A stretch of DNA of 64,000 bases from Vallitaleaceae bacterium (lineage in GTDB: Bacteria; Bacillota; Clostridia; Lachnospirales; Vallitaleaceae). Of the stretch, positions 1 through 64,000 are shown in pieces (position 1 is the first letter of the stretch; every line of letters starts with the position of its first letter). The stretch spans positions 1-64,000 of the forward strand of contig JANQFZ010000028.1 in the NCBI GenBank assembly GCA_028277605.1, in the 5' to 3' direction. The translations under genes were made by a program, and so were the position numbers. The notes beneath the pieces were generated by a model. That model did not search any database. It was not told where the DNA came from and saw only the letters and a program-made list of their open reading frames with translations.

Positions 1-66
<66 letters not shown>

Positions 67-238
67 TCTTTTATCCTGTTCATCACTTAAATTCTCAAGC
101 ATTACTTTAGTAATACTCAACCTTCTAAATGACGCTCTTATCACTCTTTTAGAATTAACTGGTTGGTTGTTTTACTGTTCAGTTGTCAAGGTTCTTACTA
201 ACAAAATTATTAAATTTCTTTTTTTGTCAGCGAAAATC

Positions 239-267
239 ATTTTAACACATTTATTGACTCTTGTCAA
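239..267 (-). promoter_or_regulatory. rRNA operon promoter
   Basis: On the minus strand there is TTGACA (262-267), a 17-base spacer, and TAAAAT (239-244), with an A-tract just upstream that could act as an UP element. It lies between tRNA-Ser(GGA) and the 16S gene. About 165 bases of leader follow, containing CCTTGACAACTGAACAG, a motif typical of Firmicutes rRNA leaders and spacers, and an imperfect hairpin near 93-121. Confidence 0.85.
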
Positions 268-275
268 CACTTTTT

Positions 276-293
276 TTGCTGATTTTTCAGCAA
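276..293. repeat. 7-bp perfect hairpin directly after tRNA-Ser(GGA)
   Basis: TTGCTGA (276-282) and TCAGCAA (287-293) pair around a four-base loop. It abuts the 3' end of the upstream tRNA gene. On the minus strand it is followed by A residues rather than T residues, so it is not a standard terminator. It may be a tRNA 3' processing structure or may simply overlap the UP element of the rRNA promoter. Confidence 0.4.
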
Positions 294-382
294 CGGAGAA
301 GGAGGGATTTGAACCCTCGCGCCGCTATTAACGACCTACTCCCTTTCCAGGGGAGCCCCTTCAGCCACTTGGGTACTTCTCC
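294..382 (-). tRNA. tRNA-Ser (anticodon GGA)
   Basis: The minus strand folds as a class II tRNA. The acceptor GGAGAAG pairs with CTTCTCC and the discriminator is G, as in serine tRNAs. The anticodon arm CTCCC-CUGGAAA-GGGAG carries GGA, there is a long variable arm, and the T-loop is GGTTCAAATCC. No CCA is encoded. It lies 58 bases from tRNA-Ser(UGA) and probably shares its promoter at 556-584. Confidence 0.95.
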
Positions 383-440
383 AAGTAACTACATTAAATC
401 TAAGTAAGAACGAAACCACCATTGGCGGTTTCGTCTATGA

Positions 441-526
441 CGGAGAAGGTGGGATTCGAACCCACGGCCCCTTTCGGAGTCACTGGTTTTCAAGACCAGC
501 TCCTTAAACCACTCGGACACCTCTCC
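441..526 (-). tRNA. tRNA-Ser (anticodon UGA)
   Basis: The minus strand gives a class II tRNA with acceptor GGAGAGG paired to CTTCTCC (one G-U pair) and G as discriminator. The anticodon arm CTGGT-CTTGAAA-ACCAG has UGA in the anticodon position, with a long variable arm and T-loop GGTTCGAATCC. CCA is not encoded. It is the first gene after the promoter at 556-584. Confidence 0.95.
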
Positions 527-555
527 AAACACTTTCTAATATCAAGCGCTTAAAT

Positions 556-584
556 AATTTATCATATCTTAAACCATCTGTCAA
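556..584 (-). promoter_or_regulatory. tRNA-Ser operon promoter
   Basis: The minus strand shows TTGACA (579-584), a 17-base spacer and TAAATT (556-561), about 30 bases upstream of the tRNA-Ser(UGA) 5' end. Near-consensus hexamers with ideal spacing fit a strong, stable-RNA promoter. Confidence 0.85.
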
Positions 585-783
585 GTTTTTTTAGTGTTTT
601 TCATCATTTTTTTTGTATAAAAATCTAAATTTTTACTTAAACTATATCCAGATTTGAATCTAATAAAGCATCTTTCTGAATAAAATAAGACATCATTTAT
701 TAGAGCAAACTAAGACTATGAAGCATAAAATTTCTTTAAACTAACTTAATCTAACATCATCTAACTCAGAAACACAAATGTTA

Positions 784-1485
784 TTAATCCATTTTTTGAT
801 TTATAAAACTATGACCGATAATGAGATCCTCTTGAGTTGTTATCTTAATGTTCGTATAGCATCCCTCAATCATCTTAACTTTTAAATTCATATATTTCTC
901 AACCAGCATCGCATCATCCGTTCCACAATATTGCTCTTTTTGTGCACGTCTATAAGCTTCTTTAATAATATCAGCTTCAAATATTTGAGGTGTTTGCACA
1001 GCCCATAGCATTTTACGTTTTGGTGTCTCACTAACAAAATTTTGGTCATCTACAACCTTAATAGTATCCTTAACTTTCACTCCCATAACACACGCTTTAT
1101 AGTGTTCTGCTTTATCAATCATTTTATTTATTGCTTGTACTGAGATAAATGGACGAGCACCATCATGAATAATAACATAATCTGTACTCTCAGGCACTAC
1201 TAATAAGCCATTATAGACGGATTCTTGTCTTTCGTTTCCACCACTCACTATCTTTAGGACTTTGGTTACATTGTAGGGGTCTACTATATGTTTTTTACAA
1301 TAGGTTACATCATTCTTATTAACAACCAAAATAATATGTTTAATTCTTTCACACTGTTCAAATTTCTCTAAAGTATGACTCAGTATTGGTTTGCGCTTTA
1401 ATTCCAAATAAGGTTTACAGATCTTAGAATTCATCCTAGTCCCTTTACCAGCAGCAGGTATTATTACCGTACATTCTTTATCCAT
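784..1485 (-). CDS. ispD: 2-C-methyl-D-erythritol 4-phosphate cytidylyltransferase
   Basis: IspD transfers CMP from CTP to methylerythritol phosphate, the third step of the non-mevalonate isoprenoid pathway, in the cytosol. The 233-residue protein has the usual family length. It shows the nucleotide-binding PAAGKGTRM motif (residues 10-18) with the later lysine K24, HDGARP (107-112), VKVKDTIK near 136-143 and GTDDAMLVE further on. TAAGGAGA precedes the ATG. It stands alone, divergent from ferritin, without ispF beside it. Two inverted repeats lie upstream (about 1525-1565). A TarI-type cytidylyltransferase is the main alternative, but the overall motif set fits IspD. Confidence 0.93.
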   Translation of the reverse strand: MDKECTVIIPAAGKGTRMNSKICKPYLELKRKPILSHTLEKFEQCERIKHIILVVNKNDVTYCKKHIVDPYNVTKVLKIVSGGNERQESVYNGLLVVPESTDYVIIHDGARPFISVQAINKMIDKAEHYKACVMGVKVKDTIKVVDDQNFVSETPKRKMLWAVQTPQIFEADIIKEAYRRAQKEQYCGTDDAMLVEKYMNLKVKMIEGCYTNIKITTQEDLIIGHSFINQKMD

Positions 1486-1524
1486 ATGACTATCTCCTTA
1501 TTTATTTCATTAACTACACCGTTA

Positions 1525-1544
1525 TAGTTAGTGTAATCTAACTA
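1525..1544. repeat. Inverted repeat in the ispD/ferritin divergent region
   Basis: TAGTTAG (1525-1531) and CTAACTA (1538-1544) form a perfect 7-bp dyad around TGTAAT. A second short dyad, CTAC/GTAG, follows within 20 bases. The position 40-60 bases upstream of ispD would suit an operator or a 5' leader hairpin. I do not recognise the motif. Confidence 0.4.
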
Positions 1545-1780
1545 CTACAGGTAGTATGTTGAACGAGTAATCTTTTTTCGTTATACATTCTTAAGATGTT
1601 TAGGGAGTATATCGAATGCGTCATCCAAACTTCTTGTTTAACCCTTATCATTATATCAAAAATTAGTCTAATAATATAATACTTTTATGAATACCATTAA
1701 ATACAATAGCAAAAGCTTATTCATATACAACTTTTTTACCAAGCTTTAAACGTTCACTTATTATACAAGGAGGATCATTT

Positions 1781-2290
1781 ATGTTAAAAGGTAAACTTTT
1801 AGATGAGCTCAATGAACAGATCAAGTACGAATTGTACTCGTCTCAATTATATTTAGCTATGGCAGCCTATTGCTATTCTATAGATTTAGACGGGTTTGCT
1901 CATTTCTTCATTGTTCAAGCAGAGGAAGAAAAGTTTCATGGTATGAAAATATTTAACTTTATTAATGATATGGATGCAGATATACTAATACAAGGCATGG
2001 ACAATCCACCAACTGAATTTGATTCTATTGAACATGTACTAGAGAACTCATTAGAGCATGAGAAATTCGTAACTGGCAGAATCTATTTTCTTATGGATAT
2101 TGCAATGGAAGAAAAAGAACATGCTACCATAAGCTTTTTAAAATGGTTTATTGACGAACAAGTTGAAGAAGAAGCAACTTTTAAAACACTCATTCAAAAG
2201 CTAAAAAGAGCTCAAGGTGATGTGAGCGTTGTTTACAACCTTGACGAAACATTATCTACAAGAACTTTTACACCACCACCCCAAGCTTAA
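1781..2290 (+). CDS. ftnA: Non-haem ferritin
   Basis: This is an iron-storage protein that oxidises Fe(II) and deposits it as a mineral in a 24-subunit cytosolic shell. The 169-residue sequence has the full ferroxidase set of bacterial ferritins: E17, E50, H53, E94 and Q127, with E126 and E130 nearby. No haem-ligating methionine typical of bacterioferritin is apparent. An ideal AAGGAGG precedes the ATG. It is one of only two plus-strand genes in the window and is divergent from ispD. A TATAAT at 1675-1680 could be its -10, but the -35 is poor. I do not see a clear Fur or PerR box. Confidence 0.95.
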   Translation: MLKGKLLDELNEQIKYELYSSQLYLAMAAYCYSIDLDGFAHFFIVQAEEEKFHGMKIFNFINDMDADILIQGMDNPPTEFDSIEHVLENSLEHEKFVTGRIYFLMDIAMEEKEHATISFLKWFIDEQVEEEATFKTLIQKLKRAQGDVSVVYNLDETLSTRTFTPPPQA

Positions 2291-2396
2291 AAGAAATCAC
2301 TCAATAGCATCTCTATCTAAATTATCTAGACAAGACATTACCTACAACTTTTAACTCTACAAGATATATTTATCTAAATTACAAAAAGACTCATTC

Positions 2397-2445
2397 TCTA
2401 TACAAGATATAGCAATTTAAATTTCGTTCTATTATCTTGTATAGA
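2397..2445. terminator. Long hairpin between convergent ferritin and tsaD
   Basis: TCTATACAAGATA (2397-2409) pairs perfectly with TATCTTGTATAGA (2433-2445) around a 23-base loop. A further GACT/AGTC pair lies outside it beyond a small internal loop. It sits between two convergent genes. The minus-strand side has a later T run (GAGTCTTTTTG). The loop is long for an intrinsic terminator, so bidirectional termination is likely but not certain. Confidence 0.5.
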
Positions 2446-2547
2446 AAAAAGTCATCCTGTTGCTTTTCATATTCTATTTTTTTGCACGTTAATTATGGAC
2501 TATAATAGACAGTCCTTATTTCAGTTCCATATCTTTGTGTAAGCCTG

Positions 2548-3573
2548 TTAACTATAACCTAATTTTAAATTAGGAACAGCATTTAAATCTAGCCCATGCG
2601 TTACTCCATGCTTGTACTCATAATATGCAGCTGAACCAATCATAGCTGCATTATCTGTACAATAAACTATAGAAGGATACTGAAGAACTAAACCTTCTTT
2701 ATCACACGTCTTTTTCATTACATTCCTTAATGAACGGTTAGCAGCAACACCACCTGCCAATGCAACTTTCTTAAGCCCAAGAGCTTTAGCTGCATTGATT
2801 GTTTTATTAACCAATACTTCTATTACAGATGCTTGAAAAGAAGCTGCAACATCTGCATGATTAATATCACATGCCTTCATCTTACATTGATTAATATAAT
2901 TTAAAACCGCTGACTTTAATCCACTAAAACTAAAATCATAAGATCCTTCCTCTAAATATGATCTTGGAAAGGTAATCGCGTCGGCATCTCCTTTTTCTGA
3001 AAGCTTGTCTATTTTCGGACCACCTGGATAACCTAGCCCAATCGCTCTTGCAACTTTGTCAAACGCTTCACCAGCTGCATCATCTCTGGTTCTACCTAAC
3101 ACCTCATACTCATGATAGGTTTTAACATGAAATAAATGGGTATGCCCACCAGATACAACCAAACATATAAATGGGGGCTTAAATTCTGGATTTTCAATAT
3201 AATTAGCACAAATATGTCCTTCTATATGATGGACACCTATTAAGGGCTTATTAAGTGCATATGCCATTGCCTTTGCTTCAGCTAAACCAACAAGTAAAGC
3301 CCCCACTAGACCGGGACCATAGGTCACAGCAATAGCGTGAATATCTGCAAAAGTGCAATCAGCATCTTGAAGTGCCTCGTGGATGACTGTATCAATCATT
3401 TCTATATGCTTCCTAGATGCAATCTCAGGTACAACGCCGCCATAACGTTTATGAAACTCAATCTGCGAAGCGATACAATTAGAAAGTACTTTCGTACCAT
3501 TTTGTACAACAGCTGCCGATGTTTCATCACAGGATGTTTCTATCGCTAATATATTAAAGATTTCATTGTTCAA
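2548..3573 (-). CDS. tsaD: tRNA N6-adenosine threonylcarbamoyltransferase TsaD
   Basis: TsaD transfers the threonylcarbamoyl group onto A37 of ANN-decoding tRNAs, working with TsaB and TsaE. At 341 residues it has family length. The N-terminal [11 protein letters not shown] and the metal-binding HIEGH (H116 and H120) are clear, as are the later [10 protein letters not shown] and CTDNAAMIG blocks. The start is a TTG: TAGTAGGTGAATAAAG lies directly before it and no in-frame ATG is close. Only two bases separate it from the upstream gene, so the two are co-transcribed. Its partners tsaB and tsaE are 10 kb away at 13.4-14.5 kb. Confidence 0.96.
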
Positions 3574-3575
3574 CT

Positions 3576-4160
3576 TTATTCACCTACTACTGAAAATTCT
3601 TCTATTTGCTTCCATCCTATAATGTACCATAAGGATGACTCTTGGTGCAATAAAAACTCTTGATAGATTTTACCCCCGTCTACCGGCTTATTTCTGTAGA
3701 AGACGGCTTTTATTCTAGCTTTATCATTGCTTTCTCCTTTAAACTCTGTTGCATTTATTGAATAATCAACAAACTTTATATCCTCCTGCTTAGCTTGTTG
3801 TATTAAAGCTGCACTCCTAGAAATATGCTGTTCTTCTGGATTTTCTTTAAGTAACTCTTGATGAAAAATTCTGCGTTGTGATTGAATTATTTTCTTTAAT
3901 TCATCCTCATTTAAATCCCTACTATACAAAGCTTTAGTAACAAGAGCATAGAATTTCACGACTTGATCAGGGGACTCCTGCAACTCACTAATTATCTCAC
4001 AGAGAGTATCATAATCATTTCTAGCAAGCTCAACAAGCGTATCTGTTGTTAAATCATTTTTGTTGATTATTTCATCGGTCTTATCACCCATACTATCCAT
4101 GTATAGATAAAATATTCCTCCAATAATGATAAGCAGTAGAATTGCAATTGTTTTTCTCAT
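3576..4160 (-). CDS. Membrane-anchored protein of unknown function
   Basis: I do not recognise the family with certainty. The 194-residue product starts with a basic MRK and one hydrophobic segment (about residues 4-22), which may be a signal anchor. An outside helical region follows (about 40-125). The C-terminal part is beta-rich (about 130-190, ending near [12 protein letters not shown]) and resembles an NTF2-like or lumazine-binding-type fold by appearance only. A GGGGG Shine-Dalgarno precedes the ATG. It lies between rnz (22 bases upstream) and tsaD (2 bases downstream) in one operon. No catalytic motif is visible. Confidence 0.75.
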
Positions 4161-4182
4161 GATTTCCCCCTATCTAAACGGT

Positions 4183-5091
4183 TTAGTCATCAAATTTCAA
4201 CACTTTTTTCATACGTTCCTTACCAACGACTGTATTTTTAAATATATGAGTTGCATTGTGTAAGCATTCTTTTGGCTTAACTAATGAAGGACTAAAATGC
4301 GTTAACCATAACGTCTTAACCTGAGCTTCTTTTGCTAGAGTTGCTGATTCAGAAAAAGTCATATGCTTCTTCTGATAAGCTTTTTCCTTATCTTCATCTT
4401 CACCATACGTTCCTTCACAGACAAATAGGTCTGCTCCTTTTGCATACTCAACAATTCTCTTTACAGGTCTAGTATCTGTACAATAAGTCACTTTTAAACC
4501 TTTTCTTTCTGGGCCTAAAATCATATCTGGTGTAATATTCTTTTCTTGATACGTAATAGTCTCCCCGTTCTGTAATCGTCCCCAATAGTGGGTAGGCAGT
4601 CCTAATGCTTGTGCTTTTTCAACTAGAAATTTACCTTTTCTATCAATAACAACATTATACCCATAGCATAGAACACTGTGATCTAGTTTAAAGGTTTCAA
4701 TTTTATAGTTTCCAAATTGAAAGGACTGAAAAACATCCTGAATCTCAATTAAATTTAACTTATATGGAAGTTCAGGTGCTATGACTCTTAACCCATTAAC
4801 CACACGTTCTAAGCCCTTTGGACCAATAATTGTAATTGATTCTTTTCTATCAGCATTCCCTATGGTTAATAAAAGCCCTGGTAAACCTCCCACATGATCC
4901 CCGTGATAATGCGTCAAACAGATGACATCAATAGCTTTCATACTCCATCCAAGCATTTTCATGGTTACCTGTGTTCCTTCTCCACAGTCCATTAATATAT
5001 TACTTCCATTGTACCTAAGCATTAATGCGCTTAGCCATCTATAGGGAAGAGGCATCATACCTCCAGTTCCTAATAAACATACATCTAACAT
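4183..5091 (-). CDS. rnz: Ribonuclease Z (metallo-beta-lactamase fold)
   Basis: RNase Z cleaves the 3' trailer of tRNA precursors that lack an encoded CCA; both serine tRNAs here lack it. The fold is shown by the N-terminal LLGTGG, the zinc motif THYHGDHVGG, a C-terminal THFSPS segment and conserved histidines. The protein is about 302 residues from the start used here. I prefer the ATG at 5091 because GAGAGGAT lies 7-8 bases before it and the next residues (MLDVCLLGTGG) match the family N-terminus; an ATG 12 codons upstream lacks a good site. First gene of an operon with the anchored protein and tsaD. Confidence 0.88.
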   Translation of the reverse strand: MLDVCLLGTGGMMPLPYRWLSALMLRYNGSNILMDCGEGTQVTMKMLGWSMKAIDVICLTHYHGDHVGGLPGLLLTIGNADRKESITIIGPKGLERVVNGLRVIAPELPYKLNLIEIQDVFQSFQFGNYKIETFKLDHSVLCYGYNVVIDRKGKFLVEKAQALGLPTHYWGRLQNGETITYQEKNITPDMILGPERKGLKVTYCTDTRPVKRIVEYAKGADLFVCEGTYGEDEDKEKAYQKKHMTFSESATLAKEAQVKTLWLTHFSPSLVKPKECLHNATHIFKNTVVGKERMKKVLKFDD

Positions 5092-5155
5092 ATACTTATC
5101 CTCTCTATTTTTTCTATATTCTAACATATATAATGACTCTATGGCTAGGACTAGT

Positions 5156-6301
5156 TTATGTTGAATGATACAACCTTATAACTCTGATGACTCTCTGTAT
5201 AGCATCGTAAAGTAAATTTTCTGAATGCTTCATTGCATACGTCAGATCGTGAGGTCCATCCATAATAGTGAAAAGAGCATCAATACCATAATTGTATACT
5301 TGATTTGCCTCTTTTCCTATAGAACCAACCACTGCAACAACCGGTACATTGTATTGCTTAGCTACACTTGCAACACCTACAGGTAATTTACCATTAACTG
5401 TCTGATAGTTAATCTCCCCTTCTCCAGTAATAACCAAATCAAAGGAAGTTTGTTTAAAATAATCTTCTAATCCTATGCTCTCTTTTATAATTTCAAACCC
5501 AGGCTTTAATTCCACATTTAAAAAAGCCATTAAACCAGCACCTAGACCACCAGCAGCTCCAGCACCTTCAACTTGAGCTACCTCTTTACCTAAATCTTTT
5601 TTTATCACTCTATCATAATTCTTAAGATAAGCATCCAGTAATGGCAACTGCTCCTTACCCGCTCCTTTCTGGGGACCATAAACATAGCTTGCACCATTCG
5701 GACCACATAATGGGTTATTAACATCACAGGCTACAAGAAACTTAACCTTGTTAAGATGCGGATTTTTTTCACTCGTATCTATACATTCTAAATCCTTTAA
5801 GCCTATTGCACCTCGAGTAATTGATTGACCACTGCTGTCTAAAAGTCTAAAACCAAGGGCTTCCAGCATGCCTGCACCACCATCATTCGTGGCACTGCCG
5901 CCTATACCCAAAATAATGGTAGTACATCCTTTATTCATTGCTTCTTTAATTAGCTCTCCTGTGCCATAGGTTGTTGTAACCATTGGATTTTTTTTATCTT
6001 CTGCTACTAATGGTAACCCCGATGCAGCTGCCATCTCTATAACAGCAGTCTTGCCCTCGCCTAAAAGTCCATACTTAGCTTCTACCTTGCCACCTAACGG
6101 ATCTGTCACTTTTACGGTTTGTATGGATCCATTGTTATTATAGACCAATGCCTCAACCGTACCTTCTCCACCATCAGCCAGTGGACATGAAACAACCTTT
6201 GCGGAAGGTAATAAATCTAAAATAGCTGCTTTCGCTATTTTACAGTAGTCTCGTGCAGATAAACTACCTTTGAATGAATCAGGTGCAATTAATATATTCA
6301 T
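5156..6301 (-). CDS. glxK: Glycerate kinase, GarK/GlxK family
   Basis: This enzyme phosphorylates D-glycerate to 2-phosphoglycerate (GarK-type enzymes) at the end of sugar-diacid or serine-glyoxylate breakdown. The 381-residue protein matches the family length. It begins with IAPDSFKGSLSA and has ADGGEGT near residue 45, the GIGGSATNDGGAGM loop near 133-147, and a later ITGEGEINYQT segment. AAGGAG precedes the ATG. The regulator gene cdaR lies just upstream, an arrangement also seen in other Firmicutes. Its promoter at 6379-6407 is overlapped by a dyad. Confidence 0.94.
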   Translation of the reverse strand: MNILIAPDSFKGSLSARDYCKIAKAAILDLLPSAKVVSCPLADGGEGTVEALVYNNNGSIQTVKVTDPLGGKVEAKYGLLGEGKTAVIEMAAASGLPLVAEDKKNPMVTTTYGTGELIKEAMNKGCTTIILGIGGSATNDGGAGMLEALGFRLLDSSGQSITRGAIGLKDLECIDTSEKNPHLNKVKFLVACDVNNPLCGPNGASYVYGPQKGAGKEQLPLLDAYLKNYDRVIKKDLGKEVAQVEGAGAAGGLGAGLMAFLNVELKPGFEIIKESIGLEDYFKQTSFDLVITGEGEINYQTVNGKLPVGVASVAKQYNVPVVAVVGSIGKEANQVYNYGIDALFTIMDGPHDLTYAMKHSENLLYDAIQRVIRVIRLYHST

Positions 6302-6378
6302 ACGTCTAGCTCCTTAGTAATTTTTATATCATTATACTCTATATGATGGTTTCATACCTCGTACCCCTAGACTATAAT

Positions 6379-6407
6379 TTTATAAAAGAATTGTACCGTA
6401 AGTACAA
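6379..6407 (-). promoter_or_regulatory. glxK promoter overlapped by a palindromic operator candidate
   Basis: On the minus strand TTGTAC (6402-6407), a 17-base spacer and TATAAA (6379-6384) form a plausible promoter. The -35 hexamer is one arm of the perfect dyad TTGTAC-TTACG-GTACAA (6391-6407). A protein bound there would cover the -35 region. CdaR, encoded just upstream, is the natural candidate regulator, but that is inference. Confidence 0.6.
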
Positions 6408-6485
6408 GCTTATTATAATTTTCAACTAAAAATAATGGTTACTATTTTAAACGATAATCAACAAGTCTACCATATATCTTATATT

Positions 6486-7667
6486 CTAAGTGGGAGCGCT
6501 AAAATATTTATAGTATAGATAAATTAAATGAAAATGTAATCTATCGGTTTCCTTATGCAGGGGATCAATATGTAACATTTCTTTTATCTTATTTAGTCTA
6601 AAAATCAGGGTATTCCTATGAACATAGAGCGCTTTCGAAGCCTCTATAACGGACATATTATTATTAATTAAGGCTTCCATTGTCTCTATGGTATTTGAGT
6701 TGTCTTTTATCTTATCTACCGTAGAGGATAAAAAATGCTCTAACAGTTCTCTATCCATAGTAGTTAGTAGAAATTCAAAAATATGATCACCAACGTAAAT
6801 CGGTTGATTTACCCTATTCATAAGCTGTCCGTAGTGAATCATCGCCTTTGCTTCTTTATAGCTTTTCTTAAAACCATAGAGTGTTGCGTGATAGCTACCA
6901 ACCCCAATAATTAATTCAATCTCAAACTGTTCACACAATCTTTGACTAAGATCAATCAATTGCTCTTTGATAACATTAATACTATCCTCATCATCTGGAT
7001 TGTATAACTTGAATAAGATACATTCATCAATATTGATAAGAGATAATAAATCTTGCTTGGTAAAAAAACATGTTCTTTGTATGGTTCTAAGTATATCCTG
7101 TTTAAGCATTTCAACCGTCATTAATGGATTTTCTTTTAAATAATGATTCATTTGTCGAATAGAAAGGATGCAGATAATCCTTGGTTGGTGTAAGTCATAG
7201 CCAAGCTTCATTCCCCACTGCGTAGCTGTCATTACGTCTTCATCTGAATCTAGGGACAATAGAGTATTAATAAAGAAGTTCTTCTGATTCTGATAAGAAT
7301 AAACCCGTTCCTTTAACGCCTGTTGTTCCAGCATTAATTCTGTTGACAATCGTACCAATTCAGCAGTGTTTTCTAATTCCTTTGGATCTCCAGTTATACC
7401 AATAACACCTGCTATGGATTGATTATAATAAAAAGGTATATTGATGCCCTGTTTTACGCCTTTGTATTTACTTTCATCTTCCTTATTAATGTCAATTCTT
7501 TTATTTTTTTGAATAACTTCTTTTGCAATGGTATGATAGGAGCCTATACGTAGGTTAGAGCCACTGGCAATAATAACACCTTCTTCATTCATGATATTGA
7601 TATTATACCCTAGATTTTCCATTATATGATCCACTAGTTTTTGTGCCAATTCATGATTAATAATCAT
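6486..7667 (-). CDS. cdaR: CdaR-family transcriptional regulator (sugar diacid type)
   Basis: CdaR proteins control glycerate, galactarate and glucarate use. The 393-residue protein has the expected order: an N-terminal sugar-diacid recognition domain (about 1-135, including NIMNEEGVIIASG and GVIGITGDP), a degenerate GGDEF-like middle domain (about 160-290) and a C-terminal PucR-type helix-turn-helix (SVIEASKALYVHRNTLIFRL, near 345-365). AGGAG precedes the ATG. It lies directly upstream of glycerate kinase with 184 bases between, in which the dyad promoter sits, so glxK is probably its target. Confidence 0.92.
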   Translation of the reverse strand: MIINHELAQKLVDHIMENLGYNINIMNEEGVIIASGSNLRIGSYHTIAKEVIQKNKRIDINKEDESKYKGVKQGINIPFYYNQSIAGVIGITGDPKELENTAELVRLSTELMLEQQALKERVYSYQNQKNFFINTLLSLDSDEDVMTATQWGMKLGYDLHQPRIICILSIRQMNHYLKENPLMTVEMLKQDILRTIQRTCFFTKQDLLSLINIDECILFKLYNPDDEDSINVIKEQLIDLSQRLCEQFEIELIIGVGSYHATLYGFKKSYKEAKAMIHYGQLMNRVNQPIYVGDHIFEFLLTTMDRELLEHFLSSTVDKIKDNSNTIETMEALINNNMSVIEASKALYVHRNTLIFRLNKIKEMLHIDPLHKETDRLHFHLIYLYYKYFSAPT

Positions 7668-7821
7668 CGTTAACTTCTCCTAATATCAAACATATTTTCT
7701 ACTTAATCTTATCATATATAGGTGAAATTTAATATAATTTGATAAATAACACTAAAGTTTTGAATAGAAACTAAAATTGGAAAAGGAATCTTAAAAACAT
7801 AAAGTCTAGTATAAGTTCCAA

Positions 7822-7851
7822 CAAAAAAGAACGATCAACGATCGTTCTTTT
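7822..7851 (-). terminator. Intrinsic terminator overlapping a stop codon
   Basis: AAAAGAACGAT (7825-7835) and ATCGTTCTTTT (7841-7851) pair perfectly around a five-base loop, followed on the minus strand by a run of T. The stem contains the last codons and the TGA of the 86-residue zinc-ribbon gene, so termination begins inside the coding sequence. Confidence 0.85.
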
Positions 7852-8095
7852 GCAGAAGAGATGTAATCTCTGGTGGAATTTTAAGCTGCTTAATTAGCTC
7901 ATCATAACAATGCTCACACAGCTCAAAGCTGTGTATTTCCATATCTTTATTTGAAAAATATCCCCATTCCTTTTTAACGGATAAATAATCAACTTTTTCA
8001 AACTTATCTCTCGTTCCTATGAGACGTCCACATTTATTACAATAAATCTTAGTAATGGTCTTATCTGCAACAAGTGCTCTCTCTTTTTTTCTCAT
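7835..8095 (-). CDS. Small zinc-ribbon protein of unknown function
   Basis: This 86-residue protein has two CxxC pairs, CNKCGR near residue 19 and CEHCYDEL near 60, which should bind one zinc ion. Between them is a charged, aromatic-rich stretch with no membrane segment. Proteins of this look are common in Clostridia but I know of no assigned function. AAGGGG precedes the ATG by seven bases. It is a single-gene unit: tkt lies downstream after a terminator embedded in its own stop codon, and tkt has its own promoter further up. A nucleic-acid or ribosome contact is only a guess. Confidence 0.75.
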   Translation of the reverse strand: MRKKERALVADKTITKIYCNKCGRLIGTRDKFEKVDYLSVKKEWGYFSNKDMEIHSFELCEHCYDELIKQLKIPPEITSLLQKNDR

Positions 8096-8204
8096 CCCAA
8101 TACCCCTTGTCCCATGATCTAGTACTTTTTTTATTATAACGCTTCCACTAAATCATGTATAGAGGTAATTTATGCATTCATTACGAATGAGTTGACATGA
8201 ACTA

Positions 8205-10196
8205 TTATTTTCCTAGTAGCGCTTTTGCTTTATTTAGAACATTTTCTGTTGTTAATCCATATTGTTCATAGACAATATGCCCTGGACCAGATGCTCCAAA
8301 ATGATCGATAGTAATAACATCGCCATCTAATCCAACATACTTGTACCATCCAAAAGAGGTTGCAGCTTCTACCGCTAGTCGTTTTCTAGCCTTATTAGGC
8401 AGAACCTTTTCTTTATATGCCTCTGATTGCTTTTCAAATATATCCATAGAAGGCATACTAACAACGCTCACATCAACACCGTCATTCATTAACTGCTTAC
8501 CTGCTTCATAGACATATTGTACCTCTGAACCACTTGCCATTAGAATTAGTTCTGGTGTATCACTGTCAGATGATATAAGCGTATAACCACCTTTTAAAGC
8601 TTCTTTAGAGGTTTCTTCAATATAAGGAACATTTTGTCTGGTCAAGACAAGGGCAGTTGGTGTCTGCTTTGAAGTAATAGCAAAGTACCAAGCAGCGGCT
8701 GTTTCTTTTGCATCTGCCGGTCTAAAAGCAACTACATTTGGAGTGCTTCTTAAAGATGCTAACTGCTCTATTGGCTGGTGCGTTGGTCCATCCTCTCCAA
8801 CACCAATACTATCATGGGTTAAGACAAAAATAAGCGGTATCTGCATTAATGCAGATAATCGAATGGATGGCTTTACATAATCACTAAAAACAAAAAAAGT
8901 GGACACAAATGCCTTTAATCCTCCATGTAAACATAACCCATTACCTATCGCCGCCATAGCAAGCTCCCTAACACCAAAGTGCAGATTCATACCTTCATAG
9001 TTCTCAGCTGAAAAATCTCCTCTATCACTCATATAAGTTTTAGTTGAGGGAGCTAAATCCGCTGAACCGCCAATAAGGTTTGGTACATTCTTAGTCAAAG
9101 TATTAATTATTTGTCCAGATAGCGCTCGTGTTGCTATAGCTTTCTTATCAAAGGTCCAAAAGGATTCATCATGGATTAAATCCTCACCTAAGCTGTTGCT
9201 ATGCCACTGTTCCCACTCTTTGGCAAGTTCAGGGTATGCTTGTCTATACTGATTCATTAATTGATTCCACGCCTGTTCTTCTTTATTACCCTTTTCTATA
9301 AGTGTTTCCATATGGCTATAAACCTGTTCAGGGACATAAAAAGACTCATCTAGAGGCCAGCCCAGGAATTTTTTTGTTTCTTTTAAATTATCTTCTCCTA
9401 GAGGTTCACCATGTGCCGAAGCAGTCCCTTGCTTGTTTGGACAACCATAGCCAATGATGGTTTTAACAATAATTAAAGAAGGCTGGTCTTGCTCATTTTT
9501 TGCTTGCACAATAGCATCAGAAATCTCTTGTGTATCATTACCATCGTTGACATATAGAACCTGCCAACCATAAGCTTCATAGCGCTTACCTACATCTTCA
9601 GTAAAAGCAATATCGGTATGTCCTTCAATAGAAATATTATTAGAGTCATAGAAGGCTATCAGCTTACCAAGCTTTAAAGTTGCTGCCAAGGAAGCTGCTT
9701 CAGAGGTTATCCCCTCCATCATACATCCATCTCCTGCAATGGTATACGTATAATGATTAACAACAGGATACTCTGGTTTGTTGAATTTAGCAGCTAAATT
9801 CGCCTCTGCCATTGCCATACCTACCGCTGTAGCAAAGCCAGCACCTAGTGGACCCGTTGTTGTTTCTATTCCTACAGTATGTCCATATTCTGGATGACCT
9901 GGAGTTTTACTTCCCCATTGCCTAAATTGCTTTAAATCTTCAATAGTTAATCCATATCCAAATAAATGTAAAAGTGAATACAATAACATAGAACCATGAC
10001 CCGCTGATAAGATAAACCGATCTCTGTCGTGCCAATTAGGGTTCTTTGAATGATGCTTCATATGATTGGCCCATAACTCATACGCCATTGGTGCGACTCC
10101 TAGAGGAAGTCCAGGATGCCCTGAGTTTGCTTTTTGTATAGCTTCTGCTGATAGAATCCGAATGGTATTAATGGATAACTGATCCAATTGTGTCAT
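8205..10196 (-). CDS. tkt: Transketolase
   Basis: Transketolase moves two-carbon units between sugar phosphates in the non-oxidative pentose phosphate pathway, using thiamine diphosphate. The 663-residue length is normal. The N-terminal half has [22 protein letters not shown] and the ThDP motif beginning GDGCMMEG with its downstream asparagines. The middle has the pyrimidine-binding block, including [15 protein letters not shown] and [20 protein letters not shown], and a C-terminal transketolase domain follows. AGGAGG precedes the ATG, with a promoter at 10254-10281. No transaldolase gene is adjacent. Confidence 0.97.
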
Positions 10197-10253
10197 GTGT
10201 ATTGCCTCCTTCTCTATAAATAAACACGATCCATGTCAGAACTTTTCTCTTGC

Positions 10254-10281
10254 ATTTTACCATACTTCTTTAAAAGTGCAA
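10254..10281 (-). promoter_or_regulatory. tkt promoter
   Basis: Minus strand: TTGCAC (10276-10281), 16-base spacer, TAAAAT (10254-10259), about 58 bases before the tkt ATG. A pair of direct repeats containing TGCAGATTTATT lies upstream (10312 and 10371), downstream of the Lon-type gene; no clear terminator was found for that gene. Confidence 0.65.
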
Positions 10282-10410
10282 AATAGTTTGTTTTGATAAC
10301 AATAAAAAACCTGCAGATTTATTATCTTGTTACCCCTAAATTAGTTGATCTAGGTTAAGTCTAATAAAAATGCAGATTTATTTTATTTAGCCCTTACATC
10401 ACCGTCTTTA

Positions 10411-12768
10411 TTAACTGCCGTTTTGAAGCTGAATACTATTCTCATAATACTTCTTCAACCGTTCATGAATACGATTATCTATTTCTTCTATTGTTGTATC
10501 GGTCAGTATGCTTATTCCTTGCTGTATATTTTCGATTGCATAAATATGAAACTGCTTATCTTTAACTGCTGTTAAGATTTCATCCTCTAATACAATTTCT
10601 TCAACATTTTGAATTGGAATAATGACCCCTTGTTCTCCAGATAATCCTTTAATTTTACAAGCTTCATAAAACCCCTGAATTTTATTGGAAATACTTCCAA
10701 CGGGTTGAACGTTGCCAAACTGGTCAACAGATCCAGTAACTGCAATACATTGCTTGATAGGAACATTAGATAAGCTTGATAGTATGGTATACAGCTCTGC
10801 ACATGATGCACTATCTCCATCTATGGTACTATACATTTGCTCAAAGCATAACTGACAGTTTAACGATAGTGGGAACTCTTGAGCATATTTGCTACCTATA
10901 TAGCCAGAAAGAATGCCTATTCCTTTATTAAATATTTTACCTGTTAGTTTCATTTCCTTTTCAATATTGACTACACCCAGTTTTCCCATATAAGTCACAG
11001 CTGTAATTCTAATAATCCTTGCAACCACACTATCGCCGTAATCGCTGATAGATATTCCATTGATTTGACCTATAGTTTCACCTGATACATGTAGTTTTAT
11101 CTTATTTTTATGATAGTATTCGTGCAGCCACTTTTTATAGAGGTATACTCTTTGTGTTTTTCTTTTCATAGCTTCATTAATCTGCTCATCATCTATCACT
11201 GTCTTTCTAGCAAGCTCCGCACATAAGTGGCTCTCAGAAATAACATCTTTCAATAAAGAAAATTTTGTACTTAATTTATTTCTATCTTCAGCAATAAACG
11301 AGGCATATTTTAAAAGTCTGCGTTTAGCAGATTGAGTTAAGGGGTAAAAATTATTGTCCTTGCAGATTTGATTCATGTAGCTGTTATACTGATTGATGAT
11401 TGGTAATGTTTTTTCTGCTGTTGAATCTAATTGGATATGCATTTTAAATAGTTCTTTAAAGTCACTATCGTATTCATACAATATTCTATAAATAGTTTCA
11501 TTCCCTAGTAGTATAATCCTTAAATCTAGTGGAATAGATTCAGGCTTGATGGTCTTTATTGGAAGAGCCCCCAACTGCTCTCTAATATTTTCAAAAGCTA
11601 TTTCCTTCTTAAATAGCATCTTTTTTAGCGTTTCCCAGACCAGACCATTTCGTATAAGATTTTCTGCATGAATAATTAAGTAACCTCCATTGGCATTATG
11701 GATGGTTCCTTTTTTTATCATGGTAAAATCAGTAGAATAAATACCTAATTCATTTTCATACTCAATCTTACCATACATTTCATAATAGGAGGCATGCTTA
11801 CAATATATAATTGGGATTTTTTCATCTTCAGAATGTTGAATAAATAGATTAACACTGTATTTATTCATTGTATTTTCGCCTTCAATTTCAGAAAAAATAT
11901 TTTTAACCTTATCTTGGACATCATGGTTGTTCATAATATCTTTAATATTATGAATTAAGTCTTGTTTTAAGTCTTTTATATGCTCAATAACTTTTGCATT
12001 ATCTATGAACTTATTTATAATATCAATAAAAGTATCATCAATAATTTGCTTGCAAATTTCATTTTCTAATTGTTCCACTTTAAATTCTGAACATTTTTTA
12101 ATGGTTTTGACCTGATTCATGATATCCTTAGATTTGTTCTCTATAATATCTAAATTACATAATATTTTTTCCTGTTCATCAAGGCTCAAATTATCATACT
12201 CTTCTTCGCTAATTTTTTTTCCATCTATAATGGGTATAAAAAATATTCCTTTTTCAGATATGTGAGTTGAAAACCCCATTTCTTTGGCGCTATTTCTTAA
12301 TATCTGGAGTTTTTCTTCTCCCTTTGCGATAAACTCATCTCTCAGACATGCTTCTACCTTTTTAAATTCAGTACTATCAAATTTGTTTTTTGTTAGAAGG
12401 ATAACATCTTTAACTGCTTTTTCTAACATATATTTAAATTCCCCACTCATGCCACTAGGAAGGTTAATGGCTCTCGGTCGATTAGGGTTGTTAAAATTGA
12501 AGGCATAGCACCAGTCATCTGGTTTTTTAATTTTATTTGTATTCTTAGATAAATACTCCTTTAGAAACTCTACCCTATACATATCATCCGTCCCAGATAA
12601 ATAGATGTTATTACTATAATTATCTAAACAGATACTAAACTCAATATTATCCATAGCAATATCGTTTCCAATAAATATATGATCGTCCTGATGGTCTTTA
12701 CCGTCTAATATTATATCTAAATTATTTATATCTAATTGCTCATAGGAAATTTCAAAACTTTCCTTCAT
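10411..12768 (-). CDS. Lon-type serine protease with degenerate ATPase motifs
   Basis: This 785-residue protein has the architecture of the LonB/LonC-like group found in Firmicutes: an AAA-like N-terminal region split by a long helical insert (about 130-300), a second AAA-like part (about 330-480), and a C-terminal Lon protease domain. The catalytic dyad is visible as S653 in GDSAS and K696 in SNKIQGF, with the 43-residue spacing seen in Lon. The expected Walker A position (about residues 54-66, NIYLSGTDDMYRV) lacks a GK[ST], and the segment GGYLIIHAENLI lacks the usual acidic Walker B ending. It may therefore not hydrolyse ATP. AAGGAG precedes the ATG. Confidence 0.88.
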   Translation of the reverse strand: MKESFEISYEQLDINNLDIILDGKDHQDDHIFIGNDIAMDNIEFSICLDNYSNNIYLSGTDDMYRVEFLKEYLSKNTNKIKKPDDWCYAFNFNNPNRPRAINLPSGMSGEFKYMLEKAVKDVILLTKNKFDSTEFKKVEACLRDEFIAKGEEKLQILRNSAKEMGFSTHISEKGIFFIPIIDGKKISEEEYDNLSLDEQEKILCNLDIIENKSKDIMNQVKTIKKCSEFKVEQLENEICKQIIDDTFIDIINKFIDNAKVIEHIKDLKQDLIHNIKDIMNNHDVQDKVKNIFSEIEGENTMNKYSVNLFIQHSEDEKIPIIYCKHASYYEMYGKIEYENELGIYSTDFTMIKKGTIHNANGGYLIIHAENLIRNGLVWETLKKMLFKKEIAFENIREQLGALPIKTIKPESIPLDLRIILLGNETIYRILYEYDSDFKELFKMHIQLDSTAEKTLPIINQYNSYMNQICKDNNFYPLTQSAKRRLLKYASFIAEDRNKLSTKFSLLKDVISESHLCAELARKTVIDDEQINEAMKRKTQRVYLYKKWLHEYYHKNKIKLHVSGETIGQINGISISDYGDSVVARIIRITAVTYMGKLGVVNIEKEMKLTGKIFNKGIGILSGYIGSKYAQEFPLSLNCQLCFEQMYSTIDGDSASCAELYTILSSLSNVPIKQCIAVTGSVDQFGNVQPVGSISNKIQGFYEACKIKGLSGEQGVIIPIQNVEEIVLEDEILTAVKDKQFHIYAIENIQQGISILTDTTIEEIDNRIHERLKKYYENSIQLQNGS

Positions 12769-12924
12769 TACTCTTCTCCTTCCTACACTTAAAGCTCAAA
12801 ATTTCATTATACTTTATTTTATACAGTAGGAAGGTGTCTTGTTAATCATATACAACCTAATATTCAAGAAAATATTAATAACTAGCCATACTAAACTAAA
12901 TAAAAAAGTGCTTAATCATGCAGC

Positions 12925-13365
12925 TTACACTCTTATCCACATGATCCAAGCATCTTCTTTTGGACGACTATAATAGTTTTTTCTTATACCTTCTTTTATG
13001 AACCCTAGTTTTTCATACATCTTGATTGCAGGAAGATTACTTTTTCTAACTTCTAACGTGAATGCCTCAATACCTTTTTTGATTCCTACCTCTATTAAAT
13101 AACGGACTAAAGCACTTCCTATACCTTTATGCTGCATATTTTTCTTTACAGATATATTAGTAATATAGCCCTCCTTATCAATTTTCCATAAACCTGCATA
13201 ACCATAGACCAATGTATCTTTTTTTGCAATGATATAGATGGCTTTTTTATTTTCTTGTATTTCATTAACAAATGAATGCTTAGACCACGGCTGAGAAAAG
13301 TTTTCTTTTTCAATCTCATACACTTGGGAAATATCTTGAAGCGTCATTGGAACATAGTGAATCAT
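12925..13365 (-). CDS. rimI: [Ribosomal protein S18]-alanine N-acetyltransferase family protein
   Basis: This GNAT-fold acetyltransferase of 146 residues is probably RimI, which acetylates the N-terminus of ribosomal protein S18. The acetyl-CoA loop QHKGIGSAL (about residues 75-83) and the LEVRKSNLPAIKMYEKLGF block (about 103-121) are typical of RimI. The ATG overlaps the tsaB stop codon (ATGA), and tsaE-tsaB-rimI is a widespread operon order. A T run follows the stop at about 12900 but the associated hairpin is weak. Confidence 0.9.
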   Translation of the reverse strand: MIHYVPMTLQDISQVYEIEKENFSQPWSKHSFVNEIQENKKAIYIIAKKDTLVYGYAGLWKIDKEGYITNISVKKNMQHKGIGSALVRYLIEVGIKKGIEAFTLEVRKSNLPAIKMYEKLGFIKEGIRKNYYSRPKEDAWIMWIRV

Positions 13366-14069
13366 AAATTCTTGATTTTCCTTTCATACTCTCTTTCAGC
13401 CTGAGTTTTTCTTAAATATAAGGGTGCAAAATCATAGGAATTAATAGCTTTCCCAGCTTTTGCGTAGAGAATTCCTAACTCAGCTATAGAAGCCGCTCTC
13501 TGATGTAGACTATGATTATTTCCAATAGAATATAGTTTTGGATTCAAATATTTATCTATTCTATTACGGTGAGGTTTTATCCCATCTCCTATAAATATAA
13601 CCTTTTTATTCTCGTTTTTAATCCTCTCAAGAAAAACATCTATTGGTACAGCAAGATAGTCAGTTAATTTTACAAACTGTTCTTTATACTCATAGAGTGC
13701 CGTATAAACTTGATCTCTTCTTGCATCCATAAGGGGACATATTAAAGAATCTGTTGGAGACACATTATAGGCTAAACCATCAAGTGTTGGTACAGGAACA
13801 ATAGGTATTTGTAATACGTGTGCTAACCCTTTGGCGGTTGAAGCTCCTATTCTAAGACCAGTAAAAGAACCCGGTCCACTGGATACGGCTATATAATCTA
13901 ACGCGGACAAGTCTAGCTCCACTGTTTTTACTACCTCGTCTATCATAGGCATTAATGTTTGGGAGTGAGTTTTCTTATAATGCGTTGTATATTCACAAGA
14001 AAGCTCTCCATCGACGATAACTGCAATAGAAGCAGTAAGTGCAGAACTTTCAATGGCTAGTATTTTCAT
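13362..14069 (-). CDS. tsaB: tRNA threonylcarbamoyladenosine biosynthesis protein TsaB
   Basis: TsaB is the inactive paralogue of TsaD that scaffolds the t6A-forming complex. The 235-residue protein begins MKILAIESSALTASIAV, has SSGPGSFTGLRIG (about residues 63-75) and lacks the metal-binding HxxxH of TsaD. GGGGAG precedes the ATG, which overlaps the tsaE stop (ATGA), and its own stop overlaps the rimI start, so the three genes should be translationally coupled. Confidence 0.95.
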   Translation of the reverse strand: MKILAIESSALTASIAVIVDGELSCEYTTHYKKTHSQTLMPMIDEVVKTVELDLSALDYIAVSSGPGSFTGLRIGASTAKGLAHVLQIPIVPVPTLDGLAYNVSPTDSLICPLMDARRDQVYTALYEYKEQFVKLTDYLAVPIDVFLERIKNENKKVIFIGDGIKPHRNRIDKYLNPKLYSIGNNHSLHQRAASIAELGILYAKAGKAINSYDFAPLYLRKTQAEREYERKIKNL

Positions 14070-14503
14070 ACCATATCTCCCCTTTTTATAATTTCAATTC
14101 TTCTATAGTCCAGACCTTTTTCTAAGTCTTTATCAATCATGACCCATAGAGCTGAGTTTGGTATTATTTCTTTAATTCTATTTGCCCATTCAATAAGACA
14201 TATGCCCTTATCAAAAAAATAGTCTTCGTATCCAATTTCATCCATTTCATCAACATGAGAGATTCTATAGACATCAAAATGATAGAACGGTAATGAAGCT
14301 GTATTATATTCATTAATAATCGTAAATGTTGGACTCGTTATAGGCTCTTGAATACCCAGTCCTTCAGCGAATCCTTTAGAAAATATTGTTTTACCTACGC
14401 CTAAATCACCGACTAAACCAATGATATCTCCAGGACTAGAGTCCCTAGCAATTTGAGTACCAATTGCCTTTGTTTCATCGGACGAATAAGTCTCTATTAT
14501 CAT
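14066..14503 (-). CDS. tsaE: tRNA threonylcarbamoyladenosine biosynthesis ATPase TsaE
   Basis: TsaE is the P-loop ATPase that drives turnover of the TsaB-TsaD complex. The 145-residue protein has GDLGVGKTIFSKGFAEGL (about residues 32-49), SPTFTIINEY and the YRISHVDEMDEIGYEDYF region with the expected aspartates. AAAGGAGG precedes the ATG. It is the first gene of tsaE-tsaB-rimI. Confidence 0.95.
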   Translation of the reverse strand: MIIETYSSDETKAIGTQIARDSSPGDIIGLVGDLGVGKTIFSKGFAEGLGIQEPITSPTFTIINEYNTASLPFYHFDVYRISHVDEMDEIGYEDYFFDKGICLIEWANRIKEIIPNSALWVMIDKDLEKGLDYRRIEIIKRGDMV

Positions 14504-14524
14504 ACCTTTATCCTCCTTTCATGC

Positions 14525-14557
14525 AAAAAGAAAAGTAGAGAATGATATGCTCTACTT
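14525..14557 (-). terminator. Intrinsic terminator after the YcxB-like gene
   Basis: AAGTAGAG (14533-14540) pairs with CTCTACTT (14550-14557) around a nine-base loop. On the minus strand it is followed by TTTTCTTTTT. It lies just after the stop codon of the YcxB-like gene and immediately before tsaE, insulating the two units. Confidence 0.85.
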
Positions 14558-14573
14558 AGAGTATTGCTATTAT

Positions 14574-15119
14574 TTAAGCCGTTTTTTCTTCTGATGCTTG
14601 ATTTCTTAATTTTATTTTCACTTGACCTTGCTGACTCACTGATTTTAATATCTCTTTAGTCTTACTAATATCAGTCTCTTCCATTTGGCTCTTTGGCAAA
14701 ATAAATGCTTGATTTTTGCTGATATAGAATAAAAAACTTCTCTTTTTTTCTAATACCTGTGATAAGTTCTGCCAATCAAACTCTGCTGTATGTTCTCCTT
14801 GTGTAACCTGAAAACGCTGATGGTCAATAGTATAATGAATAGCCTGTTTGAATACAGGATTTACTCTGACCTGCCGCTTGGATTGAAACCATATTAAAAT
14901 TTGTGCAAAAACCGTATATAATAAACCACCAAAAAGCAATATCCCACTTAGAAAAATATCATTCCATCCCAGAGAAAATGGAAATAGAATTAAACAAACC
15001 ACGCTAAATGCTAATGTTAAGTACGATGTTGTCTTACTATAAACATGATTTATTATGAAATAAAACATATCTTTATCTGTAATGGTCACCTTAAAGTGAA
15101 GAACTTCAAGACTATTCAT
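14574..15119 (-). CDS. YcxB-like membrane protein
   Basis: The 181-residue protein has two adjacent membrane segments (about residues 33-53 and 57-77) followed by a soluble C-terminal part in which a hydrophobic strand pattern (FDWQNLSQVLEKKRSFLFYISKNQAFILPKSQM) matches the YcxB C-terminal-like family. Function of the family is unknown. I place the start at the ATG at 15119: TTGGAG lies eight bases before it, while a GTG three codons upstream would overlap that site. It is a single-gene unit ending in the terminator at 14525-14557. Confidence 0.75.
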   Translation of the reverse strand: MNSLEVLHFKVTITDKDMFYFIINHVYSKTTSYLTLAFSVVCLILFPFSLGWNDIFLSGILLFGGLLYTVFAQILIWFQSKRQVRVNPVFKQAIHYTIDHQRFQVTQGEHTAEFDWQNLSQVLEKKRSFLFYISKNQAFILPKSQMEETDISKTKEILKSVSQQGQVKIKLRNQASEEKTA

Positions 15120-15240
15120 TAGATACACTCCAATGCTAAGTTACTTTTGTTACCTCAATACTAAAATAAAACGTTACTAGGTATTATAGCATTATTACCA
15201 ATAAATGACTAGCCCTAAAGTTCTTCTGGTTAAACTACGT

Positions 15241-15813
15241 TTAGTTTAAAACTTTAGTTTTCCTTAGAGCTGTTATAATGATAAATCCAACTATAGATAA
15301 CACAATTCCCTTTATTAAATTAAAAGGACCATATAACCTGACAACCATGGATAGTTTTTCTGCATGCTGATTTATACCTGTAAAAAAAGGAATTAAAAAA
15401 GCATAATTAGTAAGCGATGCAATGATGACAATACTTGCTATTCCTGGTATCATACTTAAGACTAGTTTTAAATGTGTCCTATTCTTTTGAAACAGAATAC
15501 AAATAGGAATAACATAAGCAATCCCAACAATGAAATTTGCTAGTTCACCTATACCACCTGTACCAGTATTCATTAATAAAAATCTTAGAATGTTTTTCAT
15601 AAGTTCAATACATAAAGCAGCAATCGGTCCAAGCATTATACCTCCAATAAGCGCAATGATATCGCTAAAATCAAGCTCTAAAAATGGGGGTAAATAAGGC
15701 AGAGGAAATTCTACCAAATAAATAACAAAAGCTATTGCTGATAAAATTGAAATCTTAACTAGACTTCTTGTGTCCTCTAAGTTCGTTGAAACACTGTAAT
15801 TCACTTTTTCCAT
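15241..15813 (-). CDS. ribU: Riboflavin ECF transporter substrate-binding protein RibU
   Basis: RibU is the membrane S component that binds riboflavin and works with the shared ECF energy module, which is not encoded here. The 190-residue protein has about six hydrophobic segments and the family-typical region EFPLPYLPPFLELDFSDI (about residues 35-52), followed by GPIAALCIELMKN. The FMN riboswitch at 15965-16080 fixes the substrate class. AAAGGAG precedes the ATG and is covered by a possible sequestering hairpin. Confidence 0.95.
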   Translation of the reverse strand: MEKVNYSVSTNLEDTRSLVKISILSAIAFVIYLVEFPLPYLPPFLELDFSDIIALIGGIMLGPIAALCIELMKNILRFLLMNTGTGGIGELANFIVGIAYVIPICILFQKNRTHLKLVLSMIPGIASIVIIASLTNYAFLIPFFTGINQHAEKLSMVVRLYGPFNLIKGIVLSIVGFIIITALRKTKVLN

Positions 15814-15822
15814 GTTTTTATC

Positions 15823-15844
15823 TCCTTTAATTTTAATTAAAGGA
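15823..15844 (-). promoter_or_regulatory. Hairpin covering the ribU Shine-Dalgarno site
   Basis: On the minus strand TCCTTTAAT pairs perfectly with ATTAAAGGA around four bases. The second arm is the ribosome binding site (AAAGGAG). When formed, this hairpin should block translation of ribU. It lies downstream of the FMN aptamer and terminator, so it might be a second regulatory layer. Confidence 0.55.
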
Positions 15845-15920
15845 AATTCTCTTGGTACTAATAGAATTAGATAGATTCATCAATTAAATAATAAGGTATA
15901 CATTTCATTTTCTAATAAAA

Positions 15921-15955
15921 AACAAAATAAAAAACACCTAAAATTCATCGGTGTT
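15921..15955 (-). terminator. Riboswitch-associated terminator
   Basis: AACACC (15950-15955 on the minus strand read first) pairs with GGTGTT (15933-15938) around 11 bases, followed by TTTTTTATTTTG. It starts about ten bases after the end of the FMN aptamer, where an expression-platform terminator is expected. The stem is only six perfect base pairs. Confidence 0.65.
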
Positions 15956-15964
15956 ATCTATCCA

Positions 15965-16080
15965 TATCTTCTACCATCCAGACTATACTGTCGGTCTTGG
16001 AATTTCACCAAGTCAACCTTAATAAAAGGCTCACGGACTATAACCGCCGATTGGGAATTGCACCCTACCCCGAAGAATTT
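15965..16080 (-). promoter_or_regulatory. FMN riboswitch (RFN element)
   Basis: The minus strand contains the conserved RFN landmarks in order: TTCTTCGGGGTAGGGTG, AATTCCCAATCGGCGGT, AGTCCGTGAGC, GGTGAAATTCCAAGACCGAC and AGTATAGTCTGGATG, closing with GTAGAAGA. It sits between a consensus promoter and ribU. FMN binding should reduce ribU expression, probably through the terminator at 15921-15955. Confidence 0.97.
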
Positions 16081-16097
16081 CCTATTCTATTAATTCT

Positions 16098-16126
16098 ATT
16101 ATATTCAAAGCTGTTCTTCCTGTCAA
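16098..16126 (-). promoter_or_regulatory. ribU promoter
   Basis: Minus strand: TTGACA (16121-16126), 17-base spacer, TATAAT (16098-16103): a perfect consensus. Transcription would begin near 16091, about ten bases before the riboswitch. Confidence 0.9.
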
Positions 16127-16270
16127 TCCTTTTTTTACTCTATCAAGGGTAAACTATAAAAAATACTTACCTTTTTACTCATTGACATTGATACACAACA
16201 CTTTATTTGTTTTTTGAAAGCAAAGTAGTTTTACCGTATGTTAAATTTGGCTTTTTAAACTATAGATTCT

Positions 16271-17563
16271 TTAAAAGTCAATATATTTTTTATTAACCCA
16301 CAGCGCAACAATGGTAAATAAAAACAAACCATTGATAACAATCATAGCATTAACTATTGGTAAAGTATCTACAATTATACCACTTAACACCATCCCTAAA
16401 GGTGTGGCTGCCAATACTAGTGTAGAAAGTATTCCTGTTACCCTGCCTAAAATTTCTGTTGGTACTATCGTTTGTATTGCGACTGATATTGGTATATTGA
16501 TAAAAGATATTGGTATTCCAATCAATATCATTACGATAATCAGATCAAAAAGAAAAGTGGTATGCTGTAAGGATAAGGATAATCTTGATTGTATTAATAC
16601 TGTAAAAATAATCGTTAAAGGTAGTAAAACGATATTACCAGCCATGAGTGTTTTTTTACATGTCAGCTTCTTTTTCCAAGTAGATACAATGATAGACCCC
16701 AATATAAATCCTATACTTGCTGCAACCTGTATATAAGACAGCTCAATAACATCCGTTTTTAAGATTTGATTAAAAATGAAAGGTATAAAAACTGCGAAAA
16801 TTGGAACAAATAGAAAGTTTATAATAAAACAGAAAATAATAATTGTAAATAATCCTCTATTTCTAAAAACATAAGTAAATCCTTCTTTAAGATCAGTAAT
16901 AGTTTTTTTAAGCTGATGCTCTTTACTATTGTCCTGTAGGTGATCCTTTAGCTTTATAAACATTTCACTGAATGCAGATAATATATAGGAAATTGAATTG
17001 ATAATAAATATACCAAATATACCTAGTTTAGCATATAACACAGCACCAACTACTAGTCCCACAATATTTGCCATGCTTATAATCATAGCATTCATTGAAT
17101 TAGCCTTAGTTAGTTGCGATTCATTAATTATAGAGGGTAGAATAGCATTGGATGCTGGTTCAAAGATTGTTGAGCATAATCGTATAATAATATTAACACC
17201 ATAAAGAGAAATTAGAGTTACTGTAACAGAGAAATTGCTGTATACAATGATTCCTGCACTTATGACCGCGATGCCTCGCATAAAGTCCGTCAAATAAATT
17301 AACCGAACCCTATTAAACTTATCTGAAATAACACCGCCCACTGGACCCGCTACGATAGAAACCAATGCGCCTACCGCCATGTATATGCCCATATGAGCAC
17401 CTGAATGTGTTAAATCTAGTATAAACCAACCTAAGGCAATGGTATAGACTGCATCACCAAGCTGAGAAACTAGTCTTCCAAAAAATAAAAGAGAGAAATT
17501 TGTATTCTTAAGCAATTGCACAAAGCTACTTTTACTGTTATTTAGTTTAACGATGTCTTCCAT
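16271..17563 (-). CDS. Major facilitator superfamily transporter, macrolide-efflux-like
   Basis: This polytopic protein of about 430 residues has roughly twelve membrane segments and the cytoplasmic MFS loop GGVISDKFNRVRLI between the second and third. The opening NFSLLFFGRLVSQLGDAVYTIAL is typical of the MFS_3 / Mef-like group of drug or siderophore exporters. Substrate is unknown. I use the ATG at 17563, preceded by AAAGGGAAG; an ATG 11 codons upstream overlaps the previous stop (ATGA) but has AGAGG touching it with no spacing. It is the last gene of the DUF2089 operon or is read through from it. Confidence 0.85.
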   Translation of the reverse strand: MEDIVKLNNSKSSFVQLLKNTNFSLLFFGRLVSQLGDAVYTIALGWFILDLTHSGAHMGIYMAVGALVSIVAGPVGGVISDKFNRVRLIYLTDFMRGIAVISAGIIVYSNFSVTVTLISLYGVNIIIRLCSTIFEPASNAILPSIINESQLTKANSMNAMIISMANIVGLVVGAVLYAKLGIFGIFIINSISYILSAFSEMFIKLKDHLQDNSKEHQLKKTITDLKEGFTYVFRNRGLFTIIIFCFIINFLFVPIFAVFIPFIFNQILKTDVIELSYIQVAASIGFILGSIIVSTWKKKLTCKKTLMAGNIVLLPLTIIFTVLIQSRLSLSLQHTTFLFDLIIVMILIGIPISFINIPISVAIQTIVPTEILGRVTGILSTLVLAATPLGMVLSGIIVDTLPIVNAMIVINGLFLFTIVALWVNKKYIDF

Positions 17564-17592
17564 CAGCACTTCCCTTTCTTGAAAAAAGTTGA

Positions 17593-17946
17593 TCATCCTC
17601 TTTTATCATATGAATGTTTCTTAATGCATTGATTCAATATAGTAATGATTAGAGCTAAAACCGCACTCACCCAAAAGCCTTTTAAAGAGATTCCACCGAC
17701 AAAATAATCTGCCAACATAATCATCCAAGCATTAACAACCAAACTAAATAAGCCAATTGTAAGCAATGTTAGCGGTATTGTAAGCAATAAAACTATAGGC
17801 TTAACTATCATATTAATCAACAATAATAATAATGCGAAAATAAATACACTGCTCATTTGGTGAACCAGTATATATTCTGGCGCAGCATAGGAACCAATCA
17901 GGATTGTAGCAACATACAAACTATATTTTAGTAATGCTCTATTCAA
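17593..17946 (-). CDS. yvlD: YvlD-like membrane protein (phage holin 4-2 family)
   Basis: The 117-residue protein has four hydrophobic segments with the family features NMIVKPIVLLLTIPLTLLT and LADYFVGG. Despite the family name there is no phage context. In Bacillus, YvlD is encoded in a cell-envelope-stress operon with YvlB, and here too it follows a SHOCT-like/YvlB-type gene. The start is a TTG preceded by GAGGTG. Role at the membrane is unproven. Confidence 0.88.
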   Translation of the reverse strand: MNRALLKYSLYVATILIGSYAAPEYILVHQMSSVFIFALLLLLINMIVKPIVLLLTIPLTLLTIGLFSLVVNAWMIMLADYFVGGISLKGFWVSAVLALIITILNQCIKKHSYDKRG

Positions 17947-18008
17947 ATTATCACCTCATATGTCCTAATTAGAGTATTGCATCAGATTAGATTCATCATT
18001 TCTCATCT

Positions 18009-18317
18009 TTAAACAAGCTTAATTGAAATCTTTTCGTCCTTAGTCTCAACAGTAACCAACTCTATTTTCTCAGTATACTGTATAACGTATATGAATAATA
18101 CAATCTGTTCAAAGATTTTATAAACTGAGTGATAGGTATACAGGTTATGATTAACTTTAACTTTAATACTGGGTATTAGTAGGTTAAACAAAGATAATAA
18201 GTCTATTAGGTCATCTAATATTTCAAAGACAATAAACAAGGGAATAGGAATTTTAATTCTAAAACTAGAAGATTGAATATGAATGATTAAGAAGTATCTC
18301 CTATCTTTACTCAACAT
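18009..18317 (-). CDS. Unknown 102-residue protein of the DUF2089 operon
   Basis: I do not recognise this protein. It has no signal peptide. A strongly hydrophobic middle (about residues 17-50, IKIPIPLFIVFEILDDLIDL and on) may form amphipathic helices, and the C-terminus is beta-like (ELVTVETKDEKISIKLV). The segment FRIKIPIPLFIVFEILDDL resembles the IKIPLxLVxxL segment of the preceding SHOCT-like protein, so the two may be related or pair. The ATG overlaps the upstream stop by 11 bases, with AAGGT eight bases before it, which supports real, coupled translation. Confidence 0.7.
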   Translation of the reverse strand: MLSKDRRYFLIIHIQSSSFRIKIPIPLFIVFEILDDLIDLLSLFNLLIPSIKVKVNHNLYTYHSVYKIFEQIVLFIYVIQYTEKIELVTVETKDEKISIKLV

Positions 18318-18768
18318 ATATTTTTACCTTAACATTTCCATCCTCACTGTCTACAGAATCAACATCTACAAAAGTATCATTATCAAATTCACCAGATTCT
18401 AGGAGCTCAAGGAGTTGGTCTATCTTTAGCTGAGATAAATCTACCCCGTTATCTTCCATTTTCTTTCTTGCATCATCTGGTATTAAATGAGTAATATGTG
18501 ACGCTAAACCTCCTAATGCCTTAACTAGTTTTAACGGAATATTAACATTGACTTTATCCTTATTAGATAGCACTTTAATTTTAATGTACTTATACTGTTT
18601 TCTCCTAGGATCACTTTCTCCTTTTTTTTCTTCTTTATTTTCTTCCATCTCTTTGTTATCATCCATCTCTTCGTCTGCTTCCTTTAGAGCATTTAATAAC
18701 TCCATCCCTTCTTGAGCAGATATTTTTCCCTCTTCAATCATTTCTAGAATTTTAATTTGCTCACTCAT
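18307..18768 (-). CDS. SHOCT-like/YvlB-type protein
   Basis: The 153-residue protein starts with a short helical bihelix motif (EQIKILEMIEEGKISAQEGMELLNAL, about 3-28) of the SHOCT-like kind found at the N-terminus of YvlB and LiaX. An acidic, charged linker (about 30-58) follows, then a region with IKVLSNKDKVNVNIPLKLVKAL and a C-terminal acidic strand pattern. Such proteins are linked to envelope-stress responses in Firmicutes. AGGAGGG precedes the ATG. It lies 20 bases after the DUF2089 gene. Confidence 0.82.
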   Translation of the reverse strand: MSEQIKILEMIEEGKISAQEGMELLNALKEADEEMDDNKEMEENKEEKKGESDPRRKQYKYIKIKVLSNKDKVNVNIPLKLVKALGGLASHITHLIPDDARKKMEDNGVDLSQLKIDQLLELLESGEFDNDTFVDVDSVDSEDGNVKVKIYVE

Positions 18769-18788
18769 TTTTTAACCCTCCTATTTAT

Positions 18789-19193
18789 TTAGTTTTTCAG
18801 TTTTCTTAATCTTACAGAAGCTTCTTTGGCTGTAATTATGTTTTTGGATAAAGCATCTAATATTTCTTTCTTTTCATTTTTCTTGTTCACTTTAGGTTCT
18901 ATATTCACTTTAGACTGTTTCTGAGCAGTTTTAAGCCCCAATAAATCTATAACCGTATCCAACTTGCTTCTTACCGTTGGATAGGATATCCCTAGTTCTT
19001 TTTCAACATCCTTTATATTGCCTCGACATTTTATAAATACTTTTACAAATTCTAATTCTTCTTTTGGAAGCCTACAGAACTCACAAGGCTCAAAGCTGCC
19101 TTCTATGACGGTTGAACACTTTGGACACCGCAATTTAGTAATTTCTAGTTTTTCTCCGCATACTGGACATTGTCCAGGTGCTTTATAGTGCAT
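18789..19193 (-). CDS. DUF2089 family protein, putative DNA-binding regulator
   Basis: The 134-residue protein has two N-terminal zinc-binding pairs (CPVCGEKLE and CPKCSTVIEG) and a further CEFCRLP, then a helix-turn-helix-like segment (VEKELGISYPTVRSKLDTVIDLL, about 65-87). The C-terminus (DALSKNIITAKEASVRLRKL) resembles a SHOCT-like helix pair, matching the partner gene. This is the usual DUF2089 layout. It is the first gene after the promoter at 19344-19372 and may autoregulate through the repeats above it; that is inference. Confidence 0.88.
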   Translation of the reverse strand: MHYKAPGQCPVCGEKLEITKLRCPKCSTVIEGSFEPCEFCRLPKEELEFVKVFIKCRGNIKDVEKELGISYPTVRSKLDTVIDLLGLKTAQKQSKVNIEPKVNKKNEKKEILDALSKNIITAKEASVRLRKLKN

Positions 19194-19343
19194 ATCATCA
19201 CCTCATCTATATCTTATAACTTAACTACTCATTAAATTTCTCCATAGGGTATGTATACTCATTAACTTAATATACGCTTTTAGACTAGACTAATTCTATG
19301 GCAATTCTTATTTCTTTCAACTTCTAGGTCGTACTATAGTTAT

Positions 19344-19372
19344 ACTATATACCTCTCTCAATAATATGTCAA
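19344..19372 (-). promoter_or_regulatory. Promoter of the DUF2089 operon
   Basis: Minus strand: TTGACA (19367-19372), 17-base spacer, TATAGT (19344-19349). It predicts a leader of about 140 bases. A run of TTAATAT repeats lies directly upstream. Confidence 0.8.
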
Positions 19373-19380
19373 TAGAAATA

Positions 19381-19456
19381 TTAATATTTTTTATACTAAA
19401 ATTAATATAGTTAATGTATACATCAATATATTTAATATAATTAGCAATATTAATTA
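19381..19456. repeat. Phased TTAATAT repeats upstream of the DUF2089 promoter
   Basis: TTAATAT occurs at 19381, 19402 and 19432, with near copies TTAATGT at 19411 and TTAATTA at 19450. Start-to-start distances are 21, 9, 21 and 18 bases, close to multiples of a helical turn. The array begins nine bases above the -35 hexamer. It could be an UP element or a set of operator half-sites; the whole stretch is very A+T-rich, so chance copies are possible. Confidence 0.45.
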
Positions 19457-19488
19457 ATTTATTAAATGTGTAGTTTTATTTAAATAGC

Positions 19489-19538
19489 AATAAAGCAAGT
19501 GCCATTAGCTCTTTATAAGCTATGGTACCTGCTTTATT
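19489..19538. terminator. Long imperfect hairpin downstream of tex
   Basis: AATAAAGCA (19489-19497) pairs with TGCTTTATT (19530-19538), and pairing continues inward through a mismatch and a bulge to AGCT/AGCT, giving about 20 bp in all. It lies between the stop of tex and the DUF2089 promoter and is probably the tex terminator, although only short T runs follow on either strand. The rest of 19194-19670 holds the promoter and repeats listed above. Confidence 0.5.
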
Positions 19539-19670
19539 ATTGTTATCTATACTATAATCTAACCAATTCTACTAAAACAATTTATACTAATTTAACTTCC
19601 CATCACATTATTAATGTACATCATGCAGTCAAACTAATTAAAATGTATTTTAGAATAAAAAATAAGTATT

Positions 19671-21812
19671 CTAGACCTTCATACTTAACGCGATTCTTTT
19701 TCGCTGCTGATCGACACTCAGAACCCTAACGTCTACAATATCTCCTACTGATACAACCTCTAATGGATGTTTAATATATTTGTCCACCATCTGAGATATA
19801 TGAACCAGACCATCATGATGTACACCGATATCAACAAAAGCACCAAAATCTATAACATTTCTAACCGTCCCTTTTAATATCATCCCTTCAGACAAATGCT
19901 CAATATCTAAAACATCTGTACGAAGAATAGGTGTTGGCATCTCTTCTCTTGGATCTCTGCCTGGTTTTTCTAGTTCTTTAATAATATCTTGCAGCGTAGG
20001 CACTCCAATCCCTAGCTGTTCTGCCATTTTCTGAATATCTTTTATTTTTTTTTGAACCGCTTTAACTCCTGTTTTTAGTAAATCTTGAGCTGTATACTCT
20101 AAAGTAGTTAGAAGACTTGCTGTCTGTACATAGGATTCTGGATGAACACCTGTATTATCTAAAGGATTATCTCCTTGCGGAATTCGTAGAAAACCAGCAC
20201 ATTGCAAGAACGCTTTTGGTCCCAACTTAGGTACTTTAAGGAGTTGTTTACGATTTGTAAATTTACCATTGGCTTCTCTATAGGCTACAATATTTCCTGC
20301 AATACTTTTAGTTACGCCAGAGATATATTGTAATAGGGATTTAGATGCTGTATTGAGATCTACTCCCACTTTATTGACACTGTCTTCCACTACACCAGTC
20401 AACGTATCACCTAATCGTTTCTGGTTCATGTCATGCTGATATTGTCCTACTCCTATAGATTTTGGGTCAATTTTTACCAATTCAGATAAGGGATCTTGAA
20501 GTCGTCTTGCTATCGACACAGCACTTCTTAGCGCGACATCAAAATCAGGAAACTCTTCTGTTCCTAATTTCGATGCAGAATAAACAGACGCACCTGCTTC
20601 ATTAACAATAATATAGTGAATTTCTCTATCTATTTCCTTAAGCATATCTGCAACAAACTGCTCTGATTCTCTAGATGCTGTTCCATTACCGATTGCTATT
20701 ATATCCACATGATTATCATCTATTAGTTTTTTTAGTACTTTCTTAGCTTCTTCTACTTTATTCTGTGGGGGCGTAGGATAAATCACCGTTGTTGCTAATA
20801 CAGTCCCTATACCATCCACTACTGCAATCTTACAGCCTGTCCTAAATGCAGGATCTAGACCTAAGACAACCTTATCAGCTATTGGAGGCTGCATCAGCAA
20901 CTGCTCAAGATTCTTACCAAAGACTCTTATTGCTCCTTCTTCTGCTTTTTCTGTTAACTCATGTCTTATCTCTCTTTCAATAGAAGGTGAAATTAAACGC
21001 TTATAAGCATCTTCTATTGCTTCTATGATAATGGAATCTGTTATAGGATTTAACTTTAATAGTTTATGGCGTAGGTCTTGTAGGATTGCATCCGTTGGTG
21101 CTTCAATTTTGACACTCAGAATTTTCTCTTTTTCTCCTCTATTGATAGCAAGAACTCTATGGCCAGCTATAGATTTAATTTCTTCCTCGTAATCATAATA
21201 CATTTCATAAACGGTTTCTACGCTTTCATCTTTAGCTTTTACAATAAGCTTCCCTTGTGTAAGCGTATTTCTTCTAATTCTCTTTCTGAAATCAGCATTA
21301 TCTGATATAAGTTCAGCAATAATATCCATTGCTCCTTTTACAGCATCTACTACTGTATGCACCTCTTTTTCTGGATTAAGATAGGTTTTAGCGATTTCCT
21401 CAATATCTGTTGTTAGTTCTTGCATCCATAGGAGCATAGCCAAAGGTTCTAATCCTTTTTCTCTAGCAATAGTAGCTCTTGTACGTCTTTTGGGTTTATA
21501 GGGTCTATAGAGATCTTCGACTTCTACTATAGTTTTTGCTTGTAGTATCTGCTGCTTTAACGGATCGGTTAGCTTACCCTGCTCTTCTATACTGGATAAA
21601 ACCTGTTGTTTTTTTGATTCTAGATTTCTTAGGTAAGTCAATCGTTCAAATAACTCCCTTAATACTTCATCGCTAAGTGAACCTGTTTTTTCTTTTCGAT
21701 ATCTAGCAATAAAAGGGATGGTATTGCCATCATCAATCAAAGCCACAGTATTGTCAACCTGCCATTGCTTTAAACTAAATTCTTTTGATAGTGTTACTAG
21801 TATATCCATCAT
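19671..21812 (-). CDS. tex: Tex family RNA-binding transcription accessory protein
   Basis: Tex is a nucleic-acid-binding protein conserved across bacteria. The 713-residue product shows the usual order: helical N-terminal region, YqgF/RuvC-like domain (VLGLDPAFRTGCKIAVVDG, near 320-338), a helix-hairpin-helix region (about 480-560, including LQYISGVTKSIAGNIVAYR) and a C-terminal S1 domain (about 640-710, GMILKGTVRNVIDFGAFVDI). The S1 domain ends close to the C-terminus, slightly shorter than in longer homologues. AAAAGGAG precedes ATGATG. It is a single-gene unit. Confidence 0.96.
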   Translation of the reverse strand: MMDILVTLSKEFSLKQWQVDNTVALIDDGNTIPFIARYRKEKTGSLSDEVLRELFERLTYLRNLESKKQQVLSSIEEQGKLTDPLKQQILQAKTIVEVEDLYRPYKPKRRTRATIAREKGLEPLAMLLWMQELTTDIEEIAKTYLNPEKEVHTVVDAVKGAMDIIAELISDNADFRKRIRRNTLTQGKLIVKAKDESVETVYEMYYDYEEEIKSIAGHRVLAINRGEKEKILSVKIEAPTDAILQDLRHKLLKLNPITDSIIIEAIEDAYKRLISPSIEREIRHELTEKAEEGAIRVFGKNLEQLLMQPPIADKVVLGLDPAFRTGCKIAVVDGIGTVLATTVIYPTPPQNKVEEAKKVLKKLIDDNHVDIIAIGNGTASRESEQFVADMLKEIDREIHYIIVNEAGASVYSASKLGTEEFPDFDVALRSAVSIARRLQDPLSELVKIDPKSIGVGQYQHDMNQKRLGDTLTGVVEDSVNKVGVDLNTASKSLLQYISGVTKSIAGNIVAYREANGKFTNRKQLLKVPKLGPKAFLQCAGFLRIPQGDNPLDNTGVHPESYVQTASLLTTLEYTAQDLLKTGVKAVQKKIKDIQKMAEQLGIGVPTLQDIIKELEKPGRDPREEMPTPILRTDVLDIEHLSEGMILKGTVRNVIDFGAFVDIGVHHDGLVHISQMVDKYIKHPLEVVSVGDIVDVRVLSVDQQRKRIALSMKV

Positions 21813-21850
21813 ACTTCTCCTTTTAATTCCAATCTTGTGTTTATTATATT

Positions 21851-21879
21851 AAAAAAAAACCTTAAAAACAAGTTTAAGG
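21851..21879 (-). terminator. Intrinsic terminator between chemoreceptor and tex
   Basis: CCTTAAA (21860-21866) pairs with TTTAAGG (21873-21879), followed on the minus strand by nine T residues. It is the second of two hairpins after the chemoreceptor gene and lies just upstream of tex. Confidence 0.8.
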
Positions 21880-21934
21880 AATAGCATAACTTAGGGAAAT
21901 GGTATCAATAGCTTATAAGAAAATAGACATTGAA

Positions 21935-21959
21935 AACGTATAGTCTAAGACTATACGTT
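21935..21959. terminator. Perfect palindromic hairpin after the chemoreceptor gene
   Basis: AACGTATAGTC and GACTATACGTT form an 11-bp perfect stem with a three-base loop, 18 bases after the stop codon. TTTTC follows on the minus strand. With the hairpin at 21851-21879 it gives tandem termination. Confidence 0.65.
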
Positions 21960-21976
21960 CTTTTAACTTATTTAAT

Positions 21977-23977
21977 TTAACTTGTTTTAATAATGGAAAT
22001 AGCTTTATCTAATTTTTCAGTGCTTTTTAAGCATTGTTCTGAATCACTTAATAACTGCTTAGCACTGGTAAGTAATTCACTAGAACGATCAGCAATTGTA
22101 TTGGTTCCTTTTGCACTTTCATCAGCAGACACTGCTACATGCTGAATAGCTTGAGCAATATTGGCTATTGACTCTTTTAGATTGGATGCCATAACAGAAT
22201 AAGCTTTCATAGTATTTTCTACATACTCAGCATCCTTATTATAGCTTTCCCCCAACTCAACCATATCCATATAGTCTTTAACCACTGTATCGTTAATAAA
22301 ATCTAAAACATCTGTGGAGGTTAAGGTCAAATGATAAACCGATTCTATAACACCATCTGCCACTTTTTTTATTTTTCCTACATTTGCTGTTGAGGTTTCT
22401 GCTAATTTTCTTATTTCATCGGCAACTACAGCAAATCCCTTGCCAGATTCCCCTGCTCTAGCTGCTTCTATCGCTGCATTAAGAGCAAGTAGATTGGTCT
22501 GCTCTGCAATTTCTAATATAGCTTGTGATAAGGCATGAATTTGTTCCACGGATTTTGATTCTTCAATGGCTTGATTTAAGTGTTTCTTAGCATCTTCATA
22601 TAGGCTGAAGGCGGAGTCCTTCGATGTATTAGCTGTTTTTCGTACCTGTTTAGCTCTAACACTGATGGCTTTTGCATAACTTAATCCCTCATCAGCACTT
22701 GAATGCATGTCTTGAATAATACTAGAAACTTCTTCTGTAGCTGCATTCATTTCCTCTGTCGAAGCAGACGTTTCTTCCATATTAGCTGAAAGCTGTTGTG
22801 TAACAGCTGATACACTATCAATTTCATCCGTTAATGCATTGGAATGATGCTTTACCTGATTAATAAAGGTACTTACATTATTAGATTCTTTCCCTATTGC
22901 CTTAATCATAGTTCCAATATTTTTTATAGTCAGCCTTAGCCGTCTCAACATAACGCCAACTTCGTCTTTTCTCTTGGTCATCTTACCTTCAATCGATACG
23001 GATAAATCACCCTTAGATACACAATCTAACTGCTTTGTCACAAAAACAACAGGCTTCATTATCTGCTTGGAAGCAAAGTAGGTAATAAGCAAACCAAATG
23101 CAACTAAAGCTAAACCAATATATAAAAGTTTAACTGTTAACTCCATAGACGGTTTAAATATCTCTTTATATGGAATAATAATGACTAAAACCCATCCAGT
23201 ATCCTCAACCGTTGCAAATCCAGCATATTTCATAATATTATTATAACTGTATTGAGTTGTGCCAAAACCTTCTCTAATCATAAATTGAGCGGCTTTTCCA
23301 AGTGAAGAAAGGGTATCATCTTGACTAGTTTCCTTTATTATATTAGACCCTTTCTCTATGTTATCCTGTGGCTGAGCAATCACAGTTCCATCATGTGTTA
23401 TAAGATATCCATAGCCTGTTTCTTTAAATTGAATTTGATTAATTTCATTCTCTATCTCGCTCAAATCATAATCCGCTTGAAGCATACCAGTAAACTCACC
23501 ACGATGAAAGACAGGTACAGCTAGTGTTACAGCCATAGACGCTGACTCTTCATAGTGAAAAGGATCACTAATATAAGTCAGTCCCTTTTTTACATCTTCA
23601 TAGTAAGCGTAATCTTTTACATCTTTTTGCTTTTCACCCTTATCGCTTAATAGTTTTCCATCAGGTAAAATAAAGTTAACCTTAGTAAAACCATGCTGAT
23701 GTATCATAGATTTAAGATAGCCCATTTTGGCACCTTTATCATACCTCTTATCAAATAAGACATGGGATTTTGTACACTCTTCAAGAATAAATAACTGTTC
23801 GTTCATCATATCGGATATTATCTCTGAATAAAAATTTACATTCTCAGTAATTGATTCATCAATTGATTCCTCAATAAGTTCAGAAGCTGTCAAGCCTGAA
23901 ATAAAAGTAAAGATAATAACAATGACTAAAATTAAACTTCCAAAAATTATGCTTAGTTTTGTTTTAATACTTTTCAA
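21977..23977 (-). CDS. Methyl-accepting chemotaxis protein with a Cache sensor domain
   Basis: A transmembrane chemoreceptor that signals to CheA through CheW (a cheW gene is at 29.1 kb). From the start used here it is 666 residues: first membrane segment near the N-terminus, an extracellular double-Cache-like domain (about 35-270), a second membrane segment (about 275-300), HAMP, and a cytoplasmic coiled-coil with the conserved tip [20 protein letters not shown] followed by [17 protein letters not shown] place the start at a TTG (23977) because AGGAGG lies seven bases before it and the next residues ([12 protein letters not shown]) look like a receptor N-terminus; the ATG 18 codons upstream has no such site. 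Ligand unknown. Confidence 0.93.
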
Positions 23978-24163
23978 GAAACTCCCTCCTGTACTCACAA
24001 TAAAAAGATAAACATAGCTTATGTTATACACTTATGAGTTTTTTAACTTTATTATTATGTATCATTCAATTTGCTGCAAGATTAGTATGTCATTGATGTT
24101 AGCTGCAACTTTTGTATTAAGAATAATATACAGACTAACCATATGTTATTATATTCCAACAAG

Positions 24164-24184
24164 AAGATCAAGCTTATTGATCTT
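24164..24184 (-). terminator. Hairpin overlapping the stop of the MFS gene
   Basis: AAGATCAA (24164-24171) and TTGATCTT (24177-24184) pair perfectly around five bases at the end of the MFS transporter gene. On the minus strand CTTCTTGTT follows, a weak T tract. Confidence 0.45.
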
Positions 24185-25481
24185 ATCTATTCATATCGGA
24201 TAGTTCAGTATGGTTCCTAACCTGTTCTTTTTTTGATTTATTGGATAATAAGCTTTTGCTTTCTACTAGATAGATGGAGAAAAATCCTAAACAAGCAATG
24301 ACTGCAATGGCACCTACAAGAAGCCAAAGATTTCTCATACCGTACCCACTGATAAACCAACCTGCTATAATCGGTCCAAATGTATGACCAGAGCCTTCAA
24401 TGATATTAAGAATCGCACTAAACCTTCCTCTATGTGAAATGGGGGTATGATTGGTTACAAATACACCATGATTGGTAACAGCTAAGATTTCGCCTAATGT
24501 CCATATAGCTACTGAAATAAAAAACAATGGTAAAGTGTCTATAAAACGCATCATGCCAAATCCAAAAGCATACAGTAAAGAAGCAATGGCTATATTTAAT
24601 ACAGGTGCATTCTTTCTAGTTATGTATGTTATAAATACTGTAAAAACTAAAACAATCACAGCGTTAAAGCTAAATAATGAACCATAGTAAACACTAGCTA
24701 AAGTTTCTCCAAAAGTTGTCTTTAATTGTAACGACAGACCAAAAGCACTTTGAGCATAGACAAATCCGTTAAGTAAACCAAATAAAGCAAAGGTACACAG
24801 TAAAGGTCTTTTTAGTAAAGCAATGATGGCTGATCCATGCTCCATCTGTTCTTGTTTATCAACTCCCATATTCTTTTGACTCATCTGCGTCTTAGATAAT
24901 ATGGTTTCAGGAACATATCGAACAACAAAGATTAAGCTTACTAATGTCGTAAGAGCATCTCCTAAAAATAACCATTGAAGATAATGATTAAATAAAAACC
25001 CACCTAAAATAGGACCGAGAGCTGTTCCAAAATTGATACCTAGATATAATAATGAAAAAGCTTTCTTTCTTTCCTTCTTATCTACAATATCCATTACCAT
25101 AGCATTACCAACAGGTCGAACCATAGCACCAAATAGAGTAGAAGCAATCAGAAATCTAGGAACCCAAATCGTCTGTAATAAAAAACCACATGGCACTAAC
25201 AGTAAGGCAGCTATAGTTTGAGCTAAAATATACACTTTTTTTCTGCTGATTTGATCTCCAAGCTTACCACCGATAAGGGTTCCTGCTAAAGAAGCTAAAC
25301 CAGACATTGCCACATAGAACCCAATTTCTTTTTCATTCATTCCTAAATGAATGGTTAAAAACAAAGTTAAAAAACTATGTACAAAGCCACCAAGTCGATT
25401 GATAATACGAGCTACAAAAAGAGCATATATACTTTTTGGAAGTCCGCCATAGGTTTGTAGTATTTTGATAAGTCGTCCCAT
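24183..25481 (-). CDS. Major facilitator superfamily transporter, DHA1-like
   Basis: A 432-residue polytopic inner-membrane protein with about twelve segments. The loop GGKLGDQISRKKVYILAQ after the second segment and the RPVGNAMVMDIVDKKERKKAFSLLYLGINFGTALGP stretch (pieces near residues 120-160) are typical of drug-proton antiporters. A hydrophilic loop near the middle (about 200-220) divides the two halves. Its substrate cannot be read from the sequence. It is a single gene, flanked by the terminator at 25609-25666 upstream and a hairpin at its stop. Confidence 0.88.
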   Translation of the reverse strand: MGRLIKILQTYGGLPKSIYALFVARIINRLGGFVHSFLTLFLTIHLGMNEKEIGFYVAMSGLASLAGTLIGGKLGDQISRKKVYILAQTIAALLLVPCGFLLQTIWVPRFLIASTLFGAMVRPVGNAMVMDIVDKKERKKAFSLLYLGINFGTALGPILGGFLFNHYLQWLFLGDALTTLVSLIFVVRYVPETILSKTQMSQKNMGVDKQEQMEHGSAIIALLKRPLLCTFALFGLLNGFVYAQSAFGLSLQLKTTFGETLASVYYGSLFSFNAVIVLVFTVFITYITRKNAPVLNIAIASLLYAFGFGMMRFIDTLPLFFISVAIWTLGEILAVTNHGVFVTNHTPISHRGRFSAILNIIEGSGHTFGPIIAGWFISGYGMRNLWLLVGAIAVIACLGFFSIYLVESKSLLSNKSKKEQVRNHTELSDMNR

Positions 25482-25608
25482 TAATTCCTCCTTAAATATC
25501 CAGTCTAAAAGGTACCACTTCTTATTCTTGCATGCTTAATAACATCACGCTTAAACTTATCATATAATCTAATATTTTTCAAGATATTTTAACTTGAGTT
25601 GATGAACA

Positions 25609-25666
25609 AAAATAGAGAAGGTCAATACAGACCACATTTGTCATCTGTATTGACCTTCTCTATTTT
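25609..25666. terminator. 23-bp perfect hairpin terminator after lysC
   Basis: Bases 25609-25631 pair without mismatch with 25644-25666 around a 12-base loop. The stem starts with AAAATAGAG, so either strand gains a T-rich 3' arm, and TTTTTGTTC follows on the minus strand. It lies 16 bases after the lysC stop codon. Confidence 0.9.
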
Positions 25667-25681
25667 AATTTATTTTATACT

Positions 25682-26890
25682 TTACTTAAATAATTTAAAA
25701 GATTCATGAATAGCATTCATCGCTTCTTCTGTGTCTTTTTCATTAATTAAAACAGAAATTTTAATTTCAGAAGTGGAAATCATTTTTATATTGATATTGG
25801 CATCAAATAAAGCTTCAAACATTAAAGAGGCAACACCTGAATTAGAAGCCATACCAGCACCCACAACCGATACTTTTGCAACTTGCTCATCATACTCTAC
25901 CCTCTCACCAGAGATTCTTTCAAGATTTTCATGGATGATGCTTAGTGCTTCCTCTAAATTATCTCTTGATGTTGTGAAAGAAATGTCCTTGGAACGCCCT
26001 CTTCCAATAGATTGTAAAATAATATCCACATTAATGTTTTTCTTAGCAAGTAAAGAAAACAATTCAAAAGCCTTACCCGGTTCATCCTTAATACCGATAA
26101 CAGCTATTCTTGCAACATTTTTATCTGCCGCTACACCACTGACTAACATTTTTTCCATTTTACATTCCTCCTTAACAATAGTTCCTTCTGCTTGGCTTAA
26201 GCTTGAGCGCACCACCAATTCTACGCCATATTTTTTAGCTAACTCAACCGAACGATTATGTAGTACTTTTGCTCCTAGTGATGCAAGTTCCAGCATTTCA
26301 TCATAGGTTATTTCATCCAGTTTTCTTGCATTAGGAACAACTCTAGGGTCTGCAGTATAAACCCCTTCAACATCGGTATAAATCTCACATCTATCCGCCT
26401 TTAGTGCTGCTGCTAAAGCAACTGCTGTTGTATCAGAACCTCCACGACCTAGTGTCGTAATATCTTCATAACGATTGATCCCTTGAAATCCTGTTACAAG
26501 AATAATATTATTTCTTTCCAGCTCAGACATTATTCTTTCTTGATCGATACGCTTAAGGCGCGCATTGGAATAAACAGACGATGTATGCATCCCCACTTGA
26601 TAAGCATTCAGCGATATCGCTGGATAACCAATGGACTGTAAAGCCATCGCCATTAATGCTACGGATTGCTGTTCTCCTGTAGATAAAAACATATCCATCT
26701 CTCGTCTTGATGGGTTTTTATTGATTTCTCTGGCTTTTTCCAATAACAGATCAGTGGTATCCCCCTGAGCAGATAAGACAACCACGACTTGATGTCCCTC
26801 TTTATAATCTTCTACAATTCTACGAGCAACGTTAAAAACCCGCTCTTTATTGGCTACTGAGCTTCCACCAAATTTTTTTACGATTAACAC
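25682..26890 (-). CDS. lysC: Aspartate kinase
   Basis: This cytosolic kinase phosphorylates aspartate, the first step toward lysine, threonine, methionine and diaminopimelate. The 402-residue protein begins VKKFGGSSV (residues 4-12), has GRGGSDTTAVALAAAL near 148-163, and two C-terminal ACT domains (about 260-400) that normally bind the feedback amino acid. The start is a GTG with GGAGG seven bases before it. It follows hom by about 100 bases and ends in a very strong terminator. I see no lysine riboswitch upstream. Confidence 0.96.
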   Translation of the reverse strand: MLIVKKFGGSSVANKERVFNVARRIVEDYKEGHQVVVVLSAQGDTTDLLLEKAREINKNPSRREMDMFLSTGEQQSVALMAMALQSIGYPAISLNAYQVGMHTSSVYSNARLKRIDQERIMSELERNNIILVTGFQGINRYEDITTLGRGGSDTTAVALAAALKADRCEIYTDVEGVYTADPRVVPNARKLDEITYDEMLELASLGAKVLHNRSVELAKKYGVELVVRSSLSQAEGTIVKEECKMEKMLVSGVAADKNVARIAVIGIKDEPGKAFELFSLLAKKNINVDIILQSIGRGRSKDISFTTSRDNLEEALSIIHENLERISGERVEYDEQVAKVSVVGAGMASNSGVASLMFEALFDANINIKMISTSEIKISVLINEKDTEEAMNAIHESFKLFK

Positions 26891-26995
26891 GTTGATTCCT
26901 CCATTCTAAATCTAAGAAGTTCATTTATAACCTTTGTAATCCTAAATCTTATTCTAATTTGCTGTTATCTCATCATAACTTTGGTGAATAGCCTT

Positions 26996-28216
26996 CTATT
27001 TTTCTACTCTAATGACATTCAATACTTCCGTATCTTCTTGCAATGCCTTTACTTTCTCCTGCAACTCTCCTTCTTTTTCTTCTTCAGTTATAAAGGCTAT
27101 CTCATCCTCATATCCTGAGTAGACGACATGTACAAATCCAAATATCTTATTAATAATTGCTTTAGATTCCTCATCTCTCTTTACACGAATAAAGTACTTA
27201 GCAGGTACCTCGTCTATACTCATCATCTTCATTTTTTTCTTACTCCAAAATGATATGATATTGGTGCCTAAATGCTTAACTGCATCAACAATGTCAGCAA
27301 CAACAGCACTTGCAGTAGGCAGCTTCCCTGCCCCTTTTCCATAAAACATTACATCGCCAATGACATTTCCTTTTACAAAAATAGCATTAAACACACCATT
27401 CACATTGGAAAGCGGGTGATCATTTCCTATCATAATCGGTGCAACCACCGCATAAACCTTATCATCTATTTTTTTACTCGTAGCTAATAGCTTGATATCA
27501 CAGCCAATCTGCTTAGCATAGACCATATCTCTATCCGAAATTTTTGTAATACCTTCAGTATAAATATCCTTATAATCCACATGCATACCAAAGGCAAGAG
27601 ATGATAGTATAGCTATCTTACGGCAAGCATCATGACCTTCTACGTCAGCTTCTGGATTACGTTCAGCATACCCTAAATCCTGAGCTTCTTTTAAAACTGA
27701 ATCAAAATCCAATCCTTCCTCAGACATTTTTGTTAATATATAATTCGTTGTTCCATTTAATATACCTGTTATCTGATAAATCTCATCTGCTGTGAGAGAT
27801 TGATTAAGAGGTCTTATAATGGGTATGCCGCCACCAACACTAGCCTCAAATAAGAAATTGATATTCTCTTCTTTGGCTATTTTAAGAAGTTCTGCACCGT
27901 GCTTTGCTACTAGCTCTTTATTAGAGGTTACTACACTCTTTCCTTTTAACAATGCCTTCTTAACAAAAGTATATGCTGGCTCTACCCCTCCCATAACTTC
28001 AGCAATAACCTGAACTTCGTCATCATTTAGTATATCCTCTATATCATGTGTCAGACGGGCATTAATAGGATTATCCTTGAACTCTTTTCTATCCAATACA
28101 TACTTTAATCGGATTTGCTTGCCTGCTTTTTTATTAATACTATCTTTATTCTTTTCAAGAACTTCAACAACGCCTGAACCAACTGTACCATATCCTAAAA
28201 CAGCAATTGTTACCAT
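26996..28216 (-). CDS. hom: Homoserine dehydrogenase
   Basis: Hom reduces aspartate semialdehyde to homoserine using NAD(P)H. The protein has GYGTVGSGVVEVL at the N-terminus, SNKELVAKHG near 100, GGGIPIIRPL near 127 and a C-terminal ACT-like domain after about residue 335. I use the ATG at 28216 (406 residues): the ATG four codons upstream has AAAGG touching it, whereas this one has a workable spacing and starts MVTIAVLGYG. It lies between a UPF0735 ACT-domain gene and lysC, a common Clostridial arrangement; thrB is not in the window. Confidence 0.95.
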   Translation of the reverse strand: MVTIAVLGYGTVGSGVVEVLEKNKDSINKKAGKQIRLKYVLDRKEFKDNPINARLTHDIEDILNDDEVQVIAEVMGGVEPAYTFVKKALLKGKSVVTSNKELVAKHGAELLKIAKEENINFLFEASVGGGIPIIRPLNQSLTADEIYQITGILNGTTNYILTKMSEEGLDFDSVLKEAQDLGYAERNPEADVEGHDACRKIAILSSLAFGMHVDYKDIYTEGITKISDRDMVYAKQIGCDIKLLATSKKIDDKVYAVVAPIMIGNDHPLSNVNGVFNAIFVKGNVIGDVMFYGKGAGKLPTASAVVADIVDAVKHLGTNIISFWSKKKMKMMSIDEVPAKYFIRVKRDEESKAIINKIFGFVHVVYSGYEDEIAFITEEEKEGELQEKVKALQEDTEVLNVIRVEK

Positions 28217-28455
28217 TATATCATCCATCCTTTCGTCAAACTAAGAGTACACTCATTTATGTCTACTTCTATCATTCAATACTTTTTCAGATTTATACTA
28301 TAACACATTGTCTAGCTAAAGTTAATCCTTATGTTTATTGTATACATCATTTATCCTCAGAGTCTTCTTATAATTACCCTTAATCTATGGTTATTTATTT
28401 CAATCTAGTCCATGTATCATCTTATGAACCATTCATTTTTTTATTTTATGTCTGT

Positions 28456-28899
28456 TTACTCTCTAGCCAATATTTTCACATGATGAACACCATCATAATC
28501 ATCCACTTCTGCCAATAGCTCTTTAACGTCACCTGTTGTTGGGAGTACTTCAATACTTAGGCTAATCGTTGCAACTCCGTTAATAGGTATGGTTTGATGA
28601 ATTGTTAGAATATTAGCTCTATACTCTGCAAAAAGCAAAAGTACCCTTGATAATAAACCAGGCTCATCATCTACTTTTAGAGCAATTGTAATCGTTCTCC
28701 CTCTGGAATTATCATAAAAGGGATAGATGGAATTCTTGTATTTATAAAAGGAACTTCTGCTAATCCCTACTCTATCTACAGCTTCTTGAACTGTTAATGC
28801 TTCTTCCGTATCAATAAGCTTTTTTGCTTGAACCACCTTTAAAAATACTTCAGGTAAAGCTTCTCGTTCAATAATATAATAATGAGCCTTATCTGGCAT
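28456..28899 (-). CDS. UPF0735 ACT domain-containing protein (PheB-like)
   Basis: A small regulatory-looking protein of 147 residues: an N-terminal helix-turn-helix-like segment (LTVQEAVDRVGISRSSFYKYKNSIYPF, about 33-60) and a C-terminal ACT domain (about 70-145, beginning TITIALKVDDEPGLLSRVL). This is the layout and length of UPF0735/PheB. It probably senses an amino acid and acts on expression of the hom/lysC genes; that is inference from position. The start is set at MPDKAHYYIIERE because the promoter at 28951-28979 lies within the longer open frame. Confidence 0.9.
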   Translation of the reverse strand: MPDKAHYYIIEREALPEVFLKVVQAKKLIDTEEALTVQEAVDRVGISRSSFYKYKNSIYPFYDNSRGRTITIALKVDDEPGLLSRVLLLFAEYRANILTIHQTIPINGVATISLSIEVLPTTGDVKELLAEVDDYDGVHHVKILARE

Positions 28900-28950
28900 A
28901 TAGCACCACCTATTGTATTTGTATGAAAAACATCTGTTTTTGTTACAAAG

Positions 28951-28979
28951 ATAATAGCATATTTTGTTATAAAAAGCAA
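28951..28979 (-). promoter_or_regulatory. Promoter of the UPF0735-hom-lysC region
   Basis: Minus strand: TTGCTT (28974-28979), 17-base spacer, TATTAT (28951-28956), about 50 bases above the chosen start codon. Confidence 0.65.
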
Positions 28980-29056
28980 TAACTATTTTGTAGAACAATT
29001 AATTTAACATCTTATCTATTAAACTTAACCTCATAATATACTACAAGTTCAATACA

Positions 29057-29086
29057 TAAAAAAACCATCTGAACACTATCAGACGG
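29057..29086 (-). terminator. cheW terminator
   Basis: CCATCTGA (29065-29072) pairs with TCAGACGG (29079-29086). The single non-Watson-Crick position is a G-U pair only in minus-strand RNA, which fixes the orientation. Seven T residues follow. Confidence 0.85.
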
Positions 29087-29105
29087 CTTTATTCTATCAT
29101 CTTGC

Positions 29106-29570
29106 TTATTTTGATTGTTCCACCACTTGCTCAATGGAGATTTGTTCTTCATCTGATATCATCTGATCAATATCAATCAAGATGATCATCCTTTCATCTA
29201 CCTTAGCTACACTTTTAATATACTTTCTATTAATTCCAGTTACAATTTTAGGGGTAGATTCCACATCTTTGTCATTAATATGAAGAATTTCTGCAACTGA
29301 ATCTACGATAAATCCAATTTTCATATCATTGGTAAAGGTTACAATAATTTTAGTTTCATCATCGACATCTTTATCCTTTAAGTGAAATTTCTTTCTTAGG
29401 TTATAGATTGGTAGTACCTCACCCCTTAGGTTGATAATCCCTTCAATGTATTTCTGTGTATTGGGCACCTTTACAACCTCTTGATACTTCTCAATGCCAT
29501 TGACCTTCATAATATCCAGCCCGTACTCTTCTTTATCCAGTTTAAACACTACTTGCTGCATTGAAGCCAT
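29106..29570 (-). CDS. cheW: Chemotaxis coupling protein CheW
   Basis: CheW links chemoreceptors to the CheA kinase at the polar array. The 154-residue protein is a single CheW domain: QQVVFKLDKEEYGLDI at the start, IEGIINLRGEVLPIYNLRKKF (pieces near 43-63), and FIVDSVAEILHI near 88-99. AAAGGAG precedes the ATG. It is a stand-alone gene, away from a che operon, 5 kb from the chemoreceptor. prfB lies 22 bases upstream, so read-through from prfB may contribute. Confidence 0.95.
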   Translation of the reverse strand: MASMQQVVFKLDKEEYGLDIMKVNGIEKYQEVVKVPNTQKYIEGIINLRGEVLPIYNLRKKFHLKDKDVDDETKIIVTFTNDMKIGFIVDSVAEILHINDKDVESTPKIVTGINRKYIKSVAKVDERMIILIDIDQMISDEEQISIEQVVEQSK

Positions 29571-29591
29571 GATATCACTCCTTTTTATATT

Positions 29592-30699
29592 TTATTGTGT
29601 GGAAAGCCACTTTAAATAAGCATTAATAAAGGACCCTATCTTACCGTCCATGATGCTCTGAACATTTCCAGTTTCTTCATTTGTTCTATGATCTTTAACT
29701 AAATTATAAGGGTGCATCACATAGGAACGGATTTGACTACCCCATCCTATCTCCTTTTGCTCGCCTCTAATATCCTGCATCTTATCAAGTTGCTGAGCTT
29801 GCTTAAGTTCAAAAAGCTTTGCCTTGAGCATCTTTAAGGCTCTATCTTTGTTCTTATGCTGAGAACGTTCATTCTGGCATTGAACGACGATACCTGTCGG
29901 TAAATGTGTAATTCTTATAGCAGAATCGGTTTTATTGACATGCTGTCCACCTGCACCACTGGATCGATACGTATCAATCCTAAGATCATCGGTTTGGATA
30001 TCAATCGCAACATCATCTTCTATGTCGGGGATAACATCACATGATGCAAAAGAAGTATGTCTTCTTCCAGAAGAATCAAAAGGGGATATTCTAACCAAAC
30101 GATGAACACCTTTTTCTGATTTTAAGTATCCATAGGCATTTTCGCCATTAACTTGTATGGTCACAGATTTGATGCCAGCTTCTTCCCCATCTAGATAATC
30201 TAATGTTTCTATTTTATACCCTTCCAGCTCTGCCCACCTTGTGTACATTCTCAAAAGCATCGCTACCCAATCACAGGACTCTGTTCCACCTGCACCTGCA
30301 TGCAAAGATAAAATTGCATGGTTCTTATCATAGGGTTCATTGAGCAAAGTTTTAATTCTTAAAGCTTCATAATCCTTTTTGAAGTGTTTTAAGGTGTCCG
30401 TCACTTCTTTGATAATATCTTCATCAGAATCCTCTAATCCCATCTCAATAAGTGTTTCAATATCCTCATAAGTCTGAGCCAATTGATTATAATTATCTAG
30501 TTTACCCTTTAATCGCTTAGTTTCCTTTAAAACGCTTTGAGAATGTTCTATATTCTGCCAAAATCCTTCTTCTGATACTTCTATCTCTAATTGTGTTATT
30601 TTAGCTTTTATACCCTCAACGTCAAAGTGAATCCCTAATCTCATTAAGTTTCTGTTGATACCCTATTAAGTCTAATTTAGCTTGCTCTAGCTCAACCAT
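29592..30699 (-). CDS. prfB: Peptide chain release factor 2, with programmed +1 frameshift
   Basis: RF2 ends translation at UGA and UAA. Translation starts at the ATG at 30699 after AGGTG, reads 25 codons and meets an in-frame TGA at 30622-30624 in the context AGGGAT-TCA-CTT-TGA-C. This is the classic RF2 autoregulatory site: the SD-like AGGG three to six bases before CTT promotes a +1 slip onto GAC. The full product is about 368 residues. The SPF tripeptide for UGA recognition is in RISPFDSSGRR and the catalytic GGQ in SGAGGQHVNKTDSA. It lies 37 bases after secA, a conserved pairing. Confidence 0.96.
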
Positions 30700-30736
30700 T
30701 CTATCACCTCATATATTTTTTATCTGTGGTAGTAAA

Positions 30737-33310
30737 TTATTTATTTCGTCCACAGCAATGTTTGTATTTTTTACCGCTACCGCATGGGCAGGGATCATTT
30801 CTTCCAATTTTCTTTTCTTTTCTTTTGTAGGGTTCTTTAGCGGCTGGTGTATCTCCTCTGTTTGTAGAAGTTACGTTCGCTACTCTTTCTCTTTCAATTT
30901 TGTTAGCTGGTCTTATTCTATAAAGAATTCTAACAGTGTCCTCCTGTATGCTATTGGACATCTCTTCAAACATATCATATCCTGCAAATTTGTACTCAAC
31001 AAGAGGATCCCTCTGCCCATACGCTCTAAGGGATATTCCTTGACGCATTTGATCCATATTATCAATATGATCCATCCATTTTTGATCGATGGCTTTGAGA
31101 AGTATTACCCTTTCAGCTTCCCTCATCATCTCTACTTCATCGAACTCTTCTTCTTTGTGTTTATAGAGATCTTCAGCCAGCTCGTAAAGCTTAGTTTTTA
31201 GTTCATCCTTGGTAATGGATTCTTTTTCTTTATCCGAAAATGTTATAGTTATAGGAATTATTTTTAATAGGTATTCCACCATACCTTTAATATCCCATTC
31301 CTCAAAATACTGATCATCAGCACAATGCATGTCCACAGCACGATCTATGATTTCCTTTATCATATTTAGAATATAATCCTTCATATTATCGCCTGATAAT
31401 ACTTTTTCTCTTTCATCATAGATAATCTCTCTTTGTTCATTCATGACTTGATCATAGTCTAATAAATGCTTTCTTATTGAAAAGTTATTGCCCTCTACTT
31501 TTTTCTGTGCATTTTCAATGGCATTGGATAAAATACCAGCAGCAATAGGTTCACCATCTGGCAGTCCTAATCGGGTAACCGTATTTTTCATTCTATCCGA
31601 CCCAAACAAACGCATCAAATCATCATCTAAGGATATATAGAACTTAGACTCTCCTGGATCTCCCTGTCTTCCAGAACGTCCTCTTAACTGGTTATCTATA
31701 CGTCTTGACTCATGACGTTCTGTTCCAATAATTTTAAGACCTCCAGCTTCTACAACTCCTTCACCCAATTTAATGTCAGTACCACGACCTGCCATATTCG
31801 TTGCAATCGTAATAGCACCTGCCTGACCTGCCATTGCAACTATTTCTGCCTCTTTTTCATGATACTTTGCGTTTAAGACTTTATGGGGAATACCCTTTTT
31901 TCTTAATCTCTTGCTAAGCTCTTCAGATGCTTCTATGGTTATGGTTCCAACTAATACGGGTTGTTTCTTATCATAGGATTTGGCAATATCATCAACAACC
32001 GCTGCTATTTTTTCACCAAGGGATTTATAGACAACGTCTGCATGATCCTTTCTGATAACAGGTTCATTGGTTGGGATGGCAATAACATCCATACCATAAA
32101 TTTCTCTAAATTCTTCTTCTTCTGTTAGAGCGGTTCCTGTCATCCCTGCTTTTTTTGTATACTTATTGAAGTAATTTTGAAAGGTTATGGTAGCTAATGT
32201 TTTGCTTTCTCTTCTTACCTTAACATATTCTTTAGCCTCAATCGCTTGATGCAACCCATTAGAATAACGTCTACCCGGCATCAAACGCCCTGTAAATTCA
32301 TCAACAATAACAATTTCATTTTCTTTTATAACATAATCCTTATCTTTAAACATCAAATAATGTGCTTTAAGTGCTAGAGTTACATGATGTTGGATTTCCA
32401 TATTTTCAGGATCAGCTAGGTTGGTAATTTTAAAGTAACCTTCTACTTTTTTGATTCCTTCGGCTGTTAAAGTTGCAGATTTAGCCTTTTCATCAATGAC
32501 AAAATCGCCTTCCTCTTGTATATCTTCATTCATGATGGCACTCATTTTGGTTATTTCGCCGATGATTTTACCTTTTGTTAATCTTCTAGCTAATAAATCT
32601 GCTTGTTGGTAAAGATGGGTCGATTTACTACTACTACCTGATATAATAAGCGGCGTTCTTGCCTCATCCACTAAAACAGAGTCAACCTCATCTATAAGCA
32701 CATATTTTAGGTCACGCTGAACCATTTCCTGCTTATAAATAACCATGTTGTCCCTTAAATAATCAAATCCAAACTCATTGTTCGTTCCATAGGTAATATC
32801 ACAATTGTATGCTTCACGTCTTTCTTTATTGTCCATGCCATTAACGATAACACCTACAGACAGACCTAAAAAGCCATGTACCCTACCAATGTTTTCTGCA
32901 TCACGTGTAGCTAGATAGTCATTGACGGTTACTACATGTACACCTTTTCCTTCTAATGCATTTAAATAGGAAGGAAATGCAGCTACTAAAGTTTTTCCTT
33001 CTCCTGTTTTCATTTCAGCTATTCTTCCTTGGTGTAGAACAATAGCACCAATTAATTGGACACGATAGGCTCTCAATCCTGTCGTTCGCTTGGCTACTTC
33101 TCTTACCACAGCATATGCTTCTACTAGTATATCGTCTAAAGTCTCACCATTCTTTATTTTACCTTTAAATTCGGTAGTCTTTTCTCTTAACTGCTCATCG
33201 GTTAGTTTATCCATTTGATTTTCTAACGCTTCTATCTGATCCACTAACGGAAGTATTCTTTTAATCTCTCTATTACTATGCGTTCCAAATATTTTCTCTA
33301 AAAATTTCAT
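30737..33310 (-). CDS. secA: Protein translocase ATPase SecA
   Basis: SecA is the motor that pushes preproteins through SecYEG at the membrane. At 857 residues it has normal length. Seen are [20 protein letters not shown] (Walker A, about 100), [21 protein letters not shown] (about 205-225), the [10 protein letters not shown] helicase motif, and a C-terminal zinc tail, [17 protein letters not shown], that binds SecB or ribosomes. It forms hpf-secA-prfB, an order also seen in Bacillus. Confidence 0.98.
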
Positions 33311-33528
33311 GATTACACCTTCTTCATCTATGCATTTATTATCCTATTAGGATATCATAAATTAACTTGTATTTCTATATAATCGAGGTAAATATTGCTT
33401 TATATTTATGGTAAAATAAAAGACCTTATGGCTCAGAATTGTTACTATTTTATCTTAATTTTAGCATTTTGCGGCTTACTATTCAATATTTTTATGATTT
33501 TTGAGTGTGCTTGTCTTTATAGGCAATG

Positions 33529-33558
33529 AAAGGATGACCCAAATATGAGTCACCCTTT
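33529..33558 (-). terminator. Hairpin downstream of hpf
   Basis: AAAGGATGAC (33529-33538) pairs with GTCACCCTTT (33549-33558); the one irregular position is a G-U pair only in minus-strand RNA. It follows the hpf stop by 26 bases. The T tract after it is short (CTTTCATTG), so read-through into secA is likely. Confidence 0.6.
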
Positions 33559-33583
33559 TTATTTTAAACTTATTAAACATTAT

Positions 33584-34117
33584 TTACATAAACTCAGGTT
33601 CAATTAAACCAAACTCACCTTTTTTTCTTTTGTAAACCACATTGACCTCTTCTGTATCACCATTCATAAAAACAAAGAAATCATGCCCTAATAAATCCAT
33701 TTCCATACACGCTTCTATTGGATCCATCGGCTTTATCGCAAATCTTTTACTTCTAACAATGTTGATCTTTTTATCTTCCTCGTTAGTTATGTCTGAAATA
33801 AATTCTTTTTTAAAGGCACCACTATGACGATGCTTGGTTATTAGCTTTTTTTTATGTCTAAGTAATTGTCTTTCTAATACGTCAATAACCTCATCAATAG
33901 CGTTATACATATTTTCGTTTTCTTCTTCTGCTCTTAGCACACTCCCTCTTATAGGTATGGTCACTTCAAGAATATGCCTCTTTCTTTGAACACTTAAAGT
34001 AACCTGTGCTTCATTTTCTGGAGAGAAATACTTCTCTAGCTTACTCAGCTTGTTAATAATCTTGTCTCTCAATGCATTGGTTATCTCAATATTTTTCCCA
34101 CTAATAGTATAGCGCAT
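33584..34117 (-). CDS. hpf: Long-form ribosome hibernation promoting factor
   Basis: Long HPF binds the 30S decoding centre and dimerises 70S ribosomes to 100S in stationary phase. The 177-residue protein has the N-terminal S30AE domain (about 1-100, MRYTISGKNIEITNALRDKI) and the C-terminal dimerisation domain (about 120-177, PIEACMEMDLLGHDFFVFMN). GGGAG precedes the ATG. Directly upstream are two copies of a 12-base repeat (34159 and 34213) that contain TATAAT-like boxes. Confidence 0.97.
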   Translation of the reverse strand: MRYTISGKNIEITNALRDKIINKLSKLEKYFSPENEAQVTLSVQRKRHILEVTIPIRGSVLRAEEENENMYNAIDEVIDVLERQLLRHKKKLITKHRHSGAFKKEFISDITNEEDKKINIVRSKRFAIKPMDPIEACMEMDLLGHDFFVFMNGDTEEVNVVYKRKKGEFGLIEPEFM

Positions 34118-34158
34118 AAAACCAACTCCCTTTATAGTTTATGACATCATTATCTCTT

Positions 34159-34224
34159 ATTATAGTATTTAATGTAGATTGTTATTATTTAGCTCAAGGG
34201 TTTTAATATACTATTATAGTATTT
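34159..34224. repeat. Duplicated ATTATAGTATTT element upstream of hpf
   Basis: ATTATAGTATTT occurs at 34159-34170 and 34213-34224, 54 bases apart. On the minus strand each reads AAATACTATAAT and so carries a TATAAT -10 box, but neither has a good -35 hexamer at the right distance. They may be two hpf promoters read with an activator or another sigma factor, or binding sites for a regulator. Confidence 0.45.
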
Positions 34225-34508
34225 ATATTCGATAGATTTTATCAAAATCCTTTATTTTTTTGAATTCTAGTATAAATAGGATATATGCTTCATCTTTAAA
34301 AAGTATTAGTATGAGTTTATTACATTGTCAAAGTTTTTGAGGCATACTATATCCTATAAGAAATTGAAATATAAAGCTAATACTAGCTCCTCATTGTCTT
34401 AAATAGCTAGCATTTTAACTGTTTTTTTATGCCTATAAAATATACTCAATTATTGTGATATAAATTAGGGCTATTTTACTGGTTTAGTTAAAATGTAAAC
34501 ATAATTCT

Positions 34509-34578
34509 TGTGGATAATGTGGATATATCTGTGCACAACCTAGTTTGTTAAGCTTTCAACAACTTTTTCTGTGGATAA
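34509..34578. other. Cluster of DnaA-box-like sites
   Basis: Against the DnaA box TTATNCACA (here read as TGTGNATAA) there are two perfect copies, 34509-34517 and 34570-34578, and two copies with one mismatch, TGTGGATAT at 34518-34526 and TGTGCACAA at 34530-34538. All four face the same way, and the first two are head-to-tail with no gap. They lie in a 790-base A+T-rich gap without dnaA or dnaN nearby. The rest of the gap (34225-34508 and 34579-34687) shows nothing else I can name. Confidence 0.6.
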
Positions 34579-34687
34579 CTCTATTTTTATATTAATATTA
34601 TGTAAAGTAGATGTCTTCTTTAACTCTCTGTATAAGGTATATAACTGTGACAATGTATAATATTTGAAAGAAATTGTTAGATACCTC

Positions 34688-34715
34688 TTGATTATTTCAA
34701 TTTTTATGATATAAT
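34688..34715 (+). promoter_or_regulatory. Plus-strand promoter in the hpf/hydA gap
   Basis: TTGATT (34688-34693), 16-base spacer, TATAAT (34710-34715). No plus-strand protein gene follows for 6 kb. It is followed by a strong terminator 80-120 bases on. Confidence 0.55.
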
Positions 34716-34721
34716 AAAAAT

Positions 34722-34838
34722 ATCTTAAATTATGACATATTTCGTACATAAAAATGGGTTAAGTGCTTTAAAAAGTAATGGTTTATTGAGTACAACGAAA
34801 AAGACGCTATTTAATTAGCGTCTTTTTCGTTGTTTTTG
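34722..34838 (+). ncRNA. Candidate small RNA of about 115 nt
   Basis: Promoter at 34688-34715 and terminator at 34792-34838 bracket a transcript of about 115 nt. It matches no RNA family I recognise (not 6S, SRP, tmRNA or RNase P). It contains a 28-codon open frame (ATG 34732 to TAG 34818) that has no Shine-Dalgarno site and runs into the terminator stem, so a non-coding role seems more likely than a peptide. Existence of the transcript is inferred from signals only. Confidence 0.4.
34792..34838 (+). terminator. 18-bp perfect terminator in the hpf/hydA gap
   Basis: ACAACGAAAAAGACGCTA (34792-34809) pairs perfectly with TAGCGTCTTTTTCGTTGT (34816-34833) around a six-base loop and is followed on the plus strand by TTTTGTT. 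The T-rich arm would also help stop minus-strand transcription coming from hydA. Confidence 0.8.
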
Positions 34839-34864
34839 TTAATTTGTGGCATGTTTTGATAGTA

Positions 34865-34897
34865 TTAATAACAAAGCCCCGAAAATATCGGGACTTT
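34865..34897 (-). terminator. Terminator after hydA
   Basis: AAAGCCCCGA (34873-34882) pairs with TCGGGACTTT (34888-34897), the single irregular pair being G-U only in minus-strand RNA. TTTGTTATT follows. It begins ten bases after the hydA stop codon. Confidence 0.8.
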
Positions 34898-34907
34898 GAT
34901 TAGAACT

Positions 34908-36671
34908 TTATACTTTATCTTTGACTGAATAATGCGTATGAAGCAGTTTGTGTGATTTTTCACTGAGTGGTTTTCCTAAATAAGTTTCGTACAATTCTAT
35001 AATGGCTGGATTTTCATGAGATTTTCTTATCTTCATCTCTCTATCTACTTGATAGATTGCTTCTTGACGCTTTTTAAGAACACTTGAATCTCCATGGTGA
35101 TAAGGTTGTCCACCACCGCCAATACAGCCACCTGGACATGCCATAATTTCAATTGCATGAAGGTTTCTTGGATTACCGTCTTTAATCTCCTCTAATAACT
35201 GTCTTGCATTACCAAGACCATGAGCAATACCAATATTTAGGACTAAGCCATCCATATCTACTGAAGCTACTCTAACACCATCAAATCCTCTTAACTGTTT
35301 AAAATCAACTCTTTCTAATTCTTTCCCTGTCTTAATTTCATAAGCAGTACGAACGGCTGCTTCAATAACACCACCCGTTGTACCGAAAATGACACCTGCA
35401 CCAGTTGAAATACCTAGTGGATTATCATATTCTTGATCTTCTAACTCATTGAGATCTAAGTTGAATTGTTTGATTAAATGTGCTAATTCTCTAGTGGAAA
35501 TCGTAATATCGACATCAGGATTACCATCGACACTAAATTCTTCCCTTGAAGCCTCGTATTTCTTAGCTAAACAAGGCATAACTGAAACGACAACCATTTT
35601 TTTTCTTGGAACGTTTAATTTCTCAGCAAAGTAAGATTTAGCAATAGAACCAAACATTTGTTGTGGTGACTTCGCTGTTGAAGGAACATCAATAAGCTCT
35701 GGAAATTGACTTTCAATAAAGTTAACCCATGCAGGACAGCACGATGTCAAAATAGGTAATTTTACATCTTTGTCCCCAGCAAGAAATTTTTCTAGTCTTT
35801 CTAAAAGCTCATGTCCTTCTTCCATGATAGTTAAATCTGCTGTAAAATCTGTATCGAAAACATAGTCAAATCCAATGCTTTTTAATCCTGATACCAACTT
35901 GCCAGTTACAATAGTACCGGGCTCAGCACCAAATTCTTCACCAATAGCTACTCTTACTGCTGGCGCTGTTTGTGCTACCACTATTTTATCTGGATCTGCA
36001 AGGGCATCTAACACCTTCCATGTGTGATCATTTTCTGTTAAAGCACCTACTGGACATACAGCAACGCATTGTCCACAGTGTGTACAGACTGTATCCACTA
36101 AAGGTGATTCAAAGGCAGGTGAAACAACAGCTTCAAAGCCTCTATTAATAGCAGATAAAGCACCAACGGTCTGAACTTCATTACACATAGTTTCACATCG
36201 TCGACACATAATACATTTATCCATATCTCTAATGATAGACTCAGAATAGTCTTTCTTATAAGTAGACTGTGATTTACCAGTGATTCTTACTTCTCTTAAT
36301 CCAAACTTCTCAGATAAATCTTGCAGCTCGCATTTACCAGATTTAGCACATGTTAAACACTCTTTAGGATGATCAGAGAGTAATAATTCAATGATTGTCT
36401 TTCTAGCTTCCATAACTCTGACCGTATTAGTCCTTACGACCATTCCGTCTACAACAGGCGTTGCACATGATGGAGCTAAATTTCTTCTGCCTTCCACTTC
36501 TACAACACACACACGGCAGGAAGCTGTTTTGTTCACCATTTTGGTATCATGTAAGTCTAAATGACAAAGGGTTGGGATACTAATACCTACCTTTCTAGCA
36601 GCTTGTAAAATGGTACTGCCTTGAGGCACAAGGACTTCTTTTCCATCGATCGTCACTTTTACATCTGACAT
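34908..36671 (-). CDS. hydA: [FeFe] hydrogenase, catalytic subunit of HydABC type
   Basis: This subunit makes or consumes H2 at the H-cluster. In the 587 residues: a [2Fe-2S] domain (C36, C52, C55, C69), a His/Cys-ligated cluster region (HPKECLTCAKSGKCELQ), two [4Fe-4S] sites (CIMCRRCETMC and CTHCGQCVAVCP), then the H-cluster motifs TSCCPAW (L1), MPCLAKKYEA (L2) and MACPGGCIGGGGQPY (L3). The company of HydB- and HydC-like genes points to the NADH- and ferredoxin-dependent electron-bifurcating (or confurcating) complex. AAGGAGG precedes the ATG. Last gene of the operon. Maturases hydEFG are not in the window. Confidence 0.96.
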   Translation of the reverse strand: MSDVKVTIDGKEVLVPQGSTILQAARKVGISIPTLCHLDLHDTKMVNKTASCRVCVVEVEGRRNLAPSCATPVVDGMVVRTNTVRVMEARKTIIELLLSDHPKECLTCAKSGKCELQDLSEKFGLREVRITGKSQSTYKKDYSESIIRDMDKCIMCRRCETMCNEVQTVGALSAINRGFEAVVSPAFESPLVDTVCTHCGQCVAVCPVGALTENDHTWKVLDALADPDKIVVAQTAPAVRVAIGEEFGAEPGTIVTGKLVSGLKSIGFDYVFDTDFTADLTIMEEGHELLERLEKFLAGDKDVKLPILTSCCPAWVNFIESQFPELIDVPSTAKSPQQMFGSIAKSYFAEKLNVPRKKMVVVSVMPCLAKKYEASREEFSVDGNPDVDITISTRELAHLIKQFNLDLNELEDQEYDNPLGISTGAGVIFGTTGGVIEAAVRTAYEIKTGKELERVDFKQLRGFDGVRVASVDMDGLVLNIGIAHGLGNARQLLEEIKDGNPRNLHAIEIMACPGGCIGGGGQPYHHGDSSVLKKRQEAIYQVDREMKIRKSHENPAIIELYETYLGKPLSEKSHKLLHTHYSVKDKV

Positions 36672-36689
36672 TGGCTTTTCCTCCTTCTC

Positions 36690-38483
36690 TTATTTTTTAA
36701 CTATAGCACCAAATCTACATTTTTCTATACAAGCACCGCACTTAATGCATTTTTCTACATCTATAACATGTGGTTTCTTTCGTTCGCCTGTAATTGCTTG
36801 CGTTGGACAGACTCTTGTACAGGCTGTACATCCAATACACTTGTCTGGTAAAATATAGTATTTTAGTAAGTCTTTACATTGTCCTGCTGGACATCGTTTG
36901 TCTACAATATGTGCAATATACTCATCTTCAAACGCTTCAAGCGTTGAAAGAACTGGGTTCGGAGCAGCCTGACCTAGTCCGCATAAAGCTGTATCCTTGA
37001 TTACACGGCACAATCTCTTTAACTCATCTATGTGCTCCATCTTTCCTTTTCCACTTGTAATTAATTCTAGTATTTCTAGTAATCGTCTTGTTCCTACTCG
37101 ACAAGGCGTACATTTACCACAAGATTCTTCTACTGAAAATTCTAAATAGAACTTGGCCATCGCTACCATACAGTCGTCTTCACTCATAACGATCATACCG
37201 CCTGATCCCATCATAGAACCTTTAGCTAACAGGTTATCAAAATCAATAGGTGTATCTAAATCTTTTTCTGTCAAGCAACCGCCTGAAGGACCACCTGTTT
37301 GAACAGCTTTGAATTTTTTACCGCCTTTAATACCACCACCGATATCATAAATAACTTCTCTTAATGTAGTACCCATGGGCACCTCAATAAGCCCAACATT
37401 GTTGATGGCTCCAGCTAAAGCAAACACTTTTGTTCCTTTTGATTTTTCTGTTCCGATTTTGGTAAACCAGTCTGATCCTTTTAATATAATAACGGGTACA
37501 TTAGCAAATGTTTCAACATTATTGACATTAGTTGGTTTACCCCAGAATCCAGATTCTGCTGGGAATGGTGGTTTGGTTGTTGGCTCTCCACGTTCACCTT
37601 CCATCGAATGAATCAATGATGTTTCTTCACCACAAACAAAAGCTCCAGCACCATAAGTTAATTTAATATCGAAGTTAAATCCTGATCCTAATATATCATT
37701 TCCAAGCAAACCATATTCTCTAGCATCATCAATAGCCTTTTGAAGACGTTTAATGGCTAGTGGATACTCAGCACGAATATATACCCTTCCGTTGGATGCT
37801 CCAATAGCATAGCCACAAATTGTCATAGCTTCAACCACTGAATGTGGATCACCTTCTAATATAGAACGATCCATAAATGCTCCAGGATCACCTTCGTCAG
37901 CATTACAGACAACGTATTTTACATCGTTTTGATATTGGCTCGCAAACTGCCACTTAAGACCTGTTGGGAAGCCACCACCCCCACGACCTCTTAAACCAGA
38001 TGCTTTTATAACCTCTATAACTTCTTTTGGAGTCATAGATGTTAAGACTTTACCAATAGCTTGATAACCATCTCTTGCTATATACTCATCAAGGTTATCA
38101 GGATCAATAACACCACAATTTCTTAAAGCTATACGAATTTGCTTTTTATAGAAATCCATTTTTTGAGAATCTGAAATTCTTTTATTGGTTTCTGGATCTT
38201 CGTATAACAGTCTTTCTACTTTTCTACCTTTAACGATATGTTCTTCAATCAACTCCTGAGCATCTTCTGGTTGAACTTGAACATAGAAGGTATTATCTGG
38301 AAGAATTTTAACGATCGGTCCTTTTTCACAAAAACCAAAGCAACCTGTTTTCAATATCTGAACCTGATCTGTCATATTTTGAGCAGCTAAGTGCTTTTCT
38401 AGGTTTTCAATAATCTTGTCAGAGTTAGCAGATTTACAACCAGTTCCTCCACAGACTAATATATGCATACTATAGTTAGACAT
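36690..38483 (-). CDS. hydB: NuoF-like flavoprotein subunit of bifurcating hydrogenase
   Basis: This 597-residue subunit carries FMN and oxidises or reduces NAD(H). It has an N-terminal thioredoxin-like [2Fe-2S] domain (CGGTGCKSANS near 11 and GCFGFCEKGP near 47), the NADH/FMN Rossmann core (GRGGGGFPTGLKW, near 166), a [4Fe-4S] site (ESCGKCTPCRVGT) and a C-terminal 2[4Fe-4S] ferredoxin domain (CIGCTACTRVCP and CIKCGACIEKC). This is the HydB layout rather than that of plain NuoF. AGGAGG precedes the ATG; 18 bases separate it from hydA. Confidence 0.95.
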   Translation of the reverse strand: MSNYSMHILVCGGTGCKSANSDKIIENLEKHLAAQNMTDQVQILKTGCFGFCEKGPIVKILPDNTFYVQVQPEDAQELIEEHIVKGRKVERLLYEDPETNKRISDSQKMDFYKKQIRIALRNCGVIDPDNLDEYIARDGYQAIGKVLTSMTPKEVIEVIKASGLRGRGGGGFPTGLKWQFASQYQNDVKYVVCNADEGDPGAFMDRSILEGDPHSVVEAMTICGYAIGASNGRVYIRAEYPLAIKRLQKAIDDAREYGLLGNDILGSGFNFDIKLTYGAGAFVCGEETSLIHSMEGERGEPTTKPPFPAESGFWGKPTNVNNVETFANVPVIILKGSDWFTKIGTEKSKGTKVFALAGAINNVGLIEVPMGTTLREVIYDIGGGIKGGKKFKAVQTGGPSGGCLTEKDLDTPIDFDNLLAKGSMMGSGGMIVMSEDDCMVAMAKFYLEFSVEESCGKCTPCRVGTRRLLEILELITSGKGKMEHIDELKRLCRVIKDTALCGLGQAAPNPVLSTLEAFEDEYIAHIVDKRCPAGQCKDLLKYYILPDKCIGCTACTRVCPTQAITGERKKPHVIDVEKCIKCGACIEKCRFGAIVKK

Positions 38484-38506
38484 CTTTTAACCTCCTAACT
38501 GAATTA

Positions 38507-38902
38507 TTATTCTATAGTTTTGTGTGTAGATGGTATAATACCGTCTACTAGTTCACCTTCTTTAATGTATTTATCAATAATTTCTTTAGCTTTAGCTTCA
38601 TCTACATAGCCAAAAACTGTAGGCTCCTTTCCTGGCAACGTAACCTCAATGGTTGGTTCTGCATAACAATAGCCCATACATCCTGTTTGTGTTACAACAA
38701 CGTTTTCTAAACCCTGTCTATCTACTTCTTCAATTATATAATTCATGGTTTCTCTTGCTCCAGAAGCTATACCACAGGTTGCCATAGCTACTTTTACATG
38801 AATTAGTTTGTCAATGTTTTCACCTTTTTCTCTTAAATCCACTTTAGAACGCTGCTGATCTCTAATTTTAATTAGCTCATCTAAGGATTTAATTTTTGCC
38901 AT
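38507..38902 (-). CDS. Thioredoxin-like [2Fe-2S] ferredoxin of the hydrogenase operon
   Basis: A 131-residue electron carrier with the thioredoxin-like [2Fe-2S] cysteine pattern: ATCGIASGA near residues 42-50 and TGCMGYCYAEP near 78-88. Similar genes lie between hydC and hydB in many Clostridial hydrogenase operons. AAGGAGG precedes the ATG, and 24 bases separate it from hydB. It probably passes electrons inside the complex or associates with it. Confidence 0.9.
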   Translation of the reverse strand: MAKIKSLDELIKIRDQQRSKVDLREKGENIDKLIHVKVAMATCGIASGARETMNYIIEEVDRQGLENVVVTQTGCMGYCYAEPTIEVTLPGKEPTVFGYVDEAKAKEIIDKYIKEGELVDGIIPSTHKTIE

Positions 38903-38920
38903 TTTCTTAACCTCCTTTAT

Positions 38921-39394
38921 TTAATCTTTATATTCCTCTAGAATATCTTTAACCATATCTGGCGTAACTCGACCATAAACTTTTTCTCCTACCATAACAA
39001 CTGGTGCCAACCCACAAGCACCCACACAACGAACTCCTGTTATTGAGAATTTGCCATCTTTTGTTGTTTCTCCTGTGTTGATGTTTAGTTCCCTTTTAAA
39101 AGCGTCTAGTACTTTTTCCGCTCCCCTTACATAACAGGCAGTTCCAAGACAGATAGCAATATTATGCTCACCTCTTGGTGTCATTGTAAAGAAAGAATAA
39201 AAACTTACTACTCCAAATACTTTTGCTGTTGATACATGCAATTTTTTTGCTACAAATTTTTGAACTTCTTTTGGCAAATAGCCAAAAATTTCTTGAGCCT
39301 TGTGTAAAACCCTTATTAACTCGCCTTTAGTGGAAGACATTGAATCAATAAACTGCTCAAGTTCATTAAATTGTTCATTTTTTAATTCCGCCAT
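38921..39394 (-). CDS. hydC: NuoE-like [2Fe-2S] subunit of bifurcating hydrogenase
   Basis: A 157-residue NuoE/HydC protein: helical N-terminal part (LIRVLHKAQEIFGYLPKEVQKF, pieces about 23-44), then a thioredoxin-like domain with cluster cysteines in ICLGTACYVRGA and VRCVGACGLAPV. It contacts the NuoF-like subunit near FMN. AAGGAGG precedes the ATG. It is the first of the four hydrogenase genes. Confidence 0.95.
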   Translation of the reverse strand: MAELKNEQFNELEQFIDSMSSTKGELIRVLHKAQEIFGYLPKEVQKFVAKKLHVSTAKVFGVVSFYSFFTMTPRGEHNIAICLGTACYVRGAEKVLDAFKRELNINTGETTKDGKFSITGVRCVGACGLAPVVMVGEKVYGRVTPDMVKDILEEYKD

Positions 39395-39431
39395 GAGTTT
39401 ACCTCCTTAAGCTTTATGTTATTAATATGAA

Positions 39432-39478
39432 AGTTAAAAGCAATAACTTGTTCCATCATACAATTACTTGCTATTGCT
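39432..39478 (-). terminator. Hairpin between PHP gene and hydC
   Basis: AGCAATA (39439-39445) pairs with TATTGCT (39472-39478) around 26 bases, followed by TTTTAACTTT on the minus strand. The long loop suggests partial termination, which would lower or modulate hydrogenase expression relative to the PHP gene. Confidence 0.4.
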
Positions 39479-39497
39479 AATTTATCTTTCTTATTAA

Positions 39498-40220
39498 TTA
39501 GATTGTAACTTCACTTTTATTTTGTTTTAGAATTTCAATGATACTTTTAATCCTTTTATCTGGAACCTTTAGCTTTCTATTATTAGTTCCTATGATACCT
39601 AAGTCATGCGCATCTGAGGATTGTAGAATGTGATAAGCTGGATAACGTTTTTTAAAGTCTGCTAGATCGGCAAAACGGGATATTTCAATACATGATAATG
39701 ATAAATTTGAAGGTATCATACCTAAGTTAGAGAGTATACTGTTTCTTGGACGGTCAATGTGTGCGGGGATGGCAATGCCATTTCTGTCTCTTACCATTTT
39801 AACAACTTCATTAATTGTAAATGAAGTTGAACTACATAAAAATTTTTCACACTTGCCAATAGGCTCATCTTGATCATTGAAATACAATTGATTTCCAAAA
39901 ATCTTCTCTTGATTTTCCCTGTCTGGCAAATGAGCATAGACTTCACTTTGCATATTGTATACATTATCCAAATCAGAAAATAGGCATACAACATGGACTT
40001 CTTCTCTAGTTTCTACTTCCATCCCTGGTATAACAACCAAATTCTTCTTTTTACCTATTTTCATTATGACTTCTGCGTTTTCACATGAATTGTGATCGGT
40101 TATGGCAATTACGTCTAACCCACAAAGCAAAGCCATATTGACAATATTATTTGGTGACATATCGTCGTTTCCACAAGGTGAAAGACCGGTATGAATGTGA
40201 AAATCATAGTTAATATACAT
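39498..40220 (-). CDS. PHP-domain metal-dependent phosphoesterase family protein
   Basis: The PHP motifs are clear: YDFHIHTG at the start, AITDHNSCEN, VIPGMEVETREEVHVV, an internal PAHIDRP and LQSSDAHDLG near the end. These ligate a trinuclear metal centre that hydrolyses phosphoesters; the substrate is unknown. PHP genes often accompany Clostridial hydrogenase operons. I use the ATG at 40220 (240 residues); the GTG three codons earlier has no site. It is read from the promoter at 40282-40310 and lies about 100 bases above hydC. Confidence 0.88.
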   Translation of the reverse strand: MYINYDFHIHTGLSPCGNDDMSPNNIVNMALLCGLDVIAITDHNSCENAEVIMKIGKKKNLVVIPGMEVETREEVHVVCLFSDLDNVYNMQSEVYAHLPDRENQEKIFGNQLYFNDQDEPIGKCEKFLCSSTSFTINEVVKMVRDRNGIAIPAHIDRPRNSILSNLGMIPSNLSLSCIEISRFADLADFKKRYPAYHILQSSDAHDLGIIGTNNRKLKVPDKRIKSIIEILKQNKSEVTI

Positions 40221-40281
40221 AGTATACACCCAAACAAATGTTTTGTTAAATAATTATCATACATATACGCAATCATAAATT

Positions 40282-40310
40282 ATTATAACAAAGTTTAAGG
40301 ATTCTGTAAA
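40282..40310 (-). promoter_or_regulatory. Promoter for the PHP-hydrogenase genes
   Basis: Minus strand: TTTACA (40305-40310), 17-base spacer, TATAAT (40282-40287), about 60 bases above the PHP gene. Confidence 0.8.
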
Positions 40311-40665
40311 GAAATATTGGTGTTATTTCTATGTATAGAATCGAAATATGTCTCATTGTGTTTGATTCATATGTCTAAGCTGCTATTTGTAGATTAAATG
40401 GTATTGACTACAATATACTGTTGGTAATATCTGTTATTATGACTATATCTTGTAGTGAACTTTGTCGCTCTTATCTTTATGATTTAGCCATAACAATGGA
40501 AGTTAGTTAGTTTTTTATCAATTAGATGTATTAGGAATACCCTCAGCTCTTATTAATATTAATTAACTTTTTTGCACATAATTGTTAATACCAAAATATC
40601 TGTTCGGAAACAGTTAAGTGACAGGGACAAATATAAAGTTACGAAACTCAAAAACAGAAATGATA
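40311..40665. other. Non-coding stretch between divergent promoters
   Basis: This A+T-rich stretch separates the minus-strand PHP/hydrogenase promoter from the plus-strand flavodoxin promoter. It has a few TTGACT and TAATAT fragments but no pair at convincing spacing, and no open frame or hairpin I would defend. Confidence 0.5.
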
Positions 40666-40694
40666 TTTACATATATTTACATATTGTGTATAAT
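40666..40694 (+). promoter_or_regulatory. Promoter of the flavodoxin-like gene
   Basis: TTTACA (40666-40671), 17-base spacer, TATAAT (40689-40694), 30 bases above the start codon. The -35 region is part of a tandem ATATTTAC repeat (40663 and 40673). Confidence 0.85.
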
Positions 40695-40724
40695 AGATGT
40701 ATCATTTTTTGAATGGAGGGTTCT

Positions 40725-41201
40725 ATGAGTTCAGCAGTCTTTTATTTTTCAAAATCAGGTGTATCTGAAAAGGTAGCCAAAAATATAGCGGAAAGGCTTA
40801 AGTGTCCGTGTACAAGACTGATGGATACAAAAAGCTGGAAAGGTCCTTTGGGATTTGTAAAGGGCGGTTATTATTCAACACAGGAAAAACTTGTAACACT
40901 TCATTCTATATCTGTACAGCCTATGGATTATGATAATATATGTATTGTTTCTCCTGTGTGGGCTTCAAAAATGGTTCCCGCTGTCAGGACTTTTATTAGA
41001 CTTTATAAAGATAGCTTAAAAAATGTGCATATTGTTTTTACTCTTGCTGGTGATAATCCAAGCAAAGCCATTACTAATTTTTTACAAGAAGTTCCTAATG
41101 CAGAACCCATCGCTTTTAAACAAAAAAGTGTTTTAAATAACTCTTATCTTAATGATCTATATGCTTTTATAGAAAATTTCAGCAATCTTAATGATGAGTA
41201 A
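40725..41201 (+). CDS. Flavodoxin-like fold protein
   Basis: A 158-residue protein with flavodoxin architecture. The N-terminal strand-loop AVFYFSKSGVSEKVA provides a phosphate-binding loop of the SxSG type, and SPVWASKMVPAVRTF matches the FMN-facing second loop, so it may carry electrons via FMN. The ATG at 40725 is preferred because TGGAGGG precedes it by five bases; an ATG four codons upstream overlaps that site. It is one of two plus-strand genes and has its own promoter. Placement beside the hydrogenase genes makes a redox role plausible but unproven. Confidence 0.85.
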   Translation: MSSAVFYFSKSGVSEKVAKNIAERLKCPCTRLMDTKSWKGPLGFVKGGYYSTQEKLVTLHSISVQPMDYDNICIVSPVWASKMVPAVRTFIRLYKDSLKNVHIVFTLAGDNPSKAITNFLQEVPNAEPIAFKQKSVLNNSYLNDLYAFIENFSNLNDE

Positions 41202-41210
41202 ATATAATAC

Positions 41211-41265
41211 CGCCCCTTAACATAGACAAACAAGTGTAACACAATACCGTCTACCCTTAGGGGCG
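41211..41265. terminator. GC-rich stem between convergent flavodoxin and uvrA
   Basis: CGCCCCT (41211-41217) pairs with AGGGGCG (41259-41265) around a 41-base loop. The flanks AATACCG(C)CC-CTTA and AATACCGTCTACCCTTA are also imperfect direct repeats. No T run follows, so termination is only a guess. Confidence 0.35.
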
Positions 41266-41274
41266 AATAAATAT

Positions 41275-44106
41275 CTAATCTTTCAAAATTCTTTTCAAGA
41301 ATTGTCCTGTATAGGATTTTCTAACTTTAGCAACTTCTTCAGGTGTTCCAAATGTTACCACCGTGCCACCCTTATCTCCACCTTCTGGTCCCATATCAAT
41401 AATATAATCTGCCGTCTTTATCACATCTAAATTATGTTCAATGACTAATACTGTATTGCCAGCATCTACTAATCTTTGTAGTATAGTTATGAGTTTCTTA
41501 ACATCTTCAAAATGCAGACCCGTTGTTGGTTCATCTAAAATGTATATAGTTTTACCCGTACTTCTTTTACTTAATTCTGTTGCCAGCTTAACCCTCTGAG
41601 CTTCTCCGCCAGATAATGTTGTTGACGGTTGTCCTAGTTTTATATAAGATAAGCCAACATCATATAAAGTCTGAAGCTTTCTTTTTATTCTTGGAACATT
41701 TTCAAAAAACTTCAGTGCTTCTTCTACTGTCATATCTAGTACTTCCGATATATTTTTCCCTTTATAGGTAACATCCAGAGTTTCACGATTGTATCTTTTG
41801 CCATGGCATACCTCACATGGCACATACACATCTGGAAGGAAATGCATTTCTATTTTAATAATCCCATCCCCTCGACACGCTTCACATCTTCCGCCTTTTA
41901 CGTTAAAGCTGAATCTCCCTTTTTGATAACCTCTCATTTTAGCTTCTGCTGTCTGTGCGAATATATCTCTAATCGGGTCAAATAAGCCCGTATACGTAGC
42001 AGGGTTAGATCTTGGTGTTCTTCCAATAGGAGATTGATCAATATCAATAACTTTGTCTAAATGCTCGATCCCTTTTATGGATTTATGCTTTCCAGGTTTT
42101 ATTTTTGCTCTATTTAAATCTCTAGCCAGTCTCTTATATAGTATCTCATTAACAAAAGAACTCTTACCTGAACCAGATACACCAGTAACGCATGTAAAAA
42201 TACCAAGCGGTATATTAATATTAATTTTCTTTAGATTATTCACATTAGCGCCAATCAATTTTAGCCATTTCCCATTCTTGGGTCTTCTTTTTGAAGGTAT
42301 ATCAATTTTCATTCTACCACTAAGATAAGCACCTGTTAAGGATGATTCATTATTCATTATTTCCTTAGCTGTCCCACAAGCCACAATCTCACCACCATGA
42401 GCACCTGCTTTTGGACCGATATCAACTATATAATCCGCTTTTTTCATAGTATCTTCATCATGCTCAACGACAATCAGTGTATTACCAAGTTCTTTAAGAT
42501 TGTTTAAGGTCTTTAGCAGCTTAACGTTGTCTCTTTGGTGTAATCCTATACTGGGTTCATCTAATATATACACAACACCAACCAAACCAGAACCTATTTG
42601 AGTAGCTAATCTTATTCTTTGCGCTTCTCCGCCTGATAAAGTACCAGCAGACCTCGATAAAGTCAAATAATCAAGACCAACATCCACTAAAAACCCTATG
42701 CGAGCATTGATTTCCTTTAAAATCTGCTCCCCTATCATCTGTTGACGATCGGTTAGCTTGAGTTGATTTAGGAATTGCTGTACATCTCGAATAGACATAG
42801 CTGTTACTTCTGCTATATTTTTGTCTCCGATAGTCACAGCTAATGCTTGCTTATTAAGACGTGCACCATGGCAGGTAGAGCACGGTGTATTGGTCATAAA
42901 GCTTTCGTACTCCTGTCTCATGTGGTCAGATGTTGTTTCTTTGTAACGACGTTCTATACTATGCACTAATCCTTCATAGGCTACTTGATATTCTCCCGAA
43001 CCTTTTTCGCTTTTATAGTTTACTGAGAATTTCTCTCCCTTTGTACCATACATAATCATTTCCTTAATGTCATTAGGTAAATCATTATAGGGAGTACCTA
43101 AGTCAAAATTATATTTTTTTGCCATACCTTCAAAGAGACTCCGCACACCGCTATTCTCATTAGAAGCAGCTGACCAGCCTGGAATTGTTATAGCTCCTTG
43201 TAATAAACTTAGCTGTCCATTGGGTATAATTAATTCTGGATCAAATTTCATTTTGTAACCCAGTCCATGACAGTCTGGACAAGCCCCAAATGGGTTATTA
43301 AAAGAAAACATTCTAGGCTCAATTTCATCGATACTTATATTACAATCTGGGCAAGCAAAATTCTGACTAAAGGTTAGAGACTCACCATCAATTACATCTA
43401 TAATTAGTAAGCCTCCTGTCAATTTCATAACGGTTTCAATAGAATCTGCCAAACGCTTCTGTATACCCTCTCTTATAATCAATCGATCAATAACAATCTC
43501 TATGGTATGTTTTTTGTTCTTTTCTAGTTGGATAGTTTCACTTAACTCATATAATATCCCATCTATCCTGACACGGACATAACCACTCTTTCTAGCTTGT
43601 TCCAATAATTTAATATGCTCGCCTTTTCTTCCTCGTACCACAGGTGCTAGAACTCGTATTTTAGTCCTTTCAGGTAATTTCATAATATTATCTACCATTT
43701 GTTCAACCGTTTGCTTCTTGATTTCCTTACCACACTTTGGGCAATGAGGAATACCAATTCTAGCATAGAGCAGTCTAAAATAATCGTAAATTTCTGTCAC
43801 AGTTCCTACGGTTGAACGTGGATTTCTACTGGTCGTCTTTTGATCAATAGAAATAGCTGGAGACAAGCCTTCAATGTTATCAACATCTGGTTTGTCCATC
43901 TGACCTAGAAATTGTCTTGCATAAGCAGACAAAGATTCGACATACCTTCTTTGCCCTTCAGCATAAATGGTATCAAAGGCAAGTGAGGACTTACCAGAGC
44001 CGCTTAAGCCCGTAAATACAACAAACTTATCTCTTGGTATTGTTAAATCTACATTTTTTAAATTATGTTCTCTAGCGCCTTTTATAATGATTTTATTATC
44101 TAACAT
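41275..44106 (-). CDS. uvrA: UvrABC excinuclease subunit A
   Basis: UvrA is the ATPase that first recognises bulky DNA damage and loads UvrB. It has two ABC modules (Walker [10 protein letters not shown] near the start and GVSGSGKSS in the second half; signatures [18 protein letters not shown] and [18 protein letters not shown]), plus zinc fingers (CPDC...CPDC and CEACRGDG...CEVCHGKR). The ATG at 44106 is used (943 residues): the one four codons earlier has AAGGA touching it. It is downstream of uvrB. Confidence 0.98.
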
Positions 44107-44197
44107 ACACTGTCCCATTCCTTTTTAGTTTAAAAACATTGTTTATGAAAGCTGTACCCTTATTTCATGATATACATGTAATTCCTATATTATCTTC

Positions 44198-46189
44198 TCA
44201 ATCCTCATACACTAAAAGGTGCTGCTTTAATTCTGTAATAGTATCTCTTAATTCAGCAGCTCTCTCAAATTGTAGATCAGAGGCTGCCTGCTTCATATCC
44301 TTGGTGTATTTTTTTATAAGCAGTTTTATTTCTTTACTACTAAAGGATTCAATATCTCTATCAAGATTATAACCGCCTTTATCTTCTGCTACTTTTGTGA
44401 TTCTAATTGTATCTCTTATAGCTTTTTTTATGGTAGTTGGCGTTATGTTATGTGTGGTATTATAATCTTGTTGTATCTTTCTTCTTCTTTTGGTTTCAGA
44501 TATCGCTAACTTCATGGAACGGGTTATCTTGTCTGCATACATAACAACCCTTCCCTCAGCATTTCTAGCAGCTCGTCCAATCGTCTGAATTAAAGAAGTC
44601 TCAGATCGTAAAAACCCTTCTTTATCTGCATCTAATATAGCCACTAGTGAAACTTCTGGTATATCTAATCCTTCTCTTAGTAGGTTAATCCCTATCAAGA
44701 CATCAAACACACCCATCCTTAAATCTCTTATAATTTCAATACGCTTTAAGGTGTCTATATCCGAGTGAAGATATCTTACTTTAATTCCCAATTCCTTCAT
44801 ATAGTCCGTTAAATCCTCTGACATTTTTTTAGTTAACGTTGTGATAAGGATCTTCTGATTTTTTTTAACAATTTCATGGACTTCTCCAATTAAATCATCA
44901 ATTTGTCCTTTAACTGGTCGAATGTCAATCATAGGATCCAGCAGTCCCGTCGGTCTAATAATCTGCTCAGCTATCAATTGTTCATTATCTTTTTCAAATG
45001 TGCCAGGTGTAGCAGATACAAACATAATTTGATGAACTTTACTCTCAAATTCATCAAAGTTAAGAGGACGATTATCTTTAGCGGAGGGTAGTCTAAAGCC
45101 GAAATCTACCAAAGTAGATTTTCTTGACTGATCGCCCGCATACATACCTCTAATTTGAGGAATGGTAATATGAGATTCATCAACAATAATAAGAAAATCA
45201 TCTGGAAAATAGTCTATTAAAGTATGTGGTGTGCTGCCCTTATCTCTACCAGATAAATGTCTAGCATAATTTTCAATTCCTGAACAAAAACCTGTTTCTT
45301 TTATCATCTCAATATCATAATTGGTTCTCTGAGCAATTCTTTGGGCTTCTAATAACTGATCCTTATCTCTAAATGCTTTAACACTATCTTCTAACTCTAC
45401 TTCTATAGATTGTATGGCTCGTTCAATTTTATCTCCTGCAATCACATAATGGGATGCAGGAAAAATTAATGCATGCTCTGTAACTGCTAGTATTTCTCCT
45501 GTTAAAACATCTATTTCAGTAATTCTATCAATTTCATCACCAAAAAACTCAACACGAATGGCTGTTTTCTCCGAATAAGCAGGGAATATTTCAACTACAT
45601 CTCCCCTCACTCTAAAAGTCGAACGTGTAAAGTTTAAATCATTCCTTACATATTGAATACTTACAAGCTTTTTCATTACATCGTCGCGATCCTTCTGCAT
45701 ACCAGGTCTTAAGGATAAAACCATTTCATTATAATCTATAGGATCTCCTAACCCATAGATACATGAAACACTGGCTACTATAATAACATCCTCACGCTCA
45801 AAAAGAGAGGCAGTTGCGGAATGTCGGAGTTTATCTATTTCTTCATTGATAGAGGAATCTTTTTCTATAAAGGTATCGGTTTGAGGAACATAGGCTTCTG
45901 GTTGATAGTAATCATAGTAGCTGACAAAATATTCTACAGAATTATCAGGAAAAAACTCTTTAAACTCACTATAAAGCTGAGCGGCTAATGTTTTATTATG
46001 TGCAATAATTAAGGTTGGTTTCTTTAATTTCTTGATAACATGTGCCATCGTAAAGGTTTTACCCGATCCCGTAACTCCTAATAAGGTTTGATATTTATTT
46101 CCTTGCTGATAGCCCTTAACAAGTTTATCTATAGCCTGAGGTTGATCACCAGTAGGCTTATACTCTGAAACAATTTCAAATTCCTTCAT
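44198..46189 (-). CDS. uvrB: UvrABC excinuclease subunit B
   Basis: UvrB verifies damage and guides UvrC incision. The 663-residue helicase-like protein has [17 protein letters not shown] (Walker A, about 37-53), the beta-hairpin region [32 protein letters not shown] and the helicase motif QTIGRAARN, with a C-terminal UVR domain ([14 protein letters not shown], near 641). AGGTG precedes the ATG. It sits between the MinJ-like gene, separated by a terminator, and uvrA. Confidence 0.98.
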
Positions 46190-46241
46190 ATTTTCACCTC
46201 AAACTTATATTTTCCTACTTCTTTCACTATTATATCATAAT

Positions 46242-46276
46242 AACAAAAATATGCAAACATACGTTTGCATATTTTT
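46242..46276 (-). terminator. Intrinsic terminator after the MinJ-like gene
   Basis: AAAAATATGCAAAC (46245-46258) pairs perfectly with GTTTGCATATTTTT (46263-46276) around a four-base loop; the minus-strand 3' arm ends in a T run. It insulates uvrB from the division genes. Confidence 0.85.
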
Positions 46277-46310
46277 ACAAATAATTTTCATTAATTATAT
46301 AACGCTCGCT

Positions 46311-47579
46311 TTAACCTTTTCGGCGACTTCTCCATTTACTCCTTATAATATGTATTAACCCAACACGTCTCATGGAATGATGACTATAAATGATTCTAGG
46401 GTTTTCTGGAAGAGGTTTAATTCTCAAGTCGTCAACGCCTGAGGGATAGGCTTTATATTCAAGAATTTTAGCAGAACCATCTATTCCTATAACATCCAAC
46501 CATATGAATGTAAACTTATTATGTAAAATGGTTCTAAGCGCTCTAGTATTTTCTATATCCATTCCGTTTACTTTAGCAATAATATCACCAATCTTCAACC
46601 CCATTTTATCTCCAGGACCCTCAGGACATATGCTCATCACTCTGACTCCTTGAGCGGGTAAGTCATATATAGGTTTTTTTAAACGTTCAATATAATCTTC
46701 ATAAAGAATAATTCCTTCATGCATACCCCCCATAATGATAACACCTATCCATTGTAAGACAGTATGATTGACGGATAGGATAGATAGTAGAATCAATAAA
46801 ACACTATAGCTAAATAGCATAAATGCTGTTTTTTTACTTCTTTTTATCGGTTCTTCAGAGAATGTTAAGCTGCTATAGCCTAATGCCCCAACTAAAGGTA
46901 ATAGACTAAAAACTGCCGCTATTTCTTTTGGAATTTCTTTTAGAAGCGGCCACCATTGAGGCATCTGAATAGCATCATGTCCGGCTGTACCTGATGTTAA
47001 TACCAGTAACGCAATTGGAATAGGCCAAAATCTCTGCATGAGATATCCCACAACAATTTTATCCTTCTTCTTAGCAACCACAGGGATTAATTCATCCGCA
47101 CCAACAAAATAAATAAGTATGCATTCCATTAAATGAAATATCCCCACAAGCGCCATAAGACCCGTCACTTGTATATCTACAATAGGTAATGTTAAACCAA
47201 ACATTTTCTGCCCCTTGAATATTAGAGCTAAAGCCCCCATAATCGTAGAAGCGTAGGCAATACATAAATATCTAACATTAATTAGGGCTAACATCAGTGC
47301 TAATGGTAACAGAAAGATAATATAGTCTGTCAGCTTGATTGGCAGACCAAGACATGTAATGATTAAGCTTCCTAAAATTCCTATAAATACACCTTGTAAT
47401 AGTGATTCAATAAAAGATACCAATAGGCTTTTTGAGTAATCAAAGCTATAAATATTTACTAATTTATATTTTTTAATCATAAGATAAATCACAGCTAGAA
47501 TGAATAAAAAAGCAAAATTGAAAACCGATTTTGCTACAGCAACTAAAGTAATATGAATGATTTCTAATAGAGTATTCAT
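46311..47579 (-). CDS. MinJ-like polytopic membrane protein with PDZ domain
   Basis: The 422-residue protein has about eight membrane segments (residues 10-300) and a C-terminal cytoplasmic PDZ domain (about 310-385, with GDKMGLKIGDIIAKVNGMDI). In Bacillus, MinJ has this layout, bridges DivIVA and MinD, and its gene lies beside ctpB, ftsX and ftsE as here. The synteny and topology support a MinJ role in division-site control, but sequence identity to MinJ cannot be judged by eye. AGGAG precedes the ATG. No catalytic site of an S2P or rhomboid protease is visible. Confidence 0.75.
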   Translation of the reverse strand: MNTLLEIIHITLVAVAKSVFNFAFLFILAVIYLMIKKYKLVNIYSFDYSKSLLVSFIESLLQGVFIGILGSLIITCLGLPIKLTDYIIFLLPLALMLALINVRYLCIAYASTIMGALALIFKGQKMFGLTLPIVDIQVTGLMALVGIFHLMECILIYFVGADELIPVVAKKKDKIVVGYLMQRFWPIPIALLVLTSGTAGHDAIQMPQWWPLLKEIPKEIAAVFSLLPLVGALGYSSLTFSEEPIKRSKKTAFMLFSYSVLLILLSILSVNHTVLQWIGVIIMGGMHEGIILYEDYIERLKKPIYDLPAQGVRVMSICPEGPGDKMGLKIGDIIAKVNGMDIENTRALRTILHNKFTFIWLDVIGIDGSAKILEYKAYPSGVDDLRIKPLPENPRIIYSHHSMRRVGLIHIIRSKWRSRRKG

Positions 47580-47709
47580 AGATAACTCCTATCTTCTCTT
47601 ACTATTTCTATAGGTTGATAACCATAAAACAAAAGTATGACTGCTTTACAATACTTAACGGATTTTTGTGCTAACGATAATAGATGATTTAAAAGATTTA
47701 TAATAAATA

Positions 47710-47793
47710 AAGTACCAAAGGTATTAGTAAAAATAAACACTCATACTTATAAAAATACTCTAGCTGCTTATTTCTATAATACTTTTGGTACTT
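47710..47793. repeat. Large inverted repeat between ctpB and the MinJ-like gene
   Basis: AAGTACCAAAGGTATTA (47710-47726) pairs with TAATACTTTTGGTACTT (47777-47793), 17 positions with one irregular pair, around a 50-base A+T-rich loop. The irregular pair is G-U only in plus-strand RNA. It may stop or stabilise ctpB mRNA, or be a DNA site; the loop is too long for a classic terminator. Confidence 0.5.
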
Positions 47794-47854
47794 ATTGCAT
47801 ACTTACTTATGTGTAATTTTCCATTAGGATATGATTTAAATAAGTTATCCTTTC

Positions 47855-49066
47855 TTATTGGTTTAGGATGACTTCAATCGCTTTTTGTAATTGAATATCT
47901 TCATCTTTTTCTAAAACAAGTTTTCTTTTCAATTCAACTGACAATGGAACCGTAATATTTGGCTCAATACCAACGCCGTGAATGTATGCACCGCTAGGTG
48001 TATAATATTTGGCTATGGTAACCTTCATTGCCGAACCATCTTCTAGTTCAAATATTCTTTGCACAAGCCCTTTCCCAAAAGTAGTGGTTCCAACTAAAGT
48101 CCCTATTCCGCTATCTTTAACTGCACCAGCAAGTATTTCTGAAGCACTAGCACTATTCTCATTAATTAATATCACAAGCGGCTTCTCAAATTTAGTATCT
48201 TCATCTGAAGATAGCTCATTTCTTTTTCCATTTTTATCCTCAGTATACACAATAAGTCCTTTAGGTAAAAGTTCATCTGCAATTCCAGCAACTACACTCA
48301 ACAATCCACCAGGGTTATTTCTAAGATCAATGATAAGACCTCTTTGACCTTGTTTTTCTAGGTCGTCTAGAGCTAATTTGAATTGTTTATAGGTTACCTC
48401 TTCAAAGCCCGTGATTGTAATGAGTCCAATTTCATCTTCCATCATCTCATAATCAACAGTTGGAACATTGATAACCGCTCTTGTTATAGACATATCCATA
48501 GGTTCCTCTAATCCTTCTCTATAAATAGTTAAGACGACTTCTGTACCTTCTTCTCCTTTAATTAAAGCAACTGCCTCTTCTACAGTTTTGCCGGTTACTT
48601 CTATACCGTCTACTTTTTGAATAATATCACCAGGTAATAATCCAGCTTTCTCTCCTGGCGATCCAACAAAAGGTAAGACTACGACTATTTCTTTTGTATT
48701 CTCTAGAAATGAAACAACAACACCAATACCTTGATAAGCACCCTTTGTCATTTCCATTAATTTCTTATACTGTTCCTTATCATAGTAAACCGTATAGGGA
48801 TCTTCCACGCCCTCCAGCAGGCCTCTATAAGCGTTTTCATATAGATTCTGTTTATCAATAGGTTCAAGGTAATCCTTATCTATTGTTTTAAGTATATCAT
48901 CAACCTTATCTTCAAAGGAATCATACTCACTATGAGCTACTTCATAGCCTAAATTCTTTTCAACAACATTGATGGCATTCTTAACTGCAAAAAATAGAAT
49001 ATAAATAATACAGATACCTATAATACCCGTTATTAAACCATATATAAAATCCTTGTTACGTCGCAT
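47855..49066 (-). CDS. ctpB: C-terminal processing serine protease, S41 family (CtpB-like)
   Basis: A 403-residue secreted, membrane-anchored protease. One N-terminal membrane segment (about 8-30), a PDZ domain (about 95-180, PGEKAGLLPGDIIQKVDGIE), then the S41 core with catalytic serine in NENSASASEILAGA and lysine in TTFGKGLVQ. In Bacillus CtpB cuts SpoIVFA during sporulation; here the ftsEX and MinJ-like neighbours match the Bacillus order. AGGAG precedes the ATG. Confidence 0.93.
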   Translation of the reverse strand: MRRNKDFIYGLITGIIGICIIYILFFAVKNAINVVEKNLGYEVAHSEYDSFEDKVDDILKTIDKDYLEPIDKQNLYENAYRGLLEGVEDPYTVYYDKEQYKKLMEMTKGAYQGIGVVVSFLENTKEIVVVLPFVGSPGEKAGLLPGDIIQKVDGIEVTGKTVEEAVALIKGEEGTEVVLTIYREGLEEPMDMSITRAVINVPTVDYEMMEDEIGLITITGFEEVTYKQFKLALDDLEKQGQRGLIIDLRNNPGGLLSVVAGIADELLPKGLIVYTEDKNGKRNELSSDEDTKFEKPLVILINENSASASEILAGAVKDSGIGTLVGTTTFGKGLVQRIFELEDGSAMKVTIAKYYTPSGAYIHGVGIEPNITVPLSVELKRKLVLEKDEDIQLQKAIEVILNQ

Positions 49067-49181
49067 AGGTTTTTCTCCTCACTATATATTATCATTTTAT
49101 TAGAAAATATATAAAAATATGATTAAATCGAGAAAGTATGCCTTATAGGAATAAAGCATTTTTAAGATATATCATTGACAT

Positions 49182-49212
49182 AGAAAGAAAAAACTGCAAA
49201 TAAGCAGTTTTT
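49182..49212 (-). terminator. Terminator after the M23 peptidase gene
   Basis: AAAAACTGC (49189-49197) pairs with GCAGTTTTT (49204-49212) around six bases, followed by TTTCTTTCT on the minus strand. It ends the ftsE-ftsX-M23 unit. Confidence 0.85.
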
Positions 49213-49227
49213 AACTATCATACGATA

Positions 49228-50376
49228 TTAAGGTTTTAGCAATATGTCCGTTGGGTTTACCCATTTATCATCAATCATAACTCCAAAATGAAGATGTGGA
49301 CCAGTTGACCATCCAGTACTGCCCATTTTTGCTATAACCTGTTCTCTGTTGACTATATCCCCTTCTTTAACAAGCATTTTACTGTTATGCCCATACATAG
49401 TAACATAGCTGCTACCGTTACTTTTACCATGGTCAATTAAGATATAATGACCATATGCATTACCCCAGCCAGCAAAGATGACTTTTCCTTTAGCTGCTGC
49501 AACTACTTTGGTACCCGTTGGACCAGGAATATCAATGCCTGTATGAAAGCTTCTATGCTTAAATACCGGATGGGTTCTCCACCCAAAAGGAGAAGATATC
49601 CGTGTTCTACCTACAACCGGCCATCCCATCTTACCACCGTCATATTTAAGCTTGTTTTCTTCTTTTTTTCGTTTGATGGCAGCTTCTAAAACCTTCTTTT
49701 CTTCTTCTTTCTCTTGTAACTCAATAGCACTTTGTTTTTCTTTTTTTCCTAACTGCTCAAGCTCCTGAGCTTTTTCAACTCTAGCATTTTCAGCAGCATT
49801 TCGGTTTAGCTTTGTTTCTTCTGACAGGTGTTGAATCTCAAGCTCTTGTCTCTCTAATTCTTCTTTTATGGCTATTATTTTGTTTCTATTCTCTTCAAGC
49901 ATCTTAAGCATATTATTATCGTATTCTACCAATTCATTAATGTACTCTAGACGGTTATAAAAATCACTTAGTCCTTTGGCTTCCAGAAGGACTTCCACAT
50001 ACTCTGTATCTCCATACTCGTACATAATTTTGATGCGTTCCTTAAAAGCATCATAGAATTGACCCTCTTTTTCTATAGCATCTTCTAACTCTAGTGTAGA
50101 ATGATTAATTTCAGCTTTTTTTTCTGCTACCTTAATCTCTAATTGATCAATTTCCTTTTGGTAATTTTCTATTTTATGATCTAAATCAACAATGTTTTTT
50201 TGAGAATTTTTTATATCATTTTTTAAATCTTCTATTTGATGCTCTGTCTGCTTTATTTCTCCATCAATTTCTTTTCTGTCATTTTCTAATTCATCCAATG
50301 TCTTACCAGCAGAAGCTGTTACAGTTATAAACATAACTAACAAGGTAATACAACCTATCTTTTTAAGCATCTTCAT
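49228..50376 (-). CDS. Secreted M23 peptidase with coiled coil, EnvC-like
   Basis: A signal peptide (about 1-24, cut near ASAGK) precedes a long coiled coil (about 25-245) and a LytM/M23 domain (about 270-380). The zinc site is seen as HTGIDIPG and the final HLHFG, with GWRTHP before them; these are the residues of an active M23 enzyme, so it may cleave peptidoglycan itself rather than only activate others. A gene of this shape directly after ftsX suggests control by FtsEX, as with EnvC, PcsB or CwlO elsewhere. AGGAG precedes the ATG. Confidence 0.93.
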   Translation of the reverse strand: MKMLKKIGCITLLVMFITVTASAGKTLDELENDRKEIDGEIKQTEHQIEDLKNDIKNSQKNIVDLDHKIENYQKEIDQLEIKVAEKKAEINHSTLELEDAIEKEGQFYDAFKERIKIMYEYGDTEYVEVLLEAKGLSDFYNRLEYINELVEYDNNMLKMLEENRNKIIAIKEELERQELEIQHLSEETKLNRNAAENARVEKAQELEQLGKKEKQSAIELQEKEEEKKVLEAAIKRKKEENKLKYDGGKMGWPVVGRTRISSPFGWRTHPVFKHRSFHTGIDIPGPTGTKVVAAAKGKVIFAGWGNAYGHYILIDHGKSNGSSYVTMYGHNSKMLVKEGDIVNREQVIAKMGSTGWSTGPHLHFGVMIDDKWVNPTDILLKP

Positions 50377-50488
50377 CCTTTATCACTCCTCAACTATATA
50401 TTGACTCAATCTACTAATAAGAGCAATGTGTAGAAAGTCAAGATATATCCTATCAGTGTAATTTCCCTAACTTTTCTCCTTAATGTTT

Positions 50489-51400
50489 TTATACTTTTAA
50501 ATGCTTATGTAATGTCATACTGCTCCCAATAAAGCCGATACCTACTCCAATAATTAAACATAATGGTATCAGTTTTTGAATCACTTGTCCAACATTCATA
50601 AATAGAATTAGGTTTTCCAATATAGCAAAATCTGCATATATTCTTTCTATGACCAGATCATAGGAGTAATAAATAATAAGCAATGGTAACACACAACCTA
50701 TGATGCCAATAAGTAAGCCTTCAACTATAAATGGGCCTCTTACAAAACCATCTGTGGCACCTATGTATTTCATAATACCAATTTCTTTTTTTCGAGATTC
50801 AACTGCTATTCTAATCGTATTGGATATTAAAAACACCGAAATAAGGATTAATACGATGATTAAAATAATACAAATATATTGTATAAATGAATTAAACCCT
50901 TGGACAACTTCTGCTACCTCTTCAGCCTGTCTAACATGTCTAACTCCATCCAATGATTCTATGTATCGTGTCAGTTGTTTTTGCATATTAATATCTTTAA
51001 TATAAATTTGAAAGGATGCTGAATCTTTAAGAGGATTATCTCCATCCTTAATCCCGACTAATAAATCCTCTTTACCCTCAAATAAATCTTTTTTTGCCAT
51101 TTCCCATGCTTCATCAGGAGAAATATAGGTTAATGATTCAACCTCTTCTCTGCCTACTATTTTTTGTTTTAATACGTTAATTTCTTCTGTTGATATACCT
51201 TGCTTAAAAAAAACGGCTATACCTATATTATTCTCTAATTCGTCTAAAGTATACTGTACATTCACAACCACTGTATAAAACAAACCAATGACAAACAAAC
51301 AGGCAGATATCGTTCCTATAGATGCAAATGCCATCAATCTATTTTTGAACAAGCTTAGGAGACCATTTTCTAAGCAATACCCATATGTTCTAAGTCTCAT
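50489..51400 (-). CDS. ftsX: Cell division protein FtsX
   Basis: FtsX is the membrane half of FtsEX, which switches on cell-wall hydrolases at the septum or sidewall. The roughly 303-residue protein has four membrane segments: one near 24-45, an extracellular loop (about 45-170) that should bind the hydrolase, and three at about 175-195, 225-250 and 275-295, with SRKKEIGIMKYIGATDGFVRGPF between. I use the ATG at 51400 (MRLRTYGY), nine bases after AGGAG; an ATG two codons earlier is possible. It overlaps the end of ftsE. Confidence 0.95.
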   Translation of the reverse strand: MRLRTYGYCLENGLLSLFKNRLMAFASIGTISACLFVIGLFYTVVVNVQYTLDELENNIGIAVFFKQGISTEEINVLKQKIVGREEVESLTYISPDEAWEMAKKDLFEGKEDLLVGIKDGDNPLKDSASFQIYIKDINMQKQLTRYIESLDGVRHVRQAEEVAEVVQGFNSFIQYICIILIIVLILISVFLISNTIRIAVESRKKEIGIMKYIGATDGFVRGPFIVEGLLIGIIGCVLPLLIIYYSYDLVIERIYADFAILENLILFMNVGQVIQKLIPLCLIIGVGIGFIGSSMTLHKHLKV

Positions 51401-52076
51401 CGCCATAATCTCCTCTATCCATATCCTTTACAATACATCCATTATTTAATGTGATGACTCTTTTTTTCATTGTATTGACAATTTCTTTATCATGTGTTAC
51501 CACAACTGCTGTTGTCCCCCTCAGATTGATATCTTGTATGAGCTTCATAATATCCCATGAAGTCGATGGATCTAGATTACCAGTTGGTTCGTCCGCTAGT
51601 AGAATTGGCGGATTATTAACTAATGCTCTAGCTAAAGCAACCCTCTGCTGCTCTCCACCAGATAATTGTTTTGGATACATTCGCGCTTTATCTGCTAAAC
51701 CTACCATGGACAGAACCATAGGAACTGTTCTTCTTATCTTACGACTTGAGCTTTCAGTCACTTTTAAAGCAAAAGCTATATTATCATAAACACTCATTTT
51801 ATCGAGTAGTCTAAAATCTTGAAAAACTACTCCTAGATTTCTCCTAAGCTTAGGTATATGCCTTCTCTTTAACTTAGTAATATTTTTACTGTCTATATAA
51901 AGGTTCCCTTGTGAAGGTTCTATTTCTTTCATAAGTAGTTTAATTAATGTCGTTTTTCCTGAACCACTGTTACCAACAATAAAAACAAACTCACCTTTAT
52001 TAATTTTAAATGATACTTGGTTCAATGCCGTTACTTGATTGCTGTATGTTTTAGTAATATTCTCAAGGGCGATCAC
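51390..52076 (-). CDS. ftsE: Cell division ATP-binding protein FtsE
   Basis: FtsE is the cytoplasmic ABC ATPase partner of FtsX. The 228-residue protein has Walker A GNSGSGKTT (about 35-43), signature LSGGEQQRVALARAL and Walker B ILLADEPTGNLD. The start is a GTG with GAGGAGG eight bases before it. It overlaps ftsX, so the two are coupled. Confidence 0.97.
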   Translation of the reverse strand: MIALENITKTYSNQVTALNQVSFKINKGEFVFIVGNSGSGKTTLIKLLMKEIEPSQGNLYIDSKNITKLKRRHIPKLRRNLGVVFQDFRLLDKMSVYDNIAFALKVTESSSRKIRRTVPMVLSMVGLADKARMYPKQLSGGEQQRVALARALVNNPPILLADEPTGNLDPSTSWDIMKLIQDINLRGTTAVVVTHDKEIVNTMKKRVITLNNGCIVKDMDRGDYGDET

Positions 52077-52109
52077 TCTATAGCCTCCTCACTTGCTCCC
52101 CATCCACAC

Positions 52110-53201
52110 TTAATAATTTGACTGTTTGATATGCTTCATATACTTGACAACCATCAGTGCAATTTTAAAAGTAATAGCGTCTTCGAATACCCTTAAATCT
52201 AATCCAGTATTCTTTTCTAGCTTATCTAATCGGTACACTAGGGTATTTCTATGAATATACAACTGTCTAGATGTCTCAGAAACATTTAAGCTGTTCTCAA
52301 AAAATTTGTTAATGGTAATAAGGGTTTCATCATCAAATTCATCTGGTGATTTACCATGAAAGATTTCTTTTATGAACATTTTACACAAAGGCAGTGGTAA
52401 TTGATAAATTAGCCGACCTATACCTAGATTGTTATAACCAATAATATATTGATCGGAGTAAAAAATCTTACCAACTTCTAGCGCCATTTTTGCTTCTTTA
52501 TAGGAACGTGAAGCATCTTTAATATCATTAACAATGGTTCCTATTGCAACATACACACTACTCATGGCTTCAGAATTAAGTGTATCCACAATAACTTTTG
52601 CTATTTTTTCAATATCCTCTTGTGTATCATGATCTTGCAGCTCTTTAATCAATATAATATTTTTTTCATCTACAGCTGTAATGAAATCCTTAGTTTTGGA
52701 TGGAAAAATACTTCTTACTATTTCTAGCGCATTATTATCTTTTTCCATTCTTGTTTCAATGATATACGCAACTCTTCGCACATCTGTTTCGATATGAAGT
52801 TTTTTCGCACGATTATATATATCAACAAGCAAAAGATTATCTAATAAGAGATTTTTTATGAAGTTATCTTTATCAAACCTCTCTTTATAGGCTACCAATA
52901 AATTCTGTATTTGGAAAGATGCAATTTTACCTATTTTATAGACATCCTCTGCCTCTCCTTTTGCTGTAATAACAAATTCTACAGTGTGCTCATCATAAAC
53001 TTTAAAAAATTGATAGCCTCTTACAAGCTGGCTATCAGCCTGAGATGATACAAATGGTGGTACTGCACTATTATATTCCTCGTATTTTTCATCTTCAGTT
53101 GTTGCTAATATTTTTCCTTCTGGATCCATCACACTTATATCAATACGTGTTATCAGCTTTAAACCATCAATTGTATTTTGTAATATTTGGTTTGAAATCA
53201 T
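52110..53201 (-). CDS. PucR/CdaR-type transcriptional regulator
   Basis: The 363-residue protein repeats the layout of CdaR at 6.5 kb: an N-terminal sensor region (about 1-120, with DISVMDPEGKILATTED), a GGDEF-like middle part (about 130-280) and a C-terminal helix-turn-helix (NVSETSRQLYIHRNTLVYRLDKL, near 318-340). Overall it is shorter at the N-terminus. AAAGGAG precedes the ATG. It lies 33 bases above ftsE, which may be read from it, and below the orphan sugar-ABC ATPase. A link to carbohydrate sensing is plausible; target genes are unknown. Confidence 0.9.
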   Translation of the reverse strand: MISNQILQNTIDGLKLITRIDISVMDPEGKILATTEDEKYEEYNSAVPPFVSSQADSQLVRGYQFFKVYDEHTVEFVITAKGEAEDVYKIGKIASFQIQNLLVAYKERFDKDNFIKNLLLDNLLLVDIYNRAKKLHIETDVRRVAYIIETRMEKDNNALEIVRSIFPSKTKDFITAVDEKNIILIKELQDHDTQEDIEKIAKVIVDTLNSEAMSSVYVAIGTIVNDIKDASRSYKEAKMALEVGKIFYSDQYIIGYNNLGIGRLIYQLPLPLCKMFIKEIFHGKSPDEFDDETLITINKFFENSLNVSETSRQLYIHRNTLVYRLDKLEKNTGLDLRVFEDAITFKIALMVVKYMKHIKQSNY

Positions 53202-53538
53202 TATGCCACTCTCCTTTTATATGTAACAGCATTTTTTATTTCATTATAGATAATTTAAGTTCAGTTTAATTCCTTATCTATAGTATAACTAAAAATCAAA
53301 TAAATTTACTATTAATTTATAAATTTCTCAAGTTCTTCATATTCTTCTAATTTTTACTTTTACAGAAAAAAACATATCACTTATATTTTATAGCAAAAAT
53401 TAGTTTTTTAAAAGAGCAAACCTATAAAAATGTATTTTCCTATTCATTTTTATTTGATTTGTAATTAGTTTGTAACATTTCCTTTGCTGAAGTCTTATCA
53501 TATGTCCTATTTCTTAACTTAAAAGATTCTTATAAAAC
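53202..53538. other. Gap upstream of the PucR-type regulator
   Basis: This 337-base A+T-rich stretch lies between the regulator and the terminator of the ABC ATPase gene. It must hold the regulator promoter, but I see only scattered TATAAT-like fragments without a matching -35 and no open frame or hairpin worth listing. Confidence 0.45.
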
Positions 53539-53583
53539 TAATAAGCATACTGTTTATGATTCTCATAAACAGTATGCTTATTA
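53539..53583 (-). terminator. 21-bp perfect terminator after the ABC ATPase gene
   Basis: Bases 53539-53559 pair perfectly with 53563-53583 around a three-base loop; the sequence is a near-palindrome centred on GAA/TTC. GTTTTATAAG follows on the minus strand. It begins 40 bases after the stop codon. Confidence 0.85.
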
Positions 53584-53622
53584 TAAGCTCATACACTTTA
53601 GAGTGTAGTATTTATTCTCATA

Positions 53623-54735
53623 TTAATTAGTAATTGTTTTTTCTGTATCCTTATCAAATACATGAATTTTATTGAGATCTAATGCTAATTTCACTTTATC
53701 TCCAGGTTTTGCAACCGTTCTTGGGTTAACAACTGCTGTCATATCATAAGTATCAACCGTAACAAAAAGGTTCACTTCTGCACCCAACATCTCAGTTACA
53801 TTAACTTTCGCTTCAATAATACTGCTTGGTGAAGATTCTAAGAATATCTGAGAATCATGAACATCTCCTGGTCTAATACCCATAATAACTTTTTTATCAA
53901 CGTAACCACCAGCAATTAGTTTTTCTGCTTTTGCATCAGGCACGCTTATAGAATTAGAACCAAATACCAGTGATACTTGATTTCCAGATTTAACAACTTT
54001 TGCATCAATAAAATTCATTTGAGGGGAGCCAATAAAACCAGCAACAAAAAGATTTTGAGGCTGTTGATATAAGTTGGTTGGTGAATCTACTTGCATAATT
54101 ACACCATCCTTCATAACAACGATTCTAGTACCAAGTGTCATGGCCTCTACTTGGTCATGTGTAACGTAAATAAAGGTGGTTTGTAATCTTTGATGAAGTT
54201 TAGAGATCTCAAGTCTCATTTGAACTCTAAGTTTAGCATCAAGGTTAGAAAGAGGCTCATCCATTAAGAATACCTTTGGTTCACGAACAATAGCACGTCC
54301 CATAGCAACACGCTGTCTTTGTCCACCTGATAAAGCTTTAGGCTTACGATCAAGCAGATGTTCAATATCTAGTATCTTAGCAGATTCATGAACTCTTTTA
54401 TCAATTTCAGCTTTTGGTGTTTTCCTTAATTTTAAACCAAATGCCATGTTATCATACACCGTCATATGTGGGTATAGGGCATAGTTTTGGAAAACCATTG
54501 CAATATCTCTATCTTTAGGTTCAACATCATTAACAACTTTGTCCCCTATCCAAAGCTCACCATCTGTAATTTCTTCAAGTCCAGCAATCATACGTAAAGT
54601 AGTTGATTTACCGCAGCCTGAAGGCCCTACAAAAATAATAAACTCTTTATCTTCGATCTCAAGGTTAAACTCTTGTACAGCTGTAATCCCATTTGGGTAT
54701 GTTTTCTTAACATTTTTTAAAGATAAACTCGCCAT
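53623..54735 (-). CDS. Sugar ABC transporter ATP-binding protein, MsmK/UgpC type
   Basis: The 370-residue ATPase has Walker A GPSGCGKST (about 38-46), signature LSGGQRQRVAMGRAI, Walker B VFLMDEPLSNLD and a C-terminal regulatory (TOBE/MalK) domain after residue 240. Such proteins energise carbohydrate importers. No permease or binding-protein gene is nearby, so it is probably a shared ATPase serving several importers, like MsmX or MsmK. I use the ATG at 54735 (MASLSLKNVKKTYPNG), after AAGGGGG; the open frame extends 18 codons further without support. Confidence 0.92.
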   Translation of the reverse strand: MASLSLKNVKKTYPNGITAVQEFNLEIEDKEFIIFVGPSGCGKSTTLRMIAGLEEITDGELWIGDKVVNDVEPKDRDIAMVFQNYALYPHMTVYDNMAFGLKLRKTPKAEIDKRVHESAKILDIEHLLDRKPKALSGGQRQRVAMGRAIVREPKVFLMDEPLSNLDAKLRVQMRLEISKLHQRLQTTFIYVTHDQVEAMTLGTRIVVMKDGVIMQVDSPTNLYQQPQNLFVAGFIGSPQMNFIDAKVVKSGNQVSLVFGSNSISVPDAKAEKLIAGGYVDKKVIMGIRPGDVHDSQIFLESSPSSIIEAKVNVTEMLGAEVNLFVTVDTYDMTAVVNPRTVAKPGDKVKLALDLNKIHVFDKDTEKTITN

Positions 54736-55070
54736 AAGGTCAATGCCCCCTTGAATATTTTTAGTTATGCTACGATGGATAATTACCACTTACCCCTATA
54801 TCTATGTACTAATTTGAATCTAAAAAATCTAGGTAATTGTTTCCAATTGTAACATAAACTTAACATTACTTATGTGGTTATATACTACTATATTTTATAA
54901 GTGAATACCATTGATTAATTTACCAAATTCAATTCTAGCATTTTGTTTAATTTGTCCAGTCTATTATTTATTCTACCATTATATACATAATTATAGTAGG
55001 TAACTATTCATAATAACGAAGCAAATACTTAAAATGTCAATTTATGAGAATCATATTTATTCATGATGCC
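54736..55070. other. Gap upstream of the ABC ATPase gene
   Basis: About 335 A+T-rich bases. An interrupted dyad TAATTGTTTCCAATTGTA lies at 54834-54851, about 100 bases above the ABC ATPase start, where a catabolite or sugar regulator might bind; it is not a clear CcpA site. No convincing promoter hexamer pair was found. Confidence 0.4.
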
Positions 55071-55107
55071 TTAAAGAAAGTGTTATATTTTTAAATTTAA
55101 AACACTT
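55071..55107 (-). terminator. Terminator after yitT
   Basis: AAGTGTT (55078-55084) pairs with AACACTT (55101-55107) around an A+T-rich interior that can pair further, followed by TCTTTAAGG on the minus strand. It ends the polysaccharide operon. Confidence 0.55.
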
Positions 55108-55125
55108 AACAATCTTTACATAGAA

Positions 55126-55998
55126 TTAACTATATTCAATAAATCCCTCTCCTAAAACTTCTCTAACATCAGCAACAATAACAAAAGCGTTTTTATCTAA
55201 ATCTCTAACAATATCTTTAAGCTTTGCTATCTGTTTTTTAGATACAACACACAATAATATCTTTTTTTCTTGTAAAGAGTATACGCCTTGCCCATAAAGT
55301 CCTGTGACACCTCTATCTAATGTAGCCATTATCTCCTTAGCAATATGGTCATGCTTATCCGATATAATAAAAGCTGCTTTAGAGAAATGAATCCCCTCTA
55401 ACATGGTATCTATGACTTTAGCAGAAATATAGACTGCAATAATAGCATACATCGCTTTTTCAATACCAAATACAAATAAGCCACCAATAATGATACAGGC
55501 ATCTAATATTAACATAAGCTGTGCCACAGATATATGCTTGATATAATGTTGAATGATACTAGCACATAAATCAGTGCCTCCCGTAGTTGAAAAAGCTGAA
55601 AAAACTAAGCCTAGACCAACACCAGCTATAACACCGCCAAAAATACATGCCAAAAAAGTGTCTACATTGAGTTGTGGAAGCCATTGCGTATAGTACAGTG
55701 CAAATGATAGAAAAATAGTAGAAAATAAACTTCTACGTCCAAAATCCTTGCCTTTAATCCATATGGCAATTAAGAAGAGAGGAATATTAATAAATAAGTT
55801 CGTTACATATAAAGGAATACCTTCGTCTGATACAACGTTTTTAGTTAAATCTTTTACTATAATCGCTAGCCCAGTAACCCCACCTGTAACTAATTCCATG
55901 GGCTCAAAAAACATATTAATAGCAGCCGCTAGCAGTGTAGTTCCAATAATAATCACAATGTAGTCATAAACTGGTTTTCTAGAACTTCTATATTCCAC
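55126..55998 (-). CDS. YitT family membrane protein
   Basis: The protein (about 290 residues) has five or six membrane segments (about 10-190, including PMELVTGGVTGLAI and STTGGTDLCASII) and a C-terminal DUF2179 cytoplasmic domain (about 215-285). Its function is unknown in general. I use a GTG at 55998 because CGGAG lies six bases before it; a TTG seven codons earlier overlaps the tagA stop but has no site. It is the last gene of the polysaccharide operon and may be unrelated to it. Confidence 0.85.
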   Translation of the reverse strand: MEYRSSRKPVYDYIVIIIGTTLLAAAINMFFEPMELVTGGVTGLAIIVKDLTKNVVSDEGIPLYVTNLFINIPLFLIAIWIKGKDFGRRSLFSTIFLSFALYYTQWLPQLNVDTFLACIFGGVIAGVGLGLVFSAFSTTGGTDLCASIIQHYIKHISVAQLMLILDACIIIGGLFVFGIEKAMYAIIAVYISAKVIDTMLEGIHFSKAAFIISDKHDHIAKEIMATLDRGVTGLYGQGVYSLQEKKILLCVVSKKQIAKLKDIVRDLDKNAFVIVADVREVLGEGFIEYS

Positions 55999-56015
55999 AG
56001 AGATCTCCGTCCTTA

Positions 56016-56750
56016 TCAATTCATTATTCTTACTTTAAAAATTTTAAGCATAAATAAGGGCAGCTGCAACATTCTAACCCATCTTTTGGGTTGTTGAATC
56101 AGCCTATAAAGCCATTCAAGCCCCAGCTTTTGAAAGCTATTGGGCGCTCGTTTAATGTTACCAGATAAAACATCAAAGCTCCCACCAACTCCTATGCACA
56201 CTTTAACGTTTAATTTATTTCTATAACGACACAACCATTTTTCTTGCTTTGGGACACCTAGTCCTACCAATAATATATCAGGTGCTAATGCATTGATTTT
56301 TTCAACTATTTTAGGTTCTTCTTCTTTATTAAAAAAGCCATGCCTTGTTCCAATCACTTTTAAATTTTCATGGGTGTTTTGCATATTCTTTGCAGCACGC
56401 TCAGCAATACCTGGAGCCGCTCCAAAAAAATAAACCGTTTTTTCAGTATTTTTTATACGAGAAAAAATTTGCTGAATCAAATCACAACCTGCTACACGTT
56501 CAGGTATTTCTTTTTTTAAGATTTTAGATGCAAGGATAACACCTATTCCGTCTGGAATAACTAGATCTGCCTCATTTAGAATGTTTCTAAAGGCTTTATC
56601 TTTATCCGCTGCCATAATCACTTCTGGATTTGGTGTGAAGATAAGATGATTTTTTTGTTCATTTAGAAATCCTATTATTTTCTTTACCGTCTGCTCCATT
56701 GTTAAAGGAACAATCTTAACGCCAAGTATATCAACTTTCTTTATCAACAT
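56016..56750 (-). CDS. tagA: WecG/TagA/CpsF family glycosyltransferase
   Basis: Enzymes of this GT26 family add N-acetylmannosamine(-uronic acid) to a lipid-linked GlcNAc. The 244-residue protein has the family signature TPNPEVIMAADKD near 40-52, ADLVIPDGIGVILASKIL near 65-82 and LLVGLGVPKQEKW near 155-167. With the UDP-ManNAc dehydrogenase at 63.3 kb it suggests a ManNAc- or ManNAcA-containing polymer. GGAAGGA precedes the ATG. Confidence 0.93.
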   Translation of the reverse strand: MLIKKVDILGVKIVPLTMEQTVKKIIGFLNEQKNHLIFTPNPEVIMAADKDKAFRNILNEADLVIPDGIGVILASKILKKEIPERVAGCDLIQQIFSRIKNTEKTVYFFGAAPGIAERAAKNMQNTHENLKVIGTRHGFFNKEEEPKIVEKINALAPDILLVGLGVPKQEKWLCRYRNKLNVKVCIGVGGSFDVLSGNIKRAPNSFQKLGLEWLYRLIQQPKRWVRMLQLPLFMLKIFKVRIMN

Positions 56751-56847
56751 ATCATTCCTTCCTGATAATGCAAACTATATATAGTACTAATCCAATTCTA
56801 TTAAAGTTATAATTACTAGTTCTAAAACAAGGATAACACTATTAATA

Positions 56848-57945
56848 TTAATCTTTTTTACTCTTAATGAGTGTCATTAAGTAGTGGTTGTTTAAGAAAG
56901 ATTGCTGACGAAGCTGACTACAGATTTGCTTAAGCTTATTTTGATACTGTGTATAGTTATTGAACACATGATCAATTTTCTGCATGATTGGTCTAGTCTC
57001 TAAATCATAGACATGACCCGCTGATGGCATATCTAGTACTTTTAAATAATAGTTAACCTTTGGATCGTAAACAAAACCAAGCATAGGTATGGATTGGATA
57101 GCAGCAAAAAGCAGGGCATGCAGGCGCATACTTAATACCATATGCATCTCTCCAATAATACCTATTATTGTATCCGTATCCATTCTCTTATCTAGGATGT
57201 AGGTTTTATATTTCATTTTTCTAGCTATTGTTGTACTTATTTGTAAATCTTTTTTGTATTGCATGGGTATGAATACCACATTCACTCTTTTTTCTTCTAT
57301 GAGCTTATCACAAATAGAAGCTATCTTATCAATAAAGGTATCATCCTTATACCATTGTCTAAATAAAACACCAACTAGAGGTCGATTTAAAGGTATATCT
57401 TCATGCTGTAAAAACATCTTATACCGCTTACTTGATTTCACTGGTAATGAAAAAACGGGGTCTGCTGTAATATGAATAGGCGGTTTGCTAATCCCCAGCA
57501 TGCTTAACTCATTTCCAGATATATTTTCTCTTAGTGTAATCAAATCCACTTTATTAATGACATGTTTGGTAACTTTCTTATTCCATTTTTTTTGTATGGG
57601 TCCTATACCATTAGCATATAACATCACTTTTTTATTATATTTCTTAGCTAGTTCAATAATGCCCAAATAGTACAATAGGGATCTGGTACTCGTACTATCT
57701 TGTAGTAAACTACCACCACCGCTTATCAGTATATCACTACGTTTTACTGCTTTAATGATTTCCCTCCAATTAAAGCGATGAACAGCCTCTATGGCATTAT
57801 CCTTGATTGTTAACTCAGGTTTATAGGATAAAGCCGTGATTTTAGCATCACTATTAAGTTGTCGAATGCCTTTACATATTGCTGATAATATGGCATCATC
57901 ACCACTATTGCCATACCCTATATAGCCCGAAATTAGAATATTCAT
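56848..57945 (-). CDS. csaB: Polysaccharide pyruvyl transferase CsaB
   Basis: CsaB adds a pyruvate ketal to ManNAc of secondary cell-wall polymer, the ligand of SLH domains on S-layer proteins. The 365-residue protein begins ISGYIGYGNSGDDAIL, has SGGGSLLQDSTSTRSLLYYL near 76-95 and SMRLHALLFAAI near 273-284, typical of the family. GGAG precedes the ATG; it follows the polymerase-like gene by six bases. Confidence 0.93.
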   Translation of the reverse strand: MNILISGYIGYGNSGDDAILSAICKGIRQLNSDAKITALSYKPELTIKDNAIEAVHRFNWREIIKAVKRSDILISGGGSLLQDSTSTRSLLYYLGIIELAKKYNKKVMLYANGIGPIQKKWNKKVTKHVINKVDLITLRENISGNELSMLGISKPPIHITADPVFSLPVKSSKRYKMFLQHEDIPLNRPLVGVLFRQWYKDDTFIDKIASICDKLIEEKRVNVVFIPMQYKKDLQISTTIARKMKYKTYILDKRMDTDTIIGIIGEMHMVLSMRLHALLFAAIQSIPMLGFVYDPKVNYYLKVLDMPSAGHVYDLETRPIMQKIDHVFNNYTQYQNKLKQICSQLRQQSFLNNHYLMTLIKSKKD

Positions 57946-57951
57946 GTTTAC

Positions 57952-59316
57952 TTACTCCTCTAGTATTACCGTATTCCTTTTATCCATACTATTTCTAAGC
58001 ACCATTAACAAACCTGCACATATCCAAAAATAGGTCACCATCATAGGTACTTCAAAAATATTTTCAAAAAAGTTCTGTACTAAAACACCTATCATCCCAC
58101 AGAATAATCCTATCATGAGTTCTTTTTTATACAAGTTGGTCTGATAAACAATAGCATGATAACTGCTCTTTAGTAGCTGCCATAGTAAAAGTAAAAAGGC
58201 TCCTAAACCTACTAATCCCATTTCTGCCAAAGTTTTAATGTAATAATTATCCATATAGAAAGGAGATAGGTTATGGTTAGTTGCTACGGCTCCTCCGTAT
58301 CGCCCTAGACCTAGACCCAGCCATTTACTTTCGCTCCATGCCTCTATTCCTGTCAGCCACCGATAGATTCTACCACCTTCTGATGACTTAAATAAATATT
58401 CATCTGTAAACATGTAAGATAGACGTTCTGAAATAGATGGAACAAAAAAAATGAAGATACTCCCAAGGACTAAAGCTGGAAATATTAATTTTCTATTCTT
58501 AAATAATAGAAATAGAATAACTGCAAGTGCAGCTCCTACCCAAGCACCTCTTGACATAGTCGCAAATAAAGCACCCGACATAATAACAGCTGTACCTAAA
58601 GCTACAAGTTTTCTTAGTTTATTCTTTTCAAAAACAAATAAGGCTAAGCTCATAGGTATAAGTAAAACTAGTAAGCTTCCTAGTATATTAGGACTTCCTA
58701 CAATAGAAAATGCTCTAGTTCTAATATTCTCAGCACTATCTACCCAGTTCCCCGGCATAGGCACCTTCATAATATATTGGTAAATACCATGCAGACCCAG
58801 CAAACTGCCTAATAGTACTAGAATCCAATAAACTTTGATTGCCGTCTCAGTAGTGTCTACAAGCTGAACCGCAATATAGTACCATAAGATATATTGCACA
58901 ACAGCTCTTAATCCTTCAATCGCTATAAGAAGATTTGGTGATTTAAAAAGCATCAATACAATTCCAACTAATATAAAAAGTGCAATCGGGAGATCTAAAG
59001 GAGTCCACTTATATTTCGCTTTTTTGTGTTGAATGAGTTTATATATCCAAATGAAAAGCAGTCCAATAAACAACAGCTCATCCCATATACCAGATAATAA
59101 AGCACTTCCTAGTAAATGTCGTACAACATAATCGATTAGAACGTACAGCGCCAATATGTATACTGACCTTTGATAATCAGCCAAAATAAGAATGCCTAAT
59201 AAAAGTATAAAAACAATCATAAGAGCCAGCCGTATGCCAAAAACTGCCGCTACTCCCCCTATAAGTACTCCTGATAAGCAAAGTAATATTTTATTATGAG
59301 TCTTTAACATTATCAT
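57952..59316 (-). CDS. O-antigen ligase/polymerase-like membrane protein
   Basis: A polytopic protein of about 454 residues with ten or more membrane segments and a large outside loop (about 300-350, containing GGRIYRWLTGIEAWSESKWL and GLGLGRYGG), the WaaL/Wzy pattern. It probably polymerises or ligates the polysaccharide made by this operon. The ATG at 59316 overlaps the upstream stop (TAATG) and has GGAGG five bases before it; a GTG four codons earlier would overlap that site. Confidence 0.88.
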   Translation of the reverse strand: MIMLKTHNKILLCLSGVLIGGVAAVFGIRLALMIVFILLLGILILADYQRSVYILALYVLIDYVVRHLLGSALLSGIWDELLFIGLLFIWIYKLIQHKKAKYKWTPLDLPIALFILVGIVLMLFKSPNLLIAIEGLRAVVQYILWYYIAVQLVDTTETAIKVYWILVLLGSLLGLHGIYQYIMKVPMPGNWVDSAENIRTRAFSIVGSPNILGSLLVLLIPMSLALFVFEKNKLRKLVALGTAVIMSGALFATMSRGAWVGAALAVILFLLFKNRKLIFPALVLGSIFIFFVPSISERLSYMFTDEYLFKSSEGGRIYRWLTGIEAWSESKWLGLGLGRYGGAVATNHNLSPFYMDNYYIKTLAEMGLVGLGAFLLLLWQLLKSSYHAIVYQTNLYKKELMIGLFCGMIGVLVQNFFENIFEVPMMVTYFWICAGLLMVLRNSMDKRNTVILEE

Positions 59317-59810
59317 TACAGCCTCCACTCAAATAAACGAATAATAAAACTGGTCTCTTTGCATTTTGTATATAAGTAATAAAAAAAATTAACTCCAAGT
59401 GCCCCTAAGCAAAAGAAAACACTATAGTTTATTTTATAACTAGACATAATATCAAACAACAGATTAGCCAGCACATAACCAACAAGAATACTCAAAGCAA
59501 ATAGATTGAAACATGAGATGATATTATGATGCATCATCTTTACTAAACCAGACAAAACCTTGACAATAACACTATGATCACTTAAGCGTCTTATCCATTG
59601 AAGTACTCTCTTAATACCTCTTCCTATGGTACACAGTCCTTTATATATAAAAGATTCTGTATAATAAAAATGACCTGCTTTTTGTTTAGGTAAAGATTTT
59701 TTCCGTCTGCCATAAATAAAACTCGACTCCATCATTTGACTTAACCCAAACCAAATACGCATAAAAAAACTGGTCTCTTTAATGCGATGAATTTGCTCTA
59801 TCATATGCAT
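59316..59810 (-). CDS. Unknown membrane protein of the polysaccharide operon
   Basis: I do not recognise this protein. It is about 164 residues, basic and amphipathic for the first 85, then has two membrane segments (about 98-117 and 125-145). The start could be the ATG at 59810 or that at 59804; AAAGG and TAGG precede both. Its stop is coupled to the next gene through TAATG. Its place between DUF4330 proteins and the polymerase suggests an accessory role in export or assembly. Confidence 0.7.
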   Translation of the reverse strand: MHMIEQIHRIKETSFFMRIWFGLSQMMESSFIYGRRKKSLPKQKAGHFYYTESFIYKGLCTIGRGIKRVLQWIRRLSDHSVIVKVLSGLVKMMHHNIISCFNLFALSILVGYVLANLLFDIMSSYKINYSVFFCLGALGVNFFYYLYTKCKETSFIIRLFEWRL

Positions 59811-59826
59811 CCTACCTTTCCTGACT

Positions 59827-60315
59827 TTATTCTGCCACCTTAACATCAAGAATTAAGACAGAGAATTCACTGGTTTTGGTTCTTAAGTAATAATGCAGAC
59901 CAGGTCGTACCTCCTGACTTCCAACTTTAATAATGGGCCCCTTCTTCTCTGCATTTGCCTTAACTGTTACATATGCCTGTTTATATAACGGATGCTTAGA
60001 CATGACATATTCGCCTTGTTGACTTTCTGTAGGTCGATAGTAGTCCGTTATCTCAATACTTGTAATCTCGCCATCCAAAAATCTTTTATCTTCTCCAAGT
60101 TTATCTCCAACTTTTAATTGTTTAAAAAAGTCTTCATAATTTGGAAATGACTGAACTCGATATTCAATCGTAGTTGTATCATTTGAACCAAGGGATAAAT
60201 CGCCGCCTTTTATTTTATAAAAAGCTCCTATGATTAAAGCAATCACGAGAAGAATAGTAATAAGATCAAAAATATTAATGATACCAAATAATTGTCCTTT
60301 TTTGTTTATTATCAT
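59827..60315 (-). CDS. DUF4330 domain protein, second copy
   Basis: About 162 residues: a conserved start INKKGQLFGIINIFDLI, one membrane segment (about 10-32) and an extracellular domain (about 45-160) ending RPGLHYYLRTKTSEFSVLILDV. It is a clear paralogue of the next upstream gene, so tandem duplication is likely. I use the ATG at 60315; the GTG three codons earlier touches the AAGGGG site. Function unknown; DUF4330 genes are often near exopolysaccharide genes. Confidence 0.85.
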   Translation of the reverse strand: MIINKKGQLFGIINIFDLITILLVIALIIGAFYKIKGGDLSLGSNDTTTIEYRVQSFPNYEDFFKQLKVGDKLGEDKRFLDGEITSIEITDYYRPTESQQGEYVMSKHPLYKQAYVTVKANAEKKGPIIKVGSQEVRPGLHYYLRTKTSEFSVLILDVKVAE

Positions 60316-60331
60316 CTTTTTCACCCCTTAA

Positions 60332-60820
60332 TTATTCAAATCTAATTTCTTTAATGGTTCCATGGACTTCGGCTTTATCCGTTTTTATATAGTAGTTTAA
60401 ACCCACTTTGATTTCTTGTCCGCCAACATCCATATAAGGCCCATTGACATTTGCTAAGCACCGAATACCTACCTCAATATCTTTTAATAGTGGATTTTTG
60501 GCAGCCACCAGTTCACCATCAGCCATAGTTACAATTTCATTAGCTTCAGTAATTGTGACATAATCAATGGTTCCATCCTGATACTTATTCTGAGAAACAA
60601 TTTTATCGTCTACAATAAATCCCTCAACAACTTCAGGAGATTTTTTATAAGCTTCTGCAACAATATATAGTTTCTGCTTAGCTGATGTTGTTACAGTTGT
60701 GTTGTTATTACCAAGTCTGCTAGCTAAAAAAACACCGATAATAACGATACCTAATATGATAATTAGGTCAATCACATTAATAAATCCAAATAGCTTTCCT
60801 TTTTTATTGACTACTTTCAT
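60332..60820 (-). CDS. DUF4330 domain protein, first copy
   Basis: The 162-residue protein has the same plan as the downstream paralogue: VNKKGKLFGFINVIDLI, one membrane segment (about 12-32) and an extracellular domain ending KVGLNYYIKTDKAEVHGTIKEI. GAGGG precedes the ATG, which overlaps the end of the glycosyltransferase gene by 17 bases. Perhaps the two copies form a heteromeric complex at the outer face of the membrane; that is inference. Confidence 0.87.
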   Translation of the reverse strand: MKVVNKKGKLFGFINVIDLIIILGIVIIGVFLASRLGNNNTTVTTSAKQKLYIVAEAYKKSPEVVEGFIVDDKIVSQNKYQDGTIDYVTITEANEIVTMADGELVAAKNPLLKDIEVGIRCLANVNGPYMDVGGQEIKVGLNYYIKTDKAEVHGTIKEIRFE

Positions 60821-61946
60821 TTTTTATCCCTCGCAGTATGGATTGATATATGTTCATATGGGTTTTTGCCATATTTTTGCTTGAAAAATTATCTTCAATT
60901 TTTCTTCTAAACTGTTGTCCTAATTGTTCTCTTTTCTTTGTGGAGTCAACTAATTCTTTCATATACCGTGCTAACTCCAAGTAATTACCATCCCGAAATA
61001 GTAAGCCTGTGATATTGTGCTCAATCATTTCTGGGATACCTCCCACGGATGACGCAATAGTAGGCAGAGCAAAACCCCCGCCTTCTAGTAAGGCATATGG
61101 AAAGCTTTCACTATGAGATGTCAGTACATTGATATGAATGCTTTGGTAAAAAACAGACATATTCTTGACCAATCCCAAAAATTTTATATGATTCTCTAAG
61201 TGATGCTTTTTTACATAGGCTTTGCATTTCTCAGTATATTTTTTCTCGCCATCGCCTGCAATCAGAAAGATCAAATGCTTATTAAACTTCAGCAGCTCTT
61301 TAGCAGCTTTCAGAAACACTGATATTCCCTTAACAGGATGCAATCTTGCTGCTATACCTATATAAGTGAATCTTGTATCAAAAGGGATTTGATATGAGGA
61401 TAGAAAAGCCTCTATATCGTACGGTTTCTCCTTAGGCAGCAGATCAAGACCATTATATGCTACAAAGAATTTATTTTCATCAAATCCCCTATCCAACATC
61501 ATCCTTTTAAACTCATGTGTAATAGCAATGTAATAATCCATGTGTTTTAAACTAAAGGCATTGATGCCTGTATATATGAGCTTCTTATATAAACTATTTT
61601 CAAAATCTAATTTATAATCACTATGAAGGGTAGTTACAATAGGAATGTTATATCTCTTTTTGATTAGCATTCCGACAAAATTAGCTCTAGCACCATGACA
61701 ATGTAAAAGGTCATAGCCTTTATCTAAGATTTTAATAATTGTTTTAATGACTTTAAGATTATACCTTTGTTTTTGTTCAATAATAAGTGTATTGATGCCC
61801 AGTGCTTCTGCTGCATCAGAAAAAGACCGTTTCATTAAGCACACTAAGGTAATATCCATTGCATGATTTAATTCATTTAGCAGGGTGAGGACGTGGGTCT
61901 TGGCTCCCCCTTCATCGCCACCACTGATGAGATGTAAAACCTTCAT
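60804..61946 (-). CDS. Family 4-type glycosyltransferase
   Basis: A GT-B glycosyltransferase of 380 residues. The N-terminal domain begins MKVLHLISGGDEGGAKTHV; the C-terminal domain (about 190-360) has IGIAARLHPVKGISVFLKAA and the nucleotide-sugar site in SHSESFPYALLEGGGFALPTI, with the usual E-x7-E spacing. Sugar and acceptor are unknown. AGGAAGG precedes the ATG. Confidence 0.93.
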   Translation of the reverse strand: MKVLHLISGGDEGGAKTHVLTLLNELNHAMDITLVCLMKRSFSDAAEALGINTLIIEQKQRYNLKVIKTIIKILDKGYDLLHCHGARANFVGMLIKKRYNIPIVTTLHSDYKLDFENSLYKKLIYTGINAFSLKHMDYYIAITHEFKRMMLDRGFDENKFFVAYNGLDLLPKEKPYDIEAFLSSYQIPFDTRFTYIGIAARLHPVKGISVFLKAAKELLKFNKHLIFLIAGDGEKKYTEKCKAYVKKHHLENHIKFLGLVKNMSVFYQSIHINVLTSHSESFPYALLEGGGFALPTIASSVGGIPEMIEHNITGLLFRDGNYLELARYMKELVDSTKKREQLGQQFRRKIEDNFSSKNMAKTHMNIYQSILRGIKNESSQ

Positions 61947-61986
61947 TATATCTACCTTCCTATTGCCAACTCAGCTCTTAATTATG

Positions 61987-63252
61987 TTACTGGTACGCTT
62001 TATCAAAGATAGCTGAAAGCTCCTTTGTCAGAGCTTTTCTTTCAAATCTTTTAATCTTATCCCAATCAGGATTAATAGTGAGCCTATCGGTTTTCCATTC
62101 ACTATACAGATGAAGAGCAGCCTTTTTAATCTCTCTTACATCTGAGGTTTCAGCAATAATACCTGTATTGGTTTCTCTAATGACATCGGCTGCAACCCCA
62201 TGTTTAGGAACCAATGCCAGAATAGGTCGATTGGCATTCATGTATTCAAACACCTTACCAGAGTAGAAATTCTCTGCTCCTTTACCAGCTCCAATAATAA
62301 AAAGTAATATATCTGACTCTAGAAGCTTTTCTATACTTTTTTTATGTTCCATGTAAGGTAAAAAACTTACAGAAGTTCCTAGCTGATACTTATTTTGAAT
62401 GCTTTGCTTCATATCTTTAGAGATATTACCAATAAATTGTATCCTTAAATCAGAACTGTTTATTTTTCCTTCATGTATCAAATCACTAACAGCCTTTAAA
62501 AAATTATCTGGCTTTCTTCTGCCATACATAGATCCTGTATAGGTTATGGTTAGTACTTTACTTTTATTAATGCTTTTATCCAGATGTCGGAAATCTTCTT
62601 CATCATATCCATTTGGTATAACATAAGATTTTTTCTGTATTGGATAGGATCTTAAGAAATTAGAAAGCATTAAAGGGGTATTGGTAATAAAATAATCACA
62701 TTGGCTAACCACCCTTTCCTCCATTTTTTTCTCTATTTTTCTTCTGTAGGAAGGATAGTTCATATCAATGATGTATGGATTTTTTGTCCACTCATCTCTA
62801 AAATCAGCAATCCACTGCACCTCTGGACACTGGTTCTTAATAAATAATCCTAACAAATGATCACTATAGGGATATGAGGTGGTATAAATCATTCTTATGT
62901 TGTGTTCTTTTATTATTTTAAGTGCCTGCTTTTTACTTTTTCTGTACCATAGCACATCTCCATCAGGTATTAACACTTTTCTAGCTATAACTTTACCCAA
63001 TAATCCTAAAGGACCTTTTAGCTCTGTTAGATCATAAGCTTTTGTTCTTATAATTTTAAGCTGTTCTGGTATATCTCCTAATAAAGTATTATCCTTCAAA
63101 TCCGTCTGACAGGTTCTTGTTAGTACGATTGGTTCCCATCCAAATGCGGGTAAATACTTAGCAAATTTAGAGCTTCTTTGCACACCAGAGCCACCCATGG
63201 GCGGAAATTGATTGGCTATCATTAACACTTTCTTATTCAACAAACTTTCCAT
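61987..63252 (-). CDS. Glycosyltransferase, GT-B type
   Basis: The 421-residue protein has VLMIANQFPPMGGSGVQRS near the start (a donor loop typical of family 4 enzymes), ITYTGSMYGRRKPDNFLKA near 235-253 and a C-terminal VFEYMNANRPILALVPK segment. The start is uncertain: AAAGG touches the ATG at 63252, and TTG codons four and five positions in have better spacing. Substrates unknown. It follows wecC by 36 bases. Confidence 0.9.
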   Translation of the reverse strand: MESLLNKKVLMIANQFPPMGGSGVQRSSKFAKYLPAFGWEPIVLTRTCQTDLKDNTLLGDIPEQLKIIRTKAYDLTELKGPLGLLGKVIARKVLIPDGDVLWYRKSKKQALKIIKEHNIRMIYTTSYPYSDHLLGLFIKNQCPEVQWIADFRDEWTKNPYIIDMNYPSYRRKIEKKMEERVVSQCDYFITNTPLMLSNFLRSYPIQKKSYVIPNGYDEEDFRHLDKSINKSKVLTITYTGSMYGRRKPDNFLKAVSDLIHEGKINSSDLRIQFIGNISKDMKQSIQNKYQLGTSVSFLPYMEHKKSIEKLLESDILLFIIGAGKGAENFYSGKVFEYMNANRPILALVPKHGVAADVIRETNTGIIAETSDVREIKKAALHLYSEWKTDRLTINPDWDKIKRFERKALTKELSAIFDKAYQ

Positions 63253-63288
63253 CCTTTCAAAGACCGCTGGTTAGCGCATAATGATGTT

Positions 63289-64000
63289 CTATTCTTCAGT
63301 TATAGCACCTTTTCCAAGTAAATAATACTTAAATCCTTTTTTGCTTAATAGAAGCTCATCCCAATAATTTCTAGTATCTAATATATTGGGCTGCCTCATT
63401 AAACGATAAATATCGTCAAAATCTACAGAATCAAATTGTTTATGATTAACACCTAATATGAGTAAATCACTATCTTTAACCGCTTCCTCTATCGTTTCAC
63501 ATAGGTATTGGTGTTTGGTAACAAACGGATCATAAACACGTAGTTTTATTCCACTGACTTCTTCTAATAGTTCAATAAGCTCTAAGAGGGGACTCTCTCT
63601 TAAATCATCAATATCTGGTTTATAGGTTATTCCAAATACAGTTATGATCTTATTCTTTAAACTGCCTAATAAGGCTCTACACCGTGCAAAAACATACTCA
63701 GGCATACTGTCGTTCGTTTCTCTTGCAAGCTTAATAATATTAGCAAGAGCAGGGTGCTTTTCAACAATAAACCAAGGATCTACCGCCAAACAATGTCCTC
63801 CTACCCCTGGCCCAGGCTGATGAAGATTTACTCTAGGATGCTTATTAGAATACCTAATAACGTCCCACGCATTAATACCCATAGCTTCACATATTTTTGC
63901 AAGTTCATTTGCTAGAGCAATATTGACATCCCTAAATGTATTCTCCATAAGTTTACACATTTCAGCCGTTGTGGCATCTGTAATATAAATGTCTCCTTTA
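63289..64000 (-). CDS. wecC: UDP-N-acetyl-D-mannosamine dehydrogenase, 5' part missing
   Basis: This enzyme oxidises UDP-ManNAc to the uronic acid with two NAD+. The frame stays open to the window edge, reading KGDIYITDATTAEMCKLMEN, so the N-terminal Rossmann domain lies outside. Seen are NTFRDVNIALANELAKICE, the catalytic cysteine in GPGVGGHCLAVDPWF (a form typical of ManNAc-type dehydrogenases) and the C-terminal UDP-binding domain (FGITYKPDIDDLRESP). UDP-glucose dehydrogenase is the alternative but fits less well. Confidence 0.93.
   Translation of the reverse strand, partial: KGDIYITDATTAEMCKLMENTFRDVNIALANELAKICEAMGINAWDVIRYSNKHPRVNLHQPGPGVGGHCLAVDPWFIVEKHPALANIIKLARETNDSMPEYVFARCRALLGSLKNKIITVFGITYKPDIDDLRESPLLELIELLEEVSGIKLRVYDPFVTKHQYLCETIEEAVKDSDLLILGVNHKQFDSVDFDDIYRLMRQPNILDTRNYWDELLLSKKGFKYYLLGKGAITEE

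Follow-up and report, generated by a model that had tools for sequence, protein, structure and literature searches.

The DnaA-box array between hpf and hydA

In the window (the whole stretch of 64,000 nucleotides analysed here), a gap of 790 bases (34118-34907) separates hpf from its upstream neighbour hydA, and a conserved element with four DnaA boxes lies within it. The following features matter here.

33584..34117, - strand: hpf, long ribosome hibernation promoting factor (Ribosomal_S30AE and C-terminal domain; Pfam)
34225..34253, - strand: sigma-H-like hpf promoter, AAAGGATTT-N11-ATCGAATAT; the pattern starts 136 bases upstream of hpf
34494..34607, - strand: whole conserved DNA element, 114 bases, the span of the match to model R1
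34494..34505, - strand: conserved flank ATTATGTTTACA (alignments); by eye, it approximates the other flank in inverted orientation
34509..34517, - strand: DnaA box 4, TTATCCACA, perfect, abutting box 3; start 9 bases after box 3
34518..34526, - strand: DnaA box 3, ATATCCACA, one mismatch; start 12 bases after box 2
34530..34538, - strand: DnaA box 2, TTGTGCACA, one mismatch; start 40 bases after box 1
34570..34578, - strand: DnaA box 1, TTATCCACA, perfect (box scan and alignment)
34598..34607, - strand: conserved flank CTTTACATAA (GTTNACATAA in relatives; alignments)
34792..34833, strand unassigned (listed on +): second, long terminator-like hairpin (hairpin search)
34872..34898, - strand: terminator-like hairpin after hydA (hairpin search)
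34908..36671, - strand: hydA, [FeFe] hydrogenase catalytic subunit, outside the element (Pfam)

An earlier note on this DNA had described two perfect boxes and two with a single mismatch, all in one direction within 70 bases. The box scan located all four as claimed, including the head-to-tail pair without a gap (34509-34517 abuts 34518-34526), and the open reading frames and Pfam agree on the A+T-rich gap between hpf and hydA. A fifth match with one mismatch (TTATACAGA, 34627-34635, - strand) lies just beyond the conserved element. The note's suggestion that DnaA controls the hydrogenase operon was dropped: the array is located 3' of hydA, with both terminator-like hairpins in between. Elsewhere in the window there is an FMN riboswitch (15962-16081).

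The array is unusual in its arrangement. Four same-strand boxes within 70 bases occurred in none of 4,000 first-order Markov sequences modelled on the same 790-base gap. Single boxes are not enriched in the window (91 matches with at most one mismatch, against 106 expected), and the whole genome holds 236 perfect copies of TTATNCACA against 208 of the pattern read backwards. The abutting pair NTRTNCACANTRTNCACA is found at three places in 3.34 Mb and its backwards control at none. These places fall in two loci, the array in the window and the gap between murC and dnaD, and the genome-wide scan thus bears out the cluster as an outlier. The model R1, described below, has one strong match in the genome (E 2.4e-18, 67.6 bits), with a runner-up at E 0.017.

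Two other box arrangements were seen in this genome. A second array (C79:41231-41425, i.e., L148:3231-3425), with two triple sets at 9- and 12-base spacing, sits between murC and an operon with dnaD/dnaB-like (PF07261) and dnaI-like genes. In six of seven complete relatives (G013, G014, G016, G021, G006, and G057; absent in G046), weak R1 matches are located some 2 kb before the dnaI-like gene. Near an ABC-F-like gene, two perfect boxes of the same direction start 11 bases apart (L061, C5:24114-24133).

Conservation and spacing across the Clostridia

The search for relatives used R1, a sequence-only model of 22 rows, whose training sequences have a spacing near 40 between boxes 1 and 2. At E<=0.01 it matches 317 of the 392 genomes of the order and gives no match in the other 75. 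At E<=1e-4 it matches 118 of 291 genomes of the class, 107 of them outside the order and 11 within. Weak matches, which were inspected in part in the class genomes, can reflect oriC or some further cluster of boxes (G336, G255, G614), and strong cut-offs are hence also quoted below. The gene hpf is present in 54 of the 59 genomes searched (that of the window included), and in 29 named contigs from Vallitalea, Petrocella, Lachnospiraceae, Clostridium, and others. Vallitalea- and Petrocella-like relatives carry the same array upstream of hpf, as do Lachnospiraceae metagenome-assembled genomes, with a 41/12/9 spacing. The comparison with relatives that the earlier note proposed therefore shows the array conserved, with little change of layout, in hundreds of genomes. 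One viral contig of IMG/VR also has the exact core of boxes 2, 3, and 4 (L190:4946-4975).

We read the register of the boxes in 109 loci, 69 from the order and 40 from the class. The order loci were the 30 best-scoring and 40 chosen by hand, some of them for a distant hpf, minus one without the element (L145). The class loci were taken from 38 genomes, mainly those with the best scores and complete sequences, and neither sample is random. A core filter (two abutting boxes and a third at 12) was passed by 99 of the 109 loci, the 12 and 9 spacings being partly built into R1 and into this filter. The boxes number four, and sometimes five in relatives. The spacing between boxes 1 and 2, available for 88 loci, falls into two classes: 44 loci at 40-42 and 40 at 30-33, with none at 34-39 and four elsewhere. 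Because R1 was built from spacings near 40, the loci at 30-33 lie outside what it was trained on. The two classes are one helical turn apart, which points to proteins touching each other on one face of the DNA.

Neighbouring genes, raiA RNA, and the hpf promoter

Is the element part of the control of hpf? Among the 69 order loci, hpf is directly downstream and in the same direction in 43; the element lies between hpf and secA, i.e., downstream of hpf, in two (G009, G014) and before secA in one. The remaining 23 have no adjacent hpf, although one of these has it 2.8 kb away. In the 40 class loci, hpf is directly downstream in the same direction in 16, lies 2.4-3.7 kb away in seven, and was not found in 17; in several of the seven an amino-acid ABC transporter operon seems, by eye, to intervene. 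The array is thus no constant companion of hpf in either set. The core is retained without an adjacent hpf in, e.g., G046, G022, G120, and G197, and in some lineages the element is 11-75 kb from hpf (G022, G057, G046). It also occurs between convergent genes, trxB and ATP synthase subunit D in G328 and NlpC/P60 and MecA in G305, and can therefore be the promoter of neither. The firm convergent cases are L111 and L138 (Pfam), with L098 and L102 similar by eye. Neighbour directions based on open reading frames conflict with the mapping of hpf in L089, L099, L103, and L188 and were not used. Taken together, these neighbourhoods suggest that the array is old in the class Clostridia and persisted when its neighbour genes left.

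The strongest alternative to a site acting on DnaA itself is an operator: DnaA on the array would control the sigma-H promoter of hpf, so that hibernation follows the level of DnaA or the state of replication. The promoter pattern, for which we take the consensus to be that of B. subtilis, was matched in 2 of 2,000 simulated sequences, and a sigma-H-like hpf promoter is common to many relatives. The distance from box 4 to the -35 element is 114-118 bp, about 11 helical turns, in 11 of the 16 loci that bear the motif (that of the window included among the 16), and L016 (106 bp) is one turn shorter. Together with hpf directly downstream in most of the order loci read, this constancy is what the operator would predict. 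Against it, the distance is 255 bp in the window, 224 in L007, 162 in L023, and 57 in L025; the motif is absent before hpf in 6 of 22 loci; and the element occurs without an adjacent hpf, downstream of hpf in the gap to secA, and, in G328 and G305 at least, between two convergent genes. Because the array persists without hpf, including between convergent genes, a pure hpf operator is unlikely, and we give the operator reading as a whole a minor though serious place. The idea of the earlier note that DnaA controls hpf survives in part: the constant distance speaks for it, and the longer distance in the window and the arrays kept without hpf speak against it. Some members of the family may use the array to control hpf, but such control cannot account for the element in full.

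The neighbourhood of raiA RNA (ModT, RF03072) raises another possibility. This RNA replaces the array upstream of hpf in five Clostridium relatives. Among the 56 class genomes with raiA RNA, the array follows it by 60-840 bp on the same strand in 24 (e.g., G649:C2:306661-307031 and G444:C32:67109-68002), often with hpf next; another has the array at 6.6 kb, five have matches elsewhere, and 26 have no match. A covariance-model search for RF03072 gave no match in the window's own genome or in those order genomes that the class sample lists. The array was probably set, ancestrally, between raiA RNA and hpf. According to the available portion of PMC11706538, raiA RNA in C. difficile governs sporulation and the exit from exponential growth. 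One could thus imagine a dual site, an autonomous DnaA-control locus anchored by raiA RNA and hpf that ties replication control to the switch between growth and dormancy. The many raiA genomes with no match or with matches elsewhere, and the missing raiA RNA in the order, count against this, and the adjacency of raiA RNA, array, and hpf can be plain synteny; we consider the dual site improbable. A broader formulation, to which we give some limited credence, would be a Clostridia-wide phased DnaA array, usually with one strong copy per chromosome and ancestrally placed between raiA RNA and hpf, that would restrain re-initiation and also connect the state of replication to this switch.

It is very improbable that the array serves a different protein, or acts as an RNA element, and only resembles DnaA boxes. 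The flanks GTTNACATAA and ATTATGT are conserved and are not DnaA boxes, as such a reading would have it. In the alignments, however, the box columns show about the same variation as TTATNCACA, and DnaA, whose domain IV contains the NRDHTT...H recognition stretch, is the sole protein of this genome with a DnaA DNA-binding domain (Bac_DnaA_C). The RNA element was rejected: RNAalifold found no conserved base pairs in 22 sequences, and Rfam gave nothing at gathering score at the array, with chance-level matches only.

Chromosomal position and a candidate DnaA-control site

That the array is a second or former replication origin can be practically discarded: several DnaA boxes do lie within an A+T-rich gap, but dnaA, preceded by a 10-box cluster of mixed orientation, is on another contig (C26), GC skew is negative throughout the window with no switch, and in complete relatives the element (E<=1e-7) is 0.07-1.24 Mb from dnaA. 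The array thus has neither the adjacent dnaA nor the skew switch of an oriC. The earlier note had thought a chromosome origin unlikely and had called for a skew check; both the location of dnaA and the skew agree with it.

The element nevertheless tends to lie in the origin-proximal part of the chromosome. We surveyed complete or nearly complete relatives, the genome of the window being a draft in 86 contigs. The best non-origin matches (E<=1e-4) are less than 25% of the genome from dnaA in 30 of 31 genomes, the exception being G538 (44%), and at E<=1e-9 in 14 of 14. They point in the leading-strand direction in 24 of 31 and 12 of 14, respectively. These genomes are mutually related and are not independent trials; genome sizes were partly rounded, and the sequences of G107 and G323 are divided among contigs. 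The survey omitted three matches within 30 kb of dnaA (G614, G336, G648), genomes with weaker matches (G255, G265, G279, G331), and one with neither match nor dnaA (G087). In complete relatives (G006, G013, G014, G016, G021, G046, G057) hpf itself is about 17-25% from dnaA, whether or not the element adjoins it. Because of this, the position is not independent proof of an early-copied site, and it could be no more than a legacy of the hpf region.

On balance, we favour the reading of the 114-base element, which is conserved in much of the class Clostridia, as a candidate DnaA-binding site outside oriC that would titrate or inactivate DnaA. From the direct results (the boxes and their spacing, conservation, and uniqueness, the position in complete relatives, and the persistence without hpf) we infer DnaA binding, cooperativity, and titration or inactivation. 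Four, sometimes five, boxes of the same direction in fixed helical register would let DnaA assemble cooperatively, and the element most likely acts on DnaA itself. Being origin-proximal, it would be copied early and would double soon after initiation; the doubled element could then bind or inactivate DnaA and so damp re-initiation, an effect reported for the DnaA-box clusters of B. subtilis and for E. coli datA. In the family to which the window belongs, the element might in addition influence the sigma-H promoter of hpf as a side effect. Several observations stand against a titration site: the constant 114-118 bp to the hpf promoter (11 of 16) and the location of hpf directly downstream in the majority of the order loci (43 of 69) and in 16 of 40 class loci, neither of which pure titration would need. 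Four boxes alone would also seem few for titration, and the outlying G538 and the 75 order genomes without a match count against this reading too. The datA- or DARS-like role proposed in the earlier note looks, from sequence data, like a fair guess, the array being unusual in its genome and conserved in relatives, so that two of the note's three grounds for refutation do not apply.

Comparison with known systems

By its layout, the array is a DnaA-box cluster, and its conservation in relatives suggests a so far unnamed replication-control site in this group. In the openly licensed literature we found nothing that joins DnaA boxes with the hibernation promoting factor or with Lachnospiraceae; a search for DnaA-box clusters and hpf returned unrelated HPF papers only, and DnaA boxes and raiA were joined only in an archaeal paper. 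The available text of PMC13220808 describes B. subtilis as lacking Hda, SeqA, IHF, datA, and DARS, and the control of the nucleotide state of its DnaA as unknown. For the question of how Gram-positives without these factors restrain DnaA, a DnaA array in the same register in hundreds of Clostridia offers a definite, deletable site. The array might, in addition, connect replication control directly to the locus of raiA RNA and ribosome hibernation.

In Clostridium the raiA RNA takes up the corresponding region before hpf, and in part of the class it immediately precedes the array; it is a structured RNA, whereas the array has no conserved structure. With DARS1 and DARS2 of E. coli the array shares its character as a non-coding DnaA-box locus, but those sites reactivate DnaA (DARS2 with Fis and IHF). 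The layout of the DARS core probably differs from that of the array as well. The relative positions of both non-coding loci are kept among E. coli strains, as stated in the accessible part of PMC4585315. The datA locus of E. coli, at 94.7 min, is likewise a non-coding DnaA-box locus outside oriC and exerts negative control of initiation (PMC5295017, in the part available). It resembles the array in the former respect; datA spans about 1 kb and needs IHF, on which its stimulation of DnaA-ATP hydrolysis depends, whereas the array is a compact tandem.

Like the DnaA-box clusters of B. subtilis, the array groups several DnaA boxes more densely than chance would, outside oriC, and it is likewise origin-proximal (in 30 of 31 relatives, its own genome being a draft). 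The title of Okumura et al. (2012) reportedly calls the B. subtilis clusters oriC-proximal. There are six such clusters outside oriC, and their deletion leads to early initiation, which has been read as sensitivity to free DnaA (PMC5295017 and PMC13220808, in the portions available). In number and arrangement it differs from them: each genome has a single principal array, whose rigid layout is conserved across the class.
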